From NCBI RefSeq assembly GCF_037975245.1, contig NC_092568.1:6360501-6424500 (forward strand): a stretch of 64,000 nt of DNA, read 5' to 3'. Shown piece by piece: positions 1 through 64,000 of this stretch. Below the pieces are notes generated by a model, which did no database searches, was not told the DNA's origin, and saw only the letters and a list, made by a program, of their open reading frames with translations. Each line of letters begins with the position of its first letter. Position 1 is the first letter of the stretch. The DNA is from Apostichopus japonicus. Taxonomy: Eukaryota > Echinodermata > Holothuroidea > Aspidochirotida > Stichopodidae. The translations under genes were made by a program, and so were the position numbers.

Positions 1-740
1 AAACCATTGCTGAGAACTTTTGAAGATCACTCAACTTCAAGGTGGTATTCATATCAAAATAATGGAGAATTTATCCTCAAATCAACAAGGTATAGCACAG
101 CCTGGTCAGATATCTATACTACAACAATACCAAGAGCACAAATCAACTTAACCAGCTTCAAAGGACAAGAAGTGTTCCACTGTATAGTATGATGGAAGAT
201 TCATAGACACAGAACCTGAGGGAGTTATAGTGCAGTTGTTGTGATGAGATAGGGAAGTGAGTTGTGAGAAGAGTCAATGCCAGTGTTGTGTGAATAACAG
301 ATTTACCTCTCACCAAGGCAAGAGAGATACTGAAGGATACTGTTTGATCACAACAGTGACATCACTGCTACTGATTAACCCCAACGAAATGATTCTCAAA
401 GTCAATTGAATTTATTTAATGTAGAAGTTTTGACGCTTGGCACAATGCTTTAATATCTCCTTGCAGGGTGTCTTCCTTTTCCCAACTCTCTTCACCATAG
501 CCACCTATAGGGGACTGAAGTAATACATCCTTGAAAAAGAGTCCAATTAGCCCGCTATAAAAGTCCTATACAAAATAGTGTCCAATATTGGAAGGAGTGG
601 GAGAGCACCAACTGAAGTGAAATATTATCACTGTGAGCCCATCATATCAACAAACCCTCCAACAAGACCATTTCATCTTTAAATAACCAACATAAATTAC
701 ATTCAGGTATAAAACAATAATTTGAAAATTAATTACTTAC
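1..740. other. Part of PPP4R4 intron 3; nothing recognised
   Basis: Lies downstream of the exon-3 donor of PPP4R4 (minus strand). No open segment resembling the following HEAT-repeat exon was seen, so the intron extends past the window edge. The small ORF at 7-192 has no recognisable features. Confidence 0.5.
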
Positions 741-3700
741 CCTGACTTTTGGAACTACCTTTCTCATACCCTCCACTTGATTTTCTCGGATCAACTTTGC
801 CAGATCTCGGACAACACTTATCCTCTGAACATCTTGCCCAGAACTGTTGAAATAAAACATTTTATGGAATAGAAAGTGAGTAAATATAATCTTAAGTTCA
901 TTAAGGATTATAAGAATGACAATATACACACAGCAGAATTTGAGAAAATATGAGACAACTTTTGCAAAACATTTAAAAACTGAACCTAGGTGTTAAAGAG
1001 CAGTTTAACACAATCACTACACTTCAGAAATAACCTGTCAATTGTTGTTCATTATAACTTAACTTTACTTATTTCAACACAATTAATTGACCACTCCATC
1101 ATTTAATGAATTGTACATGTCACATTGATATTAAATGTGTAAAGTCCCAAAACCCGAGATTCTTTCCACTGACTTTCTATGAAGAAACCCATCTGATGGC
1201 TCTTGAAAATCTTGCATAAGTATTATTTTTACAGTTTCACTGATTCCACAAGCCTTTGGGATGTTATTCAACTCACAAGAAGCCTGCAGGTTTAGCACAT
1301 CACATTTCTCTAAAGTGAAAATCACCATCAGCAAAGTGTAATTCTGCTACCACCAAATCCTTGTCAACTAATACCATACCATATTTGATTATTTATGATA
1401 AGCCTATTAAGTTGCTGAATATTAATTTTTTGGTCACAGCATGGTGACATTCCTCAAATATCCAGAGCTTATTGCACAACCTGAAACAGCCCGCCAGCTC
1501 TGAGTTCAGGAAAAAGGACAAAATTGTTCAAACAGTCCACACTCTATGAGTTTACAAAAGTGGGCAAGTTTCCGAGAAAGTTACTGACTGTACTGCTTCA
1601 TAATTGGGTTGCATTTTTAAGGTGTCATTATATGAATGGCTTACAGTTATGGTTTATATCAATCATCAATAATTATCAAAATGCTGTGCGAATAACTGAC
1701 TTATAAGTCAGAAATGACAAACATTCCAAAATCTACCAGCGGCGTGCCCTTTTAGAAAGCCCCCCCCCCCCCTCCCATTTATTTTTTGGCAAACAGATTT
1801 TGCTAGATGATGTATGAAACCAGGAAAATAGAGGATGGGTCAGTTTGTATACTGTAACAGTAAAGTTTTATTTAAAAATCAAAACAACGTTTATAGATTT
1901 ATAAGTACTACAATGCACTGCTACTCTCAGAGTGGGTTATCACACCACTGTAGAAGAGGTAGGAGGAGAGAACTGTCTGCACAGGGAGACACAAATAAGT
2001 GCAGAAATGATGTAACTTATGTACAGTAATATGGTTTGGGTGAAATGAATGTACACAATAACAAACCACAGTAACTGACCAGCACTACTTGGGAGACAAA
2101 ATGAACTATGATGAAAGGATTCATTGATTTGTGGACAGGAACACACTGCTGACAAACCCTTCATAGATAACAGTCTTCAACTGATGTGAACCTACATTCA
2201 ACATACACTTCAAAGAATTATTTAGCAATGACTCAAGTCTGCACAAGGTCCCATTCCAGCAAATCTATGTTCAAATGCTGCAGACTTTGGCAAAGACTTG
2301 ATTTCCCCTTATAGCTAACATTTCCATGACCCTTTCTTTGTACTTTTCAAACAATATATTTGATTTAGCCAACCCCATTGAAGCCCACATTATTGATTGG
2401 TCAACACTGGTCACTACTCTCAATGGTTCTTCAAGAGCATGTCAAAGGATCATGACAATTGGGGTTTTATTTGTTAGGACATTTTAGCTGATCCTATCAC
2501 TACACAAAAGAAAGGTCCACCTGCTAGCCCCATTGAAGTCACACATGATATCCTCTTATGGCTGGAATGGTGACTGGTAAGTCCTCTGTGAGGGCACTTA
2601 TCAGCCACTGGAGACTACATAAACTGTACATCTACAACAAGTGTGTAGTATAGATCTTACTGTAACCTACCTCCTACAGAACCATCTACCTATAGGAGGT
2701 TGTTGGAAGCTTATAATATATAATCTGATTAATATTCATTAATATTCATCAGTGGAAAGCACAAAGCCAAACTGTAACTTAGTGGTCTTAATATGTAATT
2801 AAGAAATGTTTGTGTTTTCTATTTGCCTAAGAATATTGCTAACTTCTGTGCCCATGACAGATCATGTATGTGTTTATTGTTTATTTATTGGTATAATAAA
2901 TTTAAAGTGATCATACTCAATATGATACATCCTGCAAGCTGAATAGCTGAGAGAAAGACTAATTAAATGTCTTCCTCTGAAACAACTGTATAATATCAAT
3001 GATAGTAACGGCACATGTGCACTGACTTGATACACTTTATTAGTTATTACAGTGTAACTGTATTAGCTCTGGCTCTGATTGCATTACACCTACATGTGCT
3101 GTCATTAATATTGTACACTGGCGGTCTTGCTTGGAAATCTTTGCACCTTTAATTATTGGTGCCCCTCAGCCCAGCAGCTAAGAGGAAACCTTGGAAAGCC
3201 CTGCAGCTAGGCAGAAACCTAGGAAAGCACTGCAGCTAGGCAGATACCTTGGAAAGCCCTGTAGCTAGAAGGAAACCTTGGAAAGCCCTGCAGCTAGGCA
3301 GAAACCTTGGAAGGTCCTCCAGCTAGGAGGAAACCTAGGAAAAGCCCTGCAGCAAGGAGGAAACCTTGGAAAGCCCTGCAGCTAGGAATCTCTCATGGAG
3401 AAGCCTTGCAGACAGGAGGATATCTCATTTATTTTGATAATTTACTGTAGGACTAACATTCAGCCCCTACATTGCCTACAGGTGTATAGGAATTATCTAT
3501 AGTTTACCGATCATTACTAACTGTTTGACTCTGTATTGATTAGGTGCGGGATTGTCATTTCTTGCTCTCTCTCCACCTCTCTCTCTCTCTCTCTCTTTAT
3601 ATTTTTTTTATAACATACAGTAAAGTTTCACTGTACTGGCATGATCTGTGACTTCATATAGTAGCTTCAACAGTCTAACTATGTCATCTTAAGATGAATT

Positions 3701-6700
3701 GTTTACCAAGAAGGTTGGGTTAGAGTAAACACAGACATCAATCAATGCATAATCTTGGTACACTACATTACATGTAGTGGGACTTAAGGACTTTCACGGC
3801 TTGTTAGCTAAAGATGTCTTGAAGGCTTCCCAAATATAGGCAAAAAGAATACTCAAGTGTTTCCTAGATAATATTATTCTAGTAAGTCTGCAAAACTTGG
3901 ACACCTCATCATATGCAGTTAATCACATAAAGTCATGTTTAAACTTGTTGGACCAGTTCTACTAAAGTTTGCCAAGCATGTCTAAAGTTGACCTACCTAA
4001 TAAACAGATGACCAATGTTTAGAATTCAGCAGGCCACTGGGCATCAAACTAATGCCATGTGCACTGACTTCTGAACGAATAAGTTGCCTTTTAAACAACT
4101 TGTTATGCTTTCCTAATTTGTAGATCTTATGTCATGACCAGAGTAATGACCAAGGCATGCCTGAGGTAACTCTTTAACAAGAAGGTACCATTACCAGCAA
4201 AACAAACTTCTATAGTTAGCCACATATATATATGGGAAATGTGGGTAAAGTTTCCACCTGCTAAGTATTGCAACCTGCAGCTCCTTATAACTACTGGGAA
4301 GCTTAAATAAGGGAGTAAATCCCACTTAGTAATTAAAATTAATCAAACTTTGTAACTAATTGGATTTATCCTCTCCACATTCTCTCCCCTTCTCTGGCAT
4401 ACTGTCATCCATCAGAATAGAAAGTGCCTGATTTGGTATTCAAAGGATGAATAACTGATTACTGGGGAAGCCTTTATGATATATCCTCTGACCAATGGCA
4501 TAACCAGACTATTTCATCTGGAGGATGGTGCGACCAGTTTGGGTAATTTTCAGTACTTTTGCAATATGCCTCATTCCCAAACACTTTTAACCATGGTAAC
4601 AGTACTGTTAAGATGGTTCTTTACCCAAATTGAACAGTTTATTCCCGAGTTCCATCCACTAAATTGTTGAAGGATAGTCCAACTGAAATATGAACTTGAT
4701 ATATTGTAGAGGAAGTCACTATATACTCTTAGCTGATAACCCTTTGTGCTATGTTCTCATACTATTTATAGTACATAATTGTATTGTTCATACTTTTTCT
4801 AAAACCCTTAGATGTATTTCTATATAATTGGGTGTTTTGGAATATATCTAGTTCTAGTGATAGCTTATCGCTACAGTTGTCTATTCACTAATCAACACAG
4901 GTATGATTTACTGGAAAGTTAAAAATACCAACCAATCACTAGGGATAGCTCAGCCTGGCTTTGCTGGGGTCATTATTCTTAATTACCACTAAGAAGAAAC
5001 TCCCACTTCAAAGAAAGTGTTGATAGATTGTAGTAATGCTAAGACAAGGGGGATTAAAGGAAATTATGAACAAGAGACTAAGTAATAGGTGTAAGTGGAA
5101 GTACCATACCAAAGCAGGGGGCTGCACAATTACTTGCAGAACCATCCAGAGAGAAACACAAATTTAATTTACTGACCAATTGCTGAATGGTCCTGAGTGA
5201 TTACGGGCCACCCTAGATATCCCTAGTCTACTGTCAGCTATTTAAGGTATGAATATTAGCTAGATAAATATACTGTATGATAGATCTGCTAGAGGACATC
5301 TGGTCAATCAGATAAAGTATGAATATTCATAAGCAAACTGACTGACTCAGAATTTTGGATCATTCCTATAATTTGCCAAAACCATTGACATACAATTGTC
5401 TCCTAAAATGTATGAAAACTGCATGTACCCATTACTGGCTTGAGGCATTGTGAGCTAACCACATTTAGTTCCTTGCTAAGGATCAGAAGCTCTGGAAAAT
5501 ATTTCCTGGCTTATAAAGTGAACCATTGGCTAGTCTTAAAATAGTGCACTCTTAGGCTCAGTGAACAACGTAAAGTATTTATAACTGGATAGCAAATCTG
5601 CCAACAATTGAACAATATATCTAGTAGACTGGTGGACAAGATGGCTTCAAAACTACAGTTTATAGCCTCTAGCATACAAGTCTACATGTTGCCATATGAG
5701 ACAAGCCTTGCACTTTTTTACTTTCACATTATCTGTTTAAATTCTTTCCCTTAGTTTTCACTTTCATTTTATCAGCCATGAGGGTAACAAACTGGTAACA
5801 TTTGCAATTGTATGATATATGTTCATCTTAGGACATGTAGGATACATGACTATACCTCATTCAGGCATCAATGATGCTTTGTTTCCTTCTTGTCCTTACA
5901 CAGACATGATGGCCTCACTAAGTTTCTTCAGAGCAAAGTTGCAGATTATTAAGTACTTACACTGTTACCAAGGTTGAATAATGGTATACTTCAAGGTCGA
6001 AAGCAGATAATGTACAGTTTAATGGCCTTTAGTCAATTGACATTCACTTAACTGAACTTCCATTAACCTGCACTGCCACTGTACTACTGAACCTGCACTG
6101 CCACTGACCTACTGTAACCAGCATTGCCACTGTACTACTGTAACCAGCACTGCTACTGTAACCAGCACTGCCACTATTCCACTGTAACCTGCACTGCCAC
6201 TCTACCACTGTAACCTGCACTATCACTGTACCACTGTAACCAGCACTGCCACTGTACTACTATAACCAGGACTGCCACTGTACTACTATAACCAGCACTG
6301 GCACTGTACCACTGTAACCAGCACTGCCACTGTACTACTGTAACCAGCACTGCTACTGTAACCAGCATTGCCACTATACCACTGTAACCTGAACTGCCAC
6401 TCTACCACTGTAACCTGCACTATCACTATACCACTGTAACCTGCACTGCCACTGTACTACTGTAACCAGCACTGTCACTTTACCAGTGCTATAACCTGCA
6501 CTGCCACTATACCACTGTAACCTGCACTGCCACTCTACCACTATAACCTGCACTATCACTGTACCACTGTAACCAGCACTGCCACCGTACTACTGTAACC
6601 AGCACTGCAACTGCAACCAACACTGCCTCTATACCACTGTAACCTGAACTGCCACTGTACTACTGTAACCTGCACTATCACTATACCACTGTAACCAGCA

Positions 6701-9700
6701 CTGCCACTGTACTACTGTAACCAGCACTGCTACTGTAACCAGCACTGCCACTGTACCTCTGTAACCTGAACTGCCACTCTACCACTGTAACCTGCACTAT
6801 CACTATACCACTGTAACCTGCACTGCCACTGTACTACTGTAACCATGCAAATAGAGCAGAAAAGGCATTTAACCAGTGTTGCAGATTAAAGTTGACCATC
6901 CAAATGTTAGAAGACCTTTGAAAAGGATTTGTATCATTCTGAACACCTTTAAACTCTACTGCAGGATATCATCATAAATACATTTTCAATCTTGCGTTGT
7001 CAAATTAAACACACACCATGAAATCAGACATAATCCAGAATTAAACACCCTTATTCTCAGATAGTAAGTCATTGAGGACCTTTATTTGCTTTAATAACAA
7101 CTTGATTAAAGCAGCATTTTGCGTCCTTTTCTATGATATTTCTCAATCTCACTGACTCCATATGCCATAATGACATACATAACTAGCTTATCTATTTAAA
7201 TCTTACTTCAAATGGTGGCATAAAAGTTGAAAAATTTGTAACTTTCAACTTTGTTTTTCTCCAAGATATTTTCCGTTGGGATCCCAATTAACCTCGCCCA
7301 TAATATGAATATTTAAACACTACGAACATCATTGACCAATTCGTAATCCAACACCAAGCTTGATTTGTGTACAGCCTATATGGCAGTTGTACCAGGGAGT
7401 TCCATAACAACTCCCTGGTTGTGCCAACGCAAAGTCTTGAATCTATTTTTAACAACGGCTCATAACTAAACCTGCATCTCTGATTGGTTGAATTCAAACT
7501 AGTGGGTTTGGGGTACTGTATGCGATTAATTTTAAATGTGGAATTTTGTCGTGGATACTTTTCTCATTCTCTGCAAATATCCTTAATTACTCGCCAATTA
7601 ACGATGTTGGCAGGGAAAAACTTGGCTGATATCTTAATTTGCTGTTTTGTGATTGATATATCTGAAAACTCGATGGACATGTCAAAAAAATAGAAAACGG
7701 CGACCAAACGCAAAATGCTGCTTTAAAATGTCCCTCCACAAACAACAGGGCTCTTTCAATCAATTAGTATGGACATTGACATATGAAATGTGAGATGACC
7801 ATTTTTTGGCCCCATTTACTGTGGAAAGAAGCTACAAACATGACTTCCTTACTGTCTACAATAGGTTACTATAGTAACCATTAACAAGTTGAATATCAGA
7901 CGAAAGACCTACATTTAAAATGTTTATTATAACTTTACTTAGCAATCCCCAGACTTTGCATGACCACAGATATTCCACATTCCAGTTGTGTCATATAGAA
8001 ACATATAAATTGTCCATGCACTTTTAAGGAATTTACTTCATGAACTGCCATTTACAATTTACAGTATTTGTGAAAATTTATAAGAGTTTTGTATGACATT
8101 GATGGACAATGTAGTTTTGTTAAGTACAAAAGACACACACATAATCTATCCAGATATCAGGATCTCTTCTAAATAGGCTTAAATATCGGAAATAATGGGA
8201 AAAGATTTAAATGTTTGCCATGAAATGATTGGAGTATAAATAAGGAAACACTACATCATAAAGGATATGTGGCATATGACAGCTTTCCTGATTACTCTGA
8301 AAATAAGGAAACTGTGGGCTAACCCGTGAGAATCTGGACTCCAGGTTAAGAGACCAAAAATAGCAATTTTAGAAATTAGGCCAAGAGCTGTCTGACAGAA
8401 CTTTGCTTAAAGCTACTGTAGATTAAATGAACTGACTAATAAAGTGAATCGTGGGTTTCCCTCTTGATGTGGATCACTTGTAACTACAATATGGTTTGAT
8501 AAATGGCATGTCAGCACAAACTGAACTAGCTAAGTACTTCAAATTTATGCTGATGTAACAAAAACTGAAATTCTGAAAGTTGCAATCATTCTAAAACAAG
8601 GGTACATTACGGTCTGACAGCTGTCTGAGAGTTGCTTAAAGTCAGATTAAATGAACTGACTAATAGTGTGGGTTTTCCTCTTGATGTGGATCACTTGTAA
8701 CTACAAGATGGTTTGATACATGGCATGTCAGCACAAACCTGAACTTACAACTAGGTAAAGTTCAAATTTATGCTGATGTAACAAACACTGAAATTCTGAA
8801 AGTTGCATTCATTATACACAAGGGTGTAGCCATTACATATCATTACATGTAAAACAACCAAATGATTCAGCATTAACAAGGATTAATAGTTTGTTAATAT
8901 TTTGGATAGCAAACACTGTACTTAAGTACTTTACTTCTATTCATGCATGAACCTCTCGTGCTCTCAAAATAAAATGGGTTCTTCTATTTCTTCACTGTTT
9001 AGCATTCTGTTATCCCATCCCCTTCCCTCCCCCACTTTATATGACACACTGTTACCCACTGTTCTACTCCCACGCAATAGATCTCTAATACATTTCGCTT
9101 TTCAGTGTGGAGGATACCACTGTGTATGTTATGTACATAAATACTTTATATTCTAAAGGTGCTACAGCTTTTAAGGTGCAGTTGACCTGTTAAGGTCATA
9201 AGAACCAAGTCCAGGGACTAAAATGAGAAGAACCTTGAGTTTTCTCTCAACTGAAGGCTGAATGTTATCAAAACATCCTCTAGTTTACACAAGTCATGGA
9301 ATACTTTTAATACTGCTGTAGTAAATGAGAATTCCAGCCTGACCTCTTTGCCACCATTATGCTTCATGTGAATCTCAAGTTGTAATATTGCAGAGTAGAA
9401 ATCCCATCAAGAATGTAGGAAGTAGTCTCAATAAACTCAAGCAACACACACACACATCACAACAACACTACAATTAAGGAAATCAAAGTACTCAAAGAGA
9501 TGTGGCAAAGGGAACTTGTAATCTAACTTGCATCAAAACAAATGACTGAACTCAATGTAGAGCTGTACAAGTTTACAGTTAAATAATTCATGTGTCCTCA
9601 ATTATGTAAATCATGCCTAGAGGAAACTCATTCATGACAAGTGAGCGTTTTAACAAACATTTGAGAGCTAATGAAATTAAGGGGAACGTATCTCAACTGC

Positions 9701-12700
9701 TGTAATTTTGGAGAGTGGACCGCATGATTATCATGAACTGTGGATTTGTTTCACGTACATAATATGCAGAAATTTGGGCCTTAAAGCATTGTGGTATTTG
9801 CATTGTACAAAGTTATGTACAAACCAATTCTCTATGATATCTTCGTTTTATCATCAGCTACAGCCTTAGGAGGCTCTTGTGAATAGTATTTTGTTAGGAT
9901 TGTGTGATTGTGTTGTTGATAGTATTTTGTGAAGCGTTTTGTGAAACGCTTCGATACTTTTAGTGATTTAGCGCTATATAAATGAGTATTCATTATTTAT
10001 TTATTGTGATTGTTACGGTTGTTGATAGTATTTTGTTAGGAGATTGTGAATGTTCCATTAGTAATTACAGCTGCATTTAGTCCAGTTTGAGAGGCATCCA
10101 GTGCTGGACTGTTCCATTAGTAATTACTGCTGCATTTAGTCCAGTTTGAGAGGCATCCATTGCTGGACTGTTCCTTTAGTCCTTACTGCTGCATATAGTC
10201 CAGTGTGAGAGGCAGCGAATGCTGGACTGTTCCATTAGTAATTACTGCTGCATTTAGTCCAGTTTGAGAGGCATCCATTGCTGGACTGTTCCTTTAGTCC
10301 TTACTGCTGCATGAATCAATCATGTTCACTTAAAAGTTACATAAAAGATAATATCATTGTGTTGAGTGATGGAGCTGGGACTCCATTTAGGGCCTCCACC
10401 TCCAGAGGTACTGACTTTTAAATTTTATGGAGTCACCAAGCCGAGCATTCATGTAATGTAATAGTATTATTAGTATGATCCAATAAGAGAAAGTAGATCC
10501 CATATGAGCTTAACTGAAGAGTCAGTACCTTATAATGTGTTTAAACTTAAAGTTTGTACATCATATAACATTCTTGCTAAACTAGTGGACAGTTACTGTA
10601 TAAAGAGAAAGCTGTGACTTTGATTTCTATACTCTAAGACTGTTCAAACTTCATGGCAGTGTCAGCAGCAACCATCCACATAATGAGACATACAACATAT
10701 GATTTGCAAAATAGACCCTTTGTTACACACTATTTGATTCATGGACAATTAACCATTCGCATGTGTGAACTATATCAATGGAAATCAACCAAAGTTTTCA
10801 AGAGTTTGATAATCTTTGTATCTCAGTGTTCACCAAGGTACTGATGTGTGATGAATAGGAATTAACACAGCCTTACTCATTGGTAAGAAACAATGAATGA
10901 TAAATGTTTACACTAGACCTGGTAGCTATGATGCACTGGATCCTACTTGTTTGAGTAAGGACCAATCAGATCTTATCAGCCACACAGTATCTTGGGACTA
11001 TCACATTACTATTTACAGTACAGTGCTACTACTGTTGCCTATTTGCTGGTTGCTTAGTGGTTGATAACTGTAAACAAAGGTTATTGTAGTCCTTGAAACG
11101 GTCAACCTCACTGTTTATTATGCATAGATCTATGAACCTAGAAGGAAAGCAAAGGCTACTACTGCACAGTGTTGAATGATTGGCAACATGATAAGTAAGA
11201 ATTCGGCCCAATTACCTCATGTATCTCAAATTGGCAGCAAATGTTTGATATAAAATAAATGCAAATTTTACAGACTAAATCCAGCTACTAAAGTCATTCA
11301 ACACAAATTGCATGATCAGTGATCCTCCTCACGGTGACCATTATGCAAATACCCTCCTCACAGTGACCGTCATGGATATATACCCTCCTCACAGGGACCA
11401 TCATACACATAGCCTCCTCACAGGGACCATCATGGAATTACCTCTTTAAAGTGACCACCATGCACATAGCCTCAGATAGGACCATCATGCACATAGCCTC
11501 AAGACAGGACCATCATGCACATACCATCAAGACAGGACCATCCTGCACATAGCCTCAAGACAGGACCATCCTGCACATAGCCTCAAGACAGGACCATCAT
11601 GCACATAGCCTCAAGACAGGACCATCATGAACATACCATCAAGACAGGACCATCCTGCACATAGCCTCAAGACAGGACCATCACACACGTAGCCTCCTCA
11701 CAGTGACCATCATGGAATAACCTCTTTAAAGTGACCATCATGCACATAGCCTCAAGACAGGACCAACATGAACATGTACCATCAAGACAGGACCATCCTG
11801 CACATAGGGCTCAAGAGAGGACCATCCTGCACATAGCCTCAAGACAGGACCATCCTGCACATAGCCTCAAGACAGGACCATCCTGCACATAGGGCTCAAG
11901 ACAGAACCATCCTGCACATAGCCTCAAGACAGGACCATCCTGCACATAGCCTCAAGACAGGACCATCCTGCACATAGGGCTCAAGACATGACCATCCTGC
12001 ACATAGCCTCAAGACAGGACCATGCTGCACATAGCCTCAAGACAGGACCATCCTGCACATAGGACTCAAGACAGGACCATCCTGCACATAGCCTCAAGAC
12101 AGGACCATCCTGCACATAGCCTCAATACAGGACCATCCTGCACATAGCCTCAAGACAGGACCATCCTGCACATAGCCTCAAGACAATATCCTCATGCTTA
12201 TATGCAGGGCTGATATTAAGAATGTTAGCTGTCTTTCCCTGCAAGTAGACTACCACACACTTCAAAGGCTAACCTGTACTGCATTGCCGCTAATTACGTC
12301 ATCTCTATATCCTAAAGGCAATTACTATTTCCTAGATCTTTCAGCAAATTATAGATTATCCTTCATCATGAACCTCAACTGATACTCTTTCTACTTTCCA
12401 CTACCTGTCAATTCTTGATGTCTGATGACCATACTGCAATGTGCTATCTCCATCTAGTCCCTTTAACTAGAATAACAGTCACTCAGATACCAGAACCCCA
12501 GTGAACAGTGAAGTTCAGTTACCCCGCACAACATTCATTAACGGATTATAATCACAGCTGGAAGTTCCATCTTATATTCACTACTTACTGAGAAGATAGC
12601 TCTATACTTACAACTTCACCGTACAGATTGACATGAAAAATGCACATAACAAGAGCTATACAAACCAGGTGAAATTGTATGCAGTAATTCAATACACATC

Positions 12701-15700
12701 CTCTGAGCTATTAAGGTCACTCAAAGATTAATAAAGGAGTCCCCTGGTGGGTGGAATATATGCACTGGGAATCCTTAATTATAGTTCTTATTATTTTTAA
12801 TTTCAATTATTATTATGATGGAAGAAGCATGACTATGTGTGTTTATAATCGTAGATATGATAGAGCAGTAGTACCCATTACAGATCAAACACACATTTTG
12901 TACACAGGACCACAATCTTATCCCCTCAGTCAAGGCTCACCTGAGTCGGAGGAATGCATCATCAGAGCTGACAGAAGACCAACATGGGCAATACAAACTT
13001 ACTCATGGAGTAGCTGCACAGTGAAGGTGACAATTTACAAATATTTAACATTCCGATTTCTTTACACCTACTTGATTCTACCTAGATTACATAGCTTACT
13101 TGTAGCTTATTACATGCAGGTAATTAAGGACTACAATAACTACAGCTTAACCACACAGCTTACTAAGGATATCTAGGTAATTGAAAATAATATTTAGAGA
13201 ATGTTAACAAAACATGGGCATTAATGCTATTTTAGTATTTGCAGATCATTATGTTACTAGCTAGCTGTTAATTAGCACATCAGAACAATTAGTTAATAGT
13301 CAACGTACCTGAGTAAGTAGAGAGCTCTATCTACATCATTTAGTTTCTCATCTACGGTCAACCGTTCAATTTCCTCTGCAGTCTGAAAAGCAAAGAAATA
13401 AATAAGCCCTGACATTTACAATCTCTGAATGGCCGTCCTGGATGAGAAGTTGCGTCTCAGCAAGAGCTCTAGCAACCGGGCTGATGAGCAGTGTGACTTT
13501 GTAGTAACTGTCCTAGAAAGAGTACAGCTGTTGAAAGTATTGTGCTCTCTACCAACATGAGATAATCAGCTGCCTCCTGACAGCAACAGACAATTTACAA
13601 CTGATTCTCTTTCAAGGAGCATGTGTTGTTGATGAGGATTATAAATCATTATTACTGATGACATTCAGAGAGTCATGCATGAGGATATACCACAAGTAGA
13701 GGATGACAATACTAGTTATTATTACAACATAAACTGATGATACATGGTTACTCCTGATGAGGATATACCACAAGTAGAGGATGACAATACTAGTTATTAT
13801 TACAACATAAACTGATGATACATGGTTACTCCTGATGAGGAAACACCACAAGTAGAGGATGACAATACTAGTTATTATTACAACATAAACTGATGATACA
13901 TGGTTACTCCTGATGAGGAAACACCACAAGTAGAGGATGACAATACTAGTTATTATTACAACATAAACTGATGATACATTGTTACTCCTGATGAGGATAT
14001 ACCACAAGTAGAGGATGACAATACTAGTTATTATTACAACATAAACTGATGATACATGGTTACTCCTGATGAGGAAACACCACAAGTAGAGGATGACAAT
14101 ACTAGTTATTATTACAACATAAACTGATGATACATGGTTACTCCTGATGAGGATATACCACAAGTAGAGGATGACAATACTAGTTATTATTACAACATAA
14201 ACTGATGACACATGATTACTCCTGATGAGGATATACCACGAGTAGAGGATGACAATACTAGTTATTATTACAACATAAACTGATGATACATGGTTACTCC
14301 TGATGAGGATATACCACAAGTAGAGGATGACAATACTAGTTATTATTACAACATAAACTGATGATACATGGTTACTCCTGATGAGGATATACCACAAGTA
14401 GAGGATGACAATACTAGTTATTATTACAACATAAACTGATGATACATGGTTACTCCTGATGAGGATACACCACAAGTAGAGGATGACAATACTAGTTATT
14501 ATTACAACATAAACTGATGATACATGGTTACTCCTGATGAATCATGCACAGGCTCTCTATACTCTTATGTGGATTCATAGACAGTCTAGTTCAGTGTGTC
14601 AACATCAAAAACAGAGCTTTAATCAGCATTATTCTTTAAATCGATTCTATATTTATCAAGGACGGATAAACCACTTAGTTATTGGAGTTTTGGATGATGT
14701 TTATGTCTTGCTTCTGTTAAATATATTGTAAAAGATATCCTTCATAATGGTTAACCATAAATTAGTGTGTAATGTATACATGTTCATATTGTCCAAACCA
14801 AACATCTATCGTAATCTTTAACTCATCTGGAATATGAAGACTTTATCCCACACACTTCTGAATATTGATAGGAAGGTACTAAAGATAAATTAACTGCACA
14901 TGTTCCATAACTTTATAGCTCTGATGAAAGAATATATCCATCACCAACATTGAAAAATTCCTAAGCAATGTAAAACAAATGTATTAAAAAGGTTCTACTT
15001 TAGGCCATAGCATTTATTAAATGTTTAATATATACAAACTAATCAAATGAATCTAGTTGGTGCAGTTTAAACAAGTGTATTGCATTTGCACTGCATACAA
15101 TTGGTAAACATTGGGCTACCGCCAATCGTAATACAAAGTAGTAGTGTTGCCACTTTTAAATGTTTTAAAACCGCTAAACGAATGAATGTACCATTTAACA
15201 GAAATCGCGTTTCTGTCAAACAGCCACTCGGTCCTGTCACCTAGCATTTTAGCAATTTGTGGCGAACAAAATCCTCTGTAATATAATTCTACACATAAAT
15301 TTGCCATTTAAAGAAGGCTAATTGACTGAAGTACCAAATGGCCACACTGGGTTATAATGGGGGGAAAAGGCCGCACAAACATTTCTGTTTCATGACATAG
15401 TAGTACACTAGACTGTACTGTGTACTGTACATGTGCTATATAAATTAAAGCAAACACCAAGTGGGACTGTATCGGCAGTTAACATATATACTTCAATGCT
15501 GAGTACATGTGCAATATTTAAGCATTTATAGCCTATTGTGACGTTTTGTCGACAGTTAACATATACTGTGTACTGTGTACATGTGCAATACTTTAAGCCA
15601 AAAAGCCTATAGTGAGGATGTATCCGCAGTTAACATTTATACTTCAATGCTGAAATTCTTTAAGAATTGTGTTTGTACGATCGAAAAACTTCCTCAGGGA

Positions 15701-16891
15701 AATGACGGAGAAGGACATGTTATTCTGATTGAAACTGATTTCATGTAAAAAGCCTTAGAAGTGTATCCATAGAGAAAATGTTTGGCTATCCCTGGTGTTT
15801 GAAACGTTCATTTTACCATAATTGAAAAGAACGGAAACTGGCTACACTAATTAAAGGGGACTCTGAACTGTGTATCACTGGTAACAAACTTGACTGCACT
15901 TCCAACTGTAGTAGTAATTGTCAATGAAGTCAAGTGGTTTTCCAGATAAGGAGTGCAACCATCAAGGCATCTTAGGATACCAACAGACACTGACCTACTA
16001 AACCATAAACCTATTAACCTAGACTTTTACCATATATGCATGTTGATCCATTATCAGAGTCACACAGGGTAGTTATTGTTTTTAATAACTGTTTGAAGTT
16101 TTAGAAAGACAGATGTCCAAGTTTTCTTGATACAAATAAATATATGTGACATGGGAAAAGGGTGAAAAAAATTGAAAGCTTAATAAATAAAAAAATTGGA
16201 TTTTCTATGAAAACCTGTGGCATCTCTGATTGATAGAAACTATGTGTGAGAACAACAAGTGACTGGAATCAACAACTGCTAGTTAAAGGTATGCTGTATT
16301 GGCACCCAAATATGCTAGGTATTCAAATATGGTCACCTTTGGTCAAACTTCTTAAACTGTTTTTATTAGAGAGGAAATTTTCCTAACTGGGATTTTCAGT
16401 CATCTTGCATGTTCCTTAACAATGTCTGAGAACAATTTGTAGAGTAAAGACCTCCAGGAAAGTACTTTTATGAAAACTTGTAGCAATTATAGCGTGGTAT
16501 AATTCGGGGCCTATACTGACTACAGTACCTTTAAACTTCCAAAGAAGATCCTGTTAGGATCAAAACATCATGTCTTCCAACTTGTATATTTACCGACACA
16601 GGTGTTTTGCAATACATTTATAGTAAGTTCACATTTTTTTCCCTCTCCCTTTATAAGTTCCTTTGCTGAAAAATTGCTACAAACAGACTTTGTAAAGTAT
16701 AAATAGTCAAAACTTAAAACCCACAACAAAGTTGTTATGCATTCTAAAGAATCATTCTCAATTTATCTCACCTTGAGCCCTGTGGTGATGGTTCTCTCCA
16801 AGTCCAAGTTGAGATCCCTTAAATCATTTTCCATCTCATCCAACAAGTCATCTTCATCCTCCATTCTGCCCCATTCAAAGGCTTCACCCAT
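741..16891 (-). CDS. PPP4R4: PPP4R4-like protein, N-terminal part (3 exons, gene continues off the left edge)
   Basis: Regulatory subunit 4 of protein phosphatase 4, a HEAT-repeat scaffold thought to hold the PP4 catalytic subunit in the cytoplasm. Coding exons on the minus strand: 16772-16891 (40 codons, ATG at 16891-16889), 13309-13382 (74 nt) and 741-843 (103 nt). All have GT/AG borders and phases that join cleanly, giving 99 residues. Exon 1 is acidic (MGEAFEWGRMEDEDDLLDEM...). The run TAEEIERLTVDEKLNDVDRA, then ALYLLSSGQDVQ, and later MRKVVPKVR, closely follow vertebrate PPP4R4 (TPEEIERLTVDE..., YLLSAGQDVQ..., LPKVR), recalled from memory and not searched. Exon 3 ends in phase 0 with donor AGG|GTAAGT. 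The next exon, which should encode the first HEAT repeats, is not in the remaining 740 bases. Introns are 3.4 kb and 12.5 kb. Identification is firm; exact 5' transcript ends are not known. Confidence 0.88.
844..3164. other. PPP4R4 intron 2, low-information part
   Basis: AT-rich intron sequence with no gene. A C-run at about 1760-1775, preceded by GCGGCGTGCCC, looks like an end of the G-run/C-run dispersed repeat family that is dense at 20.9-25.5 kb. Confidence 0.45.
3172..3420. repeat. Minisatellite, about 30-bp unit, 8 copies
   Basis: Imperfect tandem units of the type GGAAAGCCCTGCAGCTAGG followed by AGGAAACCTT. Copies vary between GGCAGAAACC and GGAGGAAACC. It sits in PPP4R4 intron 2 and has no coding sense. 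Confidence 0.85.
3421..6044. other. PPP4R4 intron 2, no feature seen
   Basis: A (CT)n microsatellite lies at about 3565-3595. Otherwise the stretch is unremarkable AT-rich sequence. The 64-codon ORF at 4476 has no recognisable motif. Confidence 0.4.
6050..6845. repeat. Minisatellite, about 26-bp unit, about 30 copies
   Basis: Units such as CTGTAACCAGCACTGCCACT plus GTACTA repeat with single-base and short indel variation over 0.8 kb. The short minus-strand ORFs here are translations of the array in shifting frames, not genes. Confidence 0.9.
7110..7722. mobile_element. TTAA-flanked MITE with 15-bp terminal inverted repeats
   Basis: The left end AGCAGCATTTTGCGT (7110-7124) is the exact reverse complement of the right end (7708-7722). 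The 613-bp segment is flanked on both sides by TTAA (7106-7109 and 7723-7726), a target-site duplication typical of piggyBac- and Kolobok-type transposition. There is no transposase. Near the centre is a strong hairpin at 7381-7426 with an 11-bp perfect stem (ACCAGGGAGTT / AACTCCCTGGT) and a 7-base loop. The ends do not carry the CCC start usual for piggyBac, so the superfamily is left open. Confidence 0.75.
8385..8828. repeat. Two-copy direct duplication, about 215 bp each
   Basis: 8385-8606 and 8618-8828 share long stretches in order, including TGATGTGGATCACTTGTAAC, GGCATGTCAGCACAAAC and AATTCTGAAAGTTGCA, with small indels. This is a diverged local duplication inside PPP4R4 intron 2; no function is suggested. 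Confidence 0.85.
8829..9903. other. PPP4R4 intron 2, no feature seen
   Basis: AT-rich intron with a short (CA)n run near 9450. The ORF at 8947-9156 has no recognisable domain. Confidence 0.4.
9931..10005 (+). mobile_element. Short LINE/SINE 3'-tail insertion with long target duplication
   Basis: A roughly 75-bp insert contains the hairpin GAAGCGTTTTGTGAAACGCTTC and the tail motif GCGCTATATAAAT followed by ATT-rich sequence, which resembles the 3' ends of CR1/L2-type LINEs and their SINEs (compare 37610-37643). The flanks repeat each other: GTGATTGT...GTTGATAGTATTTTGT at 9904-9930 and again at 10006-10036, consistent with a target-site duplication of about 27-30 bp. The family assignment is tentative. 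Confidence 0.5.
10052..10312. repeat. 59-bp tandem repeat, about 4.5 copies
   Basis: Units start at about 10052, 10111, 10170, 10229 and 10288 with GTTCCATTAGTAATTACTGC or the variant GTTCCTTTAGTCCTTACTGC, and end with TTGCTGGACT. The two variants partly alternate. Confidence 0.85.
10313..11324. other. PPP4R4 intron 2, no feature seen
   Basis: No convincing exon, RNA gene or repeat. The 60-63-codon ORFs at 10653 and 11029 lack motifs and splice support. Confidence 0.4.
11325..12190. repeat. 28-bp minisatellite, about 30 copies
   Basis: The core unit is CAAGACAGGACCATCCTGCA plus CATAGCCT. The left end is more diverged (CCTCCTCACAGTGACCATCATG type) and the centre and right are nearly uniform, which suggests growth from one side. 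It lies in PPP4R4 intron 2. Confidence 0.92.
12191..13308. other. PPP4R4 intron 2 end adjoining exon 2
   Basis: Holds a 141-codon plus-strand ORF at 12751-13176 (antisense to PPP4R4). It is tyrosine- and isoleucine-rich with no recognisable domain and is judged a chance ORF. Nothing else was seen. Confidence 0.4.
13681..14539. repeat. 78-bp tandem array, 11 copies
   Basis: Very uniform 78-bp units (GAGGATATACCACAAGTAGA ... TACATGGTTACTCCTGAT) start at 13681 and recur exactly every 78 bases to 14461. Because 78 is a multiple of three, the minus strand is open for 278 codons as a 26-residue repeat rich in V, I, S and Y. It sits in PPP4R4 intron 1, in the sense direction of that gene, without splice or start support, so it is treated as a satellite and not a gene. 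Confidence 0.93.
14540..16771. other. PPP4R4 intron 1, right part
   Basis: Mostly unremarkable. At 15430-15660 there are imperfect direct repeats built on CAGTTAACATATATACTTCA and GTACATGTGCAATA. A 63-codon minus-strand ORF at 15116-15307 has a segment that looks helix-turn-helix-like (YYRGFCSPQIAKMLG) and may be a transposase scrap; it is not supported as a gene. Confidence 0.4.
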
Positions 16892-17047
16892 CTTGTGACC
16901 GTTAGCAGGTCACAGCTAAGGATGACTCAGAACAACTCACAAAATAACTTTTTACCTTTTGACACTCAAAAACTTTTTCATGTTCCAGGTATTAGAGTAG
17001 CTTACATGTATTGTCAGTCTATTCCTGGGTGCTAGACTGTTTAAACT
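16892..17047 (-). other. PPP4R4: Probable PPP4R4 5' UTR segment
   Basis: Immediately upstream of the PPP4R4 start codon on the minus strand the sequence runs without a recognisable promoter to a pyrimidine tract followed by TTTGCAG, a good 3' splice site, with the exon beginning at 17047. This suggests that the ATG-bearing exon is exon 2 of the transcript and that a noncoding first exon lies further right, possibly beyond the transposon at 18215-20058. Inference from one splice-site match only. Confidence 0.45.
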
Positions 17048-18210
17048 CTGCAAAAAAAAGAAGAGAGTTTATGAAATTAAAAAGGAAGGATTCTATTTAA
17101 ATTGTCCAATCCATCATATCCATGGTCTTAATCCCCATCCCCTTAAATTCACTCGACCTCCCCCCCCCCCCTCCCTAAAGCTTTTGGTTTCAGCTGGATA
17201 AACTGGAGTGGACATTGAATTAAGGTAGCATCTGATATATTTATCATAAATTAACTGAATTCATACCAGAGGGAAAAGGAGGTATTTACACAAAAGTCAG
17301 AACTATCCTGCACATAATCTATCCACCACTAATTACAAGGCAAGGGTTAATAATGAACTTGGAAACTTAGCAACAGTAGTTGTGATAAAGTGCAGCACCA
17401 CATTAGCTCACAACAACATCAGAAAACTGTTTAAGTATGAATACAAATTTATAAATTCTGACAGGAAGTAGGCAAATAGGTATTAAGCAAAGGACTAAAG
17501 ATGACAGGACAATGTGTGGTACATGATGGATAAATTGAGGAGGAAAATAACAACTTAGAGATAATTAAAGGATGTGAAGACTCGCATAAAAAGAAACGTC
17601 TTTATAGTCATTATTTGCTTCCCTTGCACTAAAATCTAAAATGATTCAGTGTACTGTATGTGTAGGTTCCACATCAAGGGCAACATATTTGTTCACGCAT
17701 GCATCAGATTAATGTTTTGATACACAAACGGATGATTTGTTGAATTTATCATTCGCTTGATCTCTGCATATGAGCAAATTTCTTTGCAAAACATATATCT
17801 CGTCATGATTATATGTGTATGTGTATGGGATAAAGTGTGTGGTACTGATCAGTATAATATCAATGTACAGGTAGCCAGGCTATAGGCTATAATTAGGCGT
17901 AGACCTTTATATATATAGTATACGTAGTATAGCCTACAATGTTAACTGTCACTTCGGACTTGGAGTCAGCTAGTACTTATACTAGACTAGGCCCAGATAA
18001 GTAGAACTTGAAGGGTATTCTGCAATTATGCCAGGGACTCAGACCTAGCTAGTTAGCTTAGATAATGAACCATTGTGGCCTAGGCTAGCCGACTTAGCCT
18101 ATATAGCCAGACTGTTACACTTACAGTTAAGTGTTACGATCCATGTTAAAGTTATTCTGCATGTTACTCTCATCAGAATCAGGCTTTGTCTATCTGATAT
18201 GCTTGAATGC
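17048..18210. other. Intergenic or 5' flank of PPP4R4
   Basis: A C-run lies at 17160-17173. No gene was seen. The promoter and first noncoding exon of PPP4R4 probably lie here or to the right of the transposon, but no core promoter element is distinctive. Confidence 0.35.
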
Positions 18211-18214
18211 TTAA

Positions 18215-20058
18215 AGATGAACGATAGTGATTTTTCAGCATCGACGAAAAAATACGATTTTATTCAAGAGTATTCTAGTTGGTTTCCATATTACACATGT
18301 GAAAATTCAAGTCAATCCGATGTTGGGAAAGGCCTTAAAAAAATTCCTAAACTCGTTGATTTTTTAAACAAAAATTGGGCTTTTCGCGAAAAGCGATTTG
18401 ATGATCACGTGATCTACAGTGACATGTGACGTCATTTTGATGATAACAAAGTGAAGTGTACTTCAGCAGTGTGCACTTAGTGCGTAAGTTTAGTTGCAAC
18501 CTACTCTGTATTGGACTCGACAAACAACTTAAACCACTAGCAAAATGCCAAGAAATTGCGTTGTAGGGGGATGCAACAGAACGAATGTGGACTCTACAAT
18601 AAGTTTTTTCAATTTTCCAAGCGGAAAAAGTGGAGAGAGATATCGGAAACTCTGGATACGATAGCCCCTCATCGATTTTTTTTAACTTAAACGTAAACGT
18701 AACATTGAAAGGGAAGAGAGGAGATTTGATACACTGCTTGAAACAAAGGTGTTATTGTTCCTGCTTTTTCTTGTCGTTTAAGTGAAGCTGACTGCCCCAA
18801 TGTAAATTACGGAATAATCGGTCATAGAGCCATCTCGGACCAAATTGAAATTTGCGTGTGGCAAGGTCACTAAAGTAAAAAAAGTTTGAAAGATTGATGC
18901 TTTTATGCCGCATTATTTATATATATCCCGATAAATGCAACAGTAGGTGTTGGAATTGGAAGACATGTCAGACGTGAACAACCTAATGACTATGTGAGGA
19001 GAGAATCAACGTGCAAATTTCAATTGGGGCATGGACGTCGCTTAGGCAGTTTTTTTGGGCAGAGATGTGTTCATACCCTCCAAACCACTTTAAATGTAAT
19101 ACGAATAGGAAATATGTGTATGCTCGAGCGAAACAAAACATCGTGTAAGTATTACTATACGGTAGCGCACACTGTCACTTATGTTTGCACAGTGTGAAAG
19201 TACCGTTTGCGGACCTACGTGAAGTTGGGCTAGATTACGATTCCTCCTAAGCCCAAACCACGAGGCATGCATGTGAATAAACGCAAAAGGCATTGCATGT
19301 AGTGAGAAAATTTTTCGAGCTAGACTAACTACTCGATTGAGTTCAAATGCGGTTGTATTTCAAGCTCAATGAAACCTTTCTGTTGGATTTAATGACGCAC
19401 GGAACAAGGAACGTTTATGTTTTACAGTAGGCCTAGTGCATACAAGCGAATCTACTTTGTTTAGAACTTTGGATTTTCTTTCGGATGTTATACTAATCTA
19501 CGTTTAGGCGTGAGACTATCATCACTATTGTTATTGTGCCAGTTTGACTGGTAAGTGAGCACATTCATACATCACTCTGTATAAAACCCGCCAAAAACGT
19601 GATCTTGAGATTTACGTTACTTTGGGTCAGCTTGCGAGTTACCTCTTCAGATATTGGGAAATCGTTGCGAAATCGCCGCAAATTTCGTAAAAACAAACTT
19701 ACACGTGGTGAAGAAATCAAGCAACACCATGATATTCATTATCTATTTATGACTTGAACATTACGCCGGAAAATAACAGTTATGCTGACACGAAATGCAC
19801 GCACAGCACCGTACTGAACAGTTCACAACAGAAAAGATCATCACAGTGACGTCATTCACTGACCTGAGGGCTGTTCAAGGTCGTTTCAGTGTTTGCAAAT
19901 TCCTAAATTACGGAGACGAAAAAACCACGTTATAATTCCCTTTTTTATAACTTTCCGGTGTGCTATTTGGAAAATTAAAAAAATGGATTGCTTGGTAACA
20001 TATGAACTACATTATATATGAAAATGAGAGATTTTTTTTCTGTCACTATCGTTCCACT
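18215..20058 (+). mobile_element. Kolobok-like DNA transposon relic with THAP remnant, TTAA target duplications
   Basis: The ends are inverted repeats: AGATGAACGATAGTGA at 18215-18230 and, read from the right, AGTGGAACGATAGTGA ending at 20058. They match at 14 of 16 positions with a 12-bp perfect core. TTAA flanks both sides (18211-18214, 20059-20062). A THAP-type zinc-finger start codon lies 330 bp from the left end. TTAA duplications together with a THAP domain are the hallmark of the Kolobok superfamily (established knowledge). At 1844 bp and with no long transposase ORF, this is an internally deleted or decayed copy. TGACGTCA palindromes sit at 18427-18434 and 19847-19854, about 210 bp from each end, and could be subterminal sites. 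No other copy was seen in the window. Confidence 0.65.
18545..18664 (+). pseudogene. THAP zinc-finger N-terminus, truncated by a stop
   Basis: From ATG at 18545 the reading frame gives MPRNCVVGGCNRTNVDSTIS followed by FFNFPSGKSGERYRKLWIR and a stop TAG (18662-18664). The initial M-P-x-x-C-x4-C, the F-x-F-P and the tryptophan of (R)KLW match the first half of the THAP C2CH DNA-binding domain. The second zinc-binding pair (C-x2-H) and the AVPTIF-like end are missing downstream in this frame. It most likely derives from the transposase of the surrounding TTAA element. An intron splitting the domain just before the stop cannot be excluded. Confidence 0.6.
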
Positions 20059-20062
20059 TTAA

Positions 20063-20977
20063 GTTACGGAAGTCCTTGCCTAGGCTACACATAGGTTGAA
20101 GTTAAATTCTAGACTCGTCTACGTAAGTTTAGTCCCAATTCCTTAGTCCTCTGTTCGTTGTTTGCTGATAAGATCGGGGTAGGCCTAGCCTAGGTCTAGT
20201 TCTAAACCTAAGTATCAATTTACCAAAATTGGATTCAAAGTGTCTCGTTATATATATTCACATTTACGTTATGGCCAGTTAAGTTAAGGTATTGTAATTG
20301 TAAATAATGGTCAGGGCTTAAGTCCACTCGGGCCGATTAACTAACACGATTAACTAACACTAAGTGACCGTAACATTAACAAGTAACACTAACTTTAAAA
20401 TCAATAAATTCAATCTTACACTACAGGAACAGTTACCCAAATTTGAGAAAATATTAGCAGACAACTCACGATTACAACATTGACCAAATCTTCGAGGTCC
20501 GAATGTGCACTGTCCTCAATTCGAGTTCATAAACCAAGAGAATAAATACTCCACAAATCCCACCTAATCACATCATTCAGACCACTTGCAACAACATGAT
20601 TGTATGCAAACACACGTAGTAATATCAAAGACTTTCGTTGGTAAATACAGGCCTAGCTTATACTAAATAGTACTTTTTATCAGTATTATTTAGGATATAT
20701 AGTTGTACATACTGCGTACGTCTGACTACACACCAATCAACGAGAAACGAGCACAAATGTGATGTAGAGGGCGGTATTTCCTTTTAGCAAATGTTGAAAA
20801 GGGCGACATTTATTTTAAGCAGATTTTTAGAGTAGATCTTCAACATTTGTTTTACGATGCCGTTCGAACCTGAAATTCCTGAACAATGTAGCGTAGTTCA
20901 GAAGCTTCACCATTCTTGTGTCACTTCATATAATGAATTATGAAAGAATATTTTGTCAATTTTCTAACTTCCATTCA
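20063..20977. other. Intergenic, nothing recognised
   Basis: AT-rich, with no ORF or repeat that can be supported. Confidence 0.4.
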
Positions 20978-23900
20978 GGGGCGTATCCAGGATTTTCCAC
21001 TAGGGGGGGGGGGGGCGTCAGGCATGAATGATCGCCGTCCTGGGGGATGGGTCTAAGGGGAGGGGTGGACAATTTTTGCTTTCGAAGAAGGGCTGAAATG
21101 CAAAATGGTGCCATATGTGATCCATTTTTCGACCTTAATAATAAGCAACATTTCCAGTAAATATGGACACAAAATGCACAATTTAGTATGGCTGGCATGT
21201 CACTTAGTGTTTATAGTGATAATACAAACACAATTACCATCTATGTTTCTAAAACTATTATGCCGCCGAACTTCGCCAGAACCTTTTTTTGGCAAACAAA
21301 AAATAAAGCATACGGGAGGGGGGGGGGGGTTGAGCGATCACCGACATCTCACATAAAGGTCGTCATCAATTTTTTTTTTTTTTTTTGCTAAACGACGGTG
21401 ACGGCTAATAGGGGGGCGCGCGCCTGTTGCATTTTACATGTTACTAATACTTAATCATTCTGAAAATTGTCTGAGAGACGAAAAGTTGAAAATTCAATAT
21501 AATTTAATTAATTAGTTATTACTCTCTCAATAACGCTCATTTCGTGATAAATCTCTGATGCCTTCTTTTGCTTGGTAAAATAAATTTTAGCTTTTCATTA
21601 ATCAGATTATATTTTCACATTTATATTATCTTAAATTTTAACGATATTGTTATGGTGACTCTGTTGGTTTGGTAAGAAGCCGTGTGTTGCACATCTATGT
21701 CAAATTCTGATAAACCGCAAAGATATGGATATATTTAAGTTCCATAATATTGTCCGAATACACATAAAAAGTCTTTGGTATTCTTCATAACTTACAATCA
21801 GTCATTTGGGAACTGCTAATATTCATGAGTTGTTTTTATTTTAATTAACACACATTTTAAGTTACAGGAGAGTATAGGCTACATTTACGCTTTAATGTTA
21901 ACCAAACAGGCCGAAAATTCACGTTTTAAAGGAGACAACTCCATCATTATAAAACAAAAGATGCAATGAAAGATAAAGAAAGTGGTTACAATCAGTAAAA
22001 TATATAATTTAAAAACACGGTACTGAAATAAAGGTTTCTTTCTACCGGGATGTTTAGTCAAGTTGCAAGAGAGTAGTGCCTGCGGAGGAAATATCCTCTT
22101 AACGATGACATCATGAGTATCATGACCAATCAAAAAATTAAAATTGCCGCACACAGGCAATTGAATGGAGCATATGGAAATACTATAAAACAAAAGGGAC
22201 TCATAAATATCGTGTCAATTATTACAAGAAACTGGTAACCGTTTTGCATTTAAGAAAGTATTACAATGCATAAGATGATTCCACAACATTTAACGAGAGT
22301 TTAAACCTTTTAAAACATACAGATATATGTTTGTTATACCTAGATATAGGTATACCAAACAGGTTGATAGTACTTTATTGAAAACTAGATATTAGTTTTC
22401 AGAATTCAACACGATGCAGCATATTATGGGAGCCCATGCTGAAGTTTTTTCAGAAGCCGAATAAGAAATGTCGCTATAATCTACTCACCTAACAGTTATC
22501 ACACTAAACGCAGCATGCCGCCTCAGAATCAGGCATCTTGTTGCCAACTTGTTCTTTTGGTGACCTCCAAGGACAATTGCGTGCAGGCGCGTAGCCAAGG
22601 AGGGGGGGGGCGAAGGGGGCAGCCGCCCCCCCTTGAGCATTTTTTTTTTTAATGTTTTTATGATATCGCTAGTATTTTCAAAAGAGAAAATGCTAAGATG
22701 CAACTTACAAGGCCTGGGAAGTGTCATTTCCAGCGATCTGGGAGGCATTTTCAGCCAAAATTTTCTTGTACGCTTTGCGCCAACTCATGGTGGCGCTACT
22801 CTTAGAAAGTTTGCAATGCCGAATCTACAGTTTCACAGCTCCCTTGGCAAATTCCTGGTTACGCGACTGATGGCGGGTGCAAAGGGGAGACGGGGACACG
22901 CCAGTCGGGGGAAAATTGTTCAGGTGGGGAGATTCTTGCATTCAGTCGGGAAAGAATTGAACCAATATTAAGGGTGAACCGCCCCCCCCCCCCTCTTCAA
23001 CCTCTCACATAATGTTTATTATCTTGTGTTCAGGGCTATATAGTAGACCTACAACTTATAGTATAAATATGCCTCAGAATACACCACATGACGTATACAT
23101 TTTTGGGAACCCCCTCAAACCCCCTACATACGGGCGACGACTTCAGTGACCCCATAGGGCTACACCCAGTCTATTACAAAATCGTTTTCCACCTCTGAGC
23201 CACTGGCGGATCCAGGGCCTTTGTTTGGGAGGGGCCAAAGTGGAATTAGAGTGATATGGGGGAGGGGTCTAAGGGGAGGGGCAGGCGCGGCGGAACGGAA
23301 AAATTATTGGGGGGGCTAATGTGTGGACACTATCTAAGCGGAGCGCCACCATCGGTTGGCGCGGAGCGTGCAAGAAAATTTTGGGTTTTTTCAAACCCCC
23401 AGATGGCCGGAAACGGCACTTCCCGAGTGTTTTATGCTTCGAATACCTACCCCTAGAATATGGGTCTCAAGCCTGCAATTTCTCAGATTGCACGAAAGTC
23501 TGTAAAAACATTGTAATTTGTATATTCAATGGTGTTTTAATAAGAGAGTAGCTATTACTCGAAGTTTACTCGCAAAGACGTTTTTGAGTGTAGTAAGGGC
23601 AGTGGCAGAGCTAGGGGTATTGGTCGGGGGGGGGGGGCAAGAATAGTCTGTAGGGGCGCTTTCGACACTATCTAAGCGGAGCGCCACCACAGGTTGGCGC
23701 GGAGCGGTCAGAAAATTTTTGAGTAAAGACACTCCCTAGATTGCAGGAAATCACCCTTTCGGGCCTTACTAATTTGCAGATAAACGGTGAATAAATAGGT
23801 GTCGTCGCCATTTTGTCGGAAAATTACACCAACAGAATATGACAAATGTCAGGTATATGAGAGCGCAATAAAATAGTCAATAATCGCGAATAAGTAAAAA

Positions 23901-25450
23901 AGTAGTGAAAAGCTGAAAAGGGCGCCAGCAGTCCATTTGAGTCCGTCAGGGGGGGGGGGGGCATCCGCCCTGACTGTATATATGGACGCTCCGCCACTAA
24001 GTAAGGGGATGTTGGAGAACTGGCTGAAATGAGGCAAGTCATTGGCCTAAGACGAAGTTGTGTTACGCTTACCGGTACTCACACTAACTTCTTCCACTTT
24101 TCACGGGGTGTGAAGACGCGGTTGGGGTGACAATGTGGTCTATAGCCAGGGGACGGGCCGAGGGTCCCCCAGCAACTACTAAAATTATTACACCTATATA
24201 GTATACGTGTGCATCGGACAGATCGACAAGTATGCATTGAAAAATGGGCAGATGCACGTTTTCGGAACCTTGGTAAATATTGGGGGGCTTATCATGCATT
24301 TGCCCCTCAACTTTTTCATTGGGGGGCTGAGCCCCCCAAGCCCCCCTCCCGGTTCCGCCGCCACTGGGGAGGGGGTGTCCCCCTCCCCTTTGGAAAATTT
24401 TCTATTGCTGAATGCCCTCAGATGCAATTTGGTGCGACAAAAGTGTACAATGGTGATGTTAATTTACTTCTAAAAAAAATGTTTCCCAGGTGTAATTTTC
24501 TAAAATATTTATGAAACAAAGTTGGGATCATCTTTCTCAAGAAATTTTATTTCTCATACGTTATAAATTTCTTACAACCAGCCTGTACCTGCAAAATGGT
24601 GTTAAACTGTAAATCCTCATCCTCATACATTTACATAGCTCCCAACTCTTGAGAAGGCAAATGCTGGTCCATGCCACGAATCGCTGTCCTGGGGGAGGGG
24701 TATAAGGGGAGGGGGTGTCCCCCTCCCCTTTTGATTTTTTTTGGAATCCCGGTGATGCCTACATGTAAAATGGTGGCACTTAGAAAGGCTTTTGTCACCC
24801 AAAATTTTCTGAGAAATATGCAATTTTCTGTGTGTAACATCAATAAATTGAATAGTAGGTGATAATTCATTCTTTCCCGTGGCATGAAAATGTTCGCTGC
24901 TCGCCCCAATGAAAAGAAATATAGGCTAATTTGAGGTTCAAATGATGCTGTAAAGGAGGTTTTATACTCTATTATGCTAAATGCTAAAGAAATGATGGTT
25001 GCTAAGTCAAAATTTGATGCAAATTTTTTATGTATACTTGACAATTACAATGCGGTTTTTTTCGGACGCTTGTGCGGGTCAGCGGGTTTGGGTGTTAGAA
25101 TGCGGGTCTAATTCCCGCGAATTGCGGGTCAGTTGGGAGCTCTGCATTTAATTTTAAACCAGAAAACGAAAAGGTTTAGACTAGTCTACCACTGCTATTC
25201 CTCTCGATTTTTTTAATTTCCAATCATATGATTTAGCGGATGTTCGGAAACACTTTTTGGCTCACCTTTGGGGGGGCCATGGCCCCCCTTGGCCCCCCTT
25301 GGATCCGCCAGTGCTCTGAGCCCCCAATGCCGGTTCAAGACCCTACCTTATTCGGTAATATTATAAACGTAAGTGACCCATTGTTACCTTTCTTGAAATG
25401 AATATGGCACATGGCGGCTCTGCCCCGGGAGCTGCCCCCCCCCCACAACC
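20978..25450. repeat. Cluster of nested G-run/C-run dispersed repeats
   Basis: At least eight fragments share a terminal phrase of the type GGCGTAGCCAGG or GGCGGATCCAGG followed by a G-run, or its reverse complement: about 20978, 22586, 23204, 23600, 23940-24000 (reverse), 24140-24370, 24670-24750 and 25260-25320 (reverse). Some also share CTGTCCTGGGGGAGGGG and TAAGGGGAGGGG. Two fragments carry an almost identical block, CTAAGCGGAGCGCCACCA (23333 and 23673). Similar end sequences occur in dispersed elements of many marine invertebrates; I cannot name the family. Overlapping short ORFs are proline/glycine artefacts of the G-runs. Confidence 0.7.
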
Positions 25451-25723
25451 TCCGAAATAAAATGAAATGAAACCGTGAAAATCTGACTCAAATGCCACTG
25501 ATATGTATATATTCCAATTCAGTTAATCATTAATATTTCCTCCCATTCATGTGCAGTCGTTGCCTAATTTTAACGTTTGTGTAGGATTGTCAGAAGACAA
25601 AATGAGCAGTAAAACAGAAAAACAGAAAAAGCAAAAATAATCAGAAGGATCTAAGTTATTCACAAATTTAATTAAAAGTATACAATACATTTCCTATTAA
25701 TGAAGACATCGGGAAAATAAATT

Positions 25724-25772
25724 TGATTGAACGAGTTACTCTCGCGAACGATTGAACGAGATACTCTCGTGG
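25724..25772 (+). promoter_or_regulatory. Tandem 25-bp motif with TCTCGCGA core, candidate promoter element
   Basis: Two adjacent copies, GATTGAACGAGTTACTCTCG (from 25724) and GATTGAACGAGATACTCTCG (from 25749), the first continuing CGAAC. The embedded CTCTCGCGA resembles the TCTCGCGAGA promoter element of CpG-type animal promoters. It lies about 300 bp upstream of the putative first exon end of the unidentified gene at 26078. Functional assignment is an inference. Confidence 0.35.
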
Positions 25773-26040
25773 TTAAATATGACATAATAACGTTTTTTCT
25801 ACTCTCTGTGCAGCAAGATTCGTGTAAAATCGGTTCTCAGTCAACAACCAACGTGGAAACGACTTGGTCAAGTTTGTACCCTTAGATTACTGCGGTTACC
25901 ATGACGTCACCAAGCCGCTTGTGTTTTTGGTTTGTAGTCTAGTCCCGCTGTATCATTACGGGATTACATTATACAGTAACAAGGATGAATGCGTCAATTT
26001 AACCTTAGGCTTGGTTAGGCGTTAATATAAGCGTACACAA

Positions 26041-26080
26041 ACCTGACACTAAACAACAAGCAGAAACATAAACAACAATG
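26041..26080 (+). other. Candidate first exon of the unidentified gene, ending ATG|GTAAGT
   Basis: The sequence AACAACAATG|GTAAGT at 26071-26086 joins a good Kozak-like start to a consensus 5' splice site directly after the ATG. If used, the exon contributes only the initiator methionine, or it is a 5' UTR exon whose ATG is not the true start. Spliced to the acceptor TTTTCAG at about 27664 the ATG frame closes after 15 codons; spliced to a weak acceptor before AACTGCCTGAG (27723) it stays open into the gene. Confidence 0.35.
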
Positions 26081-26420
26081 GTAAGTGGAGAAATGTTTGT
26101 CTTGTAAATGAGTAGCCTTACGTTAATTAATGTTATGAGAAATAACAGAGAAAGTGTGGTCCGATCATGATACGCATTGTTACTTGTTAGTTAGACTACA
26201 GACATTACTGTAGCCTAGTGTAGGTCTTAAGTTAGACATCTTTCAAAGGATAAGCGCCTGCTGTCCTACCTTCTGTAGGCCTATATATATGCGCTAGTAA
26301 TAGTATTAACATCAGCAAGTAACAAAAACAAAGGAAGTACTTTACATGTTACGTTACTCAGGTGCACATGTTGGTGTCAATAGCCAGTATGCAAGGACAT
26401 TGAGTATGGAGTCTAGTCAA

Positions 26421-27003
26421 GGCTTCATAATTGACGCACCCCCGTAATTGACGCACCTTCAATTATTACTAGCAATGGTACAGCAGGCCACCTAAACTTC
26501 TTGCAGCCAAGCAGAATTACATATTTCATGAGTTTGAATCCATTTCAGCTATTTGCTGACCAAATTGTGGTATTTTTTAAGCTTTTAACACCCTCCCCCA
26601 GTTTTGCACGTTTTTTGGGCATTTGGAAATCTTACATCCTAAAAATAACCAACATTACCTCAATGTGATAACACTACTCTCTGGGACCTGACCTGTCTGA
26701 GCTTAGAGGCTCAGAGCATAGCAAACAGCATCTTAAGTCAATGGATGTATACTAAGGCCTACGCTACAGTTGGCTTATCGACAAATGTTTCAATTTAAGG
26801 GTATAAAAGAACTTGACACGTCAGACATTTTGTGGTCAAATTCTGCTCAATTGTACGGTGCATAAGCACAGAACCTTAAATATATTGAGATTATAACATT
26901 TCTGAGGAACTAAACATATGAAAAACACATACAGTTGAGTGATTTGGATTTTTCCTTGATAGATATCGTTGATCAAATCCTTAAGTGCGTCAATTATGAG
27001 CCC
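26421..27003. mobile_element. 583-bp non-autonomous element with ATAATTGACGCAC inverted ends
   Basis: The left end GGCTTCATAATTGACGCAC (26421-26439) and the right end, read in reverse complement from 27003, GGGCTCATAATTGACGCAC, match over most of their length. A second TAATTGACGCACC follows at 26445. No transposase ORF. The right 130 bp recurs inverted at 42628-42755. The similarity with that copy runs about 8 bp past the right inverted repeat, so the true boundary and target duplication are not settled. Confidence 0.5.
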
Positions 27004-27518
27004 ACCATGCTACCAGCGTGGTAATCCTCATTGAAAGAGGTAGATGGGATTGAGGCTATACAACGAAGAGCAAATAAATTAATAATAGGCCTATTTGGTT
27101 TCATGGATACCTAATATGAAGAACGGTTAAAACTACCAAGCTTAGCAAATAGAACATTGAGAGGAGACATGATTTTTGTATGCAACTGTATAAGAACTGA
27201 TCGGAATGGATTTTCCTACTCCTTGGTCTATAGCCTCTTTACCCCTATACAACACAGTGTGTAGTCCTCTTGTATGGTTTGAAACAGGTATGATGAACAA
27301 GTGTTTTAAACAATTCAAAACATGCACATGCACACTCCAAGAACAACAAAAACATGGCAACTAGTGTCTATAAAGAATATTAGTGCAGGTAGTACATTTA
27401 CAATAAGATGGTAATCAGTTAATGTGTACCACCATTCCAATGTTTCAATATCCTTTCCTTGCCAATAATTGTCACTCCCTACAAAGGACTGGTTATTCAG
27501 GGATTGTCACCAACTAAT

Positions 27519-27590
27519 GGCTGGATAGCTCAAATGGTAAAGCACAACAGTACTTGGTATTGGTTTGAATCCCATTCTAACAAATAATTT
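27519..27590 (+). mobile_element. tRNA-derived SINE head or tRNA pseudogene
   Basis: The segment has a polymerase III A box (TAGCTCAAATGG, 27526-27537) and a B box (GGTTTGAATCC, 27571-27581) with normal tRNA spacing. The acceptor arms GGCTGGA and TTCTAAC pair poorly, so a working tRNA is unlikely. It lies just upstream of the first recognised coding exon of the unidentified gene. Confidence 0.5.
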
Positions 27591-27736
27591 CTTGTTCTTT
27601 TACATGTTTGTTAAAGTTCTGTATGTTTCTTCTCAGTGAAGCTAATTGGTTTATTTGATTTTCAGTTCCAGTTTGGAACTTTTGGTTTTCTGATAGATAT
27701 AGTGGGAGTTTAAATCAGAACTGCCTGAGTAATGTT

Positions 27737-30700
27737 ATGGCCAATCACGTCCTAGCATCAAGCTATGAACAAGTTACTCACAACAGACTACCTCAGAGAT
27801 CACAAAGGTTACCAAGGAATAGGACTGGAGCATTCGTTGAATTGGTAAGAATATTTTAGTTCGCACAGGCTATCTTTGTATCATAAGAATATCACATTGA
27901 ACAAATGATTGCAACAAGTTAGACCAGTAGAAGTATCACATTTGTATGGAATGTTGAGCATTATGGAAGCACCCCACCAATTCTTTGCTCTGCATGTTAA
28001 CCATTCATAATTTATCTCACATAAAAGTGAAAGTTAACTGATTACTTTATTTTTACTTTGACACAGTACAGTACTATAAAAAGATTTAATGTTACTCTAA
28101 GCACTGTTATAAGTGATTCTAAATTAGATTTAAATTTGGTTTAAGAAGTTCATTATCTATGAGCAACATGTATCGTTTGATTTGTTGTTCTTTGCTAACC
28201 ATGATCATTTTATTGTGCTTTTTAAACTTCAGCATCATGGTCCTCAAAAAGTTCCTCACCGTTCAATACCTCCATTAGCGAGACCAAGGGGAGTCCCAGC
28301 AACAAGTAGTAGCAGCAGTTATTCAAAGTCAACTGGACAAGTGAGTTTTGAGGTTGGCTTTGCCATTGGTGCAGTAATGAGGTTGGCTTTGCCATGGGTG
28401 CAGTGAGTGACAAGTTTGGCTTTAGCATGGGTGCGGTAATGAGAGAAGCTTTGCCATGGGTGCAGTAATGAGGTTAGATTTGCCATGGGTGCAGTAATGA
28501 GGTTGGTTTTGCAATGGGTGCAGCATTGAGGTTGGCTTTGCCAAGGGTGCAGTGAGTGAAGAGGTTGGCATTGGTGCATTTATGAGGCTGGTTTTGTCAT
28601 GGGTGCAGCATTGAGGCTGGTTTTGCCATGGGTGCAGTAATGATGTGTCGTCTTTTATGTATCAATGAACTATGTATTGCTGCTGTGTTCTGCTAGCTCC
28701 CACACCAGGTGTAAGCTAGATGGTTTCTCTATTTTACTCCTAAGAAGCATTCTGCACATCTTCTCATCTAAGTAAACCCTTCAAATTGATAACATCAAGG
28801 ACAAGATAATTATTGAGAAGTAGTTAACTAATGGAAGAGCTATTTATACATCCACCCAGCTTCACCTATATAATTGTAGATATTGTATTTGAAAAGCTGC
28901 AATTAATTTCATTTTTACATGTTTTGTTGTTAAGAAGAATGTTGTATTTTGGTTTGTTACTTTCAAGTGATTACTGTTGCATTTGTTTTGTTCTTTAATA
29001 TCTGCAGAAATCTAATGATGACAAACTTCTCATTCTCTCCTCCTCTACTCTGGTCTCTCTTTACTGTAAACTTGCTCCTCTTCCTCCTGTCTGCCTCCCT
29101 CTTTCTCCCGCTCTTTCTCTTCGTGTTTCTAATGTCTATCCTAAACAGAAGCAAGTTGTTCAGAACATCCGAGCCAGACAAGAGTGGAAAGGAGGCTTCT
29201 ATCCTCAGCCTGTAAAGGTAAGTCAGTTAACACGTTCTGAAGTATGCAGAAGTTATGCTTTGTGGAAGACCTTACCATTGTGCTGGCACTTTTGTACATT
29301 TTTAAAATGTAAATCGTGTATATTACAACATGCCTGTCGGTGTCCTTAATTAATTGTTTGCCTTTCCTTTGATTTAAGTAAGTAGTGTCAATTTTCTTAT
29401 GTTTGGGTGTTTATATTGATTTTTGAAGACCAAACCCTGATACCTTGAGGGGATTCTCTCATTGTCTCTTATCTATTTGCTTCATAACTTACCATCTGCA
29501 GTAACTTGTTACTTCTTATTAACACGTTAGATCATAATTTCTTCCTGCAATCAAAATCTGGTTGATTTCTATATTGAAATCATTTGCTCCTACACAGAAA
29601 AGCCGAAGTAAACAACTCCATGAGAAAATAGATCACAGACCATCTCCACATTTATTGCACGGACTTCCTGATTACAGAGATTTAACAAGGTATGTAATTA
29701 CTAGCATTGTTGTCTGCATAAACCTGTGTAGGTTTACTTCACACTGTAGTATTTTGAGTTTTGTAGTGCAAATTTGTTCCCTAGATTCCAGCCTGATTAA
29801 AGATTTTTACTTTGTTGTAGACGATCAGCAAGAAATTTTGTTGCAGCTTCGAATAATGGAGTTACTCATCTGGAGGATCTAAGGTCGGAATCAATGAATT
29901 CATTCAGTGTACAGTCTACAACAGAGACTGTGTATGATGATATGAGTAGTATAGCTGGACTGGAAGAAGTCTACAAGAAAATTTTAAAGGTAAGTAAGTA
30001 AATAGAGGAACTCAAAAATCTCTAAAGAGTGGATGCAACCCATGCCAAGGGGTATATTTGATACGGGCATGAGATTTCTACAGCCACTATACAACCCATG
30101 CCAAGGGGTTTATTTTATAAGGGAATAAGATTTGTACAGCCAATATACAATCCATGCCAAGGGGTTTATTTTAAAAGGGCATGAGGTGTTTACAGCCAAT
30201 ATACAACATTATATGCTTTTCTTGCTCCACTCTACTATTATACTGTCCCATCCACCAACCATCACAAGAAATGTCTCACATCGGGGTCACTACAGCCCAC
30301 CTCCATGTTTCTCCGAATCTACCATTCTTAAAGTAGTATAACACTTTGTTACATATTGCTTTAATGCATACAGACAGTGACATGATGCAACAGTTCATAT
30401 CATGGATTACTCATGTTTGATTTACAGGAAGAAGCTTTGACTCAGCTATCAAACAAAGACAGAAGAGGCAGACGAAAGTCAGAGAATAAACAATCTCCTT
30501 TATTGATAAGGTTAGCATCTACTTAATGTCTATGGTATAAGCATAGCATACTGTACTTGTTATAAGGTGACCATTTAAGTAATATGCAAGATATAAGCAT
30601 ATTAGGACTTAATACTTAACTGTTGATAAGGTTAGCATCTAGTTAATGTCTATGGTATAAGCATAACATACTGTACATGTTATAAGGTGACCATTTAAGT

Positions 30701-33700
30701 AATATGCAAGATATAAGCATATTAGGACTTAATACTTTACTGTTGATAAGGTTAGCATCTAGTTAATGTCTATGGTGTAAGCATAGCATACTGTACATGT
30801 TATATGGTGACCATTTAAGTAATATGCAAGATATAAGCATATTAGGACTTAATAGTTAACTGTTGATAAGGTTAGCATCTAGTTAATGTCTATGGTATAA
30901 GCATAACATACTGTACATGTTATAAGGTGACCATTTAAGTAATATGCAAGATATAAGCATATTAGGACTTAATACTTAACTGTTGATAAGGTTAGCATCT
31001 AGTTAATGTCTATGGTATAAGCATCGCATACTGTACATGTTATAAGGTGACCATTTAAGTAATATGCAAGATATAAGCATATTTAGGACTTAATACTTAA
31101 CTGTTGATAAGGTAAGCATCTAGTTAATGTCTATGGTATAAGCAAAGCATACTGTACATGTTATAAGGTGACCATTTAAGTAATATGCAAGATATAAGCA
31201 TATTAGGACTTAATACTTTACTGTTGATAAGGTTAGCATCTACTTAATGTCTATGGTATAAGCAAAGCATACTGTACATGTTATAAGGTGACCATTTAAG
31301 TAATATGCAAGATATAAGCATATTAGGACTTAATACTTTACTGTTGATAAGGTTAGCATCTAGTTAATGTCTATGGTATAAGCATAGCATACTGTACATG
31401 TTATATGGTGAACATCTAAGTAATATGCAAGATATAAGCATATTAGGACTTAATACTTAACTGTTGATAAGGTTAGCATCTAGTTAATGTCTATGGTATA
31501 AGCATAGCATACTGTACATGTTATAAGGTGACCATTTAAGTAATATGCAAGATATAAGCATATTAGGACTTAATACTTTACTGTTGATAAGGTTAGCATC
31601 TAGTTAATGTCTATGGTATAAGCATAGCATACTGTACATGTTATATGGTGAACATCTAAGTAATATGAAAAGTATAAGCTAAGCATATTAGGACTTAATA
31701 CCTTACTGTTGATAAGGTTAGCATCTAGTTAATGTCTATGGTATAAGCATAGCATACTGTACAGGTTATAAGATGAACATCTAAGTAATATGAAAAGTAT
31801 CTCGGCATATTTGGACTCAATACCTTACTGTTGATAAGGTTAGCATCTAGTTAATGTGTATGGTGTAAGAAAATCATGCAGTACAGGTTATAAGATGGAC
31901 ATCTAAGTCATATGCAAAGTAGAAGCTAAGCATATTAGGACTTCATACTTTACTGTTGATAAGGTTAGCAGATCTAGTTAATGTGTATGGTGTAAGAAAA
32001 TCATGCATTAGTACCTTACTTTTAATATGCTGATCACTTAGGTAATACTTGTATCAGACCTTACTATTGGTAAGATGAATACAGTGTATATGCACGGTAT
32101 AAGCATATCATCTACTAAATATGCATGGTATAAACATATCATGTTTGTAATGGGAATATCTACTAAATATGCATGGTAAGCATATCGTACTTTACTATTG
32201 ATAAGGAGGGTATGAAGTTAACATGCATTGCATAAGTACAAAAGTGAAGAAATTTTTTGTGCATTGTTGGTAGGATGATCATCTAATCTATATGCACAAA
32301 GAGGGTTTATATACTTGCATGTGCTATTGTAGTAGTGTATGTTACAAATCAACAAGCATATTGATGAGACAGCAAGACATAAAACAGGCACAGATTTTAA
32401 ACACTGATTGAATTTAATGTTAGAAGATGCTTCCATTTCATAGAGTGGTTGATAGTCCTGTTTGGTTACGATGACGAAAGCCCAGTAATCTTTGCTATCG
32501 TGCTGGCGTGTGTGCATGTAGGTGTGTGTGCGTTTGTTTTGCTATCTGACCGAGGACTTGAACAAAAGAATTTCAGGTCCTCGGTTGTGATTTCTAAAGA
32601 ATCACCACGTCCTCGGAAGAATTCTATTGTATGGGGTTTTGTTAAAGTTAGGGTACGTGGATTTGAACAATGGAAAATACAATGGGGTCCTCGGTCTGAA
32701 TGAAACACAAACATGTGTGTGTGTGTGTTTGTGATGGCCAGCTTGTAAACAACCACAAGTTTAATCAATGTCATACTTGGTAGATGCCCCATGATTGAAG
32801 TTGGTGGCGGTCAAAGGAGGTCGACAGGTGCCACAGTTTGAAAACCTTTTAAACTCTAAAATTAAAGCTACAATAAATTTGTCAATTCTCCAATGGTATC
32901 ATTTTCTTTTCGTGAACATAGTTTGGTCAAATTCAGTTCAGTTAAGTCTTGTGAAGGGGCTCTATAAGTCTTTAACTGAACATGCATACAATCATCCAGG
33001 AAAATTCAAGGAAATTGATATGTAGTATATATTTCTTAAAGCGCACTCAAGTGGCTATTATCCAGTTTCACCCTCTGATCTTCAAGGGGTCAACAGGTTA
33101 TCACAAATGGTCTTCAATTGGTAATTTGTTGTGTGATTTATACCAGAACATTCTCTGGTAGGCTCTCAATCTATGATAGCAAATCTCGAAAGGATTGGTA
33201 TTAGGAATTGGAGTCAAAATTCTATACTCTAAAATCCTTACCAGTGAACAAAATGGTTGATGCTTTGTCAACATGATAACTGATTCCTGACACCTTTCTT
33301 TATATGTTGCAGCATAAGCCAATAGATTATCCTCTTCATTTTGGTGTGCACATTTTCATGTATATTATTATGTATGGCTTACCACACTATGAATATGTTT
33401 AGGCATCGTAACCACTAACCGCTTTCATTTTCTTGTTTTTATTGTTTTTCTGCGGTTGTTAGGAGTTTTCGCAATCCTCAGAACCCTCATCCAGTGGTGC
33501 AGTACTCAGACATCCGAGATTCAAACAGTCCCAACAAGAATCATTACGTCTCTCGTCCTCCAGTGCCAGCTCCTTTTTTCTACAATAGTCGAACACTTCC
33601 AAAAGCTGCAGACCATGGCGGAAGTAGAGTTCATTTATCTCGATTATCAGGTCAGTAGAGCATGTTTGCTGATATCATCTTGATAGTAGGTTTCAGTTTA

Positions 33701-36700
33701 TTCTTCAATTAAGGCTCTAATCAATATACATTACCAGTCTTTAAACATGGAGTCTAAAATACTGTTCATGTTTTATGAATAAAGTCATGAGAATTAGTGA
33801 TAAACCAGACTCATTCATGTCTGCAAGGGACCATACGTAAGAGACCACATAACTGATGTGTCTGTCTTCTCTTATACCTTTCCCTTTAACCTGATACTTT
33901 ATCTTTGGAAACACTTTGTTATCTTGAAGTTCAATGAGTAACATTGAAAGGTTATATGTGAATGGTTATGGAGTTTACATAGTCAAATCCATAGTAGTTT
34001 ACTATGCAATGTAAAATGGGATATTATCAACCACAGTAATCCAATCTTTCAGGTACAAGGAGCTCAGATCACATATTGGCTGCACCAGGAGTTGGCATCC
34101 TCACAAAGTCTGCTCTAGGGTTTACAAGACAGCATAGCCCCCCTCCTGGCATAGAGGGTCAGCCACCTCCTGCCCTTACATCAAGAGGCAAGTTAACAGA
34201 TTCAGATGAACGGCTTGGCATGATGGTAAGATGATTTGATTTCTTTGGCTACAACAAGAGTAAGGGCATGTAATATCTCCGTCCTTACTTAGAGGGTTTC
34301 TATTTGATTATAGGTCTGTTAGTAACTTTCATGTTCGTTGTTGTTTTTGCTTGTAGGGAAGATTTCGAGTACCAAGTACTACACCTGCTACATCCACTCC
34401 AGATATACAGAAAGCTCTTGAAGATGCAGGAGCCAATGATGACCCTGGTGAGATGAATATTCAAAGTATTGTTGTATTTATTAATTACAATATTGCTATA
34501 TGCAATGTTGGTGTACTTGCAATGTTCACACAACTCCATGTAATTAGTGTAAGGATACCACATGATAGTAATTTAGTAGGGTGTAAATATACCTCCATTT
34601 ATGTATGAGTGTAAGCATACCACGTGGTAATACTATATATAGAGGTGTGAGTAGTATACCATGCAATTTGAGTATACCTCCTTGTTATGTATGAGTGTAA
34701 GAATACCACATGGTAATAATATATGTAGAGGTGTGAGTAGTATACCATGCAGTGAGTATACCTTCCTGTTATGTATGAGTGTAAGAATACCACATGGTAA
34801 TAATATATGTAGAGGTGTGAGTAGTATACCATGTAGTGAGTATACCTTCCTGTTATGTATGAGTGTAAGCATACCACATGGTAATAATATATGTAGAGGT
34901 GTGAGTAGTATACCATGCAGTATGAGTATACCTTCCTGTTATGTATGAGTGTAAGCATACCACATAGTAATTATATATGTAGAGGTGTGATTAGTACACC
35001 ATGATTTACCACATGTTGATAAACCCCCTCTGTAATGTAGGGGTGTTTATCTCCATGTACTACATGATTCTGATAGAGTTTCTCTTATTTCTGTACAGTC
35101 ATACTACCTGAGTATACAGATGATGAACACACAGACAATAACTCAGTTGTTCAATCAACTGAGTGCATTGATGATGCTCAAAGCTCTCCATGTGTACCAT
35201 CTGGGATTATGCTTTCTCTGGAGACTGATGAAGGAGTCAGTAAAGTTATTGATCTTGAGGAGGAAGAGGAGAGAAATAAACGAGATGGTGAAAAGAAATG
35301 ACCTTTGTTATTATAACTTATTAAAACAAACATCTCAATGTATGTTTGTTCTTATTCTTTTGTTTTTGTGTCTGTTTCCTGTTTAGTGAGAATTCATTGG
35401 AGATATTTCATTCTTTGTAGAATATCTTGATAAAACAAAGTATATTATTCTGAATTACATAAGTTATCTTAGTAACGAATATGACACCGACCTTGATAAC
35501 TATGTTAATGCTTTTGAAGAAACACTTCAAAAAGTTATGGATGTTCATGCACCTAAGAAAACATTTGTTAAGAAGCTAAACTCGACATCACCTTGGTTCA
35601 ATGATGACATTCGTGCTGCCCGTAAAGTACGCCGCCAGTTGGAACGTAAATAGAGAGACAATGGCAAACTTGAAATACACAGACAGGAATACTGCAAACA
35701 ACATGACATTGTTGCTGCTCTTATCAAGCAAGCTAAAATTCAGTATTACTCCAATGAAGTTACAAATTGCTATGGTGACCAAAAGAGGCTATTTGGATTT
35801 ATTGATAAACTTTTACACAAATCGAATGAACCTGTACTCCCGTCAGCTGTCTCTGATCAATCCTTGGCCGGCCGTTTCTCACAGTTTTTTGTGGAAAAAA
35901 TTGAGAAGATCAGGAATGCATTTACCCCTGTTTCAGACCATCAGGAACATTGTATAGTTACCTCAACTAAATTGCTCTCTGTTTTCCACCCTGCCACTGA
36001 ACATGAGGTCAAGAAGATTATCATGAAATCAGCTCCGAAATCTTGTCAACTTGATCCTGTCCCAACATCTGTTATTAAGCAGTGTATCGATGTATTTGTC
36101 CCTTATATCACTAACATTGTCAACACGTCCCTCTCTTCAGGTTGTTTCCCAGAAAGTCAGAAGATTGCATACGTTCGTCCACTCTTGAAAAAGGCTGGTT
36201 TGGACAGGGAGATCTTGAAAAATTATCGCCCTGTCTCTAACCTGAAATTCCTTGGAAAAACTATTGAACGTGTTGTTTCATCTAGGATAAATGATCACAT
36301 TTCTGACAACAATTTATCTGATGTTTTCCAGTCTGCGTACAAACAAAACCATGGTACTGAGACTGCTCTTATTAGGGTCAACAACGATATATTGACTGCA
36401 TTAGACAATGGAATGATCACTGCCCTTGTTCTTCTCGACTTGAGTGCTGCTTTTGATACTGTCGATCATGACTTGTTAATATCTAGACTCCGGAATCATC
36501 TTGGCCTACGAGATACAGCACTCAACTGGTGTAAGTCTTATCTATCACAGAGGCCACAACATATCTGCATCGGTAATGCCATCTCCGATGCTGTTGTTCT
36601 CGACTACTCTGTTCCACAAGGCTCGGTTTTGGGTCCTCAACTCTTCACTATCTATACTTATCCAGTTCGAGATATTATCCTCAAGTATAATCTCAAGTAT

Positions 36701-38320
36701 CATGTTTATGCTGATGACACTCAGATCTACTTCTCATTCAAATCCTGTCAACATGATGCTGACTCATCACTCAGAATTATGGAAAATTGTATACAAGAAA
36801 TTCGGTGTTGGATGCAGCAAAACTTCCTTAAACTGAATGATGATAAAACTGAATTTGTGCTTTTCGGATCTTGGCAACTACTATCAAAGATCAGTCTCCC
36901 TTTTATACGAATTGGGGACTCACAAATTGTTCCTGTTTCTCAAGCTAGAAGTCTAGGAGTGGTCTTTGATTCTTTCATGACGATGAAACCACATATCTCT
37001 AATGTTATCCGTTCATCCTCATTACACATTCGGAACATTGGTAGGATTCGAAAGTACTTATATCGTGTTGCTGCTGAACAAATCGTTCATTCATTTATCA
37101 CTTCTCGTCTGGATAATGGAAATGCCTTACTCTTTGGTTTACCACAATCTCAGCTCTCCCGACTTCAACGTCTTCAAAATACTGCAGCTAGAGTTGTAAC
37201 TTTGTCAAGAAAATCGTCTTATATAACACCTATACTACGAGATCTTCACTGGCTACCTATTTCTTATAGGATTATCTACAAAATTCTACTCATTGTTTTT
37301 AAATCACTTAATAACATGGCTCCTATGTATGTTTCAGAATTACTCCAATTGTACTCTCCATCACGGAATCTTCGTTCAAGCAGCACGCTTAACCTCCAGG
37401 AACACAGGTCTAAACATTTGTGGGGTGACAGGTCTTTCAGGGTTGCCGCCCCACGCCTTTGGAACACTTTACCATATGAACTGAAGTCATGCACCAGTAT
37501 TGCAGCTTTCAAGAAACACCTTAAAACTCACCTTATGCGTGAAGCTTTCCAGTAGTTCTATTTGACTTTTTTCCATGTTGCGCCTTGAGCACCCTGTAGG
37601 GTGGATATGTGCGCATTATAAATCTCTGTTATTATTATTATTACATTTGCAGTGGTCAATAAATTTATACAATTTTTGAATCTGTGTACTTTTAGTATAT
37701 CAGAATATCTTGGAAGTAACAATATTTACAAAAATTCTATACTTAATGATTTGCAAAGATGAGAGAGTTTTAACATAATGTTTGTTTGTTTGTTTGTTGC
37801 AGTCATTGAGTATCATGCAGTGCAGAGAGCATTACAGAGCACCACTGAAGATGAAATAACTGAAGAACAAATCGTTGATGAATGTAAGGAGGTAAGGCAA
37901 CAGCAACAGGATTTACTGAGATGTAACAGAAATCAATTGAACAGAACTCTTAAGGTCTTGAGAACAATTGATATCTAGCTTCATTCCTCCTTGAACAGCA
38001 GCCAATAATAAAACTGGAGGTCCATTTACTATCAATTCTGAAACCTCTTGAAGAGCCTCATGTAGACAATTCATATGTAGCTTTCTCTTTTCAATTATGG
38101 TATAATCTCTAATATATTCGAAATTGAATTGAATTGAATGAAATTAATTTTGTTTTGACAGGACCCTTCAGATGAAATTGCCAAGGAACTAAACCAGCTA
38201 CTTCATGAACACTCAGAGATTGTAAAGCACATCCATCAGCTGGAGAAACTTACCTGCAGTGATGATGAGGATGATAAAGATGATAATGATGATGATGATG
38301 GTGGTGGAGAGACTGGCTGA
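27737..38320 (+). CDS. Unidentified protein, about 505 residues, 12 exons
   Basis: I do not recognise the family. Exons with GT/AG borders and continuous phase: 27737-27844, 28233-28340, 29149-29217, 29598-29689, 29821-29989, 30428-30510, 33463-33650, 34053-34225, 34357-34447, 35099-35287, 37803-37891, 38162-38320 (stop TGA). The start shown is the in-frame ATG at 27737 with a good context (GTTATGG); the frame is open upstream to 27664, so the N-terminus may be longer. Visible: a basic N-terminal third, a serine run (about 60-70), a basic patch DRRGRRKSENK (about 193-203), proline-rich HSPPPGIEGQPPP (about 300), a GRFRV motif (331-335) that fits the RFx[V/I] docking signature of SPAK/OSR1 kinases, an EEEEER stretch (about 414-419), predicted helices near the end (DEIAKELNQLLHEHSEIVKH) and an acidic D-rich tail (about 486-505). 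No membrane segment or enzyme motif. It is probably a largely disordered nuclear or scaffold protein (inference). Confidence 0.75.
28341..28640. repeat. About 30-bp minisatellite beginning at a 5' splice site
   Basis: The array of GAGGTTGGCTTTGCCATGGG plus TGCAGTAAT-type units starts directly at the donor of the exon ending at 28340 (ACAA|GTGAGTTTTGAGGTTGGC). About ten copies. Two later units contain CAGTGAGT next to the same core, an imperfect echo of the donor. Confidence 0.85.
30035..30205. repeat. 58-bp tandem repeat, 3 copies
   Basis: Units contain CCATGCCAAGGGGTTTATTT and TTTACAGCCAATATACAA. The array is intronic in the unidentified gene, between exons ending at 29989 and starting at 30428. 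Confidence 0.8.
30501..32030. repeat. 120-bp tandem array carrying a copied 5' splice site in every unit
   Basis: Units start at about 30501 (inside the exon), 30621, 30741, 30861, 30981, 31102, 31222, 31342, 31462, 31582, 31707, 31829 and 31953. Each begins TGTTGATAAGGTTAGCATCT, which matches the last coding bases and donor of the exon ending at 30510 (ATTGATAAG|GTTAGC). The unit at 31102 has GATAAGGTAAGC, a better donor than the real one. The first ten units are almost identical; the last three are diverged. The array occupies half of a 2.95-kb intron. Confidence 0.92.
32031..33462. other. Rest of the 2.95-kb intron of the unidentified gene
   Basis: Short degenerate echoes of the 120-bp unit (TATGCATGGTATAAGCATATC) continue to about 32200. 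A (GT)n run lies near 32713. No exon was found; the reading frame from the exon ending 30510 joins correctly to the one at 33463. Confidence 0.5.
34580..35010. repeat. About 83-bp tandem repeat, 5 copies
   Basis: Units contain GTTATGTATGAGTGTAAG, AATACCACATGGTAATAATA and GTGTGAGTAGTATACCATG. It lies in the intron between exons ending 34447 and starting 35099 of the unidentified gene. Overlapping ORFs on both strands are array translations. Confidence 0.9.
35440..37643 (+). mobile_element. 5'-truncated CR1/L2/jockey-like LINE in an intron
   Basis: Sequence coding for the linker and reverse transcriptase of a non-LTR retrotransposon, ending in an (ATT)n tail (37629-37643) typical of L2/CR1-like elements. 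The endonuclease region is missing, so it is 5' truncated; the left border is approximate. It fills most of the 2.5-kb intron between exons 35099-35287 and 37803-37891 of the unidentified gene, in the same orientation. An in-frame stop TAG at 35651-35653 interrupts the linker. Confidence 0.85.
35864..37555 (+). pseudogene. LINE reverse-transcriptase ORF (563 codons, partial ORF2)
   Basis: RNA-directed DNA polymerase of a non-LTR element. Visible motifs: NYRPVSNL, motif A with the catalytic aspartate (LLDLSAAFDTVDH, D198), PQGSVLGP, and motif C YADD (282-285), followed by a thumb and the C-terminal region LQNTAARVV...LHWLPISYRI that is common in CR1/L2/jockey-like LINEs. The frame is intact from the first available ATG, but that ATG is inside the original ORF: the frame continues upstream to the stop at 35651. 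Without the endonuclease domain it cannot be autonomous. The long uninterrupted frame suggests a fairly recent insertion. Confidence 0.88.
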
Positions 38321-38830
38321 GGACTACTGAAAGTAAAAGATTATATCTGAAATGATGCAACAGCAGGAGTTTACGGGTAGACAGTTGAGGATGTAAGAAT
38401 TATTACCTCCAAAGAGGGAACCTTGTTAAGTTGTTGTAATCTATGCTGTGAACACTCACTGGTTATGTAAATATATATTTATTTATGGAAACTTTGAGAA
38501 TACATTTTCATTCTGTAAAAATTGTAGTTGAATGATAGTTTTTAAATATGTCTGTGAGTTTTCTTATAATCTTGTTAGCAACTAGTCGTTATTCTTACAA
38601 GTAGAACAATTTAATTTATCTATATCAGTACTTAGTTAAAGGATATTTGAGTTTTCTTTTTGTCGCTAGGGAGAGTTATAGGGAATTATAGAAAGGTACT
38701 TTTAAATGCACAATTCAACAGTGATATATAATTAGAAAGATAAAAATTAAATTAAATTAAATTAAGCTATTATCATTAAGGGTGATGCAGGTATAGACTG
38801 GTCTTTACCAGCTATTGTTTGTCCATCATA
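38321..38830. other. 3' UTR/3' flank of the unidentified gene
   Basis: AT-rich sequence after the stop codon with no ORF. An AATAAA poly(A) signal candidate is found only further on, at 39092-39097. Confidence 0.45.
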
Positions 38831-38839
38831 AGTGGAGGC

Positions 38840-39060
38840 TGGAGTAACCTATGCAATCAAGTTTATTAACCTATGCAATCATTTTGGTAACCTATGCAAT
38901 CAAGCTGGCAATGTATGCAATCAACTTGGTAACTTATGCATTCCAGTTAAAAACCCATGCAATCAAGTTGATAAACTATTCAGTCAAGATGGCAACTTAT
39001 TCTGTCAATTTGGCAACCAATGCAATCAACTTGATAACCTATAAATCAAAGTGGCAACTG
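38840..39060. repeat. About 21-bp minisatellite, 10 copies
   Basis: Variants of ACCTATGCAATCAAGTTGGT in tandem, just 3' of the unidentified gene. The unit length varies between 18 and 21. Overlapping ORFs are artefacts. Confidence 0.8.
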
Positions 39061-39091
39061 TTGCTTATGCAGTTAGAATTACATAACTATG

Positions 39092-39097
39092 AATAAA
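39092..39097 (+). terminator. Candidate poly(A) signal AATAAA
   Basis: AATAAA 772 nt after the stop of the unidentified gene, beyond a tandem repeat. No closer canonical hexamer was noticed. Confidence 0.3.
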
Positions 39098-39759
39098 GTT
39101 TTCTATCTATGAAAGCAACTATGAATATGACGTCACTATGAATACAATTTTAGATAAATATTTCCGTCTATTTTAGGTTTAATGCTCATTATTCTGTATT
39201 TAAAAAAAAAGTCTTCAGCTCTTTTATGCATGGTTCTTTTCTCATCATGGAGTTTGCTTGGTTTGGATATGATTTTAATTTTCAAATATCCAGTAAAACT
39301 AATGGATCAATATTTGCTTCTGTGAGAGAAACGAGGGAAAGAAGAGAGGGATATGTAATTATGGCAAACAATTAAAATAGATGGATATGAATTTATTGGG
39401 TTTAGTTAATTGTTAATTCATTGTGAATTCAATTTAAAATATTGAAGGAATGTCTATTGTCTGAGGCCACCTTTTGCACCAATATGTACATTTTATAGAC
39501 TTACACTCCATCAGACACACATGTAGTGTGAATTATCTCATCATGGTGATTTCGCTGAACTGATTTTGTTTTATTCTTATCCTATTTAGTCATTCATCTA
39601 CAGATGAAATAATGTTTCTACAACAAGTTGCTTTTGATGAAATTCTGAATACAATTATCATTGACAGCTAAGCAACCATTCCAGATGTATCACATTTCAA
39701 GGATAAATAAAAAACAAGACAATAATAGGAAAGTAATTCATTCATCTACAATGATGACA

Positions 39760-40712
39760 TAACAGATAAGCTTCTATGATCAAACCTCTTAGAGTAAGGG
39801 ATGGTTAAGCCAGTCAACTTAATAGCCACCTGAATATACCTCTTAGACAGATCACCTTCTATGATCCACCTCCTAGAGTAAGGGATGGTCAAGCCAGTCA
39901 ACTTAATAGCCACCCGAATATACCTCTTAGACTGATCACCTTCTATGATCCAATTCCTAGAGTAAGGGATGGTTAAGCCAGTCAACTTAATAACCACCTG
40001 AATATACCTCTTAGACAGATCACCTTCTATGATCCACCTCTGAGAGTAAGGGATGGTCAAGCCAGTCAACTTAATAGCCACCCGAATATACCTCTTAGAC
40101 TGATCACCTTCTATGATCCAATTCCTAGAGTAAGGGATGGTTAAGCCAGTCAACTTAATAACCACCTGAATATACCTCTTAGACAGATCACCTTCTATGA
40201 TCCACCTCTGAGAGTAAGGGATGGTCAAGCCAGTCAACTTAATAACCACCTGAATATACCTTTTAGACAGATCACCTTCTATGATCCACCTCCTAGAGTA
40301 AGGGATGGTCAAGCCAGTCAACTTAATAGCCACCTGAATATACCTCTTAGACAGATCACCTTCTATGATCCACCTCCTAGAGTAAGGGATGGTCAAGCCA
40401 GTCAGCTTAATAGCCACCTGAATATACCTCTTAGACAGATCACCTTCTATGATCCACCTCCTAGAGTAAGGGATGGTCAAGCCAGTCAACTTAATAACCA
40501 CCTGAATATACCTCTTAGACAGATCACCTTCTATGATCCACCTCTGAGAGTAAGGGATGGTTAAGCCAGTCAACTTAATAACCACCTGAATATACCTCTT
40601 AGACTGATCACCTTCTATGATCCACCTCTGAGAGTAAGGGATGGTTAAGCCAGTCAACTTAATAACCACCCGAATTTACCTCTTAGACAGATCACCTTCT
40701 ATGATCCACTTC
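39760..40712. repeat. 84-bp tandem array, about 11 copies
   Basis: Nearly identical 84-bp units such as AGACAGATCACCTTCTATGA followed by TCCACCTC, GAGTAAGGGATGG and AGCCAGTCAACTTAATA. The period is divisible by three, so the minus strand stays open for 307 codons as a 28-residue repeat (IKLTGLTIPYS ... WIIEGDLSKRYIQ). It lies between the unidentified gene and PRDX5 with no splice or homology support; treated as a satellite. Confidence 0.92.
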
Positions 40713-42293
40713 CTAGGGATGGTAATTTTATAACTGCCAGCTACATACTTTGTTTGGTGCTTTCTATTTTCTTACTGATGATTTCTACATTGAGAGAAAA
40801 GAGATAATAAATCTTCAATGAACCAGCTTGAGCACTTTAGCTGTTTCTTTTTGAGTCTCTTTGCTGAAATTGACAGACTTTCTAGCCAAGCATATAATCA
40901 ACCTACAAGGTGAGATCCACCACAGTATCTTGTCTATAGCTTCAAGGAGACAATTCCAGATATGTGTGGCATTCACCTAATAAGTTAGGTAGTTGGATTA
41001 TGCATAGTGCAAGTGAAATCTAATCAAAAACTGTATGTGAACTTAAAGTGGAGGATGGTAATTCGCGATATTATTTATAAGAAGTGATTTGCTGTAATCA
41101 TCACATATCACATCTTGAATGTATAGAAAAATTAACTTCACAAATGACGGAGGTCATCACATTTAGTGTGAAAGCACACCCCATGCAGAAAAATTTGGTT
41201 CTTTACAAATTCTGTAATAGTTATCTATATATACACAAAAAAGATCGTTAACACTAACTATTGCAAAGCTTGAAATACTTCTCTAGATCATTGTCCCAAT
41301 TTCAGTAGCTCACCGACGTAGGCAAACATCTTAACCCCCAATGCAACCCCCCATCTTAACCCCCCCCCTCCAACAACAACACGCACATTTTGCGTCAAAC
41401 ACGTACATTCCCGGCCACCGTAGGTTCCTTTCTCTCTGAGACCAAATGTTCACTATATTAGCTAATCAGGTGCAAAGGTGTAAAAGTCTTTTACTAGGAT
41501 ACTGGCTGAGGATAGAATGACTAACGGAGTGGAGTAAATGCGGTTATTGGTTTTCTGCACCAAAACAACAATATATTTTTTTTTACAGCAACAATTTTTT
41601 TCAATTCCCCTAAGTTCAGCGGTTAAATCGCACAGCGCAAGTCAAACATCTTGCTCAAGAATTTCCGAAAACACCGGTCACAGTCGAAAAATGTCAACTC
41701 GGATTTTTGCGATTTTAACCCAGATTTTTTTGGAGAAAATTTCCACAAGGGGGGGGAGGCGCCCCTTTGCCCCCCTTCCCTACGCCACTGTTACAGAGTG
41801 GCTCCATAACTGGCGTAAATTTTCTCCCTTTCCAGTCCCTATTGCACCCCCACCCCCCAAAAAATATAAGGACTCTTCCTGAAATTTTTAGCCGTTCCAA
41901 GATTATAGTATTGTTAGTTTCTAACAATTAATATCGGAAAAAATATTACGTTAAATTTACTTTTTAAAATCACTCACAATTTCGCTTACTATAACTTGTG
42001 CGTTTGTATTTTGTCTGTACTACGCACTTCGCGTCCACTCGCCACGAAGTCTGAACTGTGATATCCGGTTGAAGCAAATGTCTGTGCTGTCATTCACTGT
42101 CATTCTGTTTTTACCTCCATGGTTTTAGTCAACGCAATTTTTTAGTATGTACAACATATTGTCATTCGTTATTGTGTTACGCAATTGTCATTCGTTTTAG
42201 TAACACCAACTGGCTGAGCACACTGCACATACCAGTCTAATTACACATTACAAAGGCCAACTATCCAGTCTAGCCTATATAAACACATACACA
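40713..42293. other. Upstream region of PRDX5
   Basis: Contains the repeat fragment at 41740-41835 and C-runs near 41340-41370. The last 900 bp are richer in CpG (ACGCACTTCGCGTCCACTCG at about 42022), consistent with a promoter region for PRDX5, but no single element can be named. Confidence 0.35.
41740..41835 (-). repeat. Dispersed G-run/C-run repeat fragment
   Basis: Reverse-oriented copy of the family seen at 20.9-25.5 kb: G-run, GCGCCCC, C-runs and CCCTACGCCACTG, the reverse complement of the common end phrase. Confidence 0.6.
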
Positions 42294-45200
42294 ATGAGTT
42301 GTTCAGCATTTTATCGATGCTCATTGCTGAAGAATTTTCCTTCAATTGCTCGACCGTTTTCTACAACTTTGACAAGCGCCATGCCTATAAAGGTTTGAAA
42401 ATAGTCATTTCCTCCGTTTAAGCCTACAGTGGTGTGTAAGGACGTGCATTTGGGAAGGATAAGGAATAAGGGGCGGGGAGGGATTTACAGATCTAGCTTC
42501 ACTAATTAGTACTAGTAAGATGACATTTGCAGAAACTAAGATTTGTAGGCTAGGCTACTTAGACCTAAAGTTAGTACTGTACTTTGGCTCAACATGTAAT
42601 GTAGCGTTACCACTATAGATATATATAGCATGGTGGGCTCATAATTGACGCACTTAAGGATTTTATCAACAGTGTCTATCAAGGCAAAATACAAATCACT
42701 CAACTGCATGCGTTTTTCATATGTGTAGTTCCTCAGATATGTAATGATCTCATAATATTTATTTGTCAAATATACTTGTAAACACTTGGAGTTGGAGGGG
42801 ATATTGTGAGGTCGTGTTGAAGCCAACTCCTGTGTATGGGGTATGTGGGCCTCCCAAAGAAATGGAGAACTCCATTTCTCCATTTTTTAACTGACGATCA
42901 GGTAAATGAGAACAATTTATCTCAAATTGCTGTAAATTAAAAAAAAAATGCACATTAGAAAGCATAGTCTATATTTAACATTAGTCCTAGCTACTTAAAT
43001 GACAGACCTTTTTGTAATAGGATAGATGTTTGTATTGTATTTGGTACTTGTTGTTTAATATCAGTAATACATGTTGTGTTAAAAACAGTTTACAGTTACA
43101 AAGAAATGAAAAGCCATCTTTGTAATTAAAGCCCATTCAGCTGATAGTGAAAATGTCATCAGAGGTCTATCCTGTATACACTTTGACTCCCTATATACAT
43201 ATAGCAGATCTGGATTTTTCATGGTCCTAATTGCTTTATTCTGTAAAATAATGCCCATGTTAGGATCATGCTTTGGTTCAGCCAGCCCATTTATAATAAC
43301 AATTCATCAGCTTTCAGTAGCAGTCATTTACTGCAGCAGTAGAATCTTGGGAATTGTATTGTCATGGCAATGAGTACTTGATAATATGGCTTGGTAGTTT
43401 TGAACACTGTTTGTAAATGCTTAACATATTAAGTATGGTTGTGTTAACGACTATTAGTTAATTATATGTATTTCCTTTGTATACATATCAGTCTACCTTC
43501 TGCACTCAAAAGGCTCATACCTTAAAACCCTCACACCTCAAAACCCTCAATAATACCTTGGTATGGCGCATATCATGATTTGTGTGTAAACTTGGACTCT
43601 CTCAACCCAACTATTGCTCTCTGACCTTGTCCTGGTCCTTCATCAGGTATCGGCTGTGCCTTAATGACCTACAATAACAAGAATAACATATTCAACTTTT
43701 TCCTATCAGAAAGAATTCATCTTCAGGGACTGAAATTGAAGTGTTATGGATTATCTGACTTAATTGTAAAAGGAACCAGGTGTTTCCTTGGTTTTCTAGA
43801 TACACTCAAAACATTGTGAACTGTTTTATGCATGTGAATGACCATCATGAAGCAGTTTGTTGGCAGCCTTAACATGTAACTTTCTGTTTATTGTATCATT
43901 CCTCATTTTTGTGAAGTAAATTATATTTTAAGCTAGGAAATACATTTATAATTTGACTTTCCCCTAATGTCACATTAATTGTGATTATTCATGGTATTCA
44001 TTCATAGGTAGGAGATAAACTTCCCAGCGTGGAGCTGGCTGAGAACACACCAAACAGCAAAGTCAACATAGCTGACCTATTTAAAGGCAAAAAAGGGGTC
44101 ATCTTTGCTGTTCCTGGAGCATTCACTCCTGGCTGCTCTAAGGTAAGTTTCATGTAGAAAGAATCTTACCTACTGTATGTATCCTAGCTATCTTAGTTCC
44201 TTTTTGCCATAGTATGTTATACCAAAGGGTACATTTAGGTTTATTTTGTGACTTACACAGTACTTGATCTGAACATCTACGTCAAGACAAATATTAGATC
44301 TATTTGAGATGATCACTAGGGTTGACAATGGAAAGTCTACTGAAAAGCAATTTTTTGATCTGCTCTTATTAAATAGTTACAATGCTTTTTGATACTAAAA
44401 TCTCATTCAGATAAGGTTTAGCTTGACAGTGAATTTTAACTTTAAATATGAAGTAAAAGTCATTTTCTTAATTGTACAATTTACTTTCTACATGTGGTTA
44501 GTACTGTAAAAAGTGTCTGGGTAAATGAACAATTGAGAACTGATGTAGAATTATTTAAATACTTTCTGATAAACCTAAAATATTCTTGCAAGAACAGAAT
44601 GTAGGATTTTGTCTTAGTTTGATTAATTGCAATCTCATTTAAGTAAGTACTATTTTAGTGATACTACAATGATAAGTTTGAAAATTCTTCTTAACCTTAG
44701 AAAATGCATGATGAGTCATGTCAAAGAAGAGCACTGATCTAAATGGAACTATTTTCTTCACTTTTGCTCTTTTAGACCCATTTACCAGGTTTTGTCAATG
44801 ACAGTGAGGCCATGAAATCCAAAGGAATTGACTTAGTTGCTTGCATATCAGTCAATGATCCATTTGTGATGGAAGCTTGGGGTGATAACCTAAAGGCAAC
44901 TGGAAAGGTAAAGTTCCAAACTGTGTATGTTTGTAGTCTCAAGCTGATAAACATATGCACATTACATACATTGATAGTTTCTTGCATAAGTTACATCACC
45001 ACATATGTTGATTACCAAAATGCTTGTCTTTCTTCCAAAATAAATGATTATACCTACACATGAATGGACCTAAGGCACTTCCATTGTGGATTTACCACTT
45101 AAGCTAATTTGAATAGTTGAATAGTTGGAATATGATGAGTCATAAACCTTTTTAACCAGTTTTTCTCTCCAATAGAAACTAATAAAATCTTCACAAAGCA

Positions 45201-48141
45201 AATTCCTGATCTCTAGACATACAATGGCTTTTGAGAGGTTGGCTTTGTTGCTTTGGGTGAACAGATATTAATTGTATGATTTCAACCAACAAAACAAACA
45301 ACATTTTCTTTCACGCGGCAGTTATTGGACACTGTGTTTTTTATGTAATGTTCTAAGCTTATTAGCACCTATCACGTATAATCACGTATCATGGGAATTG
45401 TGGTCTTTTATGATAGTGCAAGTCATACTAGTTTGAACACAGTACAGGAATGTAGAAAAGGCATTGGCTATACAACCAATCCTACCATTCGACCTTGATG
45501 ATCACTGGTAATTTAAGCAAACCATCAATTATCACTGGATTTGAGTTCTGATCTTATGAAAGTGTATACTCATAGGACAGGAATTTTGATGCTGCATTTT
45601 TAACCATATACGCAATGTGCAATATGTGCCCACAATGGTCATCAAGTCACTAGTTTAGCCTAATTTGTAGGCCAGTTGAGAAAAAATGCCTGACTGTTCG
45701 TACTGACTGCATGGAGCACCAGAAAGATGAAACATTGACACTGATAGCATTCAGTACCTCGGCACTAGATACTGAAGTTAAACTAGATACTGGAGTAAAA
45801 CACTAGATACTGGAGTAAAACACTAGATATATACTGGAGTAAAACACTAGATATTGGAGTAAAACACTAGATACTGGAGTAAAACACTAGATACCCTGTT
45901 GGCCAGTTCACAAGGGATGTATTTATCAGTCCTGAGTGAATGACAGCCAGCTTGTCCCTGTGGAATGTATACTTATTGGTTCTTTTAATGGTGTTAGTGC
46001 CCACACTTTGTAGTATTTAACATTTCGGGTAATGGCTACTGAATAGGTTGCATCAAGTACAACAACAGTTACACAAATAGCTGATATATGCACTGATTGG
46101 TAGTATTCAAAGAGTTTCATACCATTATGTGCACAGAGCAATGGATGTATTCTTTGTACTAGTATCACTAACCCATGGAACAGAGACTACATATAAAGTA
46201 TTAGTATTACTAACCCATGGAACATAGATTACATTTAAGTTTTGTACAAGAGGTTTCATTGATCACTGTCATGTTATTTAAGCCAGTGACTATATTTTTC
46301 CACAGTAAATCTGTTCATATGAACAGATTTATATAGCACTATAGCTATATAGCACTATATATGACACAGAAGAGTGACTTTAAATAGTTTAATTGTTTAA
46401 TTAGTGACAGTCTGGAAGGTTCTCTACCAAGCTCTTTTTGCAGATACTGCAAAAGATAAATCCTGTTGTAATTGAGGTTTCCTGTTCAGGAGTATAATGT
46501 TACCAGAGATAGATATCCATTGTTGTCCTACTTCTGCAGCATTACCTAATAAATGGCTATGTTGAGTGACTAACAGCCATCTTTGATCTGAATGAAAGAA
46601 AGGTTTTAGACCAATAAATACAAACATATCATGTATGAAAATGGATGAATAAATGTCATTAATGAATATAGTGTTTGCTTTCTTGGCATGGGGTATGATC
46701 TTAGTCTTCAACTTTATAGTTAGTTATTGTTCAAGTAATAGCACATTTTGACCAATTTCCAAGTAATACAGAAATAATGTAGAATGGTTTTGGAGTTGAA
46801 TATGTTGTGTTACCTGTCTTGATCTGATATTTTTTTTTTACATGTGTCAACTACCTAACTATGAGACTGTTTTGGTTCTTACTTTTATTAGATTCGTATG
46901 TTGGCTGATACCTGCTGTGACTTCACAAAGGTAAGAAGTGGCTGTAGAACTAACCTAGGCAAATGGTTTCCCTGTGCATAGGATGTAAAGATGTATGGAA
47001 GCTGTTGTGGCAACTTTTGTTTTAAAGAAATCATAGTTATATTTGCTAAAATGTCACCTGTTGTTAATGAGGACTGTACCATTCTAATCAAAGCTTGTTT
47101 GTACATCTTTCTTCTGATACCTGTGTCGACATTCCTGGAACTATTACTACTTGTGGTTCTTGCAATTAAATAAGTTTGTCATTTACAAAATCTTCAATAT
47201 CCCAGTGTATAACTCATGTGGGAGGTGCTTAAACTTGATATTGTAATTTATAAATTATGCCTGGAGCAGATACAGCAGTGGTTAAAATCATACACATGAA
47301 TATGTTTTACCACTCTGGGAGTTAGTTAATTAAATGTATTTAACCCCCCCCCCCTCCCCACAACACACTTATCAACTGATGTGCTACAGTATCATTTAAA
47401 AACCTTTATTTCAGGCTGTTGACCTTGAGCTGGATGCGACACCAATCCTTGGGAGTGTGCGATCTAAGAGGTGAGCATGATTCCTTAGTATTAGTTACCG
47501 TCTCTACAACTTACAGTCTAGTTAGGGCATTAGAAATTGAGAGGTGCATATTGTTCCACAGTAAGGTACTAGTTACCTTCTTGGCAACTTACTGTCTAAG
47601 TTAGGACATTAGAATTTGAGAGGTAAGTATAATTCCACTGTAAGGTACACATTACCATCTCTGCAACTTACAGTCTAGTTAGGGCATTAGAATTTGAGAG
47701 GTAAATATGGTTCAACAGTAAGGTACTAGTTACCTTCTCTGCAACTCACAGGCTAGTTAGGGCATTAGAATTTGAGAGGTACGTATTGTTCCACAGTAAG
47801 GTAATAGTTACCTTCTTGGCAACATACAGGGTAGTTGAGGTATTAGAATCAGCACTACTGGTTCTGTAGCCTCAAATTTCTCTCACAATTTGATGCAGTT
47901 GGAACCAGTATACAAAGTATGCTCTAGAATTGTCAGGATGTGATATCAAAATGAATCAATTGTAGATTTCAGTCAGTTTGTTTGGCAGTGTGTTTTAGTT
48001 GTTATGTTTATGATTTATCTCTTTGTTACATTCAGGTATTCTATGGTAGTAGAAGATGGTGTTGTAACAAAGCTAAACGTCGAACCAGATGGGACAGGTC
48101 TTACCTGCAGCCTCTCAACAGAGCTTTTGAAACAGCTGTAA
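42294..48141 (+). CDS. PRDX5: Peroxiredoxin-5, complete, 6 exons, 188 residues
   Basis: Atypical 2-Cys thiol peroxidase that reduces hydrogen peroxide, alkyl hydroperoxides and peroxynitrite with thioredoxin. Exons 42294-42392, 44008-44142, 44776-44907, 46892-46930, 47415-47470, 48036-48141, all with GT/AG and matching phase. Exon 1 encodes a 29-residue serine/arginine-containing presequence (MSCSAFYRCSLLKNFPSIAR...) that looks like a mitochondrial signal, followed by a second in-frame Met (MPIKVGDKLP) equal to the internal start of the short form in mammals. The peroxidatic cysteine is Cys76 in PGAFTPGCSKTHLPG and the resolving cysteine Cys178 in GTGLTCSL. The domain is full length. The C-terminal tripeptide is KQL (human SQL, a peroxisomal PTS1 variant). 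Intron 5 holds an array that copies its donor site. Recognition of the family is certain. Confidence 0.96.
42628..42755 (-). mobile_element. Inverted partial copy of the 26421-27003 element
   Basis: GGGCTCATAATTGACGCAC at 42635-42653, and the following 100 bp, is the diverged reverse complement of 26880-27011, including the shared flank AGCATGGT. The other element end is not present nearby. It lies in PRDX5 intron 1. Confidence 0.65.
42756..44007. other. PRDX5 intron 1, remainder
   Basis: No gene or repeat recognised. The intron ends with ATTCATAG|GTAGGAG at exon 2. The 115-codon minus-strand ORF overlapping 42536-42883 is judged a chance ORF. Confidence 0.4.
44908..46891. other. PRDX5 intron 3
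   Basis: 2.0-kb intron. It holds a tandem repeat at 45768-45897 (about six copies of a 21-22-bp unit, ACTGGAGTAAAACACTAGAT) and the inverted repeat AAATCTGTTCATATGAACAGATTT at about 46308-46331. No exon is missing: the phase joins 44907 to 46892. Confidence 0.6.
47463..47850. repeat. 78-bp tandem array copying the PRDX5 exon-5 donor
   Basis: The real donor AAGAG|GTGAGC at 47471 is followed by four units in which TTGAGAG|GT recurs: 47544 (GTGCAT), 47623 (GTAAGT), 47701 (GTAAAT) and 47779 (GTACGT). Units also share AGGTACTAGTTACC and AACTTACAGTCTAGTTAGGG. The unit at 47623 carries a perfect consensus donor. The array fills two-thirds of the 565-bp intron 5. Confidence 0.9.
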
Positions 48142-49579
48142 GGTCTTCCTGCCTTAAAAAGTCAAGTGCTCAAATGCCTGTATTCATAATTTAGTAGGAG
48201 GTAGTCTGGATAAAATTTAGGTGAATACTGTTAACAATAACCCAAGGATATGAATGCAGAACTTGGGGTATTTTGGCAGTTTTCCTTGATGTGTTTAGAA
48301 TCTCATCTGCAACCCTTTAAAGCATATTAAATTACTTCCAAACTTGTAAAATACTCAGAGTTTACTCATTTGATCATTCAAATTAAATGTGTCAAGTCAT
48401 GTTAACATATGCTCACAAAATATGAAAATGTTTCATGACCCCCCCATTTGTTCACTTTCAATCAGTTGATGTATACATTAATCATGCAAATCAAGTAGAA
48501 ATTCATATTTGAATTTAGCAAAACAAACAGGAAAATTATTTGCATTCAAAAACTTTAAACTGATATACTTCATACCTTTGAGTGTATTCAGTATTGAAAG
48601 TAACTATGAAATGAGTCTTTCTTTGATATAATATTTAAGATCAATTACTTGCAGTCGGTAATGGTTGATGCTGGCAATGAACACCACACAATGAAAGTAC
48701 TTGGTACTGAATACCAGCAGCTTTCTTTTATTGGTTTGTTAAAGAAGTACATTTTTAATTGGTTATGCCAAGCATTGGTTCACCATATACCCAGTTACAG
48801 CAAATTACTTTGTCTTTACAGACTATCATGGTGTTTATATTAGGCACAACTGATGTTTACATGACAGAGTCAAACTGCTACAAAACCATTTGCACTGAAC
48901 GGAATGAATCTTTACAATGTTCGTTTACAATAATGTTGATATTATGAACTTGCCAATCAATAATGAAATAATTTACCTTGAAAGTTTTCTGATGATTTGA
49001 GTGTACTGTTGTGTCTTAATATAGTCTTAGAAATTTTACTTTGTTCAATATTATTTCCTCTTTGTGATATGCAGTGACTAATTCTGGGAGGCTAGTGGAA
49101 CAACTTACCTTAACCTGTACCAGAGTAGGTTACTGTTTGTAGACATTCTCTATTTACTGGCCAAGTGTAACTATTTGGTAACATTAGAGAGAACATTTTG
49201 ATGCCAAAACTTGTAGACTGAACTATGCCTTTGGCTATGCCAACATTGATATTTTGGGAAATGGGGGTGGGGGAGGGGAGTACTGTTGATGAAAGCTCAA
49301 TTAACCCTGAAAGGTGGGGAGGAAAAGTGGTCTGGCAGCACACCTGGTATGTAACTACTCTGGTATCTATACTAACATGTGGACTGCAGCAATTGCTCCC
49401 AGCTCAGTGATCCAACTGGCATCACTGCATCTACTGGCATCACTGCATGGGGTCCTTAATGAAGCTGTGCATTGAGGGCCTCAGATGAAACTAGCAACTT
49501 TTGTAACCATGCCAAAATGATCTCCTTTTGCTTCCCCCAGCCAGGCATGCCTCATTTGAGCCAGTCAGCTGATAGGTCA
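48142..49579. other. 3' flank of PRDX5
   Basis: 3' UTR and convergent intergenic sequence. ATTAAA at about 48328 is the nearest poly(A)-signal variant; no AATAAA close by. ORFs at 48649 and 49225 have no recognisable motifs. Confidence 0.4.
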
Positions 49580-49870
49580 ATTCACCTGTGATCTACACCA
49601 ACCTCAAAGGCTGGTAGTTTCAACAACATCACAAAGCTGACAGATCAATCCACCTGTAATCTACACCAATCTCAAAGGCTGGTAGTTTCAACATCAAAAA
49701 GCTGATAGGTCAATACACCTGTAATCTACACCAACCTGGTAGGTTTGTAGTTTCAATATCATAAAGCTTACCGTTCAATCCACGTGTTATCTATATCAAC
49801 CTTTTAGTTGTAGTTTGTTTGTAGTTGGTAGTTTCAACAAAAGCTTGTAGTTTGTAGTTTCAACAACATT
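49580..49870. repeat. About 68-bp tandem repeat, 4 copies, decaying to the right
   Basis: Units contain GGTCAATTCACCTGTGATCT or close variants, CTACACCAA, and GGCTGGTAGTTTCAACAACA. The last copy breaks down into GTAGTTTG repeats. Confidence 0.8.
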
Positions 49871-52800
49871 GCAATAGCATCAGCATACCTGTTCAATAGA
49901 CTGAATGAGGTCTGGGTCTTCTTCGGACCCGCAAACCCTTTTGGAAATTAAGAGAATCCTTGAACATGGCACTACCTTGTTAAATATTGGCATCAATGAC
50001 TTTGATGGAGGTTACATATACCACAGGTACATTCCAAGAACCCTGAAACCCTTACCCACTAAATGCTCATCAAGTGATTCTAATCAAGTGGACAGTCTAT
50101 TTGCTTTGCAGAGGTAAACAAAAGAATCAATAGATCTGGTAAACAAGAAACTTTCATGGCCTCTAATGTCATGTATGCGACCTATTTTATTTGTCGAGTG
50201 CTTTGTTGTTTATACATTAGTAAAGTTATCAGAATGTGTAGACAATTAACACCAAACATTAGGTCTGATATACAGGAATTATAAAGCTCAGATGTTGCCC
50301 TGATGCTCTCAAGTTTCAAATGTTGACTTCCTCCTCAAATGACCATTGACCACCAATGTTGTGCATACCATATGGGAATATGCATACCTTTGGAACAAGG
50401 AAAGAATTCTCTTCCTTTGATTTAGCCATTTGTTGGGTAGAACAAGTTCCTGAAGTATGTATCACATATAAACTACAGAAATAGTGTAATTGACATGTTT
50501 TGTAGTCTTTTTACACTCTTAATACAGGACTTTATTTTACCATAATTACACTTCAAACAGTGCAGGGCCATTCATGCATGTATTGTGCACTGCTGCAGGT
50601 CTACACAAAATAACATTTGTACACAACTGTTGTATACCTCAACCAAAATCAATTACCTTTCTTTATCCAAAGACTATTGCTGACCACATAGGCAACACAG
50701 ACTCTACATTTTTGAGGACTGAATCTATTGGAGAAGCATGACTATCGGAAGTTAATTATGAAACTGACAGCAACATTAGCACTTCATCATTTAATGCCAG
50801 TGGGCTGCTGTGCATTCAATATGAGACTATAAACTGTCAAACAATCCAGAGGTATAAAATATCATCTCATACCCATAGCATAGGAGAATACTTGGTAACA
50901 TTTTGATGTTGGTGTCAGAACAGGAAATTAAATTTCTTACTTAAATTGTTTCCATATTACCAGAAATTAACACCCCACAAAACAACAGATAAAAGAGGTT
51001 AATTGGAAATTGTTTTTTTTTAAATATTTTTAAACTGGTAGCCTATCATTATCCTTGTGATGGCACAACTTTTTGTAAATACCAGCATATGGGTTCTGGT
51101 GAAATATCCATTTAATAAAACTGTCAACTGATGTAATTATGAAATCATGGACATAACCTCAACCATACCCTGCCTGCCCAGGTCATCTACTGTGTAACTT
51201 CAAAACCAATGTTTACAAGACTGTAATAATTTATTTTCTGATGAGACAGAAGTAATGACAAAACGGAATCCACACCTGTTGAAATGTGGAGCGATTCAGG
51301 TGGTTTCAATTGGTTTACAACAACAATTTAAGGTTCATTTGCTAAAAGCATACAACATTTGACCTAGACAGTGATCTATCAAAAGACATTGGTAAGATGA
51401 CCGGTGCCAAGGAGAGAAGAACAAAAGAAAGACAAGCAATGCATTGTTCTGCAATTAACCGCATGTAACACATGTCAAATCATACTTAGCTGTAGGCAGA
51501 CACTGGCAATGAGTTACAATTAACTCCTTCATTAGAATCACTTTCAATTAAAATAAGTGATCTCATGAGACAGTTTTGCTCACATTTACATTAACTGGTA
51601 CCTTTTCCACATGTCAGATATTTTACAGTGCATGCTGTATTCAGCATGTATTTTTTTCCAAAAACTAACAGTTAACATACAAGAATGTTAGTATTACAAA
51701 CTTCAGTTATACACTGACAACAATGAGAAAAGGTGAGATTAATGCCCCTCTTGGCCTTCCTTTACTGTTACTTATAATAAAGTATAATGCCGCAACATAT
51801 GGATCTGCATACTAAATGAGAGAACTTTCTCATCCAAATGTTTTATTATTCCTCATGCAGTGTTCAGTTTGATTCTCAATTTCAAATGTTACAGGTCAGT
51901 TTCATCAGTGAGGAAAATAAAAGATGTTTCTAGTTGGACAAGTTGTTGCAAATTGACCTTCGATAAGTAAGGTAGTTACTCTCTATTTTATGAACTTAGA
52001 GATGTAATATCCATAAACATAGCAAAATGACAAAAGACACAATGAAATATCACAATTTAACATAAACCTGTTTACACCATATTTGCAGAAATTACGGCAG
52101 AATGTATATTTCACAACCTGCTTAAAGAAAATATTCAAGTAACATTTCAAACCATGTTCTAACTGATCAATAAACATTAATTTCCAAATGAGTCTAAATA
52201 TTTCAGTGGTTCAAAAATGAAATGAACATAGTGAGTTCAATGTCTTTACAGTCACATTAATATCCTACCTGTACCTTGTATGGAGATCTTAATGTGACCA
52301 GTTAATTGTCAAGGTTTCCATAGAAATTGATGCAATAATGCTTCAGCAATTCTGTTAACATGATCTGTTTACTGTAATTTATCGATATATTCTAAGGAAT
52401 ATACACATTCTCTTTAGCTGGGTATTCACTGTCTGATGAATATTTAGTTAAAGAATTAAGTTTGTTATCACCAATGATCTTTGTTAGAAAGTCCAACATA
52501 TATCGAGCTTTGGTTTTTATGAACAGTTCTTCATATCTCTTCAAGAACTCAATAATCCAATCACATTAATGTGCCCAACTAGCTTCTACCCCTTCAACCT
52601 CTGACAAACATTTTAATATGATACATACTAAAGCCCTCGTTAGTGGTATTCTAATAAAAGCATTGGCTCATAACGTCCTAGTGTGTCAACAAGGTTGACG
52701 TCTGGAGTGTGTATATTTTGGAGTATTGTCCAGAAAGTGAAGTGTACTACAATGAAGTCACATGGAGTTACGGATAGTCCCATTGATAAGCAAGAAGAAT

Positions 52801-52982
52801 CAAATTCATGACCCCAGTCACAATTTAACTTACACAAACATGAGATACAACACACCAATGACTGCCAAGGCTGATCACTAGTAAGGTAAAATATCACAGG
52901 TCATCAAGACAAACATTCATCTTGGTTTAACCAGAATTCAAACAACTGCAATAGCTTATACAATTACAAAACAGCAAGGCTT
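49871..52982. other. Convergent intergenic region between PRDX5 and PRKAB
   Basis: 3.1 kb of AT-rich sequence with no gene, RNA or strong repeat recognised. Short ORFs lack motifs. Confidence 0.45.
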
Positions 52983-52988
52983 TTTATT
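52983..52988 (-). terminator. PRKAB: Candidate PRKAB poly(A) signal
   Basis: TTTATT on the plus strand reads AATAAA on the minus strand, 337 nt downstream of the PRKAB stop codon: a normal 3' UTR length. Not verified. Confidence 0.4.
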
Positions 52989-53324
52989 GTCTTCTTTCAT
53001 TACATTGAGTTGTATATGATTAATCTGATCAAGAAAGGCATCAAATCATCACCTACAGTTGCTAGCAGGATTTGCTCCTGAAGCTCAATCAGTCTGTTAA
53101 TTGCCAAAAACTACAACAAGAACACTTAAAATATATTACAAGAAGGTAGCTTTGACACTCTATAGGACTGCAAAACCCACTCCAGCTGCGTCATCCATCT
53201 AGATTAAGAAGATACAAAGCACCTTCAATCAGATCGTAAAATGCTCATCTGCTGGCAATGTCTCCCACTCCATCACCATGGTAACAAGAAATTGGAAATA
53301 GCAACTCTGTGATTTTCATTGCTT

Positions 53325-56300
53325 TCAAATGGGTTTGTAGAGCAGGCAGGTGACATACTTCTTTCGGTACCTGTGAGTGGCACTCAAAACCATCACACCA
53401 TCCTGTAAAGCAGAAAATATGTATACATCCATCAACACAGGACTATTGATACTAGTATCATGATACTAGTACATGATACTGGTACTATTACATGGTACTA
53501 GTACATGATACTAGTACATGATACTAGTACTAGTACATGATACTAGTACATGATACTAGTACTAGTACATGAGACTAGTACATGATACTAGTACTAGTAC
53601 ATGATACTAGTACAAGTCCTAGTACATGATACTTGTACTAGTATGATATACTAGTACTAGTACATGATACTAGTAGTATTACATGATATTAAAGGTGACC
53701 AAAACCTCCCACAAATGAATCAACAAATGTTCGAAACATGCAGTTAACTTGAAAGTTGCAATATTTTCAACTATGTATTTGTATTATCACTGCACATCTG
53801 CTCGGCCATAATGATGAATCAACATTGATACCGTATGGTCTTAATCCATTCGCCAGTGAAGTAGTTCCCACTACCAGCACAAGTATGGTTCTTATATTCA
53901 ATATGCACCAGTTAGTGTGTATACGTATGTACACATTGATATGATTACCTAGCTAATATGATTGTAACTGTATACCTGCCCTGTTACAGCAGACACCACA
54001 GTTTGCTTGTGATATCTGCATGAACCAAGATGCCCAAATTCCAAGGCAAAATGAACCACATAGTGTCTGCCTGCATTTTACATGATATCAACCCAAACTA
54101 TGAACTACCAGGAATTCTTATAACTCAATATGAACATTAAATGTTTTTTTTACTTCAGACAAGCCATGTTTCTCCATCCTTCAGAGGAAGATTAACAACA
54201 ACAATTTATGGAATACTTGAGACTGTACAAGATAATTGTACTCACCTTAATAGATAAAGCATACAGGTGATTCAACATCACATGATTTGGCTCTGGTAGC
54301 AATGCTGGCTCATACTAGAATAGAAAGAACGATAGAAAGAACTAATATAAATACGTAAACTACGATTGCATACCTGCTAGTGTTTGTGGTATGCTCTGTC
54401 TTGCATTGCATAGTTTACAAGTAGTACTGTACAAGCAAAGCAATACTGTCATCTCTTTTGGCTGATTATTTATAAACCAAAATTACAGATGGAGCTCTGT
54501 TAGAGTTCACTGAGAAGCTAAGCCAACTTGACATACGGTATGAGAGATGAATATATGTATGATTCGATATGAACCATGCAGGTACAACATCCCATTACAA
54601 CACTAGCAGGCAACAGTATCCTGTTACAACACTAGCAGGAAACAACATCCCATTAAAACACTAGCAGGCAACAGTATCCTGTTACAACACTAGCAGGAAA
54701 CAACTCCCATTACAACACTAGCAGGCAACAGTATCCTGTTACAACACTAGCAGGGACAACATCCCATTAAAACACTAGCAGGCAACAGTATCCTGTTACA
54801 ACACTAGCAGGAAACAACATCCCATTACAACACTAGCAGGCAACAGTATCCTGTTACAACACTAGCAGGGACAACATCCCATTACAACACTAGCAGGCAA
54901 CAGTATCCTGTTACAACACTAGCAGGAAACAAAATCCCATTACAACACTAGCAGGCAACAGTATCCTGTTACAACACTAGCAGGAAACAAAATCCCATTA
55001 CAACACTAGCAGGCAACAGTATCCTGTTACAACACTAGCAGAAAACAACATCCCATACAACACTAGCAGGAAACAACATCCAAGTACAACACTAGCAGGC
55101 AATATCATCCCATTACAACACTAGCAAGAACAGCATCCCATTACAACACTAGCAGTCAACAGTATCCTGTTACAACACTAGCAGGGAACAACATCCCATT
55201 ACAACTGTAGCAGGCAACAACACCCCATTACAACACTAACAGGAACAACATCCCATTACAACACTAGCCGGGATCAACGTCCCACTTTTCTTATTTTTGA
55301 CATAGTACCTGAGATGCATTCATAGCAGACTAAACTTCAGGTCCACTAGAAACAATTAAGTCAGCAAAAACATGTAATGTAAGAAAAAATATATACATCA
55401 TTGGATGGCTCAAAGATATTCAACATCATCTTATGGAGACTTTATTGCATATATTATTCCCATCAACTTGTTTATAAGATACATCTTAAGAAAATGAGAA
55501 ATACATTATGTACCTGTGGACCAATGTCTTTGTTAAGTATGACTTGCAGTAGGTGTGGTGGCAAGAATGGTGGTCCTCCTGACCGGTCCATGGTATCCTT
55601 AGTTGGTACAGTCTGACCATACTCCCCAGGTGGAGATCCTAACATGGAAAGATGTTTGAGTAAAATAGATTAACTAGCAGCTTCACTTAAGTATTGACAT
55701 GATCAAATTCCAATGTTAACGTTTGACAATTGACCTGAGCCACAAAACCATTCTACATTATTTGCAGATCTTTTTAACAACAATTTATAACTTTGTGCAA
55801 GTTATACATGTTTAGATAACCAGCTTTTAATACAAGTACAGTTTAAATCTACAGTACCAAGAGTACAATATGGTGTAAAGAGGGGTTTACACTATTTGAT
55901 CACCACCTTGTTCAAGAAAACAATTCAGTTGCCCTCCCTTTAAACACAAGAAATCAATGGAGAAGACAAATTGGGTTAAAAAAAGAAAGCAGTTTTCAAT
56001 GTGTATTTGGACATCTGCCTTTGTCATTGCCTGACAACAGAAAGAAATTGTATTAAATAATTAGAATCAAGTGATTAAAAATTGCAATTTTAACATCTTT
56101 TTTCTACATTTAATTCTAAGAAACTGTTAATTTCCTTCCCAGATATGAATATTGCAAAAAGTTCAGCAGGGCACAAAAACAGAGCTGATGTTGAATAATT
56201 CTTCTACACTCTTATTGCTCCAGCTGTCCAATATGTTTGCAAACAATGAACCAATTGTAACAGCCTCATCAATTCTTCTAGCAGGATTTCACTGAATTCA

Positions 56301-59300
56301 CTCCACTAGGCATAATTTCACACATATTATCAGTGTCACACTTCAACCATTCAACAGTGAAGGTTTCAGATGAACATAAAAATTGACCCACCAGGAACAA
56401 TTAAAAAATATGTCAAAATAACATGTATAAATACTGATCTCTAATAAAAAATAAATAAAAAAAACCCCAGCCATTCTTGAAAATCAATTTTTCTTTTTTT
56501 GAAGGGTAATAGTTATGGTGGTTGAAGGAGGGTAATAGAACTTTATGGTGTTTGAAGGGTACTAGTTATGGAGTTTGAAGGGTAATAGTTATGGAGTATG
56601 AAGGGTAATAGTTATGGAGTATGAAGGGTAATAGTTATGGAGTATGAAGGGTACTAGTTATGGAGTATGAAGGGTAATAGTTATGGAGTATGAAGGGTAA
56701 TAGTTATGGAGTATGAAGGGTAATAGTTATGGTGTTTGAAGGGTAATAGTTCTTTGAAGGGTAATAGTTATGGTGTTTGAAGGGTAATAGTTATGGTGTT
56801 TGAAGGGTAATAGTTCTTTGAAGGGTAATAGTTATGGAGTATGAAGGGTAATAGTTATGGAGTATGAAGGGTAATAGTTATGGAGTATGAAGGGTAATAG
56901 TTATGGAGTATGAAGGGTAATAGTTATGGAGTATGAAGGGTAATAGTTATGGAGTATGAAGGGTAATAGTTATGGTGTTTGAAGGGTAATAGTTCTTTGA
57001 AGGGTAATAGTTATGGAGTATGAAGGGTAATAGTTATGGAGTATGAAGGGTAATAGTTATGGAGTATGAAGGGTAATAGTTATGGTGTTTGAAGGGTAAT
57101 AGTTATGGTGTTTGAAGGGTAATAGTTATGGTGTTTGAAGGGTAATAGTTATGGAGTATGAAGGGTAATAGTCATGGAGTATGAAGGGTAATTGTTATGG
57201 AATATGAAGGGTAATAGTTATGGTGTTTGAAGGGTAATAGTTCTTTGAAGGGTAATAGTTATGGTGTTTGAAGGGTACTAGTTGTGGAGTATGAAGGGTA
57301 ATAGTAATGGAGTATGAAGGGTAATAGTTATGGAGTATGAAGGGTAATAGTTATGATGTTTGAAGGGTAATAGTTCTTTGAAGGGTAATAGTTATGGTGT
57401 TTGAAGGGTAATAGTTATGGAGTATGAAGGGTAATAGTTATGGAGTATGAAGGGTAATAGTTATGGAGTATGAAGGGTAATAGTTATGGTGTTTGAAGGG
57501 TAATAGTTCTTTGAAGGGTAATAGTTATGGTGTTTGAAGGGTAATAGTTATGGTGTTTGAAGGGTAATAGTTCTTTGAAGGGTAATAGTTATGGAGTATG
57601 AAGGGTAATAGTTATGGATTATGAAAGGTATTAGTTATGGTGTTTGAAGGGTAATAGTTCTTTGAAGGGTAATAGTTATGGTGTTTGAAGGGTAATAGTT
57701 ATGGAGTATGAAGGGTACTAGTTATGGAGTATGAAGGGTAATAGTTATGGAGTATGAAATGTATTCGTTATGGTGTTTGGAGGGTAATAGTTCTTTGAAG
57801 GGTAATAGTTATGGGGTTTGAAGGGTAATAGTTATGGTGTTTGTAGGGCAATATTTAGTTCGGGTATGAACAGGCCAATCTTGGCTTCACTTCCAAAGTG
57901 ACAAGTAGCTATGGTAAGACAGGGCTGATCTGGGCTTTGCTTCATAACTTAGTCCTCTACTGAGTGATAAAGACTAGCTGATATGGCTACTGATTTCATC
58001 CTCTGAGACCACTCATTGACATCAAACAAAAGTTCTGTTCAAGAGTTTCCTCGAGGACGTCAAGCTTATTGCAACAACCCTTTAAATATCTACCTAAATC
58101 ATCAAATCTAATTTTCTGATTGCTAGCTTTACTGAGTGAAATAGCTTGCTTTATCAAGTGTAAAATTCCTGTTGTCAAGAGCACAAGCTGAAAAACTTAC
58201 TTAGCCTTTTTCATCCAATATGGAATTGATTAACCCTGAGTAAAACTTTCAGGCTAAATGTTCATTCCTCACCTCTGTTCTTTGTTGTGGAGGAATCGAT
58301 GGCTAATGCTTCAAAGACCTCAAAGTCAGATTTCTGCACATTAACCACATTATTAGTAACTCCCATCTTATTATTCCTTGTTTGCTGCAGAGGAAAACAA
58401 ATGCAATATATTTTAAAAAAAAAGTAAAAATTTTTAGTCCAATATATATTGTCCAAGTTATATCATCAAATATCTTAGTGCTGATGTACAAACATACAGC
58501 AATGATAAGAACCAGACTGGAAAGCTGTACTAAGGTCCCAAGGGGCCATCATGCCAGCTTCTGTATTTCACTGATTTGCCTTGTGCTCATTTTCAAAGTG
58601 TGGCTACAAACCTTAATCAAACAGTATTTTCTACATTATAGATGTTATAGTAGTTAATGTACAGCTTCTCAATGGATGCACCCCTGAGGTTCCCTGCAAT
58701 CGTAGAACTGAAAGCCAACTGATGCTTTCTAATTTGTAATCATAGCAGCTTACTTATGGATATGCATTAATCTGTACATGTCACTTTGCATAATAGTTGA
58801 CACTAACCTGTTTGGTGCTGTGCTGCCAGTTACCATCAACATGGAACTTGTACTCATATTCACCTTCTGGTAGGTCAACAATAGCAGTGAAGTTACCATG
58901 ACTGTTAAAGAGAGAGGAATCATCAGCATTGTAACAAACGCAGGATCATGCGTCCGGGATGAAATGTTTAGCCAGGCACGCAAAATTTGAGAAACAAACC
59001 CTAAGCACACACACCCACAACTAGGCTTATGCCAAACAAGGCACATTATTAAGGAACATCTTTCTTTCTTTTGACAAACCAAATCTACAGTACTTCTCAA
59101 AAGAACCAAACTTTCTTCAATCCTACCAGGATTGTTTGAAAACAAATAAAATCATAACAATCAACTGCAAGTTGTGACACTTCCATACACAGCTTAGTTA
59201 CAACATTCCATAACAGCGATTTTCATGCTACATATAGCCAATGATGTTTTCCAAATTAATTATGTTGTTTATTATGTTTTTTAACAACAATTACTTGTAA

Positions 59301-61751
59301 CGTTACTTTCCACTGTGCAGAGAATATTACATGAGATGATAACTGTACAGGTCTCACAAACTTTGAATGAATATTAAGACCAAATTGGACAGTTAGCTTG
59401 CAATCACCTCACCAGACAATAACTAAGTGTTCATATCTTTTGTGGCAGTTTGGGGGGGTTTATGAATATATACATGTTTCTCATAAAATAGTATGCTTAT
59501 GTGCACGATACAGTTCTATAAAATTTTCATTTGGAAACTGCATAGCAATTTGCCCATTTTGAATAGCATTTTACTAATACCAGATAAATTATTCACTGGT
59601 TTTTACTCTACAATTATTTATCAGTTTTGGAATTTGAATGGAAGGAAAGTTGAACCTTCCAACGACATAAGTGAGACTTGGGGGTGCAATTCTAAAACTT
59701 TTCCATTCTTGTAGTTAAGGTAGAAAGTGCTCATGGAGACCGGTAAGGGGAAAGTAGTGACGCAAATGACAATTGCAAGAAAAAACATTCAGATTTCTGA
59801 GGATTCCCTGTAGAATAGCAACATCAGATGGTTAACAACTTTGGCTATTTAACGGTAGGTTGAGAAGGTAAGAGGCAAAGGGCTGCTTGTTGATTGGACT
59901 GTGTAGAGTGTTCATTGCTGAAGTCACAAATGAAATCACAAGGCTTATCATGGAATCTAATGGCACACTAATATATAATGACAGTAATTACCTTTTGTTC
60001 ATGGGTATCCTTTGCCAATTGTTAAAGTTACCACACACGTAAATTTCTTTGCCAGTGCCATCCCACTTGAAGACCACAGGCAGTGACGAGGCCGTGGAGT
60101 TGCTTGCCTCATTTACAGTAGAGGAACGTGGTCTCCCTCCTCTACGAAGATCCTCTTCAACACCCGATTCTGCTTTCATTAATCTCTGTAGATTAAAAAA
60201 CAAGTAGTTTAATTTTAAGACCATGTAAAGCTTAATAAAATGTATTATCATATAGAACTGACTTTGAACATGATAGATACATCCCCCATGGAATGACAGT
60301 GCAGGCCCTGAGATAAGAAATGCCCCCCTCTACGTATGTCCATCAGACATGGTGACCTGTTTGTTGGCTGTAAACCAATCACATCCTTCTCTATCTACAT
60401 TGTATTTATCAAACATCTAACGGGGGACTAGAAATCATCCAGGCCAATAAAGAACACATCATTTGGCATCCCTCCTTGAAGAAAGCAAAGAAAATTGGAC
60501 AACTTTTGCTCTGAACAATCCTCTTTCTGTAGTACACTTTTATTGTAACTAGACACTAATCATTGCAATGCTAATCATCATTTAAAATTGTAAATTTTGG
60601 TCTGTTCCACATGATGTCACACTCTTTTAGGGAACAATTGTTTCCAGAATGACCTTTAATTACAACAATTGAACATTATGTTTCAATAAATCACATAGTA
60701 TGAAATACAACAATATACATTCTTTATATGTGAATAGTAAGATTGACAAATCTGCAGGCATTTGATGCAGCAATTTTTAGTTAAATTTCAATCTCGATAC
60801 CAGAAGCCCTTGATTGATATCCAGAGACAATATAGTAGCTTTCTCAAACACAGAATTAAACACTTAAACCATAAACCAATCAAAACTACTTCAATGCACC
60901 CTTGAACAGCAATGGACTGACATTTTGCTAATGTATGCGCAGCTGAATTATCTTAATGGATTTTCAGGTTCTATGCTGTAGGCCTTTCATTACGGTTGAA
61001 TCTACACATATATATATACAATACAGTGAGCATCTGGGATAAATCATCATTGCTAGGCAACACCAGATAAATTATTCTGTTATGCTTGATATGAATCCAG
61101 ATAATAAACTTAGTGGCAGATCATGTAACATCCCTTCAATACACATTTGCTAAGAATCCATTTAGGGAGAAATCAATTAAATATGATCAAGCATCAGCCT
61201 TCAGGCCCACTGTTCTCATAGCAAGTGACTAGAGCACTCTCCCAGTCGTTTTTAACATGATATAAAAACAATAAAATAGGTATTTAATTCAGTAGCCAAA
61301 GTTGAAGAAATTGTTACATTTTATCACACACCAAAAGAGAGCTAAATTCCCACAATTAGGATAATAGAGAGCCTTGAATGGCCACATACTGTCTAAGATT
61401 GAAAGACCTTAAGTTTATTCTATATTGGCTGAAAAAAAAAAATTGATTAAAAGGGATGACAGAAATAATTAACACAGCATTAGGCATTGAGTTTGGTCAA
61501 GTTTCAACAGGATTGGACACCACTGTTACCTACTACATGCAGTACATAATCTTTGTCCAAGTTACTTTTTCTTGGAAATACTTTAAACCAATCTTTAGCA
61601 AATCTGCAAGACCTACCTCAAGCCGAGGCTGAAGATCGATGGTATCATCCAGTGAAGCCTGCTGAAGGAAGACCTTCTGGTCAAAGCCATCTTTGGTTGG
61701 AGACAATGGGGACCCATCTTTGCTTTCTCTCTTCCCTGGTGCATTCCCCAT
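53325..61751 (-). CDS. PRKAB: AMP-activated protein kinase beta subunit, complete, 7 exons, 268 residues
   Basis: Scaffold and carbohydrate-sensing subunit of the AMPK heterotrimer, linking alpha and gamma. Exons on the minus strand: 61617-61751, 59992-60185, 58808-58901, 58273-58384, 55514-55638, 54246-54314, 53325-53402; all borders GT/AG and phases agree. MGNAPGKRES at the start provides Gly2 for N-myristoylation. Glycogen-binding domain (CBM48) about 80-160: FKWDGTGKEIYVCGNFNNWQ, with W102, K128, W135 and N152 at the positions of human beta-1 W100, K126, W133 and N150; Ser110 matches the regulatory Ser108. The C-terminal alpha/gamma-binding domain includes PPFLPPHLLQVILNKD, LPEPNHVMLNHLYALSIKDG and ends THRYRKKYVTCLLYKPI. 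Length matches the human proteins (270-272). Beta-1 versus beta-2 cannot be decided; invertebrates usually have a single gene. Confidence 0.97.
53445..53695. repeat. Self-complementary ACTAGTACATGAT array
   Basis: About 20 short units combining ACTAGT, GTAC and CATGATACTAGT. Because ACTAGT, GTAC and CATG are palindromes, the array can fold back on itself at many registers. It is 42 bp into the last intron of PRKAB. Confidence 0.85.
53696..54245. other. PRKAB last intron, remainder
   Basis: No feature recognised. A 62-codon plus-strand ORF at 53756 has no motif. Confidence 0.4.
54590..55275. repeat. 29-bp minisatellite with 58-bp higher-order dimer
   Basis: Two monomer types alternate: ACAACACTAGCAGGCAACAG plus TATCCTGTT, and ACAACACTAGCAGGAAACAA plus CATCCCATT. 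About 24 monomers. The alternating pattern is regular from 54610 to about 55040 and then breaks down. It lies in PRKAB intron 5. Confidence 0.9.
55639..56496. other. PRKAB intron 4, unique part
   Basis: AT-rich intron with no feature recognised. Confidence 0.4.
56497..57855. repeat. 1.36-kb minisatellite, 23-bp unit with 15-bp variant
   Basis: About 60 copies of GAAGGGTAATAGTTATGGAG plus TAT. A GTGTTT ending and a shortened form (TTTGAAGGGTAATAGTTC) are interspersed in a semi-regular order, giving blocks of about 200 bp that recur. It lies in PRKAB intron 4. Confidence 0.93.
57856..58272. other. PRKAB intron 4 between the array and exon 4
   Basis: No feature recognised. The 62-codon minus-strand ORF at 57996 has no splice support and would disrupt the AMPK-beta reading. 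Confidence 0.4.
58902..59991. other. PRKAB intron 2
   Basis: No repeat or gene recognised. The ORF at 58750-59145 overlaps exon 3 in a different frame and is a shadow. Confidence 0.5.
60186..61616. other. PRKAB intron 1
   Basis: No feature recognised in 1.4 kb of AT-rich sequence; a short (TA)n run lies near 61010. Confidence 0.45.
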
Positions 61752-64000
61752 GGTTAGTACTGTGTGGACTCCTGTAAGACTTTGCTGATGAGGGACAGCT
61801 TGTTTGACAACAACGGTAAAGATTTGCAGATCAAAGGACACGTCTTGATGCTTAATGTGGACAGTAGTATTTAAATTGTTTAATATTTCTTAATAGGCTG
61901 ACGGCAGATCTGTCGTTTGCTCAGTATGGCACAAAAAACTATATATTTCTGCTTCCACAACGGCATGATCTTCCAAATACACCTTCTGGGAGAATATTGC
62001 AAGATGCAAAAGCCACTGGCTCAGACAAATAATTTGCCTGCTCTGTCCAAAGAAAGCTGTAAAGAAAAATAAGATGATAATGATCAGACCCAAATAGAAA
62101 ACAGCAAGTTGTACAGTATACAGGGCTACTCAAGGGACTAGAAGTCTGCACCAAGCCAATCACAAATCAACAAACAATTGAAAAAATAACAGATTGTGAA
62201 ATACTGTTTCACACAAAATCTCAAGCAGAATCCAATTACCTATGAAAAGCTATCAAGTGTAACACACTTTAACTTTTCTATTGACCCTTAGAATATATAG
62301 CAGGGACAAAACATTACATTATTGTATGTAACAACAATGAATTTCATTTTGTGTCTCTAAGAAAACGGATACAACTTGCCTTAAGAAAACTGTATGGTCG
62401 CTGACAATATGACTTTTGTGCAATCCCTTTCTGCCACCCATCTCCTAAAATGAATGTTTATGCACCTCACATTTCTCCACCCCAGTATATCATATTCAAT
62501 TTAATCAATTCAGCTTTAAACATTACCATTACAGGTGTGTATATTCAGAATTCTATTACTAGATTTCTCATCTGGAGCCAAAAACAGCTTCTAAAAAGCT
62601 GAACTTATGTGCAACTCAGGAGTAAACTCCATCTGGTCTGGAGCTAGTGTAGCACTGTTACACTGAATACATGCTCCTACCAATATCTGATAATTAAGTC
62701 CACCAATACTGATCAGAGAATCAGAGGTTTGAAAAAACATTGCTTCCTGTTTCATACCCGATCAACAATACAGTATTAGTCTTATAACCCCTCCCCCCAC
62801 TCCCCCCCCCACACTCCCTTATTAATAATGATGGGTACTGGGACTAGACTCTTTATGTGTAAAGTATGGGATGACTACACTATTCCCCGCCAAATCTAAA
62901 TTCTGCTTGCTAGTACTATACAGTAGTACAGTGTTGGTTCCTTGTAGTGAGTGCTAAGCCGACTAATCAAGCAACATAAGTATATAGCATGATGCTTGGT
63001 AAATGCTAAATGATATTGAAGCAAAATAAAATTTATATAACATTCACTAACCACACATAATGAACCAGAAATTCAACAGGTTTAGTGATTCTTTGTATAT
63101 ATTTTATACAAGAACAATAATGAAAACTGTGCACATAATTCTTGTACTTATTACTCACTTTTATAGTCTTTGTAGACTTGGACTCTGTCGACTTTTGACC
63201 TTTTTAACTTGTGGTTATTGTACTGTACTTCGCAATGTGCACCCACATATAAAGTATGAAGCTTTAATATAAAATCTTAGAATACACTAGAGGTGGCCAA
63301 ACACCCCATGATTGATTCATTAGGGCGTTATTTACATGAAATCTGCTATACTTTGTAAATGTACAAAATTACAGTTTTGAAGTACTTGCTGTGCTTGCAT
63401 TCCATGATTTTAGAATATATCCGGATTCCTACTTTACAAACAGATTGGGTGTGGGTGGTTGATGCTTTGGCAACCTTAGATTTCCATTGATGCGTAACAA
63501 ATCACTTTGATCTTGGCATGCTGGAGCACCATATTGTAGTGTAAAGGCCAACACTTGAAAATACACAAACAGTGGAGTTAGGCCATATTTGTCAAAGAAA
63601 AGCTAGAAGTACAAGTTGTACAACAAATGATTACAGAAGCCAAGTTACCTTCGTAGCCAGAATGCAGAAACCTTGCCAATGTTCTTTGGTTAGGAAAAAT
63701 ATAGGTGCAGTCATCATAGAAGTAATTTAAATGACATCGTAACAAATAAATAAAGAGTCCCGTCGCAGAGGGTTTATTTGTCACTACGTTGAAGTGTATT
63801 TGTTGCCAAACTTTAACAGAGTCTTACCCAGATAAAAGAACATGTCTTGTCTTTACAAACTGTAAGTAATACAAGATAACAGAACACGTCTTGTCTTTAA
63901 AAACTCCAAGTAATAACTCCCACCCAATATGTTCCAAACCCTATTTAAAGAAAACACGCACCATTCAAACAAATCATGCACCGACACGTGCATAAACAAT
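61752..64000. other. 5' flank or 5' UTR introns of PRKAB
   Basis: No coding segment recognised. The stretch lacks CpG-rich sequence, so the promoter may lie beyond the window with a noncoding first exon. A C-run lies at about 62790-62812. Near the end, AGAACATGTCTTGTCTTTAC (63838) recurs as AGAACACGTCTTGTCTTTAA (63881), a small 43-bp direct duplication. Confidence 0.4.

Follow-up and report, generated by a model that had tools for sequence, protein, structure and literature searches.

Array A, an intronic minisatellite of the echinoderm Apostichopus japonicus, begins inside a coding exon: its 120-bp unit starts 8 nt before the exon end at 30510 and carries the 5' splice site with it. The array is probably a nearly neutral 'mirage' that arose by tandem duplication over the exon-intron boundary, and splicing from the first donor would normally take it out whole. 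Five further donor-start arrays lie in the 264 kb surveyed, two (B and C) inside the window, which is the whole 64,000-nucleotide stretch analyzed, and three (D, E, and F) in 200 kb of flanks. Because these five have a geometry like that of array A, with array C the weaker case, duplication of a junction segment is preferred to coincidence as its origin, and the same kind of duplication has probably happened several times in this genome stretch.

Structure of array A

TRF places array A at 30503-31996 (+), with a period of 120, 12.3 copies, and 94% matches. Position 30503 is also the edge of homology to the later units, and the homology runs on through the donor at 30511; if a 3-nt gap is allowed, alignment by eye alone adds five more nucleotides upstream (CTTTA). 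Both results confirm the proposal of an earlier note on this DNA that the exon end and donor are the start of a tandem unit. The span given there, 30501-32030, runs past the array proper, which stops at 31996. Unit starts with TTGATAAGG are found at 30503, 30623, 30743, 30863, 30983, 31104, and 31224 (units 1-7) and at 31344, 31464, 31584, 31709, 31831, and 31956 (units 8-13). As in amphioxus arrays, AG/GT splice signals are copied by the repeats: 13 of 14 TTGATAAGG starts continue into a donor-like GT, the exception being a degenerate start at 32198 without GT. Other features are given in Table 1.

Table 1. Positions of exons, splice signals, and arrays in the window
Feature	Position	Strand	Details
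Coding exon of array A gene (..SENKQSPLLI R|)	30428..30510	+	Length 83; open frame; last 8 nt TTGATAAG open first repeat unit
Authentic 5' splice site GTTAGC	30511..30516	+	Phase-2 junction with exon at 33463
In-frame TAA	30524..30526	+	Taken in whenever splicing starts from a later array A donor
Second donor-like site AAG|GTGACC, unit 1	30564..30572	+	Kept in 7/12 full units
Sixth unit start, strongest decoy AAG|GTAAGC	31104..31117	+	GT at 31112
Degenerate tail, older units	31997..32290 (end about)	+	~66% identity to unit
Next coding exon, acceptor TTGTTAG|GAG	33463..33650	+	Reading frame runs on from exon 30428-30510
Array C (probable), 29-bp unit	28341..28643	+	Starts at donor CAA|GTGAGT
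Exon of PRDX5-like gene (..ILGSVRSK R|YSMVV..)	47415..47470	+	Donor GAG|GTGAGC opens array B
Array B, 78-bp unit	47462..47849	+	TRF's own start is 47488

The per-period score falls from 0.85 to 0.12 at the far edge of the array, and the exon-side unit is homogenized at 0.95. The degenerate tail scores 29-37, against 21 for the 99th percentile of 200 random windows. All 13 genome matches reported for the unit, its best-scoring candidates, lie within array A, which argues against a dispersed repeat. No Pfam family was found for the joined protein of the array A gene. Two other arrays, 30036-30207 and 34588-35003, were rejected as donor-start arrays; they begin 46 and 140 nt past a donor that lies outside the array in both cases.

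The minisatellite probably arose when some 120 bp across the exon end and donor were duplicated in tandem; unequal exchange or conversion would then have enlarged and homogenized it. The first copy would remain the working exon end. Since the 83-nt exon should be recognized preferentially with its proximal donor, the later, intronic copies would normally be spliced out whole.

Further arrays that begin at donors

The joined exons of the PRDX5-like gene carrying array B match Redoxin (PF08534, E=3.2e-35). The units of this array contain the words TTTGAGAG|GTAAGT, GTAAAT, GTACGT or (A)TTGAGAG|GTGCAT, and its in-register alignment to the junction is tied by 1 of 3965 random places and reached by 0 of 22 donor-centered places. 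Array C makes a weaker case because its exon fringe is only 0-2 nt and its register was judged by eye; GTGAGT is in register in two of the seven later units listed. Array D, in a CLPTM1-like gene (PF05602, E=1e-16), holds 21 GAG|GT words including the authentic one, and in 14 of these the donor reads GTATGT. The exons of arrays E and F are predicted exons. Array E comprises 50 copies of CAG|GTAACA including the authentic one, with the last 11 nt of the exon exact in 32, and array F 20 copies of ATG|GTAAGT, again including the authentic one, with TGTCACACATG exact in 12. Across the six arrays the exon fringe extends from the minimum in array C up to ~17 nt in array F, where the match includes a gap of one base. 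Searches of the PDB with the exons of arrays E and D gave no match, and no Pfam family was found for the exon of array E. An array at -79507 (L011) with the edge word CAG|GTCTGT was dropped, as there is no open exon upstream.

Expansion of array A from a junction-spanning segment, as the earlier note proposed, is thus supported both by the unit, which spans the junction, and by the neighboring arrays. The note had also set out the alternative of a neutral minisatellite whose start at the junction was accidental; the array is probably neutral, but starts at junctions recur in the region.

Array edges and splice sites

The proximity of arrays to splice sites was compared with random shifts, counting array edges that fall no more than 20 nt from a predicted donor. 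In the 264 kb, five were observed against 0.695 expected, and 5 of 20000 shifts gave as many; a repeat with 5000 shifts gave 5 against 0.67 (P=0.001), so that P for the whole region is 0.0003-0.001, with a predictor whose training set included the exons of arrays A, B, and C. The excess is smaller at laxer exon thresholds (5 vs 1.02, P=0.003; 6 vs 1.68, P=0.008). For the flanks alone it is not significant (2 vs 0.39, P=0.058; at the two laxer thresholds 2 vs 0.68, P=0.15, and 3 vs 1.28, P=0.14), and array edges at donors are only suggestive there. Annotation-free counts show no excess either: donor words occur at six expected and four wrong edges among 58 arrays (threshold 4), and donor sites at 11 and 9 among 92 arrays. 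A blanket claim that arrays favor donors is therefore rejected. None of 10 kinase-exon ends and none of 10 called exons elsewhere (C1) has a donor array. Acceptor edges number 0, 1, and 1 against 0.67, 1.02, and 1.68 expected at the three thresholds; this shortage is not statistically significant, and a donor-only polarity of the arrays was accordingly rejected. The single acceptor candidate within 150 nt of an array edge lies at a distance of 75 nt. On C1, a 90-bp duplication stops ~14 nt short of a called exon and does not span it.

It is tempting to regard 5' splice sites as preferred birthplaces of minisatellites in this lineage, jointly with a donor-tied trigger and a build-up of donors, although we think this rather doubtful. 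The trigger could be, for instance, R-loops, or DNA breaks at the meeting point of U1 and the polymerase; duplications would start a few bases inside the exon, and tens of copies of the gene's own donor would build up in the intron. Near the start of the intron, donor ladders might even act as platforms for U1.

Minisatellites abound in this part of the genome, but an ordinary intronic one in accidental contact with the exon is an unlikely source of array A. TRF arrays cover 51952 of the 264000 bases (19.7%), and chance contact would fit the near-equal frequency of donor words at wrong and right edges and the lack of a significant excess in the flanks alone. However, the units copy exon bases, and five donor-edge arrays stand against 0.67-0.70 expected in the whole region.

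Comparison with known systems

The closest parallels to a duplicated junction are the amphioxus 'mirages' of Adh3, the globins BflGb6 and BflGb9, TnC, and PGBD5, which the parts of PMC3087553 and PMC3902484 considered here describe as showing concerted evolution inside the cluster, with the boundaries exempt, and allelic length polymorphism. Normal splicing is suggested by RT-PCR in the same part of PMC3087553. In contrast to those lancelet arrays, which include 3' boundaries, the six echinoderm cases are all at 5' splice sites and have short exon fringes. The mitochondrial genetic code, code 9, likewise indicates an echinoderm. An intron-gain model discussed in that part of PMC3087553, tandem duplication of AG|GT segments, likewise involves tandem duplication with splice signals aboard, but array A enlarges an existing intron and no new intron is evident. 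Donor arrays are not described in the portions of PMC4039745 and PMC2721852 considered, and none in echinoderms appears in the corresponding portions of the open-licence matches listed, including PMC2572611 and PMC4526556; one may have been described elsewhere before. With these six cases in 264 kb, array C being weaker and the exons of E and F predicted, the lancelet phenomenon would extend into the echinoderms, and a count over the whole genome could then address whether splice donors are sites at which minisatellites arise.

Choice among the donors

With a ladder of similar donors in the intron, the cell must choose the true splice site among its copies. The 13 unit starts of array A with TTGATAAG|GT comprise 12 GTTAGC words, the authentic donor included, and one GTAAGC; 11 later donors therefore equal the authentic word and one is stronger. 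The authentic donor has a matrix score of 2.9 and a U1 pairing energy of -5.6 kcal/mol; no other of the 11 authentic donors entered in register pairs as weakly. The GTAAGC decoy reaches 7.2 and -9.5 kcal/mol. A copy closer to consensus than the authentic donor had been correctly noticed before, although its GT had been placed at 31102 instead of 31112. The reading frame suggests that the first donor is the one normally used. Splicing from any later donor would retain a stop codon that lies 13 nt past the start of the intron; an early stop had been anticipated.

Where a dozen to fifty copies of a gene's own donor lie next to the true one, the array offers a natural test of the spliceosome's choice among equal sites; array A is a sharp case, since one of its copies is stronger than the authentic donor. 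The earlier note thought that the ladder could act as decoy donors or shift donor choice among alleles of different copy number. That decoys are used at some rate, so that copy number alters isoform level or decay, seems improbable to us, even with so many words matching or exceeding the authentic donor. There is a human parallel for such use: the 6-16 gene (IFI6/G1P3) is reported, in a title by Turri, Cuin, and Porter from 1995, to have a minisatellite that provides multiple splice donor sites. Like array A it is built of repeated splice donors, but by that title its extra donors serve the transcript, whereas those of array A may go unused. The early stop in every product of later donors also argues against such a role, as does the undisturbed splicing reported for amphioxus mirages in the part of PMC3087553 considered. 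Removal of array A whole is favored, and near-neutrality is likely.

Recursive (stepwise) intron removal by way of an AG|GT point in every unit, which the earlier note thought the ladder might feed, is very hard to credit: AAG|GT at each unit start would supply both halves of a zero-length exon, but the AAG lacks a strong pyrimidine tract, and no good 3' splice site directly precedes the GT at the 12 later unit sites, where acceptor-likeness is 8.5-12 against 13-17.5 at six real acceptors, on a crude measure that gave values for 6 of 11 real-acceptor coordinates.

The unit also contains a second donor-like site, which has become ATG|GTGA in 3 of the 12 full units and has lost its GT in 2. The AAG|GTGACC form has a matrix score of 3.4 and a U1 pairing energy of -6.6 kcal/mol, compared with the lower matrix score and weaker pairing of the authentic donor.

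Structure of the 120-bp array

The 120-bp array at the exon-intron junction (array A, 30503-31996) comprises 12.3 copies with 94% matches, and 13 unit starts, spaced by 120-125 bp, read TTGATAAG/GT. The unit includes the junction, the copies are intronic, and the later donors are equal to or better than the first. Unit 1 opens with the final eight bases of coding exon 30428-30510, whose open reading frame carries on into the exon at 33463, and alignment between the junction and later units starts at 30503. The earlier note's description of a 120-bp unit, repeated about 13 times and containing the exon end with its donor, thus stands. The edges are unlike: the exon side is sharp and homogenised, the far side degenerate, with per-period scores of 0.93-1.0 in the first nine blocks, followed by 0.85, 0.77, 0.62, 0.35, 0.27, 0.19, and 0.12. 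A search of the genome (671.6 Mb; the window lies at G000:C8:6360501-6424500) with the consensus unit gave 13 listed matches, all 13 within array A. Further downstream, after the exon at 35099, lies a LINE-like element whose long open frame (35654-37555) encodes a reverse transcriptase domain (PF00078, E=3.5e-32).

Donor strength in array A

Donors were scored with a position matrix, using animal frequencies, and by pairing with the 5' end of U1; matrix values were used only for the 12 of 22 donors given in register. This U1 end exists in the genome, with at least 42 U1 snRNA matches in a single cluster (G000:C20:29019462-29087219), many approximately 855-860 bp apart. The authentic donor, AAG/GTTAGC, scores 2.9 (matrix) and -5.6 kcal/mol (pairing), and recurs so that 12 of the 13 unit starts carry it, the authentic one counted. 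The remaining start, AAG/GTAAGC in the sixth unit, reaches 7.2 and -9.5 kcal/mol. The earlier proposals of the same potential donor in each unit, and of one copy stronger than the authentic site, are therefore borne out, with GTAAGC as the single variant. A second donor-like site, AAG/GTGACC (3.4, -6.6 kcal/mol), occurs in seven of the 12 full units. Splicing from any later donor would include the TAA at 30524-30526, 13 nt past the true donor, in keeping with the quick stop predicted previously.

Further arrays at donor edges

Two further arrays (B and C) lie in the window, and the addition of 200 kb of flanking DNA yielded three more (D-F).

Arrays at donor edges. The slash marks the exon-intron junction; negative positions lie in flanking DNA.
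Array	Position	Strand	Exon end and donor	Other details
A	30510		TTGATAAG/GTTAGC	120-bp array
B	47470		GATCTAAGAG/GTGAGC	PRDX5-like gene, Redoxin E=3.2e-35
C	28340		GGACAA/GTGAGT	29-bp array
D	-65373	minus	..DVIPATE/ (protein), then GAG/GT words	L012
E	-37072	minus	GCAATAAGACAG/GTAACA	L015
F	-45241	minus	ATGTCACACATG/GTAAGT	L014

Units of the 78-bp array B, which follows the exon, read ATTTGAGAG/GTAAGT, GTAAAT, and similar. Its in-register alignment was tied at one of 3965 random places and reached at none of 22 donor-centred places. Strict local alignment by itself begins no earlier than 47495, indicating that the junction part has diverged. The exon end encodes a stretch conserved in PRDX5, which favours the exon-to-array direction for array B. 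Array C is the weakest of the donor-edge cases: strict alignment runs from 28348, and of seven listed later units, two keep GTGAGT in register.

Array D contains 21 GAG/GT words including the authentic one, 14 of which are GTATGT. Together with two downstream exon pieces, its exon matches CLPTM1 (E=1e-16); alone it gives E=0.0035, under the curated cut-off. In array E, CAG/GTAACA occurs 50 times including the authentic site, 32 with the final 11 nt of the exon exact and the rest one base off. Array F has 20 ATG/GTAAGT, again including the authentic one, with TGTCACACATG exact in 12 and an exon match of approximately 17 bases if a one-base gap is allowed. The exons of E and F have no family match; both were assigned from their open frame and splice signals, and coding-like frames nearby were also taken into account for F. 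An 82-bp array at -79507 (L011, minus strand) has an edge CAG/GTCTGT preceded by sequence that is not open; this edge is perhaps a non-coding exon or chance.

Chance or excess at donors

The 264-kb region of window and flanks holds 92 arrays of period at least 15, covering 19.7% of it, so coincidence is a serious possibility. Exon prediction relied on a small codon model whose 820 training codons came from the window's own genes; the training set included the A, B, and C exons and excluded the D and F ones. A threshold of 14 yielded 48 exons, with 11 array edges lying within 300 nt of a donor and five (A, B, C, D, and F) within 20 nt, array E having been found in a separate scan. Circular shifting of the arrays gave an expectation of 0.695 against these five, a number reached in 5 of 20,000 shifts; a second run gave 0.67 (P=0.001). 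Laxer thresholds gave 5 versus 1.02 (P=0.003) at 12, and 6 versus 1.68 (P=0.008) at 10.

Outside the window alone, the three thresholds gave 2 versus 0.39 (P=0.058), 2 versus 0.68 (P=0.15), and 3 versus 1.28 (P=0.14). Without the coding filter, donor words at the expected and opposite edges numbered 6 versus 4 and 11 versus 9, no excess. At acceptors, none of the 48 exons had an array edge at threshold 14; as just 0.67 was expected, this does not demonstrate donor specificity. Kinase-domain exon ends were chosen blind to sequence among 134 matches, and none of the 10 examined of 20 chosen had an array of period at least 15 at the donor. Two (L042 and L047) lacked any donor scoring at least 3, and two (L041 and L045) had a score-31 match near the donor, of period 8-9 and 2.1-2.4 copies, under the limits applied elsewhere. 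Likewise, a 20-kb sample of contig C1 gave 10 called exons, none with a donor-edge array; arrays cover 2126 of 20,000 bases in this sample, versus 19.7% in the 264-kb region. None of three intronic arrays in the AMPK beta-like gene at 53320-60190 (minus strand; PF16561 on one exon) starts at a donor.

Proposed origin and known systems

We suggest that a tandem duplication across the exon-intron junction founded the array, and that unequal exchange or conversion would then turn the units over. As turnover would take in the first unit, the weak GTTAGC of the authentic donor may itself be a product of homogenisation. Choice of the true donor would follow from the ordinary size of the exon that it ends, with decoys making that exon at least 120 nt longer. 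It is tempting to speculate that survival is limited to arrays with short exon fringes, because longer fringes would bring exon enhancers.

Arrays of this kind are already known; within the literature searched, what is added here is their presence in an echinoderm and their density in this region. Work on amphioxus mirages, minisatellites of repeats spanning exon-intron junctions, describes Adh3 data and globin RT-PCR suggesting that regular splicing is undisturbed, notes length instability, and proposes mirages as possible intron creators (PMC3087553). A further paper adds PGBD5 as a mirage case and mentions TnC (PMC3902484).

Other features of the genome

Contig C35 is the mitochondrial genome (16,099 bp), in which a tRNA cluster is followed by nad1 and nad2, both on the same strand as cox1. 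This gene order fits sea urchins and sea cucumbers better than sea stars. Five COX1 pieces, four adjoining and one apart, lie outside this contig at G000:C29:14745-16086 and 30842-31219 (minus strand), and are probably nuclear or misplaced mitochondrial copies. Mitochondrial code table 9 is that of echinoderms and flatworms; when COX1 was read with tables 4, 5, and 9, table 9 (AAA Asn, AGR Ser) gave the conserved residues. On C4, ten homeodomain matches at 6.139-6.929 Mb are consistent with a Hox cluster.
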